Shown: positions 1 through 38,981 of the stretch, piece by piece
Position numbering within the stretch: the first letter of the stretch is position 1
How the letters are laid out: each line of letters opens with the position of its first letter
IMG/VR virus record: IMGVR_UViG_3300020119_000024
Coordinates: 1 to 38,981 of that record
Reading direction: 5' to 3' (one strand)
DNA length: 38,981 nucleotides
Source of the DNA: a virus
Translations under genes and position numbers: made by a program
The notes under the pieces: generated by a model
Databases searched by the model: none
Told to the model about the DNA's origin: nothing
The model's input: only the letters and a program-made list of their open reading frames with translations

Positions 1-127
1 CGCCGCGAACGCCTATATCCTTGTTCCGAAGTCGAACACCAACTTTCCATCGAGCTATCAGGACGGCGTTCAGTTCGGCTTTGTCTCTATCCATTCGAAC
101 ACTGGCCCGTCTACTGCAAACTTCCAG
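1..127. repeat. Terminal direct repeat, left copy (circular junction)
   Basis: These 127 bases are identical to 38855-38981. An exact overlap of 127 is what k-mer assemblers leave when a circular or circularly permuted molecule is closed, so I read it as an assembly overlap rather than a biological terminal repeat. The reading frame of the tail fibre gene runs straight through the joint, which supports circularity. Confidence 0.95.
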
Positions 128-1012
128 GGGCTCGGCGTCAAGAGCTTAAAATATCCTGGCGGCGTCGATCCTCTGGCCGGGGAGATCTTCGGCCGAGTCT
201 ATTTAATCTATGACTCGGCAAACAACTGGATGGAGATTCAGCGTCGGGCTTTGGGGCCTCCACCACAGATCCGCACCATCGGCGCGTCGGTAAGCTCCAA
301 CGCAATGACGGCAACGCTCGCGCCATGCGTCATTGACTTCCGTTCAGCCTCCCTTGGTAGCGGTGTTATCAGCTCTCAGAGCGTGACGGCAACGCTATCC
401 TTAGTCGTGCCTTCTGGCGCCACGCTCGGTACCTCCAGCGCCACGCAAAGCCGTATCATGCTGCTGGCTATCTTGTCGGGTGCAAACGTTGAGCTTGCAG
501 TCGTCAACCTTTCCGGCAGTGTCAACCTCGACGAAACAACGCTGATCAACACAACAGCAATTACGTCTGGCGCTACTCTGGCGAACGCTATCTACTCGAC
601 CACGTCGCGAGCCGGTGTCCCGTTCAGGGTCCTAGGTTACATCGAATCTACGCAAGCGACAGCGGGCGCATGGGCAACCGTTCCAAGCACTATCCAAGGT
701 GCCGGTGGTCAAGCGATGACCTCTCTTGGAAGTCTCGGATCTGGCCAAACATGGCAAGATGTAACTGTCAGCCGGTTGTTTGCCACCAATTACACCAATA
801 CGACTGGAAAGCCGATAGTGGTTTATATTCAGGTGGTTAGCAGCATAGCAACTGGGATTACTCTGACGATAAATGGGTTTTCATTAAACTCGAACACCAA
901 CCCAGCAGCAGGGTTCATGATAATTTCAGCAATTATTCCGCCTGGCGCTGTTTACAATGCGTCAACACCTAGCGGCACGCTATCCAGCGTCAAATGGTCG
1001 GAGCTGCGCTGA
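1..1012 (+). CDS. Tail fibre protein, C-terminal part (gene begins at 38658)
   Basis: This is the 3' part of a 402-residue protein that starts at 38658 and crosses the circular junction (197 + 1012 unique bases = 403 codons). Base 1 is the third base of a codon. The fragment is rich in Ser, Thr, Gly, Val and Ile and looks like a beta-structured fibre or receptor-binding distal part. I do not recognise a specific enzymatic fold in it. It ends with a TGA that overlaps the ATG of the assembly chaperone gene, the classic fibre-chaperone pair. An internal ATG at 230 is in frame but is not the start. Role by context: host receptor recognition. Confidence 0.85.
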   Translation, partial: AANAYILVPKSNTNFPSSYQDGVQFGFVSIHSNTGPSTANFQGLGVKSLKYPGGVDPLAGEIFGRVYLIYDSANNWMEIQRRALGPPPQIRTIGASVSSNAMTATLAPCVIDFRSASLGSGVISSQSVTATLSLVVPSGATLGTSSATQSRIMLLAILSGANVELAVVNLSGSVNLDETTLINTTAITSGATLANAIYSTTSRAGVPFRVLGYIESTQATAGAWATVPSTIQGAGGQAMTSLGSLGSGQTWQDVTVSRLFATNYTNTTGKPIVVYIQVVSSIATGITLTINGFSLNSNTNPAAGFMIISAIIPPGAVYNASTPSGTLSSVKWSELR

Positions 1013-1386
1013 TGAAATATTTTATAGATCCAAAAGACCGCGCTGTGTATGCCTATGAGGAAGATGGGTCGCAAGATAGCTTCATCAAAGATGGCTTGGT
1101 CCCTCTGACTGACGAAGAGCTTGAAGCCGTTCGCGCAGAGCAAGCGGTCGCGCAGGCTCCAACAGCGGAGCAGTTGTTGAAATCTGCGATTGATCGTCGT
1201 GATGAATTGCTAAGCGCTGCTACCTTGCGTATCGATCCGCTACAGGATGCCGTCGACCTCGGCGAGAACACGGTAGAAGAGGCGGCATCTCTCAATCTTT
1301 GGAAGCAGTACCGGATTGCGGTTAATAGAGTATCCAGCCAGTCTGGATTCCCATCCTCCATCACATGGCCTGAGCAGCCTTCGTAA
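1012..1386 (+). CDS. tfa: Tail fibre assembly chaperone
   Basis: 124 residues. The start ATG overlaps the fibre stop (TGATG), indicating translational coupling. The C-terminal half has the Caudo_TAP (tail fibre assembly protein) signature: a run like RRDELLSAATLRIDPLQDAV, an acidic stretch, then LWKQYRIAVNRV and a Pro/Trp-rich end (SITWPEQPS). Members of this family assist folding or attachment of the adjacent fibre and are usually matched to it. The N-terminus (MKYFIDPKDRAVYAYEEDGS) is the usual beta-hairpin start. A longer in-frame start at 994 exists but the coupled ATG is preferred. Confidence 0.9.
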   Translation: MKYFIDPKDRAVYAYEEDGSQDSFIKDGLVPLTDEELEAVRAEQAVAQAPTAEQLLKSAIDRRDELLSAATLRIDPLQDAVDLGENTVEEAASLNLWKQYRIAVNRVSSQSGFPSSITWPEQPS

Positions 1387-1405
1387 TACCGTCTATCCTG
1401 TCAAG

Positions 1406-1442
1406 GCATAGCTGCTCCTATGCATAAACTACATAGGAGCAG
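1406..1442 (+). promoter_or_regulatory. Two-state hairpin covering the ribosome site of the exported fibre-like gene
   Basis: Two mutually exclusive stems are visible. A perfect 11-bp stem pairs CTGCTCCTATG (1412-1422) with CATAGGAGCAG (1432-1442) across a 9-base loop and buries the AGGAG Shine-Dalgarno (1435-1439), which lies 8 bases before the ATG at 1448. The alternative 6-bp stem GCATAG (1406-1411)/CTATGC (1418-1423) uses the same 5' arm and would free the ribosome site. The pairing is seen directly; a regulatory switch is inference. Confidence 0.65.
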
Positions 1443-1447
1443 TCATC

Positions 1448-2335
1448 ATGAAACACGTAATTCTGGCTTTATTTCTTGTCCCTTCGCTGAGTTTCGGCGC
1501 CGCTTTCGATTTGTTTATCCAGCAACGAAACATCGCGAATACCGCGACTCTCACCAGAACAGCGCCATTGCCAGCCCAAGATGTTTACAGCGTCGTCGGA
1601 ATCGGTGCATTCGATAACCTTCCTGTTGTTTGGCGTCTCGGAACATCGATGGGCGTTCAGAACGACGAGCTTATTTGCGGTCCTGATTGGGTGGCAGTAG
1701 TAAACAAGCCAACCTTCGCCAGCGTGGCCACCTCTGGAAATTACAATGACCTCACCAATAAGCCTACGATTAGCGCGCAGGTAAATCCTGACTGGTCGGC
1801 ATCATCTGGCCCCGAGCAGATCCTCAATAAACCAAGCCTATTCTCTGGCGATTACAGCGCGCTTACTAGCGTTCCTTCATCATTCACACCATCAGCGCAT
1901 AACCAAGCCTTCAGCACGATCACAGCCACGCCTACAACGCTTGCTGGCTACGGGATCTCTGATGGCGCAACGTTGACTCAACTGGCCACAAAGTTCACTA
2001 CCCCAACAGGCACCACCGCGCAATACGTCCGGGGTGACGGTGCTCTGGCGACACTGCCAATCGACAAGCGCATTGAAACCTTCACGGGCAACACTGATGC
2101 GAACGGCCTGATAACCGTGACCTACTCGCCGGCCTACCCATCCGTGCCAAGTGTTCAGCCTGGGCCGCCGCCAAGCTCGGACATGTCATGGGTTCTGGTG
2201 AGCAGCACAACCACAGGCTTCAGCATTCGGCTTGTGCAGCGCTCAGTGCTGACGGTATTGAGCCTTCAGGTCTTGGCTGGCACCGTGACGAACGTAGCGT
2301 CTTCTCCGGCTCAAGTGCTTGTCGTCGGCCAATAA
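1448..2335 (+). CDS. Exported tail-fibre-like protein with signal peptide
   Basis: 295 residues. Residues 1-18 form a Sec-type signal peptide (MKHVILALFLVPSLSFGA: Lys-charged start, hydrophobic core, small residues at the likely cleavage site). The middle carries fibre-type repeats: NYNDLTNKPTI, NPDWSASSGPEQILNKPSLF and DYSALTSVPSS, then a GYGISDGAT segment typical of side tail fibres. The last ~90 residues are a beta-rich C-terminal module. Virion fibres normally lack signal peptides, so this product is probably exported to the periplasm or envelope. It lies downstream of the fibre/chaperone pair, behind an RBS-masking hairpin, and is followed by a terminator. Function unknown; exclusion decoy or adhesin are possibilities. 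Confidence 0.8.
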   Translation: MKHVILALFLVPSLSFGAAFDLFIQQRNIANTATLTRTAPLPAQDVYSVVGIGAFDNLPVVWRLGTSMGVQNDELICGPDWVAVVNKPTFASVATSGNYNDLTNKPTISAQVNPDWSASSGPEQILNKPSLFSGDYSALTSVPSSFTPSAHNQAFSTITATPTTLAGYGISDGATLTQLATKFTTPTGTTAQYVRGDGALATLPIDKRIETFTGNTDANGLITVTYSPAYPSVPSVQPGPPPSSDMSWVLVSSTTTGFSIRLVQRSVLTVLSLQVLAGTVTNVASSPAQVLVVGQ

Positions 2336-2337
2336 AA

Positions 2338-2358
2338 AGGGAGCCTCATGGGCTCCCT
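2338..2358. terminator. Bidirectional terminator between converging operons
   Basis: Stem AGGGAGCC (2338-2345)/GGCTCCCT (2351-2358) with a 5-base loop. On the minus strand it is followed by TTTTT, giving a proper intrinsic terminator for the leftward early operon. The plus-strand late transcript meets the same stem right after the stop at 2333-2335. A second short stem GGGG/CCCC follows at 2368-2380. The stretch to 2420 holds nothing else I recognise. Confidence 0.85.
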
Positions 2359-2419
2359 ACCGGTACGGGGCTGCTCCCCCGTCTGGCGATTGGAGGGTAG
2401 CAGAGATATTTGGAGCAGG

Positions 2420-2614
2420 CTATCCACAATGCTTTATGTATTGGCGTCCGAATAGCCGAATATAAATGCTTGCCCACATTTTTTTCATGTCATTGCGGAA
2501 TATGTGAAAACAGAAAACAGGGCCTCTACCACCCTCGTTTATTGAAACACCAAAAATAATTCGCCCGTGGTTAATCGCTAGGTGGTTTGACCGGATCTTG
2601 TTAACGAATAGCAT
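2420..2614 (-). CDS. Hypothetical protein, last gene of leftward operon
   Basis: 64 residues, not recognised. The ATG at 2614 lies just after the stop of the upstream gene, with GAGGA about 9 bases upstream. Composition is plausible for a small soluble protein, with aromatic and basic residues toward the C-terminus (KKMWASIYIRLFGRQYIKHCG region). The base composition is more AT-rich than its neighbours, which could mean recent acquisition or non-coding sequence. It could be spurious. Confidence 0.45.
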   Translation of the reverse strand: MLFVNKIRSNHLAINHGRIIFGVSINEGGRGPVFCFHIFRNDMKKMWASIYIRLFGRQYIKHCG

Positions 2615-2616
2615 GG

Positions 2617-2841
2617 CTATTTATCCTCCGCATATTTGCTCTGTTCTGGCTGCGTATCCGATGCACTCTTGACCAGATCGATATAGGTCTGAACGCCGGC
2701 CTTGTAGCCCTCTGGCTTTTCGACTAGTCCCCATTCCAGAGTCTTTAGCAGGCACGCCTTCCAGTCCTTCATGGTCTCGCGGAATGACTCGCATACACTG
2801 CGCGCCCATAGGCGGCCTTCTCGCTCTTCGATCTTGCTCAT
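2617..2841 (-). CDS. Hypothetical protein
   Basis: 74 residues: MSKIEEREGRLWARSVCES and so on, largely helical and charged, ending QPEQSKYAEDK. The ATG at 2841 overlaps the stop of the upstream gene by four bases, so it sits in a translationally coupled pair. Small proteins of this style are common in Pseudomonas and enteric phage early operons. I recognise no domain and propose no function. Confidence 0.7.
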   Translation of the reverse strand: MSKIEEREGRLWARSVCESFRETMKDWKACLLKTLEWGLVEKPEGYKAGVQTYIDLVKSASDTQPEQSKYAEDK

Positions 2842-3059
2842 TCTTCACGCTCCCGCATCATGGCATCAGCATAATCGTAAGCCCATGCGGCGAGCTGATT
2901 AACCGCCTTCCCGCCTCGGTTCACACAGTCCTTCTCGGGATGTCCGATCAGCGCAGCTAGCGCCTTTGCCGCGAAATAATCACGAAGCGGCATTCCAAAT
3001 TGAGTCATATTTCCATCTGAAACAGGAAACGCTCTTTCAGTTTGATCGACTTGATTCAC
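2838..3059 (-). CDS. Small phage protein with LRDYFAAKA motif
   Basis: 73 residues. It carries the recurrent phage/prophage pattern of an AFPV stretch, a Gly-Met-Pro, then LRDYFAAKALAALI and a C-terminal YADAMM helix. This family has no assigned function. The start is GTG at 3059, overlapping the upstream TGA (GTGA), which keeps the conserved AFPVSDGN segment; an internal ATG at about 3008 would lose it. It is coupled to the next gene by a four-base overlap. Confidence 0.8.
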   Translation of the reverse strand: MNQVDQTERAFPVSDGNMTQFGMPLRDYFAAKALAALIGHPEKDCVNRGGKAVNQLAAWAYDYADAMMREREE

Positions 3060-3232
3060 GACTTGACCCCCTTCTTAAACATCAGCCAAAACGCCCACGG
3101 CCAAAGAACCGATATGAACAGGATAGCCCCGAGATCGACCATCAGGCTTTTGCGCGTTGCGATGATCTCTATAATGCACATGCCTAGCGTTAGGGCGCCG
3201 ATGTGCGAGTAGATGAGCAGGAGGGTGATCAT
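3056..3232 (-). CDS. Small membrane protein, two TM segments
   Basis: 58 residues, overlapping neighbours at both ends (ATGA at its start, GTGA at its end). The sequence begins MITLLLIYSHIGALTLGMCI, followed by a short charged linker (ATRKSLMVD) and a second hydrophobic span (GAILFISVLWPWAFWLMF), ending KKGVKS. Two membrane helices are clear. Function unknown; small early inner-membrane proteins of phages often alter host physiology or exclude other phages, but nothing here shows that. Confidence 0.75.
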   Translation of the reverse strand: MITLLLIYSHIGALTLGMCIIEIIATRKSLMVDLGAILFISVLWPWAFWLMFKKGVKS

Positions 3233-3789
3233 GGCTGTTCCTGTTTTCGGTAGCCGGCGTCGTAGAGACGCTGAAGAATCGCATCTCTTCGGGCGTATTG
3301 GCCGCCAGCGAGCGCGGTCATTTCTGCAAGGACCTTTTTTCTGTCTTGCGCATCAGTCTCTTCCTGAGAGTTACTCACTTGGTAAAACTGATAATGGACC
3401 AAGTCGCCGTGCTGCTCATGGTCGAAGGCGTGGCTTTTGAAAACACCGACTTCATCTCCGATAAACAACACTGTTACTTCGCCTTGGTCGGCTCCTTTGA
3501 ACCAAAGGCCACACACCGTCCCAACAGGCGGCAGGCCTGCGCCGTTCCACGCCGGAGCGACATCAGCCTTCAGCGCATCGACTGCGGCTTGCCATTGGGC
3601 GCGAGCAGTGATGCAGCTAACCTGATCAATACCCCATCCTTCTCTGCCAACAAAAGAAAACGTGCGCCCGCATTGGCGCCCATCAACGTAGGTATATTGC
3701 GATTTATTGAGCCAAATCCCTAGCGAATCAGCAGATACGAAGCCATGCATGGTTGCCCACTCCGGCGCCTTACTCCAATCAATACTCAT
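3229..3789 (-). CDS. Hypothetical phage protein, 186 aa
   Basis: It begins MSIDWSKAPEWA, a start common in phage accessory proteins. A central LPPVGTVCGLWFKG segment followed by a beta-rich VTVLFIGDEVGVFKS stretch recurs in phage proteins of unknown function. The C-terminus is a charged helix (DRKKVLAEMTALAGGQYARRDAILQR). Its stop overlaps the ATG of the membrane protein gene at 3232. No catalytic motif is seen. Confidence 0.75.
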   Translation of the reverse strand: MSIDWSKAPEWATMHGFVSADSLGIWLNKSQYTYVDGRQCGRTFSFVGREGWGIDQVSCITARAQWQAAVDALKADVAPAWNGAGLPPVGTVCGLWFKGADQGEVTVLFIGDEVGVFKSHAFDHEQHGDLVHYQFYQVSNSQEETDAQDRKKVLAEMTALAGGQYARRDAILQRLYDAGYRKQEQP

Positions 3790-3813
3790 TGGTCTATTCC
3801 TTCTGTCGTTGGG

Positions 3814-3963
3814 TTATTTGTCGAGTGCGTGTGCGGTTGGCTTGCGGTTCTCTTTGCTCATTGCGAGGGCAATCTTTCGCCGAAGCCAGACGGTACCTAG
3901 CAGGCGCTTGAAGCAATCCCACTCTTGATCATCCAGGCGAATTGCTCGTGATTTTCGTTCCAT
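3814..3963 (-). CDS. Small basic protein, possible ribbon-helix-helix
   Basis: 49 residues, MERKSRAIRLDDQEWDCFKRLL and so on. The pattern of a short polar strand with alternating Arg/Ile, an acidic turn, then a helix containing Trp and Phe resembles CopG/Arc-type DNA-binding proteins, though only one helix is convincing. The ATG at 3963 has AGAGGA upstream; the longer 62-codon reading would run through the terminator stem at 3990-4012. It may be a local transcriptional regulator. Moderate certainty that it is a gene, low on function. Confidence 0.6.
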   Translation of the reverse strand: MERKSRAIRLDDQEWDCFKRLLGTVWLRRKIALAMSKENRKPTAHALDK

Positions 3964-3978
3964 ATCGATTCCTCTGCT

Positions 3979-4000
3979 TTGGTACTGGCAAAGCCCGCAC
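3979..4000 (-). repeat. 22-base leader repeat, copy 1
   Basis: These 22 bases are identical to 11106-11127. Both copies lie on the minus strand directly upstream of a Shine-Dalgarno (genes starting at 3963 and 11089) and form the downstream arm and 3' flank of a terminator-like stem. Confidence 0.85.
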
Positions 4001-4012
4001 ATAGCGGGCTTT
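3990..4012. terminator. Terminator stem before the 49-aa gene
   Basis: Perfect 9-bp stem AAAGCCCGC (3990-3998)/GCGGGCTTT (4004-4012), loop of 5. The U-tract is only three on each strand, so it may be a weak terminator or attenuator. The region 4013-4142 upstream also has a stem AGCCCC/GGGGCT near 4108-4125, a TAGGA/TCCTA pair around 4075-4097 and no convincing gene. Confidence 0.6.
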
Positions 4013-4142
4013 CGTTCAGCTTTGGTGCCGATCTTTGGTTGGCGGGCGCATGGTCAAATCCTCTGTCGCTTATTAGGAAAAAAGATCCTATCTCTTGCGC
4101 TGACTCAGCCCCAGTTAAGGGGCTTGAGGTGGGTGGGGTTGG

Positions 4143-4310
4143 TTAGCGATACAAGCCGAGTTCGTGAATCGTTACGCCGTAACCGCTCATTTTGTATTGC
4201 TTGTATGCTTCGAACGCTTCGCTGTAGGTTTCGAATTCCTTTACACCGTTGTCCAACTCTTCGGCGGATTCGTAGGAAAGGACATAATTCGTTTCGGCTG
4301 CGTAGGCCAT
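4143..4310 (-). CDS. Hypothetical small protein with own promoter
   Basis: 55 residues, MAYAAETNYVLSYESAEEL and so on: an acidic segment, then an amphipathic helix (YSEAFEAYKQYKMSGYGVT). Start chosen at ATG 4310 with GGAGC 8 bases upstream. The longer reading from 4373 would begin inside the promoter -35. A sigma70-type promoter lies 35-63 bases upstream and a terminator lies beyond that, so it looks independently expressed within the leftward operon. Function unknown. Confidence 0.7.
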   Translation of the reverse strand: MAYAAETNYVLSYESAEELDNGVKEFETYSEAFEAYKQYKMSGYGVTIHELGLYR

Positions 4311-4344
4311 CTCGTCTTGCTCCGTTGTTCGTTTCGTTGAGCTA

Positions 4345-4373
4345 ACTGTAGATGCGTTACGCATATGCGTCAA
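4345..4373 (-). promoter_or_regulatory. Internal sigma70-type promoter with palindromic spacer
   Basis: On the minus strand: TTGACG (4373-4368), 17-bp spacer, TACAGT (4350-4345). The perfect 12-bp palindrome ACGCATATGCGT overlaps the -35 and the spacer, and a further ATGCGT half-site follows, so a bound repressor could occlude the promoter. It would serve the 55-aa gene at 4310. Confidence 0.7.
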
Positions 4374-4380
4374 GCAATAA

Positions 4381-4408
4381 AAAAGCCCGGCGCAATGCTC
4401 GGGCTTTT
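4381..4408 (-). terminator. Intrinsic terminator after the recombination genes
   Basis: Stem AAAAGCCCG (4381-4389)/CGGGCTTTT (4400-4408). On the minus strand the stem is followed by a run of six T. It closes the recombination block before the separately promoted small gene. Confidence 0.85.
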
Positions 4409-4414
4409 GGTGAT

Positions 4415-4726
4415 TCAGATCTTCAGAATTCCCTCTCTGATCAGTATGTCGATGGTTCTGAAAACTCCCTCGGCGTGCATTAGCCTTAGCTCGCCTCTCG
4501 ATACCTCTTCATCTCCAAGCTTCAGCCTTGATCGGCCATCAATGGCATCGTGGCAATAGGAGCAGCACCATGCGCCCTGAAGGTCATTGGGCTTGATCCC
4601 AGTTCCGCATGTTCCGGCAAGACGGTAATGAGCCAAGACGGTAGTTTCAGCGTCGCTCGGACATCCAGGCAAGCGCACCTGACAATCTCGCCCGCGTGCG
4701 GCCTTGGTGATTCGGTTCTGGCTCAT
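4415..4726 (-). CDS. Ref-like HNH nuclease (DUF1364 family)
   Basis: 103 residues, MSQNRITKAARGRDCQVRLP and so on. It matches the DUF1364/Ref-like family by its conserved features: ITKAARG start, CQVRLPGC, VLAHYRLAG, then a WCCSYCHDAIDGR motif (Cys/His metal site plus HNH-like His-Asp) and a C-terminal ELRLMHAEGV helix. P1 Ref is a RecA-dependent DNA nuclease; phage relatives lie in Nin-type recombination regions. Here it overlaps the ninB stop by one base (TGATG), so the two are coupled. The upstream in-frame Mets (up to 4762) lie inside ninB and are rejected. Confidence 0.85.
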   Translation of the reverse strand: MSQNRITKAARGRDCQVRLPGCPSDAETTVLAHYRLAGTCGTGIKPNDLQGAWCCSYCHDAIDGRSRLKLGDEEVSRGELRLMHAEGVFRTIDILIREGILKI

Positions 4727-5121
4727 CAGTAGCGGCCCTCCCATAGATCTTTCTGCGTCCACTTGACCTGGTGCTCAGCTGCGAATGCTTCTATCACCTC
4801 GAACATGTCTGAAAACCATTTCTGAGACTGTTTGCGAGTGGATATTCCGAGAACAACAAAGCCTCCATCAAGCCCCGGAACAGCTAGTTGCTTCTCTACC
4901 GATGCGCTGAAAATGTGTTTCCAGTCCTCATCCTTGAGGTGCCGGCCATACCACTCAACCTGCTTCGATATGTCGCGCAGCATGGCCCACATCTTGCGAT
5001 TGCTCGGATCGCTGCGCTTCTCATCGTTGATGCTTACCTGTAGAGGCTTCTCAATCGAAACGCCAGACAGGTAGCCAATCAATCTTGCTCGGTCTGCCTC
5101 TGTTCGTAGGGGGAAGTCCAT
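4726..5121 (-). CDS. ninB: NinB recombination protein (lambda Orf family)
   Basis: 131 residues. It shows the NinB signature: NRKMWAMLRDISKQVEWYG, DEDWKHIFSAS, a VPGLDGGFVVLG segment and a C-terminal FEVIEAFAAEHQVKW. Lambda NinB (Orf) binds single-stranded DNA and SSB and substitutes for RecFOR in loading recombinase. It lies between the exonuclease and the Ref-like gene, as expected for a phage recombination module. Start: ATG at 5121; a TTG at 5127 that overlaps the exonuclease TGA is the coupled alternative. Confidence 0.9.
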   Translation of the reverse strand: MDFPLRTEADRARLIGYLSGVSIEKPLQVSINDEKRSDPSNRKMWAMLRDISKQVEWYGRHLKDEDWKHIFSASVEKQLAVPGLDGGFVVLGISTRKQSQKWFSDMFEVIEAFAAEHQVKWTQKDLWEGRY

Positions 5122-5123
5122 GG

Positions 5124-5795
5124 TCAAAGCCCTGTATATTTCGACGGGGCGCGCAGCACCGCCTCGTACTGTTCGACCATCTTGGAGAAGCCAGCCAAAT
5201 CAGTGGCCAGTGATTCGATGTACGCCTCATCGCGTTTGATGCGCTTGATGAATAGGTCTTTGCCTACGGATTCAAGCCATGGGCAGTAGACGACAAGATC
5301 GCACCACTTCCGGCCAGTTACCCACATCCCCCCCTGGATCTGATCGATGTACTCGGCGTCGGCCTCTTCAGGATTCGACCAGATTGCACCGATCTTCTGC
5401 GGCGCGGCAGGACACTTGATTTCAATCAGGCCGTCATCAGCAACAAGCCCGTCAGAAGAGTAGGCGAACTGATCGCAATCGGTGATCGCAATTCCTGACT
5501 CGGAAGCGAGAAGGCCAGTCTGTAGTTCGTAAGCAAGGCGGGCGTGCGGCTCAAGCTCTGTGCCTCGGCGCATAGCCGGCGTGGCGAACTGAAGGTCAAT
5601 GCTGCTGCCGTTTATGCGCTCGATGGCCACTGACCAGGCGTAGGTCAGAGCGTCTCCAGATGGATCGCCAGCCGAACCATTCTTGCTGGCGCGGCTGAGC
5701 TTTGACCTGGCTTCAGCAAATCGCGAAGCAGTACACCGGCCGCTTCTGAGTTGGTGCCAAATTTCAGAACCTTGTTCGCATTCGATGATTTTCAT
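5124..5795 (-). CDS. exo: YqaJ/lambda-Exo-type recombination exonuclease
   Basis: 223 residues. The PD-(D/E)XK core is visible: RRGTELEPHAR around residues 76-86, the acidic pair Asp115 (YSSDGL) and Glu125 with Lys127 (LIEIKCP), and a Gln-containing helix (DQIQGGMWVTG, ~151-161) followed by CDLVVYCPW. Enzymes of this family resect double-stranded ends 5' to 3' and hand single strands to an annealing protein, here the RecT homologue two genes upstream. The ATG overlaps the stop of the intervening homing-nuclease-like gene. Length is normal for the family. Confidence 0.9.
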   Translation of the reverse strand: MKIIECEQGSEIWHQLRSGRCTASRFAEARSKLSRASKNGSAGDPSGDALTYAWSVAIERINGSSIDLQFATPAMRRGTELEPHARLAYELQTGLLASESGIAITDCDQFAYSSDGLVADDGLIEIKCPAAPQKIGAIWSNPEEADAEYIDQIQGGMWVTGRKWCDLVVYCPWLESVGKDLFIKRIKRDEAYIESLATDLAGFSKMVEQYEAVLRAPSKYTGL

Positions 5796-6430
5796 GCGTA
5801 CGTCTCCCCATTGATTTTCTTTTGTGTGGAAAGAGCATCTTCTATGCTCCAGCCAAGGGTTTTAATGCGGTCTCTGGTTCGGTTGTAACTTATGCCAAGT
5901 TTTCGGCAGGCCACGGAAAGGCAAAGTCGTTCGCCATCAACATCAACAAAAATAGTATTCCGTTTGTTGTATCCCTGCTCTAAAAGAGGAATCCACCGGC
6001 AATTATCAGGTTCGTAATTTCCGTCTACATCATCTCGCTCGATTGACATCCCTTCCGGTCTATCGCCCATTGATGCATAGAATCCTTCGAAGGTGTGCCA
6101 CTCGCTGCAAACTGAAATGCCTCGCCCGCCGTAGTGAGGATATTGTTTTGATTTTTCTGCGTAGCACCGCTTCATCATATCTCGCCAGCTATGCCAGGCC
6201 CCCGTGCCTGTCATTCCGTGAGTAATCGTTGATTCCCCAAGAACTTCACGCTTTCTACATCCGCAGGATATGACTCGTCCGCTGCGGAGATATGCGCCGA
6301 CAACCAATTTCTCTACCCCACAATCACATGCACAAATGAACTTCGCGCCATTTGATGACGTCCTTTCATGATGAAGGCTTTTAACCATTAAGCGGCCGAA
6401 TCTCTTGCCGGTTAAATCGATAAGCCTCAT
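5792..6430 (-). CDS. Homing-endonuclease-like protein inserted between recT and exo
   Basis: 212 residues. The N-terminus has a zinc-type pair of Cys clusters (ICACDCG ~32-38 and SCGCRK ~55-60). The central block YPHYGGRGISVCSEW, FEGFYASMGDRPEG, SIERDDVDGNYEPDNCRW (~97-146) is a recurrent phage homing-nuclease-type (HNH-like) module. The C-terminus (LSVACRKLGISYNRTRDRI) is helix-turn-helix-like. It is perfectly nested with ATGA overlaps at both ends, between the RecT and exonuclease genes that usually adjoin. It looks like a free-standing selfish gene; whether it is active is not visible. Confidence 0.75.
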   Translation of the reverse strand: MRLIDLTGKRFGRLMVKSLHHERTSSNGAKFICACDCGVEKLVVGAYLRSGRVISCGCRKREVLGESTITHGMTGTGAWHSWRDMMKRCYAEKSKQYPHYGGRGISVCSEWHTFEGFYASMGDRPEGMSIERDDVDGNYEPDNCRWIPLLEQGYNKRNTIFVDVDGERLCLSVACRKLGISYNRTRDRIKTLGWSIEDALSTQKKINGETYA

Positions 6431-7362
6431 TGTTCTTCCCCTTCTACAAGTTCGCCTTCGATGACTGGCTGGGTATTCGCCTTCAGGTGTTCGCCGCGCT
6501 TCTCGACGAAGGCCTTGAACTGGCTGTAAGCAGCCATGTCCTTCGCTGCCTTGATCGCCATAAGGCCTTCAGACCAAACCGCTTTCAGCTCCTCAGGCGT
6601 CTGGCATTGGGTCGCTCGCTGCACCCATGTCTCGCCAATGTCGCTAGGCGTATTCTTGGCTAGGCTCGCCAGCCCTTCGCCGCCATCAGTGTTCAGGTGA
6701 TGAATTGCCTGCTCCAGGCGCTCAGTCTTCGGCCAGAACTTGTAGGCTCGTTTGACACATGTCTTCTTTGCCATCTCGCCAGGGTCTGTCACCCATGGGC
6801 AGGAGGTTCCTTTCGCCTTGTACGACTTCCAGGCTGTCGACCGGTCTCGGATGGCATTCACCTCGTCGATACTCATCGTCTCGGTTAGGTAATCGCCGCC
6901 ATCAGTCTTGACGACCACATAGACTCCTACGATCTCGCCACGCTCTTTGTCGAACGGGTTGTAGGAGTGGGTCGGCGGCTTGTCGAAACCGTTCAAGTTA
7001 AAGCTGTCGGAGCTGTATACCAGTTCGGCTTGCGCCCATCGGATGCAGCCGGTGGCCATGGCCAGATCCATCAGGCCGATATAGCTTATGTCCAGGCAGA
7101 TCTTCCCGTCACGTGGCACCAAGTAGGCTTGCTTCTTAGCAGGGTTCAGGCTGATCCCGATCGCTGCAATGTTGGTCACAGCGTTGGCAACCGATTGCCG
7201 ATTGCCCATGGCGATCTTTATCGAGTAGGCGTTGCCGGCGATTGTTTGTAAGGCGAATTCCGCCTCGCGCTCGAAGTTCAGCGACCGGTCCGTCAGAACG
7301 GATGCGAACGAATCGCGAGTCCCGTAGATGTCGCTTGTGATGATTGCGAGTTCAGTTGACAT
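6427..7362 (-). CDS. recT: RecT-family single-strand annealing protein
   Basis: 311 residues from ATG 7362, which has GGAG 7 bases upstream. RecT features: FEREAEFALQTIAGN, NIAAIGISLNPAKKQAYLVPR (~70-95), ICLDISYIGLMDLA, GGDYLTETMS, then PWVTDPGEMAKKTCVKRAYKFWPK, followed by an acidic C-terminal tail (EGELVEGEEQ) typical of phage SSAPs. It anneals complementary strands exposed by the exonuclease. The extra upstream codons to 7482 run through a large hairpin and are not coding. It is preceded by that hairpin and followed by the homing-nuclease-like gene. Confidence 0.9.
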   Translation of the reverse strand: MSTELAIITSDIYGTRDSFASVLTDRSLNFEREAEFALQTIAGNAYSIKIAMGNRQSVANAVTNIAAIGISLNPAKKQAYLVPRDGKICLDISYIGLMDLAMATGCIRWAQAELVYSSDSFNLNGFDKPPTHSYNPFDKERGEIVGVYVVVKTDGGDYLTETMSIDEVNAIRDRSTAWKSYKAKGTSCPWVTDPGEMAKKTCVKRAYKFWPKTERLEQAIHHLNTDGGEGLASLAKNTPSDIGETWVQRATQCQTPEELKAVWSEGLMAIKAAKDMAAYSQFKAFVEKRGEHLKANTQPVIEGELVEGEEQ

Positions 7363-7378
7363 TTTGCTGCTCCAAAAA

Positions 7379-7453
7379 AAGGAGTCCCAAAGACAGTCAC
7401 CTTTCGGTGTTGGCGGACAGGAACTGGTTCCTGCACTGTCTTTGGGACTCCTT
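7379..7453 (-). ncRNA. Three-way-junction RNA/attenuator in the recT leader
   Basis: A perfect 19-bp stem joins 7379-7397 with 7435-7453. Inside it, read on the minus strand, are a CAGGAA-CCAG-TTCCTG hairpin and a CACC-GAAA-GGTG hairpin with a GNRA tetraloop. The 3' arm runs directly into seven T, so the element also reads as an intrinsic terminator 17 bases before the recT ATG and next to its GGAG. All pairing is visible in the sequence. A role in transcription attenuation or translation of the recombination genes is inference. Confidence 0.75.
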
Positions 7454-7497
7454 ACCAGTTTGATTCGCCCGCCAAGGCGCATGTAACGGCTAGAACT

Positions 7498-7836
7498 CTA
7501 AATCACTCCGAGGCCTGAAGCAATGCCTTGCAGGTCAATCTTCGGCGCATCCCGTCGCCCGTCAGGCAGGTAATTGCACAGAACCTCAATCTGGTATCGC
7601 GACCCCTTCTTGCGCTGAAGGCCGATCCGGAATTTCTCACCCCGCATCATCAGGTGAATGTCTTCGGCGTAGGCGTAGCCGACTCTCATCGGGATCATGT
7701 CTTGCACCTTTGCAAGTTCCCTGGCGCGACACAGAAGCGAATCAAGCTCTGCAACCGAAACAGTGCACATTTTGCGCCCGGTCTGCTGCGCCATCTGCAC
7801 GTCAGCCCTGAGCGCGTCCAAATCGATGGTGCTCAT
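7498..7836 (-). CDS. Hypothetical protein
   Basis: 112 residues, MSTIDLDALRADVQMAQQ and so on. An N-terminal helix is followed by a VSVAELDSLLCRARELAK helix and a basic beta-rich part (RGEKFRIGLQRKKGSRYQIEVLCNYLPDGRR). Start at ATG 7836 overlaps the upstream stop (ATGA). The basic C-terminal half could bind nucleic acid, but I recognise no family. It lies just upstream of the recT leader hairpin. Confidence 0.7.
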   Translation of the reverse strand: MSTIDLDALRADVQMAQQTGRKMCTVSVAELDSLLCRARELAKVQDMIPMRVGYAYAEDIHLMMRGEKFRIGLQRKKGSRYQIEVLCNYLPDGRRDAPKIDLQGIASGLGVI

Positions 7837-8132
7837 ATGGTTAGTCCTCGCTCTTTGTCTCGGCAGTGATTGCAGGTTTCTCGGCAGCCAGATTTGCTGT
7901 TGGATGCCCAGTAGCTTTCGAGTTCTCTGGCCACTCCGCATCTCTTGCACTTTTTGGCCATGATGCCGCCGATATTGACCATCATTCCTCTTCGGTAGTG
8001 ATCGAACGGAACCACAGGAAGCGCGTTGTAGATCGCTATCGGGCTTACCTGGTACAGCCTGGCAACTCTGGTACGGCTACCCAATCGGTGAGTGTGAAAG
8101 CGCAGTTCTGCTTCAGTTGCTTCAAGGCTCAT
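7833..8132 (-). CDS. HTH plus zinc-ribbon small protein
   Basis: 99 residues. The N-terminal half has a helix-turn-helix-like stretch (RTRVARLYQVSPIAIYNALP, ~19-38). The C-terminal half is a four-Cys cluster: CKRCGVARELESYW then CRETCNHCRDKERG (~62-95), a treble-clef or zinc-ribbon pattern common in small phage proteins. It is coupled by four-base overlaps to genes on both sides. Probably a nucleic-acid-binding regulator; an alternative is a start inside at MAKKCKRCG, which would leave only the zinc part. Confidence 0.65.
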   Translation of the reverse strand: MSLEATEAELRFHTHRLGSRTRVARLYQVSPIAIYNALPVVPFDHYRRGMMVNIGGIMAKKCKRCGVARELESYWASNSKSGCRETCNHCRDKERGLTI

Positions 8133-8686
8133 TGATTCATCTCCTTGACCTTGTCGAGGCAGGCGCTTTCGGTTCTCGCGAACTCACCATGGAGTCGAGC
8201 GGCGGCGGATTTGTACGCCTCAGCAGCATCCTTTGGATCATCGAACAGACCAAGATAGTGACGCTTCCCATATGCCGTGATCTGGGCTCTGTATCTCTTC
8301 TCTCGCGATGAAAAGCTGACTCCCTTAAACCCTGATGTGTTGTAAGGCATCATCGGCATATTGAATCCGTTCTGTGAAAAGCTGGCCTCTCTCAAGTTGC
8401 AGATTCGGTTATCAGATTTTTTGGTGTTGATGTGATCGATGTTTTCCTTTGGCCATTCTCCGGTATGGAACAGCCAGGCCAAGCGCTGACTGGAAAACCT
8501 AACATTTCCAACCTTGATGTGTCGGTATCCAGAGTGATGCATTGTCCCGGCTATGTGACCTATGCCGACCGTATTTTTGCCGGCCACCTTCCACCGAAAA
8601 TCTCCAGTCTCAGGGTCGTAGGAAAGTGAAGAAAATATTGTAGTTTTCGCCGCTTCAGTTTCTTTCGCTGCGCGCTCCTTAATCAT
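8129..8686 (-). CDS. HNH homing endonuclease with AP2 domain
   Basis: 185 residues. The HNH_3-type domain is clear: RLAWLFHTGEWPKENIDHIN, then NRICNLREAS (~68-102), with catalytic-type His85 and Asn residues. An AP2 DNA-binding domain follows (SGFKGVSFSSREKRYRAQI, HYLGLFDDPKDAAEAYKSAA, ~118-172). This combination is typical of free-standing phage homing endonucleases. Its ATG overlaps the original TAA of the interrupted gene upstream (8679-8681), and its stop overlaps the next gene. It is the second homing-type gene in the recombination operon. Confidence 0.85.
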   Translation of the reverse strand: MIKERAAKETEAAKTTIFSSLSYDPETGDFRWKVAGKNTVGIGHIAGTMHHSGYRHIKVGNVRFSSQRLAWLFHTGEWPKENIDHINTKKSDNRICNLREASFSQNGFNMPMMPYNTSGFKGVSFSSREKRYRAQITAYGKRHYLGLFDDPKDAAEAYKSAAARLHGEFARTESACLDKVKEMNQ

Positions 8687-8777
8687 CTGGATTCTCCATT
8701 GTCACGTAGACCGTGCGCGTTCGAAAATCGCGTTTACCCTGGTACGCCTTGAATTCTCTGTATTCAACGTCTGACCA
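8679..8777 (-). pseudogene. Disconnected 3' part of the gene at 8778-8975
   Basis: In frame with, and directly after, the TGA at 8780-8778 lie 32 open codons reading WSDVEYREFKAYQGKR and onward through RTRTVYVTM to TAA at 8681-8679. The text resembles the usual C-terminus of small phage proteins (WxDV...RTxY), and its stop overlaps the next ATG as real genes here do. It is either the lost tail of a nonsense-mutated gene or is reached by UGA readthrough. Confidence 0.6.
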
Positions 8778-8975
8778 TCAACCGCCGCCGTCACCGAGAT
8801 ATTCGGCCTGATACAAAACCTCAACCTTCCCCGCTTCCTGAGCGAGAACGGCGCGGAGTTCTTTCGCTGCCTCGTATGCTTGCGCTGTGTTCCAGTTTGT
8901 CCAGCCGCGTGAATCCTGCTCTGGCAATGCCAGCCGCTCCAGAAGCTCCCGCCTCACTAGCTTAAATTCGCTCAT
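8778..8975 (-). CDS. Hypothetical protein, apparently truncated by an in-frame TGA
   Basis: 65 residues, MSEFKLVRRELLERLALPEQ and so on, ending YQAEYLGDGGG. The beginning is a common phage accessory pattern (helix with RELLERL, then AAKELRAVLAQEA). The stop TGA is followed at once by TGG and 31 further open codons that look like the missing C-terminus, ending at the start of the HNH gene. Coupled to the upstream gene by a four-base overlap. Function unknown. Confidence 0.65.
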   Translation of the reverse strand: MSEFKLVRRELLERLALPEQDSRGWTNWNTAQAYEAAKELRAVLAQEAGKVEVLYQAEYLGDGGG

Positions 8976-9343
8976 GACTTGGCCTCTTCGGGTTTGGTGA
9001 GGGCGGTAACAACATCATTTACGTGTTCCGCGCACGCAATTACCCCAGCTGTATTTTCACACCCGGATAGCTCCATAAGCTCGGCAGGGAGCCCACATAG
9101 CAGCTTTACCAGCTCAGTATTCCGCCGCTCGGCGTCCGCAAGGCGCTGCTGTGTTTCCTGTAGAGCTTCGATAGCTCCGACTTCAGCGCTGATGCGCGAT
9201 TCTATTTCGTGATTCGCCACGGCCAGCTCTTCCCGCAAAGCAGCGAGCTGATCGAACACCATCGTCACGTTTTCGAATCCTGCATCTTTTGCCAGCTTCC
9301 AAACTTCGTCGTAAAGTTCGGCTCGGTATTTAAATGTGCTCAC
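8972..9343 (-). CDS. Hypothetical coiled-coil protein
   Basis: 123 residues. Start taken as GTG 9343 because GGAG lies 6 bases upstream; the longer reading starts at a TTG inside that signal. Residues ~25-75 are a heptad-like helix (FDQLAALREELAVANHEIESR, EALQETQQRLADAERRNTE), then LVKLLCGLPAELMEL and an acidic end. Probably oligomeric. No function assigned. Confidence 0.7.
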   Translation of the reverse strand: MSTFKYRAELYDEVWKLAKDAGFENVTMVFDQLAALREELAVANHEIESRISAEVGAIEALQETQQRLADAERRNTELVKLLCGLPAELMELSGCENTAGVIACAEHVNDVVTALTKPEEAKS

Positions 9344-9384
9344 GGTAATCTCCAATCTGCTATGCCCGGTGGGGCGGTTATTGT

Positions 9385-9576
9385 TCAGATCAGGAAGTTG
9401 CCCTTTGGCAGTTCCAGGCCACGATCAAGGATCTGTTTTTTAACGTCCAGGTATCGGGCTCTGCATTCGCCCCGTGCCTTTGCTTCTTGGCTGTAAGATT
9501 GGCCTTCCGCCGCGTTGTAGTAGCTGAGGCTGTTCGCCTCTTTCACGTACAGGTCCAACAAATCTTGATCTTTCAT
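9385..9576 (-). CDS. Hypothetical small protein
   Basis: 63 residues, MKDQDLLDLYVKEANSLSYY and so on, largely helical with Tyr and Glu/Lys, ending LPKGNFLI. The ATG at 9576 overlaps the upstream stop by four bases, and GGAG lies 10 bases upstream. Not recognised. Confidence 0.65.
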   Translation of the reverse strand: MKDQDLLDLYVKEANSLSYYNAAEGQSYSQEAKARGECRARYLDVKKQILDRGLELPKGNFLI

Positions 9577-9701
9577 GCGATTAAAACTCCATTCATGCCC
9601 GCTTGAACCTCGTCGCGAGCCTTAGCGTTATGGGTAAGGCGGCAGATGATCGCCGTCAGCGCTATGGCCAGCGCGAGCCAGCCGAGTAGGAAGGTGGTCA
9701 T
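9573..9701 (-). CDS. Single-TM small membrane protein
   Basis: 42 residues. MTTFLLGWLALAIALTAIIC is one hydrophobic span at the N-terminus, followed by a polar tail (RLTHNAKARDEVQAG). The ATG at 9701 overlaps the upstream stop (ATGA) and has AGGA upstream. The longer open frame upstream is the shadow of the Cys-rich gene. Likely inner membrane; function unknown. Confidence 0.65.
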   Translation of the reverse strand: MTTFLLGWLALAIALTAIICRLTHNAKARDEVQAGMNGVLIA

Positions 9702-10090
9702 GGCTTCGTTCCTGCGCATTTTTCGTCGTGTCCGCATTCGGTACAGAACCCGCATTCTTGGCAGAGTGGAAAGTCGCCATCCATTTCGTAAAGCCCGCAA
9801 TCAGAGCAGCCTGCATCGCCAGTGCAAAACCAGCCCATCTGGCGGGTTATCGCCGTGTCGTTGATTACATGTGGCTCTTGAGGCTGGATGCCTGATGCGA
9901 TCTGGTCATCTGACTTGCTTCGGCCTACACGCATCTCTGTAAATTGCCAGTCGCATTCCTGCCGGAGAGAATCAGAGCCGGCCCACAAAAGTTTTTTGGC
10001 TTCCTTGTGGGTGTATGCAATGCATGCCGCAACGACAGAATATTCACTAGGGTAGCGAGCGCCTGCCGTGTACATTTTCAGTGGCTTCAT
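9698..10090 (-). CDS. Cys-rich zinc-binding hypothetical protein
   Basis: 130 residues. The N-terminal half (MKPLKMYTAGARYPSEYSVV) is common in phage proteins of unknown function. The C-terminal ~45 residues contain at least eight Cys in pairs (FCTGDAGCSDCG, LCQECGFCTECG), suggesting two zinc sites. Stop and start overlaps couple it to the TM gene downstream. Possibly a nucleic-acid or protein-binding adaptor; no specific match. Confidence 0.7.
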   Translation of the reverse strand: MKPLKMYTAGARYPSEYSVVAACIAYTHKEAKKLLWAGSDSLRQECDWQFTEMRVGRSKSDDQIASGIQPQEPHVINDTAITRQMGWFCTGDAGCSDCGLYEMDGDFPLCQECGFCTECGHDEKCAGTKP

Positions 10091-10093
10091 CGA

Positions 10094-10258
10094 TCAATCC
10101 TCATTCTTCTCGCCCGCGTAGGGCTTGTGGCAGCTCGGGCATTTGCCCCGGTAGTCGCGCCACGCCTTGGAGTGATACGCGACCTTGCAATAGGTGCACT
10201 GAATCATCAGAGGCTCATCGTCCGGGTCTAGCTGGCGGTCGCCGATGTAGGGATTCAC
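10094..10258 (-). CDS. Zinc-ribbon mini-protein
   Basis: 54 residues, GTG start at 10258 overlapping the upstream TGA (GTGA). The core is MIQCTYCKVAYHSKAWRDY then CPSCHKPY: a CxxC...CxxC ribbon about 20 residues apart. The order and size fit a free-standing zinc ribbon, probably nucleic-acid binding. Function unknown. Confidence 0.7.
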   Translation of the reverse strand: MNPYIGDRQLDPDDEPLMIQCTYCKVAYHSKAWRDYRGKCPSCHKPYAGEKNED

Positions 10259-10434
10259 AGATACCCCCGCGATTCGCAGAAAAGCACCGCCAGCACCAGA
10301 ACGGCAGTCACTGCCAGCTCAGACCAGTGCGGCTGGTCGCGGTCCCCGATCATCCGCTCGCCTAAAGCTCTCTGCCTGGAGATATGCAAAAGCACTTCAG
10401 GCCGTGTTCCTTTCGTTGCCATTGGTTTGTTCAT
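10255..10434 (-). CDS. Small membrane-anchored protein
   Basis: 59 residues, MNKPMATKGTRPEVLLHISR and so on. A basic N-terminal half is followed by one hydrophobic stretch (ELAVTAVLVLAVLFC) near the C-terminus, ending ESRGYL. Overlaps the zinc-ribbon gene through GTGA. Probably a single-pass inner-membrane protein with a cytosolic N-terminus; function unknown. Confidence 0.65.
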   Translation of the reverse strand: MNKPMATKGTRPEVLLHISRQRALGERMIGDRDQPHWSELAVTAVLVLAVLFCESRGYL

Positions 10435-10457
10435 GGTGGCCTCCAGAGATGGCGGGG

Positions 10458-10688
10458 TTATTCGAACTTTTCGCCGCAGAACATGCAGTGGCTGCCCATG
10501 GCGTTTATGGTTTTCTTGACCGCGATGACTTTCCCTTTAGCTGTAGTGCGAAACCCTTTTACTTCGCACTCAAGGTACTGAAATCCTGAAGGGATCAGCA
10601 TGTAGCCAGACAACTTCGCAGTAGCTCCTTCTATTTCCGGGTAGTGCGCGGTGGCTTTTTCTTCAAACAGTTTTCGGCAATCACACAT
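10458..10688 (-). CDS. Hypothetical protein with terminal Cys pairs
   Basis: 76 residues, from ATG 10688, which has GGAG 6 bases upstream (an ATG four codons earlier lies before that signal). CDCRK at residues 2-6 and HCMFCGEKFE at the C-terminus could together form a zinc site, with a beta-rich middle (GFQYLECEVKGFRTTAKGKVIAV). Resembles small phage proteins of unknown function. Confidence 0.7.
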   Translation of the reverse strand: MCDCRKLFEEKATAHYPEIEGATAKLSGYMLIPSGFQYLECEVKGFRTTAKGKVIAVKKTINAMGSHCMFCGEKFE

Positions 10689-10700
10689 CTCAATCTCCAA

Positions 10701-10817
10701 TCAGGCAATATACCCGCCCGGCATAGTGGTAACGACCTTCCTCGGTGCGTCATGCATACGGCCTTTGGCGCAGTCGTGGACATTTGGTTTTTGTTTCTTG
10801 GCAGCCTTGCGGATCAC
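10701..10817 (-). CDS. 38-residue basic peptide gene
   Basis: GTG at 10817 overlaps the stop of the upstream gene (GTGA), the junction style seen throughout this operon. The product is short and basic (VIRKAAKKQKPNV at the start, ending TTMPGGYIA). No domain. Its coupling and the lack of any other gene in the gap support it; it could still be chance. Confidence 0.5.
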   Translation of the reverse strand: MIRKAAKKQKPNVHDCAKGRMHDAPRKVVTTMPGGYIA

Positions 10818-11089
10818 GATTGAACCGCCCGAATCCCATCAGAAAACTTCTCATAGGTCTTCGGCAGATCCCGCGAACGAGCCAGCTCGCTATTCGAAAC
10901 ATCGATATGCGCATGAGTGCACAGGCTGCGTAGGTGGCGATACTCCGAGTGGTCGATGTCACCCAGGACATGCGCGGTGTCGACCAGCTCTTTCGCCGCC
11001 GCCAGGTTCTCACGGGCCGTCACACACAGGCGGTCGTCTTTGACGAGCTGGAGCAGCAGTTGGAGGCGTTGCAGAAGGTGGATGTTCAT
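10814..11089 (-). CDS. Hypothetical helical protein
   Basis: 91 residues, MNIHLLQRLQLLLQLVKDDR and so on. A helical protein with an LAAAKELVDTAHVLGDI segment, a pattern I associate with small Pseudomonas phage proteins of unknown function. It has a good ribosome site (CAGGAG) preceded by copy 2 of the 22-base leader repeat. Second gene of the leftward operon. Confidence 0.7.
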   Translation of the reverse strand: MNIHLLQRLQLLLQLVKDDRLCVTARENLAAAKELVDTAHVLGDIDHSEYRHLRSLCTHAHIDVSNSELARSRDLPKTYEKFSDGIRAVQS

Positions 11090-11105
11090 TGATGTTCTCC
11101 TGTCG

Positions 11106-11127
11106 TTGGTACTGGCAAAGCCCGCAC
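11106..11127 (-). repeat. 22-base leader repeat, copy 2
   Basis: Identical to 3979-4000. It lies directly upstream of the ribosome site of the gene starting at 11089, the same arrangement as copy 1. Confidence 0.85.
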
Positions 11128-11136
11128 GTGGCGGGC
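11114..11136 (-). terminator. Terminator-like stem early in the leftward operon
   Basis: Stem GCCCGC (11120-11125)/GCGGGC (11131-11136), loop of 5, followed on the minus strand by TTT. Same design as 3990-4012 but with a shorter stem. It would act as a first attenuation point after the promoter-proximal gene. Confidence 0.5.
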
Positions 11137-11151
11137 GATGTTAGTTAGTGG

Positions 11152-11194
11152 TCAGCCGGAGCCGTCGCCGGAGCCGGAGCCGTCGCCGGAGCCT
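11152..11194 (-). other. Displaced Gly-Ser-Asp repeat tail in the +1 frame
   Basis: A tandem GC-rich repeat directly follows the TAA of the upstream 120-aa gene. In the +1 frame it reads GSGDGSGSGDGSG and then TGA (11154-11152). I recall related Pseudomonas phage proteins ending in just such Gly/Ser/Asp(Tyr)-rich tails, so this is probably the original C-terminus cut off by a one-base shift. Confidence 0.6.
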
Positions 11195-11557
11195 TTATTT
11201 GTACTCATTGATCGAAGCCTCGGCAGCCTCGCTGCATGGAATTGTCTCGATAGCGCCAGTCAGAAAAAGTTCAGGCAAAACTGTATCTACTTTGCCGGAC
11301 TTCAGGCCATTGATAGCTAGGCCAGAGAGCGCTACGCAAGATTTAGCAACCCATTGCCACAAGCGTCGGCTGTTCTTCAGCACAACTTGATCGCCTGTCT
11401 GGCTAACCAATTCTCCGGCATGCACGCCGGCCGAGTAGCAGCGGACAATTACGTACTTCCCAACGAATGGATGGGCTGATGCTGGAGCAGCTCTTGTAGC
11501 CTGGAACATTGCGGCGATCTGTTTCAATTCGCCAAAGGTCAGTGAGTCGATGTTCAT
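11195..11557 (-). CDS. Promoter-proximal early protein (DUF6948-like)
   Basis: 120 residues, MNIDSLTFGELKQIAAMF and so on. Conserved-looking core: FVGKYVIVRCYSAGVHAGEL, a VVLKNSRRLWQW strand and a C-terminal AEASINEYK. I associate this layout with a Pseudomonas phage family of unknown function (DUF6948, from memory) whose members end in a Gly/Ser/Asp-rich tail. Here that tail lies in the +1 frame after the TAA (11152-11194). GGAG is 6 bases before the ATG. First gene after the leftward promoter, so early and strongly expressed. Confidence 0.7.
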   Translation of the reverse strand: MNIDSLTFGELKQIAAMFQATRAAPASAHPFVGKYVIVRCYSAGVHAGELVSQTGDQVVLKNSRRLWQWVAKSCVALSGLAINGLKSGKVDTVLPELFLTGAIETIPCSEAAEASINEYK

Positions 11558-11638
11558 TTGTATCTCCGTTGCTTGGTTTTGGTTGATCTGAATTAGTGCC
11601 GTCCCTGGCCCATGAATCTGTTGTGTTGCTTGAGACGA

Positions 11639-11667
11639 ACATTAGAATGTGGGTGCCGGCCTGTCAA
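11639..11667 (-). promoter_or_regulatory. Main leftward early promoter
   Basis: On the minus strand: TTGACA (11667-11662), 17-bp spacer, TAATGT (11644-11639). Near-consensus sigma70 signals, about 80 bases before the first leftward gene. Its -35 faces the -35 of the rightward promoter. Confidence 0.85.
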
Positions 11668-11680
11668 GTATATTTCTACA

Positions 11681-11708
11681 TTGACAAGCGGTTTCGATAA
11701 ACTATAGT
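11681..11708 (+). promoter_or_regulatory. Main rightward early promoter
   Basis: TTGACA (11681-11686), 16-bp spacer, TATAGT (11703-11708). It drives the regulator and replication genes. The two -35 boxes form an inverted repeat TGTCAA/TTGACA separated by 13 AT-rich bases (11668-11680), a natural place for a shared operator. Confidence 0.85.
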
Positions 11709-11737
11709 GGAGTCATCTTAACCAGAAGGAAGACATC

Positions 11738-11956
11738 ATGATCACCAGCAAACCGGATACCGCCAAGGCCCTGCGGGTAGCTTTGGCGCAACGGAACATG
11801 ACCCGCAAGGACCTGGCTGATGCTGTCGGCCTTTCTCAGAATCAAATAAGCCGCTTAGCGACTGGATCGCAGACTATTCAAGGTGAAACGCTGAATAGCA
11901 TTGCCGCTGCTGTCGGGCTTAAATCAAGCGAGTTTCTGGCTCTAGGGGAGGAATGA
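11738..11956 (+). CDS. Cro/CI-type HTH regulator
   Basis: 72 residues. A complete XRE-type helix-turn-helix: LRVALAQRNMTRKDLADAVG, LSQNQISRLATGSQTIQGET, LNSIAAAVGLKSSEFLAL. There is no C-terminal dimerisation/cleavage domain, so it resembles Cro or a short repressor rather than a LexA-like CI. First gene of the rightward operon, 30 bases after the -10, with an AGAAGGAAG ribosome site. It probably binds the shared promoter region and represses one or both early operons. Confidence 0.85.
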   Translation: MITSKPDTAKALRVALAQRNMTRKDLADAVGLSQNQISRLATGSQTIQGETLNSIAAAVGLKSSEFLALGEE

Positions 11957-11959
11957 TTC

Positions 11960-12802
11960 ATGGCGGGAGATTGGATCAAGATGCGAACTGCTCTTGCCCA
12001 TGATCCGGCTGTTATTGCTATCGCGCTTGACCTTGATAAAAACGAGTTTGAGGTGGTCGGAATGCTTCACCACATTTGGAGCTGGGCAGATTCTCAGTCA
12101 CAGGATGGTCACATAAAACGTGTGACAGAAAAGTGGCTAGACCGCTTCGTTCACTGTGACGGCTTCTCAAAATCGTTAGCGGCAGCAAAGTGGCTAATCA
12201 TAGGTTCGGATGGAATTGAGTTCCCAAACTTCGGAAAACACAACGGAGAATCTGCTAAGAAACGTGCGGAAGCCGCTGAAAGACAAAGGGTTTCAAGGGA
12301 GTTGAAGGCTATTGCTGATGCAGCACTCTTGTCACAGAAAACTTGTGACGAAAGCGTGACCAGAGAAGAGAAGAGAAGAGAAGAAGATAAAGAGCTTCCC
12401 CCTTTAGCCCCCCAAGGGGAGAAAAAGAAAACTAAGCGCTCGATACCTGAGCCGTTCATGGTTACTGCCGAGATGCGCTTATGGGCTGCCGAATCAGTTC
12501 CGGCTGTGAGCGTCAAAGCCGAAACGGAAAACTTCTGTGATTACTGGAGAGGAGCAGGAGGGACAAAGCTCGACTGGGTGGCTACATGGCGTACATGGAT
12601 GCGTAAGGCGCAAAAGGATTCGCAGGGAGGCGGCCGAGGCGGTTACAAGCCATTCAACAAGCAGGCCGCAGTCGAAGAAAACAACGAGCGAGTTGTGCAG
12701 GAAATCATTGCACGCGAGAAGTCGCTAAGCGGAACGAATCAGAACCTGTTCGACACAGGCGATACGGTAATCATCGAGGGGGAATTCATCCATGCGCACT
12801 GA
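11960..12802 (+). CDS. Replication initiator, O-like
   Basis: 280 residues. N-terminal ~110 residues (GDWIKMRTALAHDPAVIAIA, GMLHHIWSWADSQSQDGHI, AAAKWLII, FPNFGKHNGESAKKRAEAAE) form the winged-helix-type DNA-binding part typical of phage replication proteins. Then come a charged linker (REEKRREEDK) and a C-terminal domain with WRTWMRKAQ. As with lambda O, the candidate origin repeats lie inside this gene. GGAGG is 8 bases before the ATG. Overlaps the helicase-loader gene by 11 bases. Confidence 0.8.
   Translation: MAGDWIKMRTALAHDPAVIAIALDLDKNEFEVVGMLHHIWSWADSQSQDGHIKRVTEKWLDRFVHCDGFSKSLAAAKWLIIGSDGIEFPNFGKHNGESAKKRAEAAERQRVSRELKAIADAALLSQKTCDESVTREEKRREEDKELPPLAPQGEKKKTKRSIPEPFMVTAEMRLWAAESVPAVSVKAETENFCDYWRGAGGTKLDWVATWRTWMRKAQKDSQGGGRGGYKPFNKQAAVEENNERVVQEIIAREKSLSGTNQNLFDTGDTVIIEGEFIHAH
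12097..12394 (+). other. Candidate replication origin: iteron-like palindromes and polypurine tract
   Basis: Two 19-bp palindromes share one design: GTCACATAAAACGTGTGAC (12108-12126) and GTCACAGAAAACTTGTGAC (12331-12349), each with AAAAC at the centre. Extra half sites occur: GTCACA at 12097-12102, TGTGAC at 12155-12160, GTGAC at 12356-12360. A polypurine run with a single T follows at 12362-12394, then a CCCCTT/AAGGGG stem at about 12400-12420. Lambda-type origins combine palindromic iterons with a central AAAAC and a strand-asymmetric tract inside the O gene. Confidence 0.6.
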
Positions 12803-13571
12803 AGACAAGGCTGACTTTACGAAGTTGCTGGCCGCGACCATGGCGGTATACGAGCGTCAAATCACATCAGGCTTCGTGGATATCTTCTTCTCGGCGCTTG
12901 GTCAATATCCGCTGGAGGTCGTTAGGGAGGCGCTTAATCGGCACCTACAAGACCCTGAAGGAGGCCGGTTCGCTCCAAAGCCAGCCGACCTGATCCGCCA
13001 AGTTGTTACGGCCAAGGCATCAGATGGCCGTCCAGGTCGAGACGAAGCATGGGCTATTGCGCAGAAGTCGTTAGACGAAAGCGAAACCGTTGTGACTAGC
13101 GAAGAAATCCTGGAGGCGATGTCGATCGCCCGACCGTTGCTTGATGGCCTGAATGACAAAGTGGCGGCTCGAATGGCGTTTGTTGAAGCGTATGACCGGA
13201 TTGTCGGCGTCAAACGTGCGTCAGGTGAGAAGTTCGAATGGTTCGTATCATTAGGCGAAAACAAGGAGCGCCGAGCGCCAGCGATCAAAGCGGCGCAGGT
13301 GGCCGGCCTGTTGTCTGGCCCAAAGGCTGCCGCGCTGATCGAGATGCATTCGGAAACGCCAATCACTGCCGATGGTTTGGCGATTGCTGGATTGCTGGGT
13401 GGGCCGTCTGGCGCTGCAAAGCCTGAGGATCTTCGGAGCAAGTGGCAAGACTTGAGAAAGCAGATCAGCAGGAAAGGCGACGACAAAAAGAAATTGAATC
13501 TAGAAGAGATCGCTAAGGCCGAAGCGGAACTGGCGATTATGGCGAAAAACAAACTGGAGAATCCGGAGTGA
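12792..13571 (+). CDS. Helicase loader, P-like
   Basis: 259 residues. N-terminus DKADFTKLLAATMAVYERQI, then FFSALGQYPLEVVREALNRHLQDPEGGRFAPKPADLIRQV is the standard start of P-type loader/replication P proteins in Pseudomonas phages. A long charged C-terminal half follows. It should bring the host DnaB helicase to the initiator-origin complex. Overlap with the initiator gene (11 bases) supports a paired function. Confidence 0.75.
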   Translation: MRTEDKADFTKLLAATMAVYERQITSGFVDIFFSALGQYPLEVVREALNRHLQDPEGGRFAPKPADLIRQVVTAKASDGRPGRDEAWAIAQKSLDESETVVTSEEILEAMSIARPLLDGLNDKVAARMAFVEAYDRIVGVKRASGEKFEWFVSLGENKERRAPAIKAAQVAGLLSGPKAAALIEMHSETPITADGLAIAGLLGGPSGAAKPEDLRSKWQDLRKQISRKGDDKKKLNLEEIAKAEAELAIMAKNKLENPE

Positions 13572-13735
13572 ACCCACAAGACAAAGTTGTATCCGACCTA
13601 GTCGCCGAAGGTTTCCAGGTCGTAGAGAGGAACCGTTCGATTGTCCGCCTTACGAAAGGATCTGATGCGCGGCTGGTCAGACAGGACGGAACGGTTAAGC
13701 GGGCGCAGCATGTGATCAGGAAATCCAAGCCATGA
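13568..13735 (+). CDS. Small basic hypothetical protein
   Basis: 55 residues from GTG 13568, which overlaps the TGA of the loader gene; its own stop overlaps the next ATG. Alternating strands and basic residues (DLVAEGFQVVERNRSIVRLT, TVKRAQHVIRKSKP). Possibly a nucleic-acid-binding mini-protein; not recognised. Confidence 0.65.
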   Translation: MNPQDKVVSDLVAEGFQVVERNRSIVRLTKGSDARLVRQDGTVKRAQHVIRKSKP

Positions 13736-13992
13736 CACCTATTCTCGAAAATGAAGTTCGCATGTGCAAAGACTGGCGACAAATGGCGATAACCACCGAG
13801 GAGCATGCTCGATATCTGAAAATCGCTAGATATTTGGAAGGATGCCATGCCACCTCAACATGGATGGTTTCGCGCCATCTTGGTGATTCATGCAAAAACG
13901 TTCGCAAGGATCTTCGGCGAATGGAAGTTCTCGGTTATGTGATTGCCGATAGCAAAGGCTCAAACAACATCTACTGGAGCTTGATGCCATGA
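13732..13992 (+). CDS. Winged-helix-like small protein
   Basis: 86 residues. The second half reads as a winged helix: STWMVSRHLGDSCKNVRKDL then RRMEVLGYVIADSKGSNNIY. The gene at 15617 encodes a protein of similar design, so the two may be diverged relatives. Coupled on both sides by four-base overlaps. A DNA-binding role is inferred from the fold pattern only. Confidence 0.65.
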   Translation: MTPILENEVRMCKDWRQMAITTEEHARYLKIARYLEGCHATSTWMVSRHLGDSCKNVRKDLRRMEVLGYVIADSKGSNNIYWSLMP

Positions 13993-14201
13993 TCGCCATC
14001 AACCTACCAGGCCAAGTCGAATTGCCGATAGTCGTGGATCACAAGTCACAGATGAAGCGTGCTGCCGAAAAATGGGCATCGCAAGAGAATCAAGTGTCGC
14101 GTGAAATGCAAATCGCGCAATTGCTTAGCAACTACGACAAACGCCCGACCTCTGAAACCTGGAGCCGGATACAACAACTTGCAGCGGAGATACTGAAATG
14201 A
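13989..14201 (+). CDS. Hypothetical protein
   Basis: 70 residues. N-terminal strand (MIAINLPGQVELPIVVD), then helices (QMKRAAEKWASQENQVSREM, ETWSRIQQLAAEIL). Start and stop overlap the neighbours. No family recognised. Confidence 0.65.
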   Translation: MIAINLPGQVELPIVVDHKSQMKRAAEKWASQENQVSREMQIAQLLSNYDKRPTSETWSRIQQLAAEILK

Positions 14202-14359
14202 AAAAGATTTGGTGCTTCCTCGGCGTTCACGAATACAAGATTTCAGACAGTGGCCCTTATATAAAAACATATTCAGATAGTCCGAAGCGGATAGAAGGTA
14301 CTTGGTACCACCTACGCTGTGAGGTATGCGGGAAAATGAAATATGCCTTAATGGTTTAA
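14198..14359 (+). CDS. Small Cys-containing protein
   Basis: 53 residues, MKKIWCFLGVHEYKI near the start and WYHLRCEVCGKMKYALM near the end. The Cys and CxxC with a His (GVHEY) fit a small zinc ribbon of the kind that begins WCxxxGHxx in phage proteins. ATG overlaps the upstream TGA. Function unknown. Confidence 0.65.
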   Translation: MKKIWCFLGVHEYKISDSGPYIKTYSDSPKRIEGTWYHLRCEVCGKMKYALMV

Positions 14360-14372
14360 TTGGAGAAGACCT

Positions 14373-15038
14373 ATGACCAATGCAACCGAAGTAACGAAGC
14401 GCGAGATGTACAAGGCCCTCAAGATCGTCAATGAGTGCTTTGCATCGCTGCCTATTCAAAAGCTTGAAGAGGCACTTGAGGCTCACCTCGAAGAGCTGCG
14501 TAAGGAGCTTAAATCAGAAAAAACACTAGCCAATCGTAAATGCGAGCAGGTTTGCGATCTGACCGAAGAGCATGATGAACTGCGCAACAAGCTCCAGGCT
14601 TTCGAGTTCGCCAACAAGTCCTCCGGCGAGTTCCTGATCGAAGCGCAAGAGCTTCTGCGCAGTGAGCGCGAAGTCATGGCGCATCTACAAGCCAAGGTCA
14701 AATCGCAGCGCCAATCCATCGGCCAGCTGAAGAACGACCGGAACAACGCTCAGGCGCTCGCCGCAGTGAATTACCAGAAATACCAGAAGGCCCGCCAGGA
14801 GTTGTCAGAGCTGCGCAAGTCGTTAAGCGGTACATCGGCTCAAGAAGCTAAGGAAAACGCCAAGAAGGAGGCGGCTGAGGCGTACCAAGCAGGGTTTAAC
14901 GGAGTTGGCACGCCAAACCCACATGCAACCGGGACGCTTAACCATCTCCACTGGATGGAAGGCGCCCGGGCAAAGATGAATTTCCTCAACCAGAACGTGG
15001 GATTTGGAGGAACTCAGTTCGTGGAGTTTGAGGCATGA
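14373..15038 (+). CDS. Coiled-coil protein with Rmf-like C-terminus
   Basis: 221 residues. Residues ~25-155 are almost entirely coiled coil (LEEALEAHLEELRKELKSEK, KVKSQRQSIGQLKNDRNNAQ, QELSELRKSLSG). The C-terminal ~45 residues read AYQAGFNGVGTPNPHATGTL then HWMEGARAKMNF, similar to the Gly/Asn-Pro/Trp-x-x-Gly pattern of ribosome modulation factor-like domains. This hints at ribosome or RNA contact; the rest suggests oligomerisation. Moderate confidence on the coil, low on function. Confidence 0.65.
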   Translation: MTNATEVTKREMYKALKIVNECFASLPIQKLEEALEAHLEELRKELKSEKTLANRKCEQVCDLTEEHDELRNKLQAFEFANKSSGEFLIEAQELLRSEREVMAHLQAKVKSQRQSIGQLKNDRNNAQALAAVNYQKYQKARQELSELRKSLSGTSAQEAKENAKKEAAEAYQAGFNGVGTPNPHATGTLNHLHWMEGARAKMNFLNQNVGFGGTQFVEFEA

Positions 15039-15169
15039 AAAAGCGCACATGGACTGTTCATGTCGAGGGCTATCCGCCGTTTCAGATGGTTACTCTAGAC
15101 GGCGAAATTGACCGCGCACAGGCCCTGCACGAAGCTCGCGGGGTCTGGCCAAATTGTGAGGTGGAATGA
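15035..15169 (+). CDS. 44-residue hypothetical protein
   Basis: MKKRTWTVHVEGYPPFQMVT and so on: an N-terminal beta-like stretch, then a helix with a Trp near the end (ALHEARGVWPNCEVE). The ATG overlaps the previous TGA and the stop overlaps the next ATG. Small versions of this sequence style are frequent in Pseudomonas phages. Unknown function. Confidence 0.65.
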   Translation: MKKRTWTVHVEGYPPFQMVTLDGEIDRAQALHEARGVWPNCEVE

Positions 15170-15267
15170 TGAGAGAGCAATGGAGTTTTTGGCAGTCACT
15201 AGTTTTCCTGATCGTCATGGCATTTATCGCCGGGCCTATGCTTTACGCTATGTGGGTGAAGTCATGA
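15169..15267 (+). CDS. 32-residue membrane peptide
   Basis: One hydrophobic helix (WQSLVFLIVMAFIAGPMLYA) after a short polar start and before WVKS. Its ATG overlaps the upstream TGA by one base and its stop overlaps the next gene by four. The tight coupling on both sides is the main reason to accept such a short gene. Confidence 0.6.
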   Translation: MREQWSFWQSLVFLIVMAFIAGPMLYAMWVKS

Positions 15268-15620
15268 AAACCGACTACACGCTCACGCATGAATACGAAG
15301 AGGCACAAAGACTGATCCGGCTCTATCGGATGAACGCAGGTTTGCAGAACTCAGTTGGTCGTGAATCGCCTGAATATATGGTATGGCTCGGAAATGCCTT
15401 GCGCCCACATACAGAGCCGATTACGGCGGAACAGCTTGATGGCATGCGTTGCGTCAATCCATGGCGAACTACATCCGCCAAAGACTGGGAGCAAGCCTAC
15501 GAAGACGCCCGCAAATCCCACGCAGCCGGCGAGCCACTAATCCGCACCGTCTGCAAGATCGCGGCGCGCATCCTGTTTGTTCTGTTGCTGGTTGGGATTG
15601 CACTTGGAGTAATGATATGA
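15264..15620 (+). CDS. C-terminally membrane-anchored protein
   Basis: 118 residues. A soluble helical N-terminal domain (TLTHEYEEAQRLIRLYRMNA, DWEQAYEDARKSHAAGE) is followed by a single C-terminal membrane span (AARILFVLLLVGIALGVMI). Tail-anchored topology. Start at 15264 overlaps the TGA of the 32-residue gene; the longer frame upstream is a shadow. No known family. Confidence 0.65.
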   Translation: MKTDYTLTHEYEEAQRLIRLYRMNAGLQNSVGRESPEYMVWLGNALRPHTEPITAEQLDGMRCVNPWRTTSAKDWEQAYEDARKSHAAGEPLIRTVCKIAARILFVLLLVGIALGVMI

Positions 15621-15850
15621 CTCTCCGCGAAGAAATTACGACTTACATGAGCGGCGCTAATACCGGTAGGGATAGCTGGTTCTGCACTTGGTGGTTCAAA
15701 TTCCATATTGCTGATCATGGCGGAACCAAGGAAATCCGTAGAGAGCTTGAACGCATGGAGCGTGATGGACTTGTTCAGTCTGACCATCGTCAGCTCAATA
15801 ACACGCAATGGCGCCTGACAAAATACATTCCGGTTGAGGCGAAATCATGA
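15617..15850 (+). CDS. Winged-helix-like small protein
   Basis: 77 residues. TWWFKFHIADHGGTKEIRRE then LERMERDGLVQSDHRQLNNT and QWRLTKY fit a winged helix (recognition helix with EIRRELERM, then a beta wing). Same general layout as the product of 13732. ATG overlaps the upstream stop. Probably DNA-binding; target unknown. Confidence 0.65.
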   Translation: MTLREEITTYMSGANTGRDSWFCTWWFKFHIADHGGTKEIRRELERMERDGLVQSDHRQLNNTQWRLTKYIPVEAKS

Positions 15851-16098
15851 CCACAATCCACCAGCTAAAAACCAATCTCGAATCCGCCGAGGCGGCCTAC
15901 AAGTCAGCCGATATCGAGCATCCAACCGCCGTACATCTGGCCAAGGAGGCGCTGACCAGTGCGCGGTATGAATACTGGAATGCTTGCGCGGAGTTGGTGA
16001 CGCGGATTCCGGCCATAATCCAAGGCCAATGGAATTTCCTTGAGCCCGGGAATCCCCTTGAATCGATTTACACGGAAATCACTGGGGGATCTCTATGA
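15847..16098 (+). CDS. Hypothetical helical protein
   Basis: 83 residues. MTTIHQLKTNLESAEAAYKS followed by HLAKEALTSARYEYWNACAE: paired amphipathic helices, then a hydrophobic C-terminal part. Both ends overlap neighbours by four bases. Not recognised. Confidence 0.65.
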   Translation: MTTIHQLKTNLESAEAAYKSADIEHPTAVHLAKEALTSARYEYWNACAELVTRIPAIIQGQWNFLEPGNPLESIYTEITGGSL

Positions 16099-16298
16099 GC
16101 TGCGAATTTTGCACTGATCCGAACGGCGAACCTTGTTTCCCACAATACGGGCTTGGGCCACATACGCACTACTTCGATGAGAAAGGAATTCGCACGCACT
16201 TCGACGAGCAGAAAGAATGCCAGGGCTTTACGCCGTCGCAAGAAGAGCCAGGCATGGGCGTGTATTGGTGCCCTGAGTGCGGAGATGGCAAGCCATGA
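16095..16298 (+). CDS. Small zinc-binding protein
   Basis: 67 residues with CEFCTDPNGEPC at the start and WCPECGDGKP at the end, plus His residues between (GPHTHYFDEKG). This looks like a treble-clef or zinc-ribbon fold made from the two ends. Overlaps both neighbours. Function unknown. Confidence 0.7.
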   Translation: MSCEFCTDPNGEPCFPQYGLGPHTHYFDEKGIRTHFDEQKECQGFTPSQEEPGMGVYWCPECGDGKP

Positions 16299-16561
16299 GC
16301 GCCAGAATCGAATGGTCCCACGGCATGGCTTCGACAACTCCGCGCACGACTGGGCGGCTCCCCAAGGTCCCGACAATTTGGATCGGGGAAATTTGGTTAA
16401 CGCTACCAAGCGGCGAGAAGGATATCAGAGCCTGGCGCAGCAATCAGCCAATAACCACTGATCAGGCTCGGACGGTGCTAGGTCAATTGCTTTCGCAGCT
16501 AATTTCGGAACATGGATCTGACAATGCAGTTTCAAGCGGATTCTTCTGCAAATCGCGATAG
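16295..16561 (+). CDS. Hypothetical protein
   Basis: 88 residues from ATG 16295, overlapping the upstream TGA. Contains a beta-rich Trp segment (TIWIGEIWLTLPSGEKDIRA) and a C-terminal helix (TDQARTVLGQLLSQLISEHG). No family recognised. It is the last gene before a 21-base gap that holds the ribosome site of the next one. Confidence 0.6.
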   Translation: MSARIEWSHGMASTTPRTTGRLPKVPTIWIGEIWLTLPSGEKDIRAWRSNQPITTDQARTVLGQLLSQLISEHGSDNAVSSGFFCKSR

Positions 16562-16582
16562 CCTCAACACGAGGAAATCCAA

Positions 16583-16744
16583 ATGGAATACCGATATAGT
16601 GACGGCTTCCCTATGAAATATGGCGTCCGTAAATGCTATGGTTGCGGAGAGATGAAGCCAAGGGATAAGCGCCCGGCATCGATCCACTGGCGCTGCAAGG
16701 ATTGTCGGACCAAAACAACGACGAAGGTGAAGACTGATGAATGA
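16583..16744 (+). CDS. Zinc-ribbon mini-protein
   Basis: 53 residues. KCYGCGEMKPRDKRPASIHW followed by RCKDCRTK is a two-CxxC zinc ribbon with a basic tail (TKTTTKVKTDE). It has an ACGAGGAAA ribosome site and overlaps the next gene by 8 bases. Probably nucleic-acid binding. Confidence 0.7.
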   Translation: MEYRYSDGFPMKYGVRKCYGCGEMKPRDKRPASIHWRCKDCRTKTTTKVKTDE

Positions 16745-17108
16745 TCAAATGCGTGAAGAGTTTGAAGCCTCAGCTAAGGCTAGATGGCCTAATAATCGAG
16801 GCTTGCTTTTGAGGATTAATCATCCAGGCATAGCAGCGGATGGGCAATATGATAATCCAGTCGTCCATCACGCATGGTGGGCATGGCAGGCCTCGCGCGA
16901 ATCGCTACCTGCCACCTACACCGCCATAGACATGACCACCGCTGCGGCTGACGGGTTCAGGGATGGGGCGGCAAGTGTTGTGGTGGAGTTGAAGCGTCTA
17001 GTGCTTACGACCGATCTCGATATGATGGAGCACGAAGATGGCGACTACCTCGATTATGAGGCTGTTGTTGCGTCCATCATCGCGGCAGGCGGGAGCGTGA
17101 AGCCATGA
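16737..17108 (+). CDS. Hypothetical phage protein with HHAWWAWQA motif
   Basis: 123 residues. MREEFEASAKARWP at the start and NPVVHHAWWAWQASRESL in the middle form a very common phage accessory signature of unknown function. The second half is helical and acidic (LDMMEHEDGDYLDYEAVV). An alternative start at ATG 16749 is possible. Overlaps the next gene by four bases. Confidence 0.75.
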   Translation: MNDQMREEFEASAKARWPNNRGLLLRINHPGIAADGQYDNPVVHHAWWAWQASRESLPATYTAIDMTTAAADGFRDGAASVVVELKRLVLTTDLDMMEHEDGDYLDYEAVVASIIAAGGSVKP

Positions 17109-17413
17109 CCAATAGCCACGGACTTGATGTAGATTATTTCAGCCGCAAGATGGAGCGAATGCTTAACGGGGCTGACCGCTATACCCGTAGTGAGTGGGCG
17201 CGTGAGTGCGCTAGGATGGCGAAGGTGGCCGACGAGTCGGTTTTGCTTGAAGTCGAATTTGTCGGAGAGCTGCGTAATGCCGCTGACGAGCTGCGTCGCG
17301 CCGCCGAGTGCCACCACCTGAACCACTTCAAAGATGACCTTCATGACTACGGCGAGCCATGCAAGGTGCTGGAACGTGTTGACAAGGTTCCGAGCAAGGA
17401 ACCTAAAGCTTGA
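17105..17413 (+). CDS. Hypothetical helical protein
   Basis: 102 residues. Helix-rich, with TRSEWARECARMAKVADESV and ELRNAADELRRAAECHHLNH. A 7-bp inverted repeat AGGTTCC/GGAACCT near the 3' end (17386-17405), after a TTGACA (17379-17384), could matter for the downstream region but may be chance. Function unknown. Confidence 0.65.
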   Translation: MTNSHGLDVDYFSRKMERMLNGADRYTRSEWARECARMAKVADESVLLEVEFVGELRNAADELRRAAECHHLNHFKDDLHDYGEPCKVLERVDKVPSKEPKA

Positions 17414-17781
17414 GCGCAGATCTTCTAGGTGATCATCTGGCGGCCGAAGAGATCGCCCATGAGGCCGAATACCGGTTTGGCGCCATCGCATCAGGTGGCG
17501 CCGGTAAGGGGCTTCGTAATCGGCTCAAGGAAGCAGGGCTAAAGGACTGGCGCGCAGACTTCCATATCATCGGGCATATGCTGCTGATTGAGGTTGAGGG
17601 AGGGGCATGGACTGGCGGACGGCACACTACGGGGGTCGGCTTTAACGCTGACCTAGCCAAATATGACGCCGCTATGCGCCTCGGCTATTCGGTCTACAGG
17701 TGCTCGCCAGAGATGGTAAAGAAAGGCCGCGCCATCGAAACCATAAAGCGGCTTATTGCATTGAAGTCTGCCGATCAGTAA
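17410..17781 (+). CDS. PD-(D/E)XK-type endonuclease
   Basis: 123 residues, TTG start at 17410 overlapping the upstream stop (TTGA). The core WRADFHIIGHMLLIEVEGGAW with GGRHTTGVGF, then a DLAKYDAAMRLGYSVYRCS helix-strand, matches small phage nucleases with Asp in RADF and Glu in IEVEGG as metal ligands. Family members lie at the end of replication/nin regions and may cut branched or damaged DNA. Last gene of the rightward early operon, directly before the gene-free structured region. Confidence 0.75.
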   Translation: MSADLLGDHLAAEEIAHEAEYRFGAIASGGAGKGLRNRLKEAGLKDWRADFHIIGHMLLIEVEGGAWTGGRHTTGVGFNADLAKYDAAMRLGYSVYRCSPEMVKKGRAIETIKRLIALKSADQ

Positions 17782-18062
17782 TATCGCTCAGGCAGGCAGT
17801 GTCCATTGGTCCGCTGGGTGTCGTTGCCTTACCTGCAAGCGGACTCGGAGCCGCTATTAAAAATTCCGAGGCCTACAGCGCCGGCACGCAGCAAGCGAGT
17901 ACAAGTTGCGTGCAACCAGTCAACCAGCGCCAAGCCGATGTGGCAAACAGGCCGCCACCAGCCCAGCAGACGCCGGGAATCGTCTTCACCAGACTGCTGA
18001 TTTGAAGGGATGAGAAAGCGCGATTAAGTTCGTTGCCCAACACGCCCGATACTGAGTCAGTA

Positions 18063-18176
18063 GCCTGATGCAGATGCGTGAATAGGCGGCTCTCTGGCCA
18101 GCAGTCAGGAATAGCGAACCTGATGCCACGTTAAGCTAAAGTCATGCCGGATTCGCACCGGCTATCTGCATCAGGC
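18063..18176 (+). ncRNA. Closed RNA domain with tRNA/tmRNA-like acceptor and T-arm geometry
   Basis: A perfect 13-bp stem pairs 18063-18075 with 18164-18176. One base inside its 3' strand lies a 5-bp stem with a 7-base loop, GCCGG-ATTCGCA-CCGGC (18146-18162), the size of a tRNA T-arm next to an acceptor stem. Further inside are CGTG/CACG (18077-18080/18127-18130) and GCA(G)TCAGG/CCTGATGC (18101-18109/18119-18126). The interior is too long and lacks a clear anticodon arm for an ordinary tRNA. Confidence 0.5.
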
Positions 18177-18276
18177 GTTCGGTGTCGGGAACCGACGGCA
18201 GGGAACGTGTCGATAACTCAGTTCTGAATTAAACCGGAAAGCCTCTCGAAGAAGCTCAAATCTTCGGCGCAATACT

Positions 18277-18300
18277 AAGCCCTCCATGTGAGGGCTTTTT
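18277..18300 (+). terminator. Intrinsic terminator ending the structured region
   Basis: AAGCCCTC (18277-18284)/GAGGGCTT (18290-18297), loop CATGT, T-tract to 18300. It would stop leader transcripts unless antiterminated. From here to the holin ATG at 18387 I see only a CCCAT/ATGGG hairpin (18339-18353) and a weak TAAGAT -10-like box at 18322; no convincing late promoter. Confidence 0.85.
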
Positions 18301-18386
18301 CATGCTCGCCCCAAAATAGTTTAAGATTTGATCTACAGCCCATGGAATATGGGACGCTGCCACGAAACACAGCACGGATCTGACAA

Positions 18387-18767
18387 ATGGCCGAGCCGAC
18401 GAGTTTAGTTGTTCCGCTGGTAGTTACTGGCGTAGGGGGAGGGGTTGCCATCGCGGCCGGCATAGACAGCAATGCTGTGGTTATGGCGTTTGCTGGCGCT
18501 GCGATGTTTTCGTTTGTATCAAGAGGGACGATTATTCCGGTACGAGTAGGATTGATGCTCTCGGCATGGATCTTTGGCTATTACGCCGGTCTAGAAATCG
18601 TTCAGCGAGAAATGTTTGGGTTCAGATCGCCGCCAGTACCGTCTTTCATAGCTTCATTTTTCTGTGTAGCTGTCTTTAAGGCGCTGCTGGCCATCTTCAA
18701 CGAGGACGGCAAAGCCTGGATACGCAAGAGGCTGGGCCTTTCAACAGAGGGTGCAGAGGATGATTGA
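18387..18767 (+). CDS. Holin (Phage_holin_8-like)
   Basis: 126 residues, starting MAEPTSLVVPLVVTGVGGGV, a start typical of Pseudomonas phage holins. Three to four hydrophobic spans: ~8-25, 28-46, 52-70 and 85-104, and a charged C-terminal tail (AWIRKRLGLSTEGAEDD). It should oligomerise in the inner membrane and time the release of the endolysin encoded two genes downstream. Overlaps the next gene by 8 bases. Confidence 0.8.
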   Translation: MAEPTSLVVPLVVTGVGGGVAIAAGIDSNAVVMAFAGAAMFSFVSRGTIIPVRVGLMLSAWIFGYYAGLEIVQREMFGFRSPPVPSFIASFFCVAVFKALLAIFNEDGKAWIRKRLGLSTEGAEDD

Positions 18768-19038
18768 AGTCCTTATGCTTGTGAAAGCTTCCGTGTCGGC
18801 TGCGATCTGCATCCGGCTCTTCTGCTACAAATGGCCCAGTGATGCCCGCTACAGAGCGGGTGTGACGTTAGCGGCTTACTTCCTGATGTTGTGCAGCGGC
18901 GCCGTCTCAATCCTCCTTCTGCTGGGCAATCAGGGTGCCGCGCAGATCTTCGATGCCGGTATCTACGCCGTCGTCCTGCTCCTGATGGTCGCCGCCCGCG
19001 GCAATCTCGCCAAAATACTGGAGATCCGACATGGCTGA
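18760..19038 (+). CDS. Small membrane lysis protein (3TM holin-like)
   Basis: 92 residues from ATG 18760. Three hydrophobic spans: MLVKASVSAAICIRLF, VTLAAYFLMLCSGAVSILLL and AGIYAVVLLLMVAARG. The size and layout match the Phage_holin_3-type family. It sits between the first holin and the endolysin, so a second holin or antiholin is likely. Overlaps both neighbours by 8 bases. Confidence 0.75.
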   Translation: MIEVLMLVKASVSAAICIRLFCYKWPSDARYRAGVTLAAYFLMLCSGAVSILLLLGNQGAAQIFDAGIYAVVLLLMVAARGNLAKILEIRHG

Positions 19039-19453
19039 AACCAGAGGGGTTCGCAATAACAACCCTGGCAACATCGATTACAACAAGGCCAATGCATGGC
19101 AGGGGCAATTAGGCCTTGAGCTTGGAGTTCCCAAGCCACGATTCGCCCGGTTCGACTCGCCAGAGAATGGAATTCGCGCACTCGGCAAGTTGCTGCTCAC
19201 ATACCAGGACAAGCACAAGCTGCGCACCGTCTCGGCAATCATCAACAGATGGGCGCCATCGAATGAGAACGACACTGCATCTTACATGCGCGCCGTCGAG
19301 CGACTGACCAATACCAAGCCTGGTGATACGATCGATCTACGCTCCTATGGCGTGATGTCTGGATTCGTAAAGGCGATCATCCATCACGAGAACTCGGGAT
19401 TCGAATATCCGGACGATATCCTGAAGGAAGGCGTGGCGAGGTCGCTCAAATGA
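19031..19453 (+). CDS. Endolysin (muramidase/transglycosylase-like)
   Basis: 140 residues. Signature RGVRNNNPGNIDYN, then RFARFDSPENGIRALGKLLL, INRWAPSNENDTASYMRAV and a C-terminal IIHHENSG. This is the lysozyme-like NNPGNI family found as endolysins in Pseudomonas and related phages and as virion-associated lytic enzymes. No signal peptide is present, so it depends on the holin. Overlaps its neighbours on both sides inside the lysis cassette. Confidence 0.85.
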   Translation: MAETRGVRNNNPGNIDYNKANAWQGQLGLELGVPKPRFARFDSPENGIRALGKLLLTYQDKHKLRTVSAIINRWAPSNENDTASYMRAVERLTNTKPGDTIDLRSYGVMSGFVKAIIHHENSGFEYPDDILKEGVARSLK

Positions 19454-20040
19454 ATTGGTCCGACATCGGCTGCATCATTGGCAAATCAGCCCCGCTGGTC
19501 GGCACTCTTCTCGGTGGCCCAGCCGGTGCAGCAGTAGGCGCACTCGTTGCAAACGCTCTTGGCGTAAATAGTGACCCATATGCGGTAAACTCTGCACTGA
19601 CGAACGATCCTGATGCTTACGCCAAGGTTGTTGAGCTTCAGTTGAACGCCAAGGTTGAGCTTGAACGGCTTACTGTTCAGCTCAAGATCGTCGAGATCCA
19701 GGCAGAAGGCGCGCAATACTCCGCCGAAGCCGCCGACCGGGATAGCGCAAGGAAGCTTGCATCGACCCAGCCAAACGATCTGGTGCGTCCAGTGCTTACA
19801 ATGATCATGCTAGGAGGCTCCCTGTTCGTCGTAGTGGCTATTCTCCTTGGATGGGCGAATGAAGCCATTACCAACACAACCGCCGCCCTCACAGTCGGCA
19901 CCGTACTCGGCCTATGGCTGGGGATGACCAAGGAAGTTATGGGATTCTGGTTTGGCATGACCAAGGAGTCGCAGAAGCAGAACGCGATTGTTACCGATTT
20001 TGCAGTAGCGCCCGGCACCGTTACGAAGCCGGACAAATAA
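19450..20040 (+). CDS. 3TM holin-like protein (GTA_holin_3TM type)
   Basis: 196 residues. An Ala/Gly-rich N-terminus (APLVGTLLGGPAGAAVGALV), a helical middle (VVELQLNAKVELERLTVQLK), then RPVLTMIMLGGSLFVVVAIL and a second hydrophobic region (TAALTVGTVLGLWLGM), ending in a polar tail. This arrangement (RP before the TM pair, WLGMTKE repeat) matches the 3TM holin family of gene transfer agents and phages. With two other holin-like genes upstream, the division of labour is unclear. Confidence 0.75.
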   Translation: MNWSDIGCIIGKSAPLVGTLLGGPAGAAVGALVANALGVNSDPYAVNSALTNDPDAYAKVVELQLNAKVELERLTVQLKIVEIQAEGAQYSAEAADRDSARKLASTQPNDLVRPVLTMIMLGGSLFVVVAILLGWANEAITNTTAALTVGTVLGLWLGMTKEVMGFWFGMTKESQKQNAIVTDFAVAPGTVTKPDK

Positions 20041-20060
20041 CCCAACGAAAGGAAATACCG

Positions 20061-20180
20061 ATGCGACCGAAACCAAAGCTGAACAAGAATGTACAGGGCG
20101 GCATGGGGCTGTATGCCAAGAACGATGCGCCAGTTACTCCGCCAAAGGGTAAGACGCCGGCCAAGAAGGTGAAGAAATGA
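20061..20180 (+). CDS. 39-residue Lys-rich protein
   Basis: MRPKPKLNKNVQGGMGLYAK and so on, ending KTPAKKVKK. Strongly basic and low in hydrophobics, with a good ribosome site (AAAGGAAATACCG) before the ATG. Possibly DNA- or RNA-binding. Its stop overlaps the next ATG. Function unknown. Confidence 0.65.
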   Translation: MRPKPKLNKNVQGGMGLYAKNDAPVTPPKGKTPAKKVKK

Positions 20181-20341
20181 CAATGCTCTCTGAAGGCGAA
20201 GCTACTGTTCTGGCGATGCGCTTGGCAGATGCGGCTCAGCCCATCTATGGCTCTGAGTTGGCAGAATTGTTCATCGCGCGCGCAAAGCAACTGATCTTGG
20301 CATATGAGCCAATCATGGCAGATGGGCCGGAGCCTGAGTGA
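20177..20341 (+). CDS. 54-residue helical protein
   Basis: MTMLSEGEATVLAMRLADAA and so on, then SELAELFIARAKQLILAYEP and an acidic end. Two amphipathic helices. ATG overlaps the upstream TGA; one base separates it from the next gene. Not recognised. Confidence 0.65.
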   Translation: MTMLSEGEATVLAMRLADAAQPIYGSELAELFIARAKQLILAYEPIMADGPEPE

Positions 20342-20342
20342 A

Positions 20343-20702
20343 ATGAACGCAATCCTGATTCACTTCATTGGCTTCGCCCTGCTCGGCAAGCTGATTCCTA
20401 GCTGGGTCAGTGAGTTTGAATCAGGATTCGCCTGTGTCTGGTATGCATCCTTTGCCTTGATCGATGTCATCGCGCTTACATGCACTACAAGCCGATGGAT
20501 CAAATGCATTCTGGCGATCTCCTGCGCATGGTCAGCAACCCTAGCGGTTGAAACGATCCTCTTGCAGGACTTGCTCCAATCGCATGACGATATCGTGCAG
20601 CGGGTCATTGATGGGGGGCTGATCGGGTGCGCTATTGGCCTTGGCCTGCTTTGGCTAATCGAACACGGAAAAACCCGAACCCTGCTCAGCTCGGAGGAAT
20701 AA
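20343..20702 (+). CDS. Polytopic membrane protein
   Basis: 119 residues from ATG 20343. Four hydrophobic spans: [55 protein letters not shown] and [16 protein letters not shown], with a short charged C-terminus. The longer frame upstream is not used. It lies between lysis and packaging genes; it might take part in lysis or protect the infected cell, but nothing specific is visible. Confidence 0.65.
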
Positions 20703-20704
20703 CG

Positions 20705-20845
20705 ATGCCGCTCAAGAATGGTAAGTCGCAGAAGGTTGTATCCAAGAACATCGCAGAGCTTGTTGATTCTGGCCGCCCTCAAAAGCAGGCGATCGCGATC
20801 GCTCTGGATAAAGCAGGCAAGTCGAAGAAGAAAGGGAAGAAGTGA
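20705..20845 (+). CDS. Small conserved phage protein (DUF6496-like)
   Basis: 46 residues, [20 protein letters not shown], then [20 protein letters not shown]. This compact, Lys-rich sequence recurs, often near packaging genes, in many phages (DUF6496-type by memory). Good ribosome site (CGGAGGAATAACG). Role unknown; basic character suggests nucleic-acid contact. Confidence 0.8.
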
Positions 20846-21039
20846 TGGCAGTCATGAGGATCTTCCCAGGGCCATCTGTGCGCGAAGACGTGGCAGAGGC
20901 AGTTCATGCCATGGAATTAGCCATCATGGATGCAATAGCCGCGGCAAAGGGTGCTGGAGTACCACAAGGCTTTATCTGCGCAATCCTGCGCGCCCATGAA
21001 CATCTGCAAACTTCAATTATGGTGAATGGAAATGAATGA
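20845..21039 (+). CDS. Hypothetical small protein
   Basis: 64 residues. VREDVAEAVHAMELAIMDAI and GFICAILRAHEHLQTSIMV form two helices. Start at ATG 20845, overlapping the upstream TGA by one base; a GTG at 20842 is the alternative. Overlaps the next gene. Not recognised. Confidence 0.65.
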   Translation: MAVMRIFPGPSVREDVAEAVHAMELAIMDAIAAAKGAGVPQGFICAILRAHEHLQTSIMVNGNE

Positions 21040-21229
21040 TACTCAACGCCAAGATGTAGAGCCTGTGACATCGAGCGATATCAACTCGCTGGGATCGTTC
21101 GTATTCGGCGTGTACTCGATTGTCGAGAGCGGCGGCAATTTCCATGATCTGCAATGCTATCTCGATAGCGCAGCGGTCAAGCAGTCAGCGGCTAATGCCG
21201 TAAATCATAGAGATTCGGGTGAAGACTAA
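21026..21229 (+). CDS. Hypothetical small protein upstream of terminase
   Basis: 67 residues, MEMNDTQRQDVEPVTSSDIN and so on, acidic, with a GSFVFGVYSIVESGGNFHD centre. The second ATG (21032) is equally possible. One-base overlap with the small terminase gene. Function unknown. Confidence 0.6.
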   Translation: MEMNDTQRQDVEPVTSSDINSLGSFVFGVYSIVESGGNFHDLQCYLDSAAVKQSAANAVNHRDSGED

Positions 21230-21639
21230 TGGCCGGTGGAAGACCAAAGGATGAGGTGATTGATCGCCTCAAAGAAGGCTGGCAGACGCGCTTCCTTGAG
21301 ATGGGCAGGGAGGGCTGTTCTGACGTTGAAATCCGCGCATCGTTCGGAATAAGCGATGACTTATGGTATCGATGGATCGAAGAAGACGATGAGTTTTCCC
21401 GAACCTATAAGGCCGCAAAGGCTGCTTGCCATGCAAAATGGGAGGAAATGGGCCGGAAGATGGCGTTTGGTCAAGTCGAAGGAAACCCGACAACTTGGAT
21501 CTTCAACATGAAGAATCGCTTCAACTGGCGCGACAAGCAGGATGTTGAACACAGCGGCCAAGTCGATCTGTCGTCGAAGTCGGACGATGAGTTGAAAGCC
21601 CGCGCGGCCAAGCTGCTCGCAAAAGTCACAGGGGCCTAA
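21229..21639 (+). CDS. terS: Terminase small subunit
   Basis: 136 residues. N-terminal GRPKDEVI, then a helix-turn-helix region (CSDVEIRASFGISDDLWYRW) and a DEFSRTYKAAKAACHAKWEE helix, followed by TTWIFNMKNRFNWRDKQDVE, a familiar terminase small-subunit segment. It recognises the packaging site and feeds DNA to the large subunit encoded two bases downstream. In P22-type phages the pac site often lies within this gene, but I cannot identify it here. Confidence 0.85.
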   Translation: MAGGRPKDEVIDRLKEGWQTRFLEMGREGCSDVEIRASFGISDDLWYRWIEEDDEFSRTYKAAKAACHAKWEEMGRKMAFGQVEGNPTTWIFNMKNRFNWRDKQDVEHSGQVDLSSKSDDELKARAAKLLAKVTGA

Positions 21640-21641
21640 GC

Positions 21642-23318
21642 ATGTCGCTAGCCATGTCAGAGCGTGCCGAGTTAGACATGATCCTGGCAGAGCTAGAGCG
21701 ACGCCAAGGGAATTCGACAGTCATTGGCATCGTTCACCCGAAGGATGGCCACACGCATTCCATCGTGCGCCGCCAAGGCCAATGGCAGACGACTACGGAA
21801 GATCCTCAGGTTTACATCCCCGCCAAGCTTGAAGCCGTGGCCAAGTCCAAGAAGCGCTTCATCATCGTCATTGGCGGTCGCGGCTCGGGAAAGTCCGTTG
21901 GCATCGCCGACATCTGCCTGACTGACGCGAAGGACGAAGGCGTCAAGACCTATTGCTTGCGTGAGTTCCAGACCAGTATCAAGAACTCGATCTACTCGTT
22001 GCTCAAGGACGAGATCAGCCGCCTGGAGTTCGACGGCTTCGAGATGCAATCAAATGGCATCAAATACGGTGAAGAGGACGCGTTCCAGTTCGCCGGGCTA
22101 TCGCATAACGTGGATTCCATCAAATCGGCTCATGGTTTCCGCAGGTTTGAGATCGAAGAAGCCCAGTTCATCAGCGAAGACTCTCTGACCGCTCTCACAC
22201 CAACAGCCCGTAAGAAGCCCAAGAAGGGCATGCCGACGATGATGGAAGAGGTGGCTACTGATGACCTGGCCAACGTGTCCATGGTGTTCATCGCCAACCC
22301 GTCGAGCAGCGAGGCGCCATTCAGCAAGCGCTTCATCAACCCATTCAAGGCGCACCTCGACAAGAACGGCATCTACGAGGACGACCTACACCTGATCGTC
22401 ATGATGAACTACGTGGACAATCCATGGTTTCACGACTCCGGCCTAGAGGAAGAACGCCTATGGGATCTCGAATTCCGGTCTCGCGCCATGTATGACCACA
22501 TTTGGATGGGCGCCTTCAACGACTCGGTAGAGAACGCTTTGATCATGTCCGAGTGGTTCGACGCCTGCATTGATGCGCACAAAAAACTCGGCTTTGTTGC
22601 CGCTGGCGCACGAATCAGCGCGCACGACCCTTCGGATACTGGTCCTGACAGCAAGGGTTTCGCCTCGCGTCATGGCTCAGTCATTGAGCTGGTTAAGGAA
22701 ATGGAGACCGGCACTGTCAACGAGGGCGGTCATTGGGCGGCTGGTGAAGCGATCCAGTACCAATCTGACGCATTCGCATGGGATGGCGACGGCATGGGCA
22801 TTGCCCTCGGCGAGCAGATGGGCGCTGACTTCCTCGGCAAGCAGACTGTTCTGTCTGTATTTCGTGGCAGTGAATCGCCTGACTTCCCGGATGCAGTCTA
22901 CAAGCCAGCCGCATCGTTCAACGCTGAATCGATCGATGGCCAGCCCGTAGCCAACCAGAAGACCAACAAGGACGCGTTCAAGAACAAGCGCGCTCAGTAT
23001 TACTTCGAGCTCCGAGACCGCTGCTATCGCACATACAGAGCCGTCGTGCATGGCGAATACCATGACCCGGCCAAGATGATAAGCTTTGATGCATCAATTG
23101 AGCTTCTGAACAAACTTCGCGCTGAGCTCTGCCGCATGCCGATCAAACCAAACGGCAACGGCCTGTTTGAGCTGTACACGAAGGCTGAGATGAAGTCTAA
23201 ATTCAAAATGGCCAGCCCGAACCTGGCGGATTCCGTGATGATGCTGATGCGTCACGTACCGCAGTCCAGGGTTCAACCAGTTATCCCGCGCGCATTGCGC
23301 CCCATGGGAAGGAAATGA
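21642..23318 (+). CDS. terL: Terminase large subunit
   Basis: 558 residues. Walker A is GGRGSGKS at residues ~78-85, followed by a TYCLREFQTSIKNSIYSLLK coupling segment. The Walker B-type end is RFEIEEAQF at ~168-176. The C-terminal RNase H-like nuclease shows an acidic HDPSDTG near residue 329 and LADSVMML near 529. The pattern fits headful-packaging (Sf6/P22-like) enzymes. It powers DNA entry through the portal, whose gene overlaps its stop by four bases. Confidence 0.95.
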   Translation: MSLAMSERAELDMILAELERRQGNSTVIGIVHPKDGHTHSIVRRQGQWQTTTEDPQVYIPAKLEAVAKSKKRFIIVIGGRGSGKSVGIADICLTDAKDEGVKTYCLREFQTSIKNSIYSLLKDEISRLEFDGFEMQSNGIKYGEEDAFQFAGLSHNVDSIKSAHGFRRFEIEEAQFISEDSLTALTPTARKKPKKGMPTMMEEVATDDLANVSMVFIANPSSSEAPFSKRFINPFKAHLDKNGIYEDDLHLIVMMNYVDNPWFHDSGLEEERLWDLEFRSRAMYDHIWMGAFNDSVENALIMSEWFDACIDAHKKLGFVAAGARISAHDPSDTGPDSKGFASRHGSVIELVKEMETGTVNEGGHWAAGEAIQYQSDAFAWDGDGMGIALGEQMGADFLGKQTVLSVFRGSESPDFPDAVYKPAASFNAESIDGQPVANQKTNKDAFKNKRAQYYFELRDRCYRTYRAVVHGEYHDPAKMISFDASIELLNKLRAELCRMPIKPNGNGLFELYTKAEMKSKFKMASPNLADSVMMLMRHVPQSRVQPVIPRALRPMGRK

Positions 23319-25510
23319 TGCTCACACTCAAGAAGCTGAAAGACTTGCATGACAAGGCCTATTGCTACGGGCAAGAGACTCGGCTTCGTGCAGCTGATGA
23401 CATGCTCTTCTATTGGGTAACACAATTTGATGACGCGGTTCTAGGTGAAGCTACGCTGCAGTACCGTGGCGAGTTCAACATCCTGCGCAAGGCCGGTCGA
23501 CAGATCGTAGCTGACCTTCGATCAAACCCCATTCAGATCGATTTCATCCCCACCAGCGAGTCACGAGACGATGGCGCCGACATCCTAGACGGGCTGTACC
23601 TTACCGACGACAGAGCCAACACTACGCTTGAATCCTATGACAATGCTGTTGGCGAGGCCGTGGTTTGCGGCGTTGGCGCTTGGGAGCTATACACCAAGTA
23701 CGCCAGCAACCGCGCCGGTATCGATCATCAGGTCATCTGCCGTCGGCCAGTCTACGAGGCCAACAACAACCTGTTTTGGGACCCGAACGCCAAACAGTTA
23801 GACAAGGGTGATGCCAATCACGTCTCCTGGCTTCAGGCTTATTCGCCCGATGGCTATCAGGACTTGTGCCGTGACCTCTGCCCCGAGGATTACGGCGACG
23901 AGGACGACGACGAGAAGGAATCGCGCAGCAAGAAGAAGAAACGCGAGCGTGAAGAGGCTCGCCGGCCGGCATCCTTCGCAGAACCTGAGCAGTCCTACGT
24001 ATTCCCATGGATGGGCAGCGGCAATGATCTGATCTACATCGTCAGCTTCTACCATCGCCGCAAGATCAAGGACAAGGTGATCACTTTCACCGATCCTATG
24101 GGGCAACCACTGGTATTACGCGAAAGCGACCTGTCAGAAGTGATGGATGACCTGATCGACGACGGCTATGAAATCGTCAGCGAGCGCGAGATTAAGCGCT
24201 GGGAAGTTCGGAAATACATCGCATCCGGCGAGAAGATCCTTAACGGCAAGATGGGCAAGGATGGCGAACGCGAAGGCGAAGTCATTGCCGGCGAGAACAT
24301 CCCGATTGTCCCAACCTACGGCGAGCGCGCCTTCATTGAAGGTGAGGAACACTATGAGGGCATTACGCGCCTGGCCAAGGACCCGCAACGTCTGCGCAAC
24401 TTCCAGCTTTCATACCTGGCCGATATCGTAAGCCGAAGCCCGAGGCCGAAGCCTATCTTCACGTCAGAGCAGATCCAAGGCTTTGAGTTCATGTACGAAG
24501 AGAACGGGGCTGATAACAACTACCCCTACTACCTTCAGAATCGCTTTGATGCCAATGGGCAGCCGCTGCCTATCGGCCCTATCGCCGTGATGCCTGAGCA
24601 GACCATTCCGCAGGCCTTGATGGCGAGCATTGAGCTGTCGCGCCAGGCAGTGGAAGACGTTGCCAATCCTGGCTTGCCACAGGACATCGCCGACCCTGAC
24701 CTGTCAGGCAAGGCCGTTAACGCGCTGACCAATCGTCTCGATCAGCAATCGATCGTCTATCAGCAGAACCTGAAGCACGCCAAGCGCCGGGACGCCGAAG
24801 TCTATGCCTCGATGGCGGTTGAAGTCTATGACGCGCCACGCGAAGTCACCCTGACGCTTCCAGATGGTACAACCAAGAAAGTCAAGATCATGGAGACGGT
24901 TCAGGACAAGGAGACGGGCGAACTGGTTGCCTTGAACGACCTGACTAACACCGAATACGAAGTCTATGCCGAGATCGGCCCGAGCTACTCCAGCAAGAAG
25001 GAGCAGACGATTGAGCAGCTAACCTCGATGGCTGGGGCGATGGCGCCTATTGACCCGCAGATGGCCAAGATGCTCATGCTCCAGACGCTGACACTAATCA
25101 ACGGCGTGAACATGGAAGACATCCGCGCCTATGCTCGCAAGCAGCTGGTCCTGTCTGGTGCAGTCGAGCCAGATACCCCGGAAGAAGAACAGATGCTTCA
25201 GGCTGCATCGCAACAGCAGCAGGCGCCAGATCCTAACCTTGTCCTAGCTCAAGCCGAGATGGAGAAAGCCAAGGCTGCGCAGATGAATGCTCAACGGATG
25301 GCGACGAATGACCAGATGACCGCGCAGAACAATCAGGCCAAGACGCAGATTGATGCGTTCCGCGCACAAACGGATCGCGCTGCCGTCGAGGTTGACGCGC
25401 AACAGGCTGGCGCCGAGATTCAATACACAAAAGTCAAGACTGCTGGCCAGATGCTGGAGAACCTACACAAAACCGTGAGCCCGTTCCGAGCAACACTAAC
25501 GCAACAGTGA
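23315..25510 (+). CDS. Portal protein, P22-type
   Basis: 731 residues, close to P22 gp1 (725). Begins with LHDKAYCYGQETRLRAADDM, then RGEFNILRKAGRQIVADLRS, which is the P22-portal core. It continues with IVPTYGERAFIEGEEHYEG, LPQDIADPDLSGKAVNALTN, and a Gln/Ala-rich C-terminal coil (LVLAQAEMEKAKAAQMNAQR) like the P22 barrel. A Lys/Glu-rich insertion (DDDEKESRSKKKKREREEAR) occurs near residue 200. It forms the DNA gateway at one capsid vertex and binds terminase and gp4-like adaptor. Confidence 0.95.
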   Translation: MMLTLKKLKDLHDKAYCYGQETRLRAADDMLFYWVTQFDDAVLGEATLQYRGEFNILRKAGRQIVADLRSNPIQIDFIPTSESRDDGADILDGLYLTDDRANTTLESYDNAVGEAVVCGVGAWELYTKYASNRAGIDHQVICRRPVYEANNNLFWDPNAKQLDKGDANHVSWLQAYSPDGYQDLCRDLCPEDYGDEDDDEKESRSKKKKREREEARRPASFAEPEQSYVFPWMGSGNDLIYIVSFYHRRKIKDKVITFTDPMGQPLVLRESDLSEVMDDLIDDGYEIVSEREIKRWEVRKYIASGEKILNGKMGKDGEREGEVIAGENIPIVPTYGERAFIEGEEHYEGITRLAKDPQRLRNFQLSYLADIVSRSPRPKPIFTSEQIQGFEFMYEENGADNNYPYYLQNRFDANGQPLPIGPIAVMPEQTIPQALMASIELSRQAVEDVANPGLPQDIADPDLSGKAVNALTNRLDQQSIVYQQNLKHAKRRDAEVYASMAVEVYDAPREVTLTLPDGTTKKVKIMETVQDKETGELVALNDLTNTEYEVYAEIGPSYSSKKEQTIEQLTSMAGAMAPIDPQMAKMLMLQTLTLINGVNMEDIRAYARKQLVLSGAVEPDTPEEEQMLQAASQQQQAPDPNLVLAQAEMEKAKAAQMNAQRMATNDQMTAQNNQAKTQIDAFRAQTDRAAVEVDAQQAGAEIQYTKVKTAGQMLENLHKTVSPFRATLTQQ

Positions 25511-25603
25511 TAAGCTTTAGTCGTGGCTAGGGCATGCAACCCGAACGGCGGATTCCTCACCGCCTGCCACGACCTCATGAGGACTCGACTAGAGGTGGTT
25601 GAT

Positions 25604-25780
25604 ATGAATATCAAGCAAGCAATCTTCGCGCTATTCATGGTTGCAGCCAGCGTTACAGGCGGCGCAATGTTTGTGGCGTACACAAAGTACGGGCTTACTA
25701 CCCATGTTGTATGGGGTTATGTGGCGCTATTCTCCATCCTTTTGGTGGTGTCGGTCTTCGCCTACAAGATCAAGCGGTAG
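25604..25780 (+). CDS. Small membrane protein, two TM segments
   Basis: 58 residues from ATG 25604, with GAGGTGG upstream. AIFALFMVAASVTGGAMFVA and VVWGYVALFSILLVVSVFAY are two clear membrane helices around a short polar loop, ending KIKR. An upstream GTG at 25523 would add a non-conserved-looking segment. With its neighbour it forms a pair of membrane genes inserted between portal and scaffold, where P22 has none. Confidence 0.65.
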   Translation: MNIKQAIFALFMVAASVTGGAMFVAYTKYGLTTHVVWGYVALFSILLVVSVFAYKIKR

Positions 25781-25785
25781 ATGAA

Positions 25786-25965
25786 ATGAGCCAGCTAATC
25801 ATCGACCAACTGTTCTTCGGCGCCTGTATCGTTTGGGCAATAGCATTCTTGACGACCATCCTTCTTGCTGATCTTCAAAAAGCTTCGGGTCGAGTTTGGG
25901 CGCTTTTAGCTATCCTTTGGGTCATGGGGATTTCATGGCTTTTCGCGCTATGGTTGATCAAATGA
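25786..25965 (+). CDS. Small membrane protein, two TM segments
   Basis: 59 residues. FFGACIVWAIAFLTTILLAD and VWALLAILWVMGISWLFALW are membrane helices joined by LQKASGR. Starts 5 bases after the stop of the previous membrane gene. Possibly the two form a complex. Function unknown; position just before the small RNA and moron suggests accessory cargo. Confidence 0.65.
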   Translation: MSQLIIDQLFFGACIVWAIAFLTTILLADLQKASGRVWALLAILWVMGISWLFALWLIK

Positions 25966-25988
25966 ATCTAACGCAGCGATAGGCCATC

Positions 25989-26106
25989 TATACTGCGCAC
26001 CAGTGCCGGAGGGCCGGCAAGCATAAGGCTGCACCTTGGAGCGGCTTCATGCCATCAGGCAGACCACCAAGGAAGGGAGCCCGGTTTCTTAGCCGGGCTT
26101 TCTTTT
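25989..26106 (+). ncRNA. Candidate ~105-nt small RNA with its own terminator
   Basis: A TATACT -10-like box (25989-25994; no good -35 visible) precedes a compact set of stems: TGCCGG-aggg-CCGGCA (26004-26019), CCTTGG/CCAAGG (26034-26039/26067-26072) enclosing TGCC-atca-GGCA (26050-26061), and finally AGCCCGG/CCGGGCT (26078-26084/26093-26099) followed by TTTCTTTT. There is no open reading frame of note. GGC-ttcat-GCC is an alternative inner pairing. A discrete small RNA starting near 26001 is inferred. Confidence 0.5.
26078..26106 (+). terminator. Intrinsic terminator before the moron
   Basis: Stem AGCCCGG/CCGGGCT with an 8-base loop, then TTTCTTTT. It ends transcription from the portal side or of the candidate small RNA, and overlaps the -35 of the moron promoter by two bases. 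Confidence 0.85.
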
Positions 26107-26132
26107 GCATTAAATTTGCGGTCTACTAATAT
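26105..26132 (+). promoter_or_regulatory. Moron promoter
   Basis: TTGCAT (26105-26110), 16-bp spacer, TAATAT (26127-26132), 35 bases before the ATG at 26167. A reasonable sigma70 promoter placed between a terminator and a single gene. Confidence 0.7.
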
Positions 26133-26166
26133 TCCTGTTACCGATCTACAAAACGAAGGAAGACCT

Positions 26167-26463
26167 ATGATGATCAAACGCTTCGCAACCTATCTCGGCA
26201 TGGCGCTCGCCATGTGCCTTGGTTCGTTCACGGCTCACGCTGCCGAACGCATCGCCTATGTCGCCGCATCCACGTTCGAAGTGGTTGGTTCGCACGCGGC
26301 ACAGTCCATGAAGCACGAACTGACGCTGAGTCAGTGGCGAACGGAAGGCCAGGCGAGCAATGAACCTGTCGCCTCCAACTTGATCGCATTGAGTAACCAC
26401 TTCGGCTTGGCCGGCGCAGCGCCGTTCGGCGTCCCTGACTGGGATAGCGGTTCCGCCGCATAA
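26167..26463 (+). CDS. Exported moron-type protein
   Basis: 98 residues. A strong Sec signal peptide: MIKRFATYLGMALAMCLGSF then TAHAA, with AHA-A as likely cleavage site near residue 26. The mature part (~72 residues) is RIAYVAASTFEVVGSHAAQS and onward; I recognise no family. It has its own promoter and terminator and sits between portal and scaffold genes, the definition of a moron. Expression independent of the late operon suggests a role in the host envelope, such as exclusion or virulence, by analogy only. Ribosome site GGAAG; start could be 26167 or 26170. Confidence 0.75.
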   Translation: MMIKRFATYLGMALAMCLGSFTAHAAERIAYVAASTFEVVGSHAAQSMKHELTLSQWRTEGQASNEPVASNLIALSNHFGLAGAAPFGVPDWDSGSAA

Positions 26464-26486
26464 AACATTGCCTGGGTGCATGACGC

Positions 26487-26517
26487 AAAAGCCCGCCTAT
26501 CACGGCGGGCTTTTCTT
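26487..26517 (+). terminator. Strong intrinsic terminator after the moron
   Basis: Perfect 11-bp stem AAAAGCCCGCC (26487-26497)/GGCGGGCTTTT (26504-26514), loop of 6, followed by CTTT. It works in both directions by sequence. Confidence 0.9.
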
Positions 26518-26547
26518 TGGCTCAAATAAAGACTTTCTGCTTGATTT

Positions 26548-26575
26548 TTGACCTGCACGCAAAGAGTGGTATTCT
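26548..26575 (+). promoter_or_regulatory. Promoter for scaffold and coat genes
   Basis: TTGACC (26548-26553), 16-bp spacer, TATTCT (26570-26575). It follows the moron terminator and re-initiates transcription for the head genes. A CCACTG-gagtt-CAGTGG hairpin (26613-26629) lies in the leader. Confidence 0.65.
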
Positions 26576-26654
26576 TTTATTTACTGAGGCGCACAGGTTA
26601 AACGCACTCTGACCACTGGAGTTCAGTGGGCCATCGTTACCAAGCGAGTAGAAA

Positions 26655-27665
26655 ATGAGCCAATCCCTGGAAGATTTACGGGCAGCAAACGCAGCAGAAG
26701 AGGCGGCAGCAGCAGCGGCTCCGCAAGCCACAGCAACTGAAACCACTGATGATGCAGTAGACGACCTGAACGACGACGATAACCTTGCGGAAGGGGACGA
26801 AGGCGAAGAAGGCCAGAAACCAGAACCCGAAAGTTGGATGAAGGGCGACGACCAGGAGTCGCAGAGTGCTGAGAAGAAGTTCACTGATAGCGATATCGGC
26901 GCGGCGAAAGCCAAGGTCCGAGCAAAACTTGATGTGGCTAAGTCGGAAATCGAGCAACTACGTGCGCAACTGGAAGAAGCGCGTCGAAGCACTGTAGCGC
27001 CGCAACTCACGGCACGCCCGAAGCGTGATGACTTCTACGACCAAGACGATCCAGACGACGCCTATACGGAAGCTCTGGCTGATTGGAAGCTGAAGGAATC
27101 TCAAGCACGGCAGCACCAAGAGACGCAGCAATACGAGTTTCAGCGTAAGCAACTGGAAGCGCAGAAGACAATTGAATCCGGCGTTGACCAGCATTATGAG
27201 CGAGCGGCAACACTGGCAGCAGCAAGCGGGATCAGTCCGGATGAATACAGGCTGACTGATTTGCGAGTCAAGCAAGCCATTGAAGGGGTATTCCCTAATG
27301 GTGGCGAACCTGTGATGAACGCTCTGATTGCCAGTCTAGGCCCTGGATCTGAGAAGGTGTTTTACAACCTTGGGCGAAATACGAAGCGTCTAGAAGAGCT
27401 TGTGTCAAGCCTCAAAGAAGATCCTTCAGGGCTACGTGCTGCACGGTATTTGGGGAAACTCGATGCCGAGTTATCCGCTCCGCTACGCAAACGCAGCAAT
27501 ACACCGGCTCCGGCCACGAACGTGCAAGGCGACGCTAATACCACGGATTTGGGCAAAGGCCTGATGCGCAAGTATCAGGAAGCCCACAAACGAGGTGATA
27601 CCCAAGCAGCCTATGACATCCGACGTGAAGCCAAGGCCAAAAACATTAACGTCAAATCTTGGTAA
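26655..27665 (+). CDS. Scaffolding protein
   Basis: 336 residues, similar in size to P22 gp8 (303). Acidic Ala/Glu/Asp-rich N-terminal third (DDAVDDLNDDDNLAEGDEGE), a coiled middle (RAKLDVAKSEIEQLRAQLEE; SQARQHQETQQYEFQRKQLE) and a basic helical C-terminus (MRKYQEAHKRGDTQAAYDIR, REAKAKNINVKSW) of the kind that binds coat. It directs procapsid assembly and leaves before or during packaging. It directly precedes the coat gene, as expected. Confidence 0.85.
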   Translation: MSQSLEDLRAANAAEEAAAAAAPQATATETTDDAVDDLNDDDNLAEGDEGEEGQKPEPESWMKGDDQESQSAEKKFTDSDIGAAKAKVRAKLDVAKSEIEQLRAQLEEARRSTVAPQLTARPKRDDFYDQDDPDDAYTEALADWKLKESQARQHQETQQYEFQRKQLEAQKTIESGVDQHYERAATLAAASGISPDEYRLTDLRVKQAIEGVFPNGGEPVMNALIASLGPGSEKVFYNLGRNTKRLEELVSSLKEDPSGLRAARYLGKLDAELSAPLRKRSNTPAPATNVQGDANTTDLGKGLMRKYQEAHKRGDTQAAYDIRREAKAKNINVKSW

Positions 27666-27676
27666 GGATATAAACG

Positions 27677-28957
27677 ATGGCAACTTTAACCGCAGGCAAG
27701 ATTGCCGAGGTCATGTTCGATAAGGCTCTGGAGACCTACGAGCCGCAGGACATGCTTCTGCCAACCACGACCTTCATGGAGCCGGAAGGCTCGACCATGC
27801 AGAACTCGGGCAACACCATCTGGCGCCCTGTCCAGCAGCACCGCCCGGTTCTGTCCGGGTGGGACCTGACAGGCCAGGAACAAGGGATCATCGAAGAGAC
27901 CTACGCGGCCTTCCTCGGTCTTCCGAACAACGATCTGGTGAGTCTGCGCGCTGATGACATGCGCGACACTCGTTTTTGGGAGCGCGCCGGCACCGAAGCA
28001 GGCCGCCAACAGGCGACCCAACTGAACAAGGATATCGCCACCGCTGTTGGCACGCAGGGCGGTATGTTCATCCGCTCCAACGCCACCAGCGGCTATGACT
28101 TCATCGCTGAAGGCCAGGCGCTGATGAATGAACGCCAGGGCGCGAAGTCCGAGCGTATGTTCATCCTCAATGACCGAGACAACCTGAAGTATGCGAAGGA
28201 TCTGGCTGCTCGCCAAACCCTGCAAGGTCGTCCGGCTGAAACTTGGGCTAACGGCCAGATTGGCCAGAACGTGGCCGAATTTGACGTTTACACCGGCTCC
28301 TTCCTGCCAAACCTGATCGGCGGCGCAGACCCTGCAACCACTGTGACGGCCAACCAGTCGTTCGCACCAACTGCCGGCACCGTGAACGCCGTGAACAACA
28401 CCGTAACCAACGTCGATTATCGCTATGCGACTGTCGCGGTTACGGCTTCGGCGTCCTACAACATCGGCGACAAGGTTACCTTCGCCAACGGCGGCGTAAC
28501 TGTGAAAGCGGTTGGCCTGGCTGACAAGTCGAACACCGGTATCGCGATGACCTTCACTGTCACCGGCAAGCCTACCGGCACGTCATTGCAGATCTCGCCG
28601 AAGCCTATCGCGTTCGATGACCCAGCATTGAGCGCGCTGGAAAAGTCATATGCCAACGTGGACACCCGCATCTTGAGTGCCGCAACCGTAAACCGGGTGA
28701 ACATCGACGCTTCGAAGAAAACCAATCTGTTCTACGACAAGGACGCCGTTGAAGTATTGGGCGGCACCATCCCTGCTGAACTGTTCAAGTCGTTCGACGG
28801 CCTGAAGGTCATCAACCAGACCATGAAAAATGGCCTGAAGATGTACATGATCTACGACGCGAACATGATCAACATGCAGTTCCGTTTCCGCCTGTTCACC
28901 TGGTACGGCATCACGATCAAAGACCCGTCTCGCTGCGGCGTAGCTGTTAGCTTCTGA
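27677..28957 (+). CDS. Major coat protein, P22 gp5-like
   Basis: 426 residues (P22 coat is 430). Matching landmarks: MQNSGNTIWRPVQQHRPVLS, GWDLTGQEQGIIEE, NNDLVSLRADDMRDTRFWER, then an inserted I-domain-like beta region (~225-315, ending LQISPKPIAFDDPALSALEK), and YANVDTRILSAATVN. The HK97 fold with the extra insertion domain is inferred from this alignment in order. Good ribosome site (AAGGA). A terminator follows, which would give coat a high transcript share. Confidence 0.95.
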   Translation: MATLTAGKIAEVMFDKALETYEPQDMLLPTTTFMEPEGSTMQNSGNTIWRPVQQHRPVLSGWDLTGQEQGIIEETYAAFLGLPNNDLVSLRADDMRDTRFWERAGTEAGRQQATQLNKDIATAVGTQGGMFIRSNATSGYDFIAEGQALMNERQGAKSERMFILNDRDNLKYAKDLAARQTLQGRPAETWANGQIGQNVAEFDVYTGSFLPNLIGGADPATTVTANQSFAPTAGTVNAVNNTVTNVDYRYATVAVTASASYNIGDKVTFANGGVTVKAVGLADKSNTGIAMTFTVTGKPTGTSLQISPKPIAFDDPALSALEKSYANVDTRILSAATVNRVNIDASKKTNLFYDKDAVEVLGGTIPAELFKSFDGLKVINQTMKNGLKMYMIYDANMINMQFRFRLFTWYGITIKDPSRCGVAVSF

Positions 28958-28975
28958 TTTGGGGGCGTAACCTTG

Positions 28976-29000
28976 AGGGGCCGGAAGGCCCCTTTCTTTT
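28976..29000 (+). terminator. Terminator after coat gene
   Basis: AGGGGCC (28976-28982)-GGAA-GGCCCCT (28987-28993), then TTCTTTT. Probably partial, reducing expression of the downstream tail genes relative to coat. Confidence 0.75.
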
Positions 29001-29015
29001 ATGAGGATTTGAATC

Positions 29016-29291
29016 ATGGCCTGTATCGTTTACCGCAAGGGTAAAGGAACCACTGAATTCGGGATTGAATGCGAGTCCGCAACGGTAGAAATCGAATACC
29101 TAGAAGACATGCTAGCTGATGGCTGGTCGGTGAATCCGCCAGGCTATGAGCCGCCAAGGGCTGAAGTAGAAGATGAGGGCGCGGAAGATGAGAAACCTCT
29201 TCACCCTGTGCGCCAAGCTGCTAAGGATGCAGGAATCGAAGGCTGGGATACCAAGCGCATCGGCACTCTCGAAGCAGCCTTGGAGGCGTAA
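29016..29291 (+). CDS. Small head-region protein with HeH/SAP-like end
   Basis: 91 residues. N-terminal beta part (MACIVYRKGKGTTEFGIECE), YLEDMLADGWSVNPPGYEPP, an acidic linker and a C-terminal QAAKDAGIEGWDTKRIGTLE, a short helix-extended-helix-like motif seen in phage proteins next to coat genes. Possibly a head accessory or DNA-contact protein. Its stop abuts the next ATG. Confidence 0.7.
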   Translation: MACIVYRKGKGTTEFGIECESATVEIEYLEDMLADGWSVNPPGYEPPRAEVEDEGAEDEKPLHPVRQAAKDAGIEGWDTKRIGTLEAALEA

Positions 29292-30041
29292 ATGTCACAG
29301 CTCAAGGTTGATCGAATCACTGCGGCATATTCGAAGCTCCGGATCTCCGGGCTGACGGTTATTCCGAATCCATCCGATCTTGAGCTTGCTTTGAATGAGC
29401 TTGAGAACATGATGTCCGAGCTTGCATCGCGCGGCATCGAGGTCGGGTATAACTTCGAGGAGCTACCAGACCCGAATAGTGACCTGAATGTCGATCAGAA
29501 GTACTGGAACATGATTGCCACGAATCTGGCCACGCGGCTTATTCCGGACTTCAACAAGGACGCTTCGCCGGTGCTGTTTTCCCAGGCGACACAGTCCCTT
29601 TCTAACGCGTCCTCAATCTGTGCGCGAGACCGCATCAGGCAGGTTCAACCGCCAGCTAGACAGCCCGTTGGCAGCGGCAATCGAATCTTTGCACGCTGGG
29701 AGCGCTTCTATGTCGGAATCAATAGCTTCGCGCCGAATGTTCCGTCTACGCTGTTCATCATGCAGGGCGAGACAAACGACTTCCAAGAATCGTTCGCGGC
29801 CTACCTGCGCACGGATGAGTTTATTGATGCCTTCGAGGTTACATCCGATACCGGTCTTGTGGTGATCAGTTCGGTGCTGCTGGATGGCGTCATTACCTAT
29901 CGACTGAATGCGCCGGTCGACCTTTCTGCCAACTCCTGGCAGCAGGTCAAGATCCGCGTTGAGACAACGGAGGGGCGCGTAGAAATCCGCATCATCAACT
30001 TTCAGGTGATGCCTAATGTGGTAGTTGGAAACCAAGCATAA
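29292..30041 (+). CDS. Tail accessory/head-completion protein, gp4-like with C-terminal extension
   Basis: 249 residues; P22 gp4 is 166. The first ~140 residues follow gp4: ALNELENMMSELASRGIEVG, a Pro/Asp loop, YWNMIATNLATRLIPDFNKD, then QPPARQPVGSGNRIF. gp4 forms the ring that binds the portal after packaging and receives gp10. The last ~105 residues (RWERFYVGINSFAPNVPSTL to the end) are an extra beta-rich domain not found in P22 gp4 and not recognised. Confidence 0.85.
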   Translation: MSQLKVDRITAAYSKLRISGLTVIPNPSDLELALNELENMMSELASRGIEVGYNFEELPDPNSDLNVDQKYWNMIATNLATRLIPDFNKDASPVLFSQATQSLSNASSICARDRIRQVQPPARQPVGSGNRIFARWERFYVGINSFAPNVPSTLFIMQGETNDFQESFAAYLRTDEFIDAFEVTSDTGLVVISSVLLDGVITYRLNAPVDLSANSWQQVKIRVETTEGRVEIRIINFQVMPNVVVGNQA

Positions 30042-30052
30042 GGGGAAGCACA

Positions 30053-30802
30053 ATGCCATTCACTCAGGAAAAAATCGATCGCGCCTCTGCTCAGTCTCGC
30101 GGAATCTTCAACAACTACGTATATCGGACTACCGACACCATGGCTCAGGTGAAGGCTGCCGGATATTTTGCGCAGTGCCGCTTTGCAACCTTAGACGGTC
30201 CAGATACGAACGGTTTCGGATGGAATGGCGGAAACATCGAGTGCTATTGCTCCGATGGTTACATGATCGGGCAAATGAACGCGGCCACCGGGACTATGAC
30301 CGGTCTGTTCTCGGCCCCAACAATCATCATGCAGAGCGACATTCTCGTTGCTTCGTCGGTGGCTAACCAGATACCCGGCACCCTGGGCACTCCGCTTCAG
30401 ATCGTCTTCGGGGCGCTGCAAACAACTACGCAATTCGATCTGAGTGCTGCTGGCGCGCTGACCTGCAAGGTGTCAGGCCGCTATCAATTCGTTCTGTCAG
30501 CACAGGCCGGGCGCGCTGCTGGCGCTGGGATCGTAAACCTGTTCCTGCGGCTGCTAAAGAACGGAACGCAGATCGGGAACACATCGCTGGCACGCATGGA
30601 TAACGCCGCCGTTATCATTCCGCTGCGGTTTGTCGTATCGTTTGATTTGGTGGCCACGGATGTCCTCACGGCGTTTGTGGTGCAGGACTCAAGCGGTATC
30701 GCTGGCGCTGGTGGCCTTTACTCGGTAACTCCCGCTACGGCCGGATGGGCAGCCTCTCCATCGTCCGCAATCACTATCACGCAGCTCTCAACCTTGGTGT
30801 AA
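30053..30802 (+). CDS. Virion structural protein with C1q/TNF-like beta domain
   Basis: 249 residues. N-terminus MPFTQEKIDRASAQSRGIFN then YRTTDTMAQVKAAGYF, a phage virion motif. The second half (QFDLSAAGALTCKVSGRYQF, VNLFLRLLKNGTQIGNTSLA, ALTAFVVQ-type strands) has the repeated beta pattern of C1q/TNF-like jelly rolls common in decoration and fibre proteins. Lies between gp4- and gp10-like genes, where P22 has nothing. Probably a head decoration or collar protein. Confidence 0.65.
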   Translation: MPFTQEKIDRASAQSRGIFNNYVYRTTDTMAQVKAAGYFAQCRFATLDGPDTNGFGWNGGNIECYCSDGYMIGQMNAATGTMTGLFSAPTIIMQSDILVASSVANQIPGTLGTPLQIVFGALQTTTQFDLSAAGALTCKVSGRYQFVLSAQAGRAAGAGIVNLFLRLLKNGTQIGNTSLARMDNAAVIIPLRFVVSFDLVATDVLTAFVVQDSSGIAGAGGLYSVTPATAGWAASPSSAITITQLSTLV

Positions 30803-30804
30803 CT

Positions 30805-32217
30805 ATGCCGTCGCAGAAGGTCCCTATCACGCTCATCAAGGGCGACAAGATCAGTACGCAGACTGACTATCTGGACGCTTTGCCAGAGAACATGTATGCC
30901 GTGCCGAAGCCGATCCTTGGGGCTGAAGGCTTTATGCTTCAGCATTCCGGGCTGACTGAATACGGGACCGGCGCGGGGCCTGATCGCGGCGGCGTGTGGA
31001 ATGAGCGGCTGCAAAACCACTTCAGGGTGTCGTACACGCAATTCATCATCGTACATGAAGATGGTTCGACAGAGCGCTTCGGCAGCATCCCGGGTATGGA
31101 GCAGGTTTCCATGCCTTATTCGTTCAACACGCAGGCAGTGATTGGCGGCGGCGGATTCTATCTGTACGACCCAGTGAATGGTTTCCGCCAGGTACTTGAC
31201 CCGAACCTCAAGACTCCAATCGACGGAACGTGGATCGATGGCTATTACTTCCTCACGGATGGCGCCACGCTCTACCACACGCAGCTTAACAACGAAGAAG
31301 CATTCAATCCTCTGGACTTTGCAACTTCTGAATTCTCGCCAGATCCAACGCTTGGCGTAGGAAAGACCGCCGATGACAAGGTAATCGTGTTCAACCGGTA
31401 CACGACAGAGTTCTTCGCCAACGTTGCATCGAACAATTTCGCGTTCACTCGCATTCAGGCCAGGGCGCTGAAGATTGGCATTGTGGCCACGCATGCCAAG
31501 TGCGAGCTAAATGACAAATGGTATTTCGTCGGTGGCCGCAAAGAGCAGGACCTGGGTATTCACATGCTCGGCGTTGGATCGACACAGCAGATCTCTACTC
31601 GTGCGATTGATCGCATCCTTTCCAAATATAGCGAACCTGATCTTGCTGACGTATCTGTCGAAGCGATAGGCGTCGATGGCATGTCATTCGTGTACATCCA
31701 TCTCCCGGAAGAGACGTTGCTGTTCAACGAGACCGTGGCCACGGCGTCAGGCCTAGAGAATGCATGGTCAATCCTGAAGCGCGGAACGGGCAATCAGCCA
31801 TGGCGCGGCATCAATGGCGTTTTCGATCCGCGTGTGGGTCAGTGGCTATTCGGCGATAAAGTGGACCTGCGATTGGGCTTTCTAGATCCGAAATCAGTAG
31901 ATCAGTATGGCGAGATGGGCGAATGGGTCCTATACACGCCGTTCCTGTACCTAGAAGGCATGTCAGTCGACAGCCTGAACATCGAGACAATGCCCGGGCA
32001 CTCTCCAACTAATGACGCCACGCTGTTCGTCTCTATGACCTATGACGGCGTAACGTATGGTCATGAGGTTACAGCGCGTTACGGAGCCCCTGGAGATTAC
32101 AACCAACGCTACATCGTAAACCGTCTTGGGTACGTGCGGAACTGGATCGGCTTCAAGCTTCGCGGCGCATCCCGCGCCAAGATGTCATTCGGACGGGGGT
32201 ATTTAGAAGTTGGCTAA
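30805..32217 (+). CDS. Packaged-DNA stabilisation protein, P22 gp10-like
   Basis: 470 residues from ATG 30805 (P22 gp10 is 472). Opens with PITLIKGDKISTQTDYLDAL, PENMYAVPKPILGAEGF, the family start. Later landmarks: DDKVIVFNRYTTEFFANVAS, IGIVATHAKCELNDKWYFVG, IHLPEETLLFNETV and RLGYVRNWIGFKLRGAS. It forms the hub under gp4 and anchors tailspikes. A frame extending back to 30745 lies inside the preceding gene and is not used. Confidence 0.9.
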   Translation: MPSQKVPITLIKGDKISTQTDYLDALPENMYAVPKPILGAEGFMLQHSGLTEYGTGAGPDRGGVWNERLQNHFRVSYTQFIIVHEDGSTERFGSIPGMEQVSMPYSFNTQAVIGGGGFYLYDPVNGFRQVLDPNLKTPIDGTWIDGYYFLTDGATLYHTQLNNEEAFNPLDFATSEFSPDPTLGVGKTADDKVIVFNRYTTEFFANVASNNFAFTRIQARALKIGIVATHAKCELNDKWYFVGGRKEQDLGIHMLGVGSTQQISTRAIDRILSKYSEPDLADVSVEAIGVDGMSFVYIHLPEETLLFNETVATASGLENAWSILKRGTGNQPWRGINGVFDPRVGQWLFGDKVDLRLGFLDPKSVDQYGEMGEWVLYTPFLYLEGMSVDSLNIETMPGHSPTNDATLFVSMTYDGVTYGHEVTARYGAPGDYNQRYIVNRLGYVRNWIGFKLRGASRAKMSFGRGYLEVG

Positions 32218-32485
32218 TTTAACGAGTAATTATCTTGGCCTGGCGTTATCGGCCGCCGAAGTCAAAGCTATGACGGGCTGGCCCGACCCCATCGTAAATG
32301 ACTACATTTCTTTGCTCAGCTCACTGACTCAGCTCGCGTCGGCCATTCAGGTTATGGATTCTGGAATCGTCGATCCCGAAGGAGTGGTGGCGGCTAACAA
32401 TTCGCGCCAGTACTTCAATACAGTGACCAGCAAGCTTTGGATAAACCCTGTTATCGGCGCAACAACTGGCTGGGTGCTTATCTAA
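32210..32485 (+). CDS. Small tail-knob-like protein, TTG start
   Basis: 91 residues, starting at TTG 32210 inside the end of the gp10-like gene. A helical first half (LALSAAEVKAMTGWPDPIVN, YISLLSSLTQLASAIQVM) is followed by NNSRQYFNTVTSKLWINPVI and GATTGWVLI, the GxLYxNTxxxKLW...TGW pattern of trimeric fibre/needle tips. It lies at the position of the P22 needle gene 26 but is far shorter (233 residues there). It could be a minimal plug; unproven. Confidence 0.65.
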   Translation: MANLTSNYLGLALSAAEVKAMTGWPDPIVNDYISLLSSLTQLASAIQVMDSGIVDPEGVVAANNSRQYFNTVTSKLWINPVIGATTGWVLI

Positions 32486-32832
32486 TGTTCCGTCCGGCAT
32501 ATCTGTGCGAAGACTGGCTAGGCATTGCGCATGATGAAGATCATTACGTTTTCAGATGGGATGTGGCGCGCGTGTTCTTCTCATGCTGTGAGAAAGGACA
32601 ATCATTAAGCGCTCATTTCTCAGCAGACAAAGCCGGTCTTAGGCTGGTCAAGCAGGCCATAGACGAATTCTGCACATGGACGTTCTCAGTTATGCCGTGG
32701 TGTAGAATGATATTTGCTTGCATTGTTCGCCCAAGCGTTGCGCGGCTTGTCGAAAAATGCGGATTTTCCTTACTGGAGGCGCGTGACGAACTCCAGATCT
32801 ACGTGAGGTTTCAACCATGGGAAACATCTTAG
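32485..32832 (+). CDS. GNAT-like small virion-region protein (gp14 position)
   Basis: 115 residues. The end of the protein (WCRMIFACIVRPSVARLVEK, CGFSLLEARDELQIYVRF) resembles the acetyl-CoA-binding half of GNAT acetyltransferases, where such a helix precedes a GF. P22 gp14 (DUF2824), which lies at the same map position, has a similar size. Overlaps its neighbours by one base upstream and 16 downstream. Whether it binds acetyl-CoA is unknown. Confidence 0.6.
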   Translation: MFRPAYLCEDWLGIAHDEDHYVFRWDVARVFFSCCEKGQSLSAHFSADKAGLRLVKQAIDEFCTWTFSVMPWCRMIFACIVRPSVARLVEKCGFSLLEARDELQIYVRFQPWETS

Positions 32833-33863
32833 GCGGCGGGAGCAAGGGCGGGGGAAGCAGCAGCAGTGCCATCAACAGCAGTGCTGAAGGTGTTGCAAAG
32901 GCCGCGCAGGCTGGCGGACAGTCGTCGGCTCAGGCCATTCAGCAGGCCGCGCAGCTCGGGTACGACAACACCAGAATCGGTTCTGAGTGGGCGGCCGATA
33001 GCGCCTTGCAGGGTTCGCAGACATCGGCAGCGGCACAACAGCAGGCGCTTGACTACCTGAGACAGGCCGATCAGCTTCCTAGTGGCCTGCGAGAGGCGGC
33101 ACTGACCAGCCTTGGCAACCTATACAACGGCGCAGGTAGCATCACTGATCGCGCCATGGCCAGCCCTCTGTATAAATCCGCCGTGCAGCAAGGAGAGAAT
33201 GCCGTACTTCGGAATGCCTCGGCAACTGGCGGCCTTCGATCTGGCTCTACCAACGAGAATCTGGCGCAGGTCAACCAAAATGCTCTCGTATCAGCCTACA
33301 ACGATCAGATCGCCGGCCTTCAGGGCCTTTCCTCTCTCCCTTCGAATGCGAATACGATTGCAGGCTATCAGGCCGGCATCGGCAACACGCTAGGCCAAGG
33401 CCAGATCAACCGAGGGAATATCCTCGGTCAAGGGGTTATCTCGGCGACGAACACCTACGGCCAAGGTCAGGTGTCGGCGGCTGACGCTATCGCCAATGGC
33501 AACAACGCTGCCGCGACGGCTATATCTCAGGGCCAGATTGCGGCCGCGAACAACAAGGCTCAGGGCTCGCAGAACTCGGCAAACAATATGATGGGGCTGG
33601 CGAATCTCGGTATTCAGGCATGGGGCATGGGGCAGTTCTCTGATCGACGCCTGAAGTCAGATATTGAGTTCATCGGCGAAGAGAATGGCCTGCGCAAATA
33701 TCGCTGGGTCTGGAACAAGCTTGCTAGCGCGCTCGGTCTTCATGGTGAAAGTCACGGCGTGATGGCGGACGAGGTAGAAGATTCTCATCCTGACGCCGTG
33801 TCGATCCAAGACGGCTATTTGATCGTCAACTACAAGAAGCTGGGGGTGAGCCATGGCGTTTAA
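32817..33863 (+). CDS. Ejection protein, gp7-like, with S74-like C-terminal domain
   Basis: 348 residues. Ala/Gln/Ser-rich, low-hydrophobic body (SSAEGVAKAAQAGGQSSAQA; NTLGQGQINRGNILGQGVIS) typical of DNA-transfer proteins ejected into the host. From residue ~278 the sequence changes to FSDRRLKSDIEFIGEENGLR, YRWVWNK, ESHGVMADEVEDSHPDAVSI and YLIVNYKKLG. This is the peptidase S74/intramolecular chaperone pattern, with the Ser-...-Lys of SDRRLK as the usual catalytic pair. Confidence 0.8.
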   Translation: MGNILGGGSKGGGSSSSAINSSAEGVAKAAQAGGQSSAQAIQQAAQLGYDNTRIGSEWAADSALQGSQTSAAAQQQALDYLRQADQLPSGLREAALTSLGNLYNGAGSITDRAMASPLYKSAVQQGENAVLRNASATGGLRSGSTNENLAQVNQNALVSAYNDQIAGLQGLSSLPSNANTIAGYQAGIGNTLGQGQINRGNILGQGVISATNTYGQGQVSAADAIANGNNAAATAISQGQIAAANNKAQGSQNSANNMMGLANLGIQAWGMGQFSDRRLKSDIEFIGEENGLRKYRWVWNKLASALGLHGESHGVMADEVEDSHPDAVSIQDGYLIVNYKKLGVSHGV

Positions 33864-34695
33864 CTACACTCCAGCCTCTGGCATTAACCAGCAGCAGCTA
33901 GGATTCGGCTCGCCACTGGTCTATGGCGCACCGTTAAGCTCCCAGGCTGCGAACGCACAAAGACAGCAGGTCGACTACAGCAGTCTCAATCAGCAACAGC
34001 AGCAGGGCCAGCAGCAAGGCATGGACCCAATGCAGATGCTGAAAATGTATCAGCAGTTCAAGGGTATGAATGCCGGATCTACGGGCGGTGGCAATGGCTT
34101 GTCCGGGCTGCTAGGCACTGGCGGCGGTGAGGCTGGTCTAGGCGGATCTGGCCTTATTGGCAGCGCGGGCGGTGCAACATCAGCGGCTAGCACTGGCGGC
34201 GCCAGCTATGGGCTCGGCGGCTCACTTGTTGGCGGCACTGGCACATTAGGCGGTTCAACCTTTGCGGCCGGTGCCGGATCTGGTGCAGCATCTGGCGGCG
34301 GCATTGGCGGTGCGTTGGGCGGTAGCGCTGCTGGCGGATCAGCAGCAGGAGGTGGCGCTGCGAGCGGTGCAGGCGGCGCATTAGCTGCCGCTGGCCCGTG
34401 GGCCGCCCTTGCTGCAATCATCATGATCAACGAGGAAGATAGTCGCAAGAAAGGGCTGCGTTCCGAGAATCGTGGCGAGCGAACTCGCGACCAGTTGACC
34501 GGAAAGGTGGCCACTCAGGACATCGAAGGCAAGTGGGGGCCTATGCTCGATAAGTGGACGGGCGGGAACTTCAGTAAACTTGGATTCCAAGGTGACGCCA
34601 AGGGCGCAAGCCAGATCGCTTCTGGCCGTATCGCCCCAGGCATCAAGTCGCTGTGGAACGAAGGCACCATTGGCAAAATCAGGAAACTATTCTAA
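33853..34695 (+). CDS. Gly/Ala/Ser-rich virion protein
   Basis: 280 residues. A Gln-rich N-terminal third (NQQQQQGQQQGMDPMQMLKM), then about 110 residues almost only Gly, Ala, Ser and Thr (~75-190), a short hydrophobic/acidic link (AALAAIIMINEEDSRKKG), and a basic C-terminal domain (SENRGERTRDQLTGKVATQD, GKWGPMLDKWTGGNFSKLGF). No P22 counterpart. It sits inside the ejection-protein block, so it is probably packaged and ejected or part of the internal core. Confidence 0.7.
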   Translation: MAFNYTPASGINQQQLGFGSPLVYGAPLSSQAANAQRQQVDYSSLNQQQQQGQQQGMDPMQMLKMYQQFKGMNAGSTGGGNGLSGLLGTGGGEAGLGGSGLIGSAGGATSAASTGGASYGLGGSLVGGTGTLGGSTFAAGAGSGAASGGGIGGALGGSAAGGSAAGGGAASGAGGALAAAGPWAALAAIIMINEEDSRKKGLRSENRGERTRDQLTGKVATQDIEGKWGPMLDKWTGGNFSKLGFQGDAKGASQIASGRIAPGIKSLWNEGTIGKIRKLF

Positions 34696-36056
34696 TGGCC
34701 GGATATAACCAAAACCCCTATTCCGTCGACGCTGGCAACGATTACAGCTCAGGCTTGTCCGGCTTGAGCAATACGATTGCCAATGTGCGCCAGTCTAAGC
34801 TTCAAGAGGCTGAGCAGCAGCGCAAGCAGGACCAGTACGATCGCGCGCAGAAGCGTTTCGAGGAAGTGCAAGGCGCCGCCATGAAGGCATTCGACAGCCA
34901 AGATCCTGACGTTATCGCTCGCACGTCCATTCAATATCCTGAAATCACTCAGATGCTGAAGGATACTGCCGGCCTAAAGGATGAGATTCAGAATCGTGAT
35001 GCGCTGGGCTTCACTCGTAAATTCGCCACGGCCACTGATGCCGAACGTCCAGCGCTCTATGAGCAACGCATCAAGCAGATTCAAGACCGAGGTGGAGACC
35101 CTACCCATACCATCCAGTCTTATCAGGATTATCAGCAGAATCCTCAGGCTGAGACGCGAAATGTGATTGGCTACTGGGCTGGCATCGATCCAAAAGGATA
35201 TGGCGCTTATAGCAACGAGCAGAAGGCCGCTCAGCGCGCGCAAATAGAACAGCAGAAGCTTGACCAGCGGCAGAGTCTGTATGAGCAAGCCGAGGCTGGT
35301 CGCAATCAGCGCGCTTATGCCCGAGCCGCACAAACTGCGGGGGCCAGCAATGCCGAGAAACAGACTGCACACCAGAAAGACTTTAAGCAATGGCAAGATT
35401 TACCCGATGGCCCTGAGAAAACAGCATTTGGACAGGCCGCAGGTTTCGTTAGCAAGGAAGGTCGAGAGCTTGCGCCTGGAGTACAGACACGTCTAGCCAA
35501 GACTATCGATTCAGCAGTGGCGGCAGAAAACAACGTTGGTAAGTTTAATAATCTCGCAGACGACATTGAAAAATCAGATCTCGGGGGCGGTTATCTCGCT
35601 GGCTCATGGAATGAGAAAGCCAAAGAAATCTTAGGCAGTCAGGATGATGTGACAGAGCTGCGCAAGCAGTTTGCACAAGTTCGTGCGTCTCAGGCTTCAG
35701 CCAACCTTCCGCCGGGCGCCGCATCTGACGCAGACGTGGCGCTAGCGCTCGGGCCTATTCCGTCTGATAACGCCAACAAGAAGTTGATCACCAGTTATCT
35801 GCGCGGTCAGGCGAAGCTTCAGAAAATCAACGCTGACTTCCACAACTTCAAGGCAGACTATATCTCTGAAAACGGAAGTGAGCGCGGCATGCTCCAAGCC
35901 TGGAAGAAGCAGGGTGGTGCAGGCGGATCTGCCGGAGGTGCTAAGCCTCCTCCGGGCCAGCCATCCGCCCCAGCCGTAACCACGCAGGCGCAGTTTGATG
36001 CGCTCCCATCCGGCGCCGTTTATATGGAAGACGGCGTTCAGTACAGGAAGCCATAA
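34695..36056 (+). CDS. Ejection protein, gp20-like
   Basis: 453 residues (P22 gp20 is 471). Start at ATG 34695, overlapping the previous TAA. Long helical Gln/Ala-rich segments: SKLQEAEQQRKQDQYDRAQK, RAQIEQQKLDQRQSLYEQAE, RKQFAQVRASQASANLPPGA and KKLITSYLRGQAKLQKINAD. Gly/Pro-rich linker near the C-terminus. The middle position of the three ejection genes and the composition support the assignment; direct identity to P22 is not obvious by eye. Confidence 0.75.
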   Translation: MAGYNQNPYSVDAGNDYSSGLSGLSNTIANVRQSKLQEAEQQRKQDQYDRAQKRFEEVQGAAMKAFDSQDPDVIARTSIQYPEITQMLKDTAGLKDEIQNRDALGFTRKFATATDAERPALYEQRIKQIQDRGGDPTHTIQSYQDYQQNPQAETRNVIGYWAGIDPKGYGAYSNEQKAAQRAQIEQQKLDQRQSLYEQAEAGRNQRAYARAAQTAGASNAEKQTAHQKDFKQWQDLPDGPEKTAFGQAAGFVSKEGRELAPGVQTRLAKTIDSAVAAENNVGKFNNLADDIEKSDLGGGYLAGSWNEKAKEILGSQDDVTELRKQFAQVRASQASANLPPGAASDADVALALGPIPSDNANKKLITSYLRGQAKLQKINADFHNFKADYISENGSERGMLQAWKKQGGAGGSAGGAKPPPGQPSAPAVTTQAQFDALPSGAVYMEDGVQYRKP

Positions 36057-36057
36057 G

Positions 36058-37992
36058 ATGCCTAGCAAATTCGGTGGTGTTCCTGTTCAAGAGCCTGAGC
36101 AGACTCAAGCTGCTCCAGTGAAGGCCAGCAAGTTCGGCGGAATCCCTGTGGCTGAATCGCAAGGTGGTACGCCAGAGGCGCCAGCCGTAGCAGCCAATGA
36201 AGATCTTCCAGTCATGGATGCCAACGGGAATGTTCAGGACTTCCCAGCGCCTACGCAGCAGCCAGAGCCAACACTCGGCCAAGAGCTTATTGGTGCCGGA
36301 GAAACAGGCCTATCCATGCTTACTGGCGCAACAGGTGGCGTGGCAGGATCGGTTGGCGGAACAGTGAAGAGCATCCTTGACGAATTAGTGGCTGGAAATT
36401 TCGGAACGCAAGAGGCGGCAGACCGTATCGAGAAGGCGGCTAGCGAGGGTGGAGCAGCCCTCACGTATGCGCCACGTACTCAGGCTGGTCAGGAGCAAGT
36501 TCAGGCCGTTGGTGAGGCGTTGGCGCCATTGGCGGCACTTGGTCCTCTTGGGAATGAGATCGGGACCATTGCACAATCCGCAAAATCAGCCGCCCCATTA
36601 GCTCGCGGAGTGGCACGGACGGCGATTAATGAGGCGAAGGATTTAATACCATCTCGCGCTCCAATCGTCGCAGATGGAAGCATGGGCGCAGCAGAGACAG
36701 CAGCCGCACTCCAACGGAAGACCATCGCCGAAGGCCTGCCGGTGCCAGTGAAACTCACAAAGGGCGCAGAAACCAGAAATCCTGATCAGTTGGCCTTCGA
36801 AAAGGAGCAGATGAAGACCGAGATCGGCCAGCCACTTCGCGACAGGGCAGAAGAAAACAACCTGCAAATCATGCAGAACTTCGATTCATTGATTGATGAC
36901 ACAGGCGCTGGCGCTATTGATACGGCTAGCACTGGAAACAAGGTGATTGACACCCTTTCTCAAGGGTACAAGTCAGCAAGAGCTAGGACTAAAGCGGCGT
37001 ATACCGCTGCTCGTGGTTCAGATGAGGCTAATGCCCCCGTGGATCTAGCCAAGAATGTCGTATTGGATAGCGATACTCCCGATACGTCACTGATCGGCTA
37101 TCTGAACAGCAAGGTATCTGGCGTGCCGTCCTCGGCCGTGACTGACGCCGCCAAAAAATATGCGGTAAGAATGGGGATTGCAGCAGAAGATGCAGACGGT
37201 AATCTTACGCCACTCCCTGTATCAGTTGGCAAGCTCGAGGACTTCCGGAAGGAGATGAGCGGAGTCGCATCCAAGACAGAACCGGGGCAGATTCGCGACG
37301 AAACCATCATCAAGAAGCTAGTTGATGCTCATACAGGGCCGGCGGCAGGACCGATGTTCAAGGCTGCACGGGCTGAGCGCACCAAGCAGGCACGGAAATA
37401 TGAAAACCGTGCGATTGTGGCTCGTCTCATAACCAACCGCAAAGGGAGTGATGACCCTAAAGTGGCTGCGGATCAGGTGTTTCAAAAGTCCGTTATTGGC
37501 TCGTCACCAGAAGAAATCAGTTTCCTTCGTCGCGTGATGCTGACCAGCGGGGCTGGCGGCCGGCAAGCATGGAAGGATGTTCAGGGCGCGCTATTGGACC
37601 ATATTAGAAATGAGGCCACGAAAGGCCTTGGTACCGACTCAAACGGCCAGCCGATCGTATCGCCGGCCATGCTGAACAAGACCGTTAGCGCGCTGGATAA
37701 AAACAACCGCCTCGATGTGGTGCTAGGCAAGCAGAACGCACGAATCGTACGAGACCTGAATGATGTGGCTAAATATGTGAATACCGTTCCCCCCGGCACG
37801 CTGATAAACAATTCAGGTACGGCTGGGACGATCTTGGCGGCCATTGGCGAGGCCGGCCTGCTCGGGGCTTCTACGGGGATTCCTGTTCCGGTATTAACCG
37901 GGCTAAAGCAGATCGCGAAGGTAGTGAAGAACAAGCGGGTCAAGGCCAAGGTAGAAAGCGCGCTAAATAACCTGAAGCCTGCAAAGAAATAA
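36058..37992 (+). CDS. Ejection protein, gp16-like
   Basis: 644 residues from ATG 36058 (P22 gp16 is 609). A repeated motif at the N-terminus, SKFGGVPV (~3-10) and SKFGGIPV (~24-31), then an Ala/Gly-rich hydrophobic stretch (GETGLSMLTGATGGVAGSVG) and long helical regions ending in a basic tail (KQIAKVVKNKRVKAKVESAL). By position it is the last ejection protein before the tailspike, as in P22, where gp16 helps DNA cross the inner membrane. Confidence 0.75.
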   Translation: MPSKFGGVPVQEPEQTQAAPVKASKFGGIPVAESQGGTPEAPAVAANEDLPVMDANGNVQDFPAPTQQPEPTLGQELIGAGETGLSMLTGATGGVAGSVGGTVKSILDELVAGNFGTQEAADRIEKAASEGGAALTYAPRTQAGQEQVQAVGEALAPLAALGPLGNEIGTIAQSAKSAAPLARGVARTAINEAKDLIPSRAPIVADGSMGAAETAAALQRKTIAEGLPVPVKLTKGAETRNPDQLAFEKEQMKTEIGQPLRDRAEENNLQIMQNFDSLIDDTGAGAIDTASTGNKVIDTLSQGYKSARARTKAAYTAARGSDEANAPVDLAKNVVLDSDTPDTSLIGYLNSKVSGVPSSAVTDAAKKYAVRMGIAAEDADGNLTPLPVSVGKLEDFRKEMSGVASKTEPGQIRDETIIKKLVDAHTGPAAGPMFKAARAERTKQARKYENRAIVARLITNRKGSDDPKVAADQVFQKSVIGSSPEEISFLRRVMLTSGAGGRQAWKDVQGALLDHIRNEATKGLGTDSNGQPIVSPAMLNKTVSALDKNNRLDVVLGKQNARIVRDLNDVAKYVNTVPPGTLINNSGTAGTILAAIGEAGLLGASTGIPVPVLTGLKQIAKVVKNKRVKAKVESALNNLKPAKK

Positions 37993-38061
37993 TCAGGCGC
38001 GCGATTGCGTCACAAGGTAAGCGAGGAAAAGGTAGGTAATCCACAAACCGATGTAGAACAT
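37993..38061 (-). CDS. 22-residue membrane peptide, antisense, in the superinfection-exclusion locus
   Basis: On the minus strand, GAGGTG lies 5 bases before an ATG (38061) that opens 22 codons: MFYIGLWITYLFLAYL, then a short polar end VTQSRA and TGA. It is one membrane-spanning helix. The gap between gp16- and tailspike-type genes is where P22 places its minus-strand exclusion and immunity genes (sieA, mnt, arc, ant). No clear promoter is visible. Could be chance; the ribosome site is the main support. Confidence 0.4.
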   Translation of the reverse strand: MFYIGLWITYLFLAYLVTQSRA

Positions 38062-38097
38062 AATGTCACCTCAAATCAAACCAAAATGGTGAATGCA

Positions 38098-38658
38098 ATG
38101 GCAGACGAGAACGAAGTAAGGCTACCTTACGACTACTATCCTGACCCCACAAGGGGTCGGCCGGTATTCGAAGGATCTATCTATGTCGGCCAGCCCGACA
38201 CAGACCCTCAGGTTATCTCAAATCAGCTCCAGGTCACGGCGGTTCAGGAGGACGGTTCGGCAGTTCCGATTGCTCAGCCCATAAAGACCGGCGCGGGCGG
38301 CGTGCCGATGCTGAACGGTTCGCCTATTCAGCTTCAGGTAAGCGGTGAATACAGCATCAAGGTGCTTGATAAATATGGCGCCCAGGTCTATTACGCCGCA
38401 TCACTTGTTGCTGGCGTGACGCCTACGACGATCATCAGGACTCAGCTAGTCCCGCTGTCCATCGACCTGACTGACCGGTTCATAAACGCCTATCTGTTCA
38501 ACTCCAATACGAGTTGGACGGATTACTACAGCTCGCACAAACCGGTGATGGATTTGGGTCTTATAGGATCGGCGCCGTTTGAAATCGAGAACATCCCGAC
38601 ATCGCGCTTTGACCTTGCTCAAAACACATCAACCACTGACCTTGGAGAGCTTCCGTAA
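38098..38658 (+). CDS. Tailspike-type head-binding adaptor
   Basis: 186 residues from ATG 38098, with GGTGA 5 bases upstream; ATG 38086 is an alternative, and the TTG at 38005 has no ribosome site. Residues ~20-105 (FEGSIYVGQPDTDPQVISNQ, VQEDGSAVPIAQPI, GEYSIKVLDKYGAQVYYA) match the P22 tailspike head-binding domain (KIYIGQIDTDP...EDGS...YDANGSQVDYI). There is no beta-helix or endorhamnosidase part; ~80 residues of linker follow. It probably attaches to the gp10-like hub and links the fibre encoded next. Confidence 0.85.
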   Translation: MADENEVRLPYDYYPDPTRGRPVFEGSIYVGQPDTDPQVISNQLQVTAVQEDGSAVPIAQPIKTGAGGVPMLNGSPIQLQVSGEYSIKVLDKYGAQVYYAASLVAGVTPTTIIRTQLVPLSIDLTDRFINAYLFNSNTSWTDYYSSHKPVMDLGLIGSAPFEIENIPTSRFDLAQNTSTTDLGELP

Positions 38659-38981
38659 TGGCCGATCAATTACAACTACGCCGGGGTATTACGGCAAAAA
38701 ACCTCGTTTTCACTGGTGCTGCTGGTGAGCTAGTGGTCGATACGACCAAAAACCAACTGCGCGTACACGACGGAATTACGGATGGCGGATTCCCTGCGGC
38801 CACATCTGCGCAAGTGACCGACGGGACGTTCTACTACAACGAGGACGTTGGTTACGCCGCGAACGCCTATATCCTTGTTCCGAAGTCGAACACCAACTTT
38901 CCATCGAGCTATCAGGACGGCGTTCAGTTCGGCTTTGTCTCTATCCATTCGAACACTGGCCCGTCTACTGCAAACTTCCAG
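38658..38981 (+). CDS. Tail fibre protein, N-terminal part (continues at 1)
   Basis: ATG 38658 overlaps the TAA of the adaptor gene (TAATG). The start, DQLQLRRGITAKNLVFTGAA then GELVVDTTKNQLRVHDGITD, is the Mtd-N-type fibre N-terminal domain found in many phage fibres. Joined to 1-1012 it gives 402 residues. From 38855 the window repeats its own first 127 bases. Confidence 0.9.
   Translation, partial: MADQLQLRRGITAKNLVFTGAAGELVVDTTKNQLRVHDGITDGGFPAATSAQVTDGTFYYNEDVGYAANAYILVPKSNTNFPSSYQDGVQFGFVSIHSNTGPSTANFQ
38855..38981. repeat. Terminal direct repeat, right copy (circular junction)
   Basis: Identical to 1-127. See the left copy. Confidence 0.95.

What the first reader, a model, noticed from the sequence alone, without database searches (positions are those of the whole stretch)
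17782..18300. Gene-free, inverted-repeat-dense region between early and lysis genes: candidate large structured phage RNA
In a genome whose genes otherwise overlap, about 520 bases carry no credible gene, yet hold at least eight strong stems in order and end in an intrinsic terminator. Lambda-type phages make only a short leader RNA (6S) from the late promoter at this map position. A longer, elaborately folded transcript here could be an antitermination element (a put-like or Q-target RNA), a regulatory RNA, or an ornate phage RNA comparable in kind to GOLLD or ROOL. I could not match it to a known family by eye and saw no obvious promoter.
Basis: partly seen in the sequence, partly recalled or inferred. 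Interest (0 to 1): 0.85.

Follow-up and report, generated by a model that had tools for sequence, protein, structure and literature searches.

The report
Phage RNA-cassette array with AbiF-antitoxin hairpin
The gene-free stretch just before this Pseudomonas-type phage's lysis genes is a row of small interchangeable RNA elements, the last of which copies the RNA antidote of a bacterial suicide toxin (AbiF) although the phage has no such toxin, so it probably disarms that bacterial defence during infection.

Summary
The stretch is non-coding and is an RNA locus, but it is a modular array of small RNA elements rather than one ornate RNA. From 5' to 3': a promoter-like element, a leader hairpin, M3, M3b, M4, M5, M6, M1, and an intrinsic terminator. 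M1 (18234-18267) is an abiF RNA, the RNA-antitoxin hairpin of AbiF toxins. In the window it scores below Rfam's cut-off, but it passes the cut-off in 11 relatives with the same kind of array. In bacteria the motif sits about 25 nt before an AbiF gene. None of 39 viral records carrying it, this one included, encodes AbiF. M5 (17990-18172) is a covarying kissing-loop RNA found in many phages, including P1 and PAJU2. It is absent from Rfam and resembles the prophage sRNA STnc100. Elements recur in different orders, with tRNA genes among them. A close relative swaps M3b for tRNA genes with nearly identical flanks. Best reading: a pR'-tR' (6S-like) transcription unit that carries RNA cassettes, one of them a stand-alone AbiF antitoxin that neutralises host AbiF. 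The array and the orphan state are shown; the decoy function is inferred. This extends known RNA mimicry (pseudo-ToxI, Racr) to AbiF and to mixed RNA arrays.

The parts
17756..17784 (+). promoter-like element TTGCAT-N17-TAATAT overlapping the stop of the upstream gene; inferred transcript start about 17791
   Evidence: TTG(N3)-N16..18-TANNNT in 9 of 9 array 5' ends vs 0.45% of shuffled segments (segments chosen by their leader). In window and L040 the sequence is identical for 98 nt from about 17778 on, although the upstream genes differ. Weak by the consensus scan.
17779..17840 (+). M0: conserved array leader with hairpin GTCCGCT/AGCGGAC (17809-17815/17838-17844)
   Evidence: inverted repeat I9; related leaders in L016, L041, L032, L008, L050 by eye alignment
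17841..17873 (+). M3: hairpin module GGACTCGGAG...TTCCGAGGCC
   Evidence: nhmmer family in window, L015, L027, L032, L040
17883..17913 (+). M3b: hairpin module GGCACGCAGCAAGCGAGTACAAGTTGCGTGC
   Evidence: in L010 and L027; replaced by tRNA genes in close relative L040
17921..17976 (+). M4: module starting CAACCAGCGCC, hairpin GTGGC/GCCAC (GCGGA/TCCGC in relatives)
   Evidence: 10 loci, alignment
17990..18172 (+). M5: three-way-junction RNA. Variable stem 17990-18000/18057-18067; closing helix 18067-18076/18163-18172; hairpin A 18105-18123 (loop holds GCGAA); hairpin B 18146-18162 (loop holds UUCGC); loops A and B complementary (kissing loop, inferred)
   Evidence: covariance model R1, trained without the window: top hit in window 18067-18172, 31.2 bits, E 1.6e-5, next 0.31; covariation in family
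18177..18212 (+). M6: double hairpin GTTCGGTGTCGGGAACCGACGGCAGGGAACGTGTCG
   Evidence: 7 loci with paired changes, alignment
18234..18267 (+). M1: abiF RNA (antitoxin-type) hairpin, outer stem CCGGA/UUCGG fully paired, core AAGCCUCUC...GCUCAAAUC
   Evidence: Rfam RF03085 28.3 bits (cut-off 37), E 9.4e-5 for the window; same element over cut-off in 11 relatives
18279..18300 (+). intrinsic terminator GCCCTC-CATGT-GAGGGC-TTTTT ending the array
   Evidence: sequence; inverted repeat I7; a terminator-like hairpin follows the array in most relatives with an abiF 3' end

Best explanation
17756-18300 is one short transcription unit at the phage's late promoter-terminator position (the place of lambda pR'-tR', which yields 6S RNA). 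It carries a row of exchangeable RNA cassettes: hairpins M3, M3b, M4, M6, a kissing-loop RNA M5, and at the 3' end an abiF antitoxin RNA without its toxin. Proposed mechanism: soon after infection the unit is transcribed up to its terminator. The abiF hairpin, alone or cut from the array, binds host AbiF, the HEPN toxin of AbiF abortive-infection/type III toxin-antitoxin systems. It keeps AbiF neutralised after phage takeover stops the host from making its own RNA antitoxin, so the cell does not abort. The other cassettes, and the tRNA genes that replace them in relatives, are likely to serve other RNA-level needs of the phage, possibly other defences. Shown: array, module conservation and shuffling, abiF identity in relatives, structural selection on orphan copies, absence of AbiF in the viral records. 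Inferred: transcription, processing, binding to host AbiF, the benefit to the phage, and any function of the other modules.
For: (1) The abiF core with fully paired stem matches RF03085 (E 9.4e-5 for the window); the same element passes Rfam's cut-off in 11 relatives. (2) The core pattern occurs in 38 other viral contigs. None of 39 viral records encodes Abi_2 and 0 of 28 next ORFs is Abi_2. In cellular genomes 18 of 33 next ORFs are Abi_2, mostly about 25 nt downstream, as are 6 of 8 next ORFs tested beside Rfam abiF hits in Gammaproteobacteria. (3) Orphan viral copies keep their outer stem through 21 different arm pairs: 78% of pairs form vs 54% when arms are shuffled, 0 of 2000, so structure is selected without the toxin. 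(4) The abiF RNA RCd22 neutralises AbiF in trans by direct binding (PMC12373285), and a phage RNA antitoxin mimic that defeats a type III toxin is known (pseudo-ToxI, PMC3475682). (5) Array form. (6) M5 covariation: 13 of 25 pairs with two-sided changes, 0 of 500 shuffles. (7) Conserved promoter-like start in 9 of 9. (8) abiF hairpin then terminator a few nt on is the layout of RCd22, minus the toxin gene.
Against: No expression data. In the window itself abiF scores below Rfam's cut-off, because its stem and upper loop differ from the consensus. The host is unknown; the nearest named phage by terminase, AH02 (76%), infects Pseudomonas koreensis. AbiF homologues occur on Pseudomonas plasmids (15 records), but the one examined, P. 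cerasi, had no abiF RNA beside it, and the gammaproteobacterial abiF cores seen mostly read GCGCAC or similar, not GCUCAAAUC. So the exact cognate toxin in the host is not identified. The other modules have no known partner; calling the whole array anti-defence is extrapolation.
Confidence: 0.62

Rival explanations
1. The array is a cis-acting leader of the late transcript (put-, Q- or pause-type antitermination element or attenuator) and the modules, abiF included, act by shaping termination before the lysis genes.
For: Position, conserved promoter-like start and terminator end; in PAJU2 the M5 element lies between a Q-like antiterminator gene and the lysis genes.
Against: Modules occur in other places (next to tRNA genes in P1 and KP591P1; beside the repressor in E. 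coli prophages; between gp8 and the scaffold gene of Aeromonas phage T7-Ah), and their order and content vary freely, unlike a cis control element. It does not explain the conserved abiF core sequence.
Confidence: 0.15
2. The modules are base-pairing sRNAs of the STnc100/Pas class that regulate host or phage mRNAs; the abiF resemblance is convergent or serves another protein.
For: M5 shares the STnc100 architecture (closing helix, hairpin A, hairpin B, complementary loops) and the STnc100 model hits a neighbouring element in P1; STnc100 and PasD are prophage sRNAs of common origin (PMC13192938); one STnc100 copy was seen by Northern blot (PMC5331693).
Against: The abiF part carries the long conserved sequence and stem of the antitoxin family, not an arbitrary seed. 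No sRNA target was tested here.
Confidence: 0.15
3. Relic: a toxin-antitoxin locus passed through the phage lineage, lost its toxin, and the RNA remains as decaying sequence.
For: AbiF systems do occur in some phages (C. difficile phiC2 and others).
Against: Orphan copies occur in unrelated phages (Mycobacterium, Synechococcus, Arthrobacter, Aeromonas, Pseudomonas-type) and keep paired stems through changes; a relic would decay.
Confidence: 0.05

Closest known systems
abiF RNA (Rfam RF03085) / RCd22 antitoxin of the AbiF type III-like system of C. difficile
   Same: hairpin with conserved core AAGCCUCUC...GCUCAAAUC; terminator directly downstream
   Different: no AbiF gene in the phage; single copy in a mixed array; below cut-off in the window (over it in relatives)
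pseudo-ToxI of phage PhiTE (PMC3475682)
   Same: phage-encoded RNA mimic of a type III antitoxin, proposed here or shown there to defeat an abortive-infection toxin
   Different: different toxin family (AbiF/HEPN, not ToxN); here a complete, structure-conserved hairpin in many unrelated phages, not a degenerate repeat that must expand
Racr RNA anti-CRISPRs / solitary repeat units (PMC10651486)
   Same: solitary copy of a defence RNA carried by phages in intergenic sequence
   Different: mimics an antitoxin RNA, not a CRISPR repeat; embedded among other RNA cassettes and tRNA genes
STnc100 (RF02076) and PasD prophage sRNAs
   Same: M5 has the same layout as STnc100: closing helix, hairpin A, variable middle, hairpin B, complementary loops
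   Different: no STnc100 hit in the window; different loop sequences; variable 5' stem; homology inferred from architecture only
lambda 6S RNA (pR'-tR')
   Same: short promoter-to-terminator unit before the lysis genes
   Different: about 510 nt instead of about 194 nt (own knowledge) and filled with structured modules; Q dependence untested
GOLLD / ROOL ornate RNAs
   Same: large non-coding phage region with many stems
   Different: no Rfam match; separate swappable modules, not one fold

Membership tests
abiF RNA (RF03085) | covariance-model score at or above the curated cut-off (37 bits) | tested here: not met
   window 28.3 bits; 11 relatives 39.1-47.9 bits
abiF RNA (RF03085) | conserved core and paired outer stem | tested here: met
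   exact core AAGCCTCTCNNNGANGCTCAAATC, stem CCGGA/UUCGG 5 of 5 paired
abiF RNA (RF03085) | located upstream of an AbiF (Abi_2) gene | tested here: not met
   no Abi_2 in the window or in 38 other viral records
abiF RNA (RF03085) | binds and neutralises AbiF | not testable with these tools
   needs biochemistry; shown for RCd22 in PMC12373285
type III toxin-antitoxin locus | antitoxin RNA and toxin gene in one locus | tested here: not met
   RNA only
M5 kissing-loop phage RNA (defined here, model R1) | significant match to the covariance model | tested here: met
   E 1.6e-5, best in window by far
M5 kissing-loop phage RNA (defined here, model R1) | complementary loops A and B | tested here: met
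   family: GCUGAU/AUCAGC, 99.4% of cells paired, with GUCGAU/AUCGAC as a two-pair compensatory change; window GCGAA/UUCGC by reading 18105-18162
STnc100 (RF02076) | covariance-model match | tested here: not met
   no STnc100 hit in 17600-18500 up to E 10
GOLLD / ROOL | covariance-model match | tested here: not met
   no hit
lambda 6S / pR'-tR' unit | late promoter and terminator flanking a leader before lysis genes | tested here: inconclusive
   sequence elements present and conserved; no transcript data, Q dependence unknown

The most novel reading that the evidence does not exclude
Many phages of different hosts carry a recombining RNA-cassette locus in which stand-alone RNA mimics of several host defence systems (AbiF antitoxin being the first recognised) and tRNA genes are collected and exchanged, an RNA counterpart of anti-defence gene islands. 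M2 to M7 would then be decoys or antidotes for RNA-dependent defences not yet identified.
Probability: 0.35. Interest if true: 0.92.

Novelty: new variant of a known kind. Interest (0 to 1): 0.76.

Why it matters
RNA antidotes carried by phages are known from two cases (ToxI mimics, CRISPR-repeat mimics). A third, against AbiF, the family from which Cas13 is thought to have evolved, would show that phages widely use free RNA antitoxins. The array arrangement gives a place to look for more: each recurring module is a testable candidate for the RNA partner of a defence protein. M5, with covariation support, is missing from Rfam although matches to one version of it occur in about a fifth of complete E. 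coli genomes.

Tried and rejected
Protein-coding reading of 17700-18005: no family match, broken in L040. Single large RNA: rejected because modules shuffle and are swapped. Evidence from folding energy or inverted-repeat density alone: weak, not used as proof. asX2, SpF51, Phe/Trp leader and isrG weak Rfam hits: terminator-like or chance matches. DNA similarity of the whole region in GenBank phages: none at E 0.01. R1 search in 369 gammaproteobacterial genomes to find a cellular home of M5 next to a defence gene: one weak hit only. abiF RNA beside AbiF on plasmids: present in Legionella hackeliae, not in the P. cerasi, Pantoea or E. coli examples. A search of an E. coli chromosome for STnc100 copies was not possible because the record is not held.

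Full report
What was checked. The window is a 38,981-base viral record. Its terminase is 76% identical to that of Pseudomonas phage AH02 from P. koreensis, the nearest named phage. The stretch 17782-18386 has no supported gene and lies between a small phage gene (phrog_503) and two holins plus an endolysin. Inverted repeats are only slightly more frequent than in shuffled sequence and local folding energies are ordinary; the 529-nt fold has z -2.26.

The abiF element. A permissive Rfam scan of 17600-18500 gave one notable match: abiF RNA at 18234-18267, 28.3 bits, below the cut-off of 37. Searched as a single family the E-value for the window is 9.4e-5. The core AAGCCTCTCNNNGANGCTCAAATC is exact and the outer stem CCGGA/UUCGG is fully paired. 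The core pattern occurs in 38 other viral contigs. Eleven of 14 related loci that were scanned carry an abiF match over the cut-off.

The antitoxin without the toxin. None of the 39 viral records, the window included, has an Abi_2 gene, and none of 28 next ORFs downstream of viral copies is Abi_2. The same pattern in cellular genomes (42 stretches, mostly Bacteroidales) is followed by Abi_2 in 18 of 33 next ORFs, usually about 25 nt away. Next to Rfam abiF hits in Gammaproteobacteria, 6 of 8 next ORFs tested are Abi_2. GenBank phages with the core (Mycobacterium, Arthrobacter, Synechococcus, Aeromonas) come from different host genera than those with an AbiF gene (Streptococcus, Clostridioides, Lactococcus, Listeria and others). 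Orphan viral copies keep the outer stem: 21 different arm pairs, 78% of pairs formed against 54% with shuffled arms, 0 of 2000. The hairpin therefore appears to be selected in phages that lack the toxin.

The array. Aligned relatives show recurring modules in the same kind of position. Profiles built from them give the window the order M3-M3b-M4-M5-M6-M1, mostly 3 to 8 nt apart; the one 93-nt gap before M5 holds its variable stem. Other contigs have, for example, M1-M2-M3-M3b (L027), M3b-tRNA-tRNA-M1-M5 (L010), M1-M2-M5 (L041) and tRNA-M4-M7-M6-M1 (L039). In several other contigs the abiF element lies 8-26 nt from a tRNA gene (L003, L008, L011, L022, L024, L030). The closest relative, L040, is 95-98% identical on both sides but carries one ARAGORN tRNA-Ser and two further tRNA-like segments (by eye) where the window has M3b, and it has an extra M2 after abiF. 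This is cassette exchange between close relatives.

M5. An alignment of 26 elements from IMG/VR contigs and from phages P1, PAJU2, AH02, Bas77, KP591P1 and 24-32N supports a closing helix, two hairpins and a loop-loop pairing: 95.7% of cells paired, 13 of 25 pairs with changes on both sides, no shuffle of 500 as good. The loop-loop pairing changes from GCUGAU/AUCAGC to GUCGAU/AUCGAC in one aligned copy. A model trained without the window finds 18067-18172 at E 1.6e-5, with the next hit at 0.31. There the loops read GCGAA and UUCGC, again complementary (inference from the sequence). M5 is not in Rfam. The STnc100 model hits a neighbouring P1 element with the same layout and complementary loops GUGC/GCAC in the consensus, so M5 probably belongs with the STnc100/PasD prophage sRNAs described in PMC13192938; this is a resemblance, not a passed membership test. 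Matches to a coliphage version, mostly of its 5' third, occur in 1003 of 5426 complete E. coli genomes, for example between a repressor gene and yfdP.

Transcription. Nine of nine compared array 5' ends with the common leader carry TTG-N3-N16..18-TANNNT at the same place, against 0.45% of shuffled segments. In the window this is 17756-17784. Together with the terminator at 18279-18300 it makes a unit like lambda pR'-tR'. No expression data could be obtained.

How it most likely works. AbiF is an RNase-like (HEPN) toxin held in check by an abiF RNA that acts in trans by direct binding; breaking the stem abolishes this, while swapping stem bases with pairing kept does not (PMC12373285). A phage that supplies this RNA from its own genome would keep AbiF silent after host transcription fails, as PhiTE does against ToxN with pseudo-ToxI (PMC3475682) and as Racr RNAs do against CRISPR-Cas (PMC10651486). 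The remaining modules and tRNAs share the locus and its exchange, which suggests, without showing it, that they also serve the phage's RNA-level contest with the host.

Novelty. A single abiF RNA in a cyanophage was listed before without a tested function (PMC9964418). I found no report, in the papers searchable here, of orphan abiF RNAs as a phage strategy, of mixed RNA-cassette arrays, or of M5 as a family. The principle (RNA mimicry of defence RNAs) is known; the target, the breadth and the array are new.

Noticed in passing
window 25520-25583 (+): int-alpA RNA (RF02996), 42 bits, over the cut-off (35.8), just after the portal-protein gene, with no integrase or alpA gene recognised beside it by reading; also in relative G433 (the record of L052).
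   Followed up: partly
window 25966-26654: A second long, mostly gene-free stretch with strong folds (26026-26175, z -3.6) and terminator-like hairpins; weak ncS025 hit (28.9 bits, cut-off 46) at 26028-26107.
   Followed up: no
window 38401-38550: Lowest folding z-score (-4.2) of the whole window; not examined.
   Followed up: no
L069 1400-2350 (phage P1, OP279344): About four M5/STnc100-like elements in a row between tRNA-Asn/tRNA-Thr and tciA, in sequence largely without annotated genes.
   Followed up: partly
L084, L088, L092 and others: Five of 33 ORFs next to the abiF core in cellular genomes are RhuM family (PF13310) instead of Abi_2, a possible second partner of abiF-type RNA (which of the ORFs they are was not resolved).
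   Followed up: no
L022 1808-1886: Two abiF copies in tandem directly before a tRNA-Asn gene in a viral contig.
   Followed up: no
L062, L072, L075, L069, L074: The variable arm of M5 often contains a tRNA T-arm-like GGTTCGANTCC hairpin, as if tRNA pieces were built into it.
   Followed up: no
L027, L040, L041, L046, L047: Module M2 (GGUGAGUCUGGAGAAGUUCACC) has paired changes (GGUGA/UUCACC to GGCAA/UUUGCC) and sits next to abiF in most of its arrays; unidentified.
   Followed up: partly
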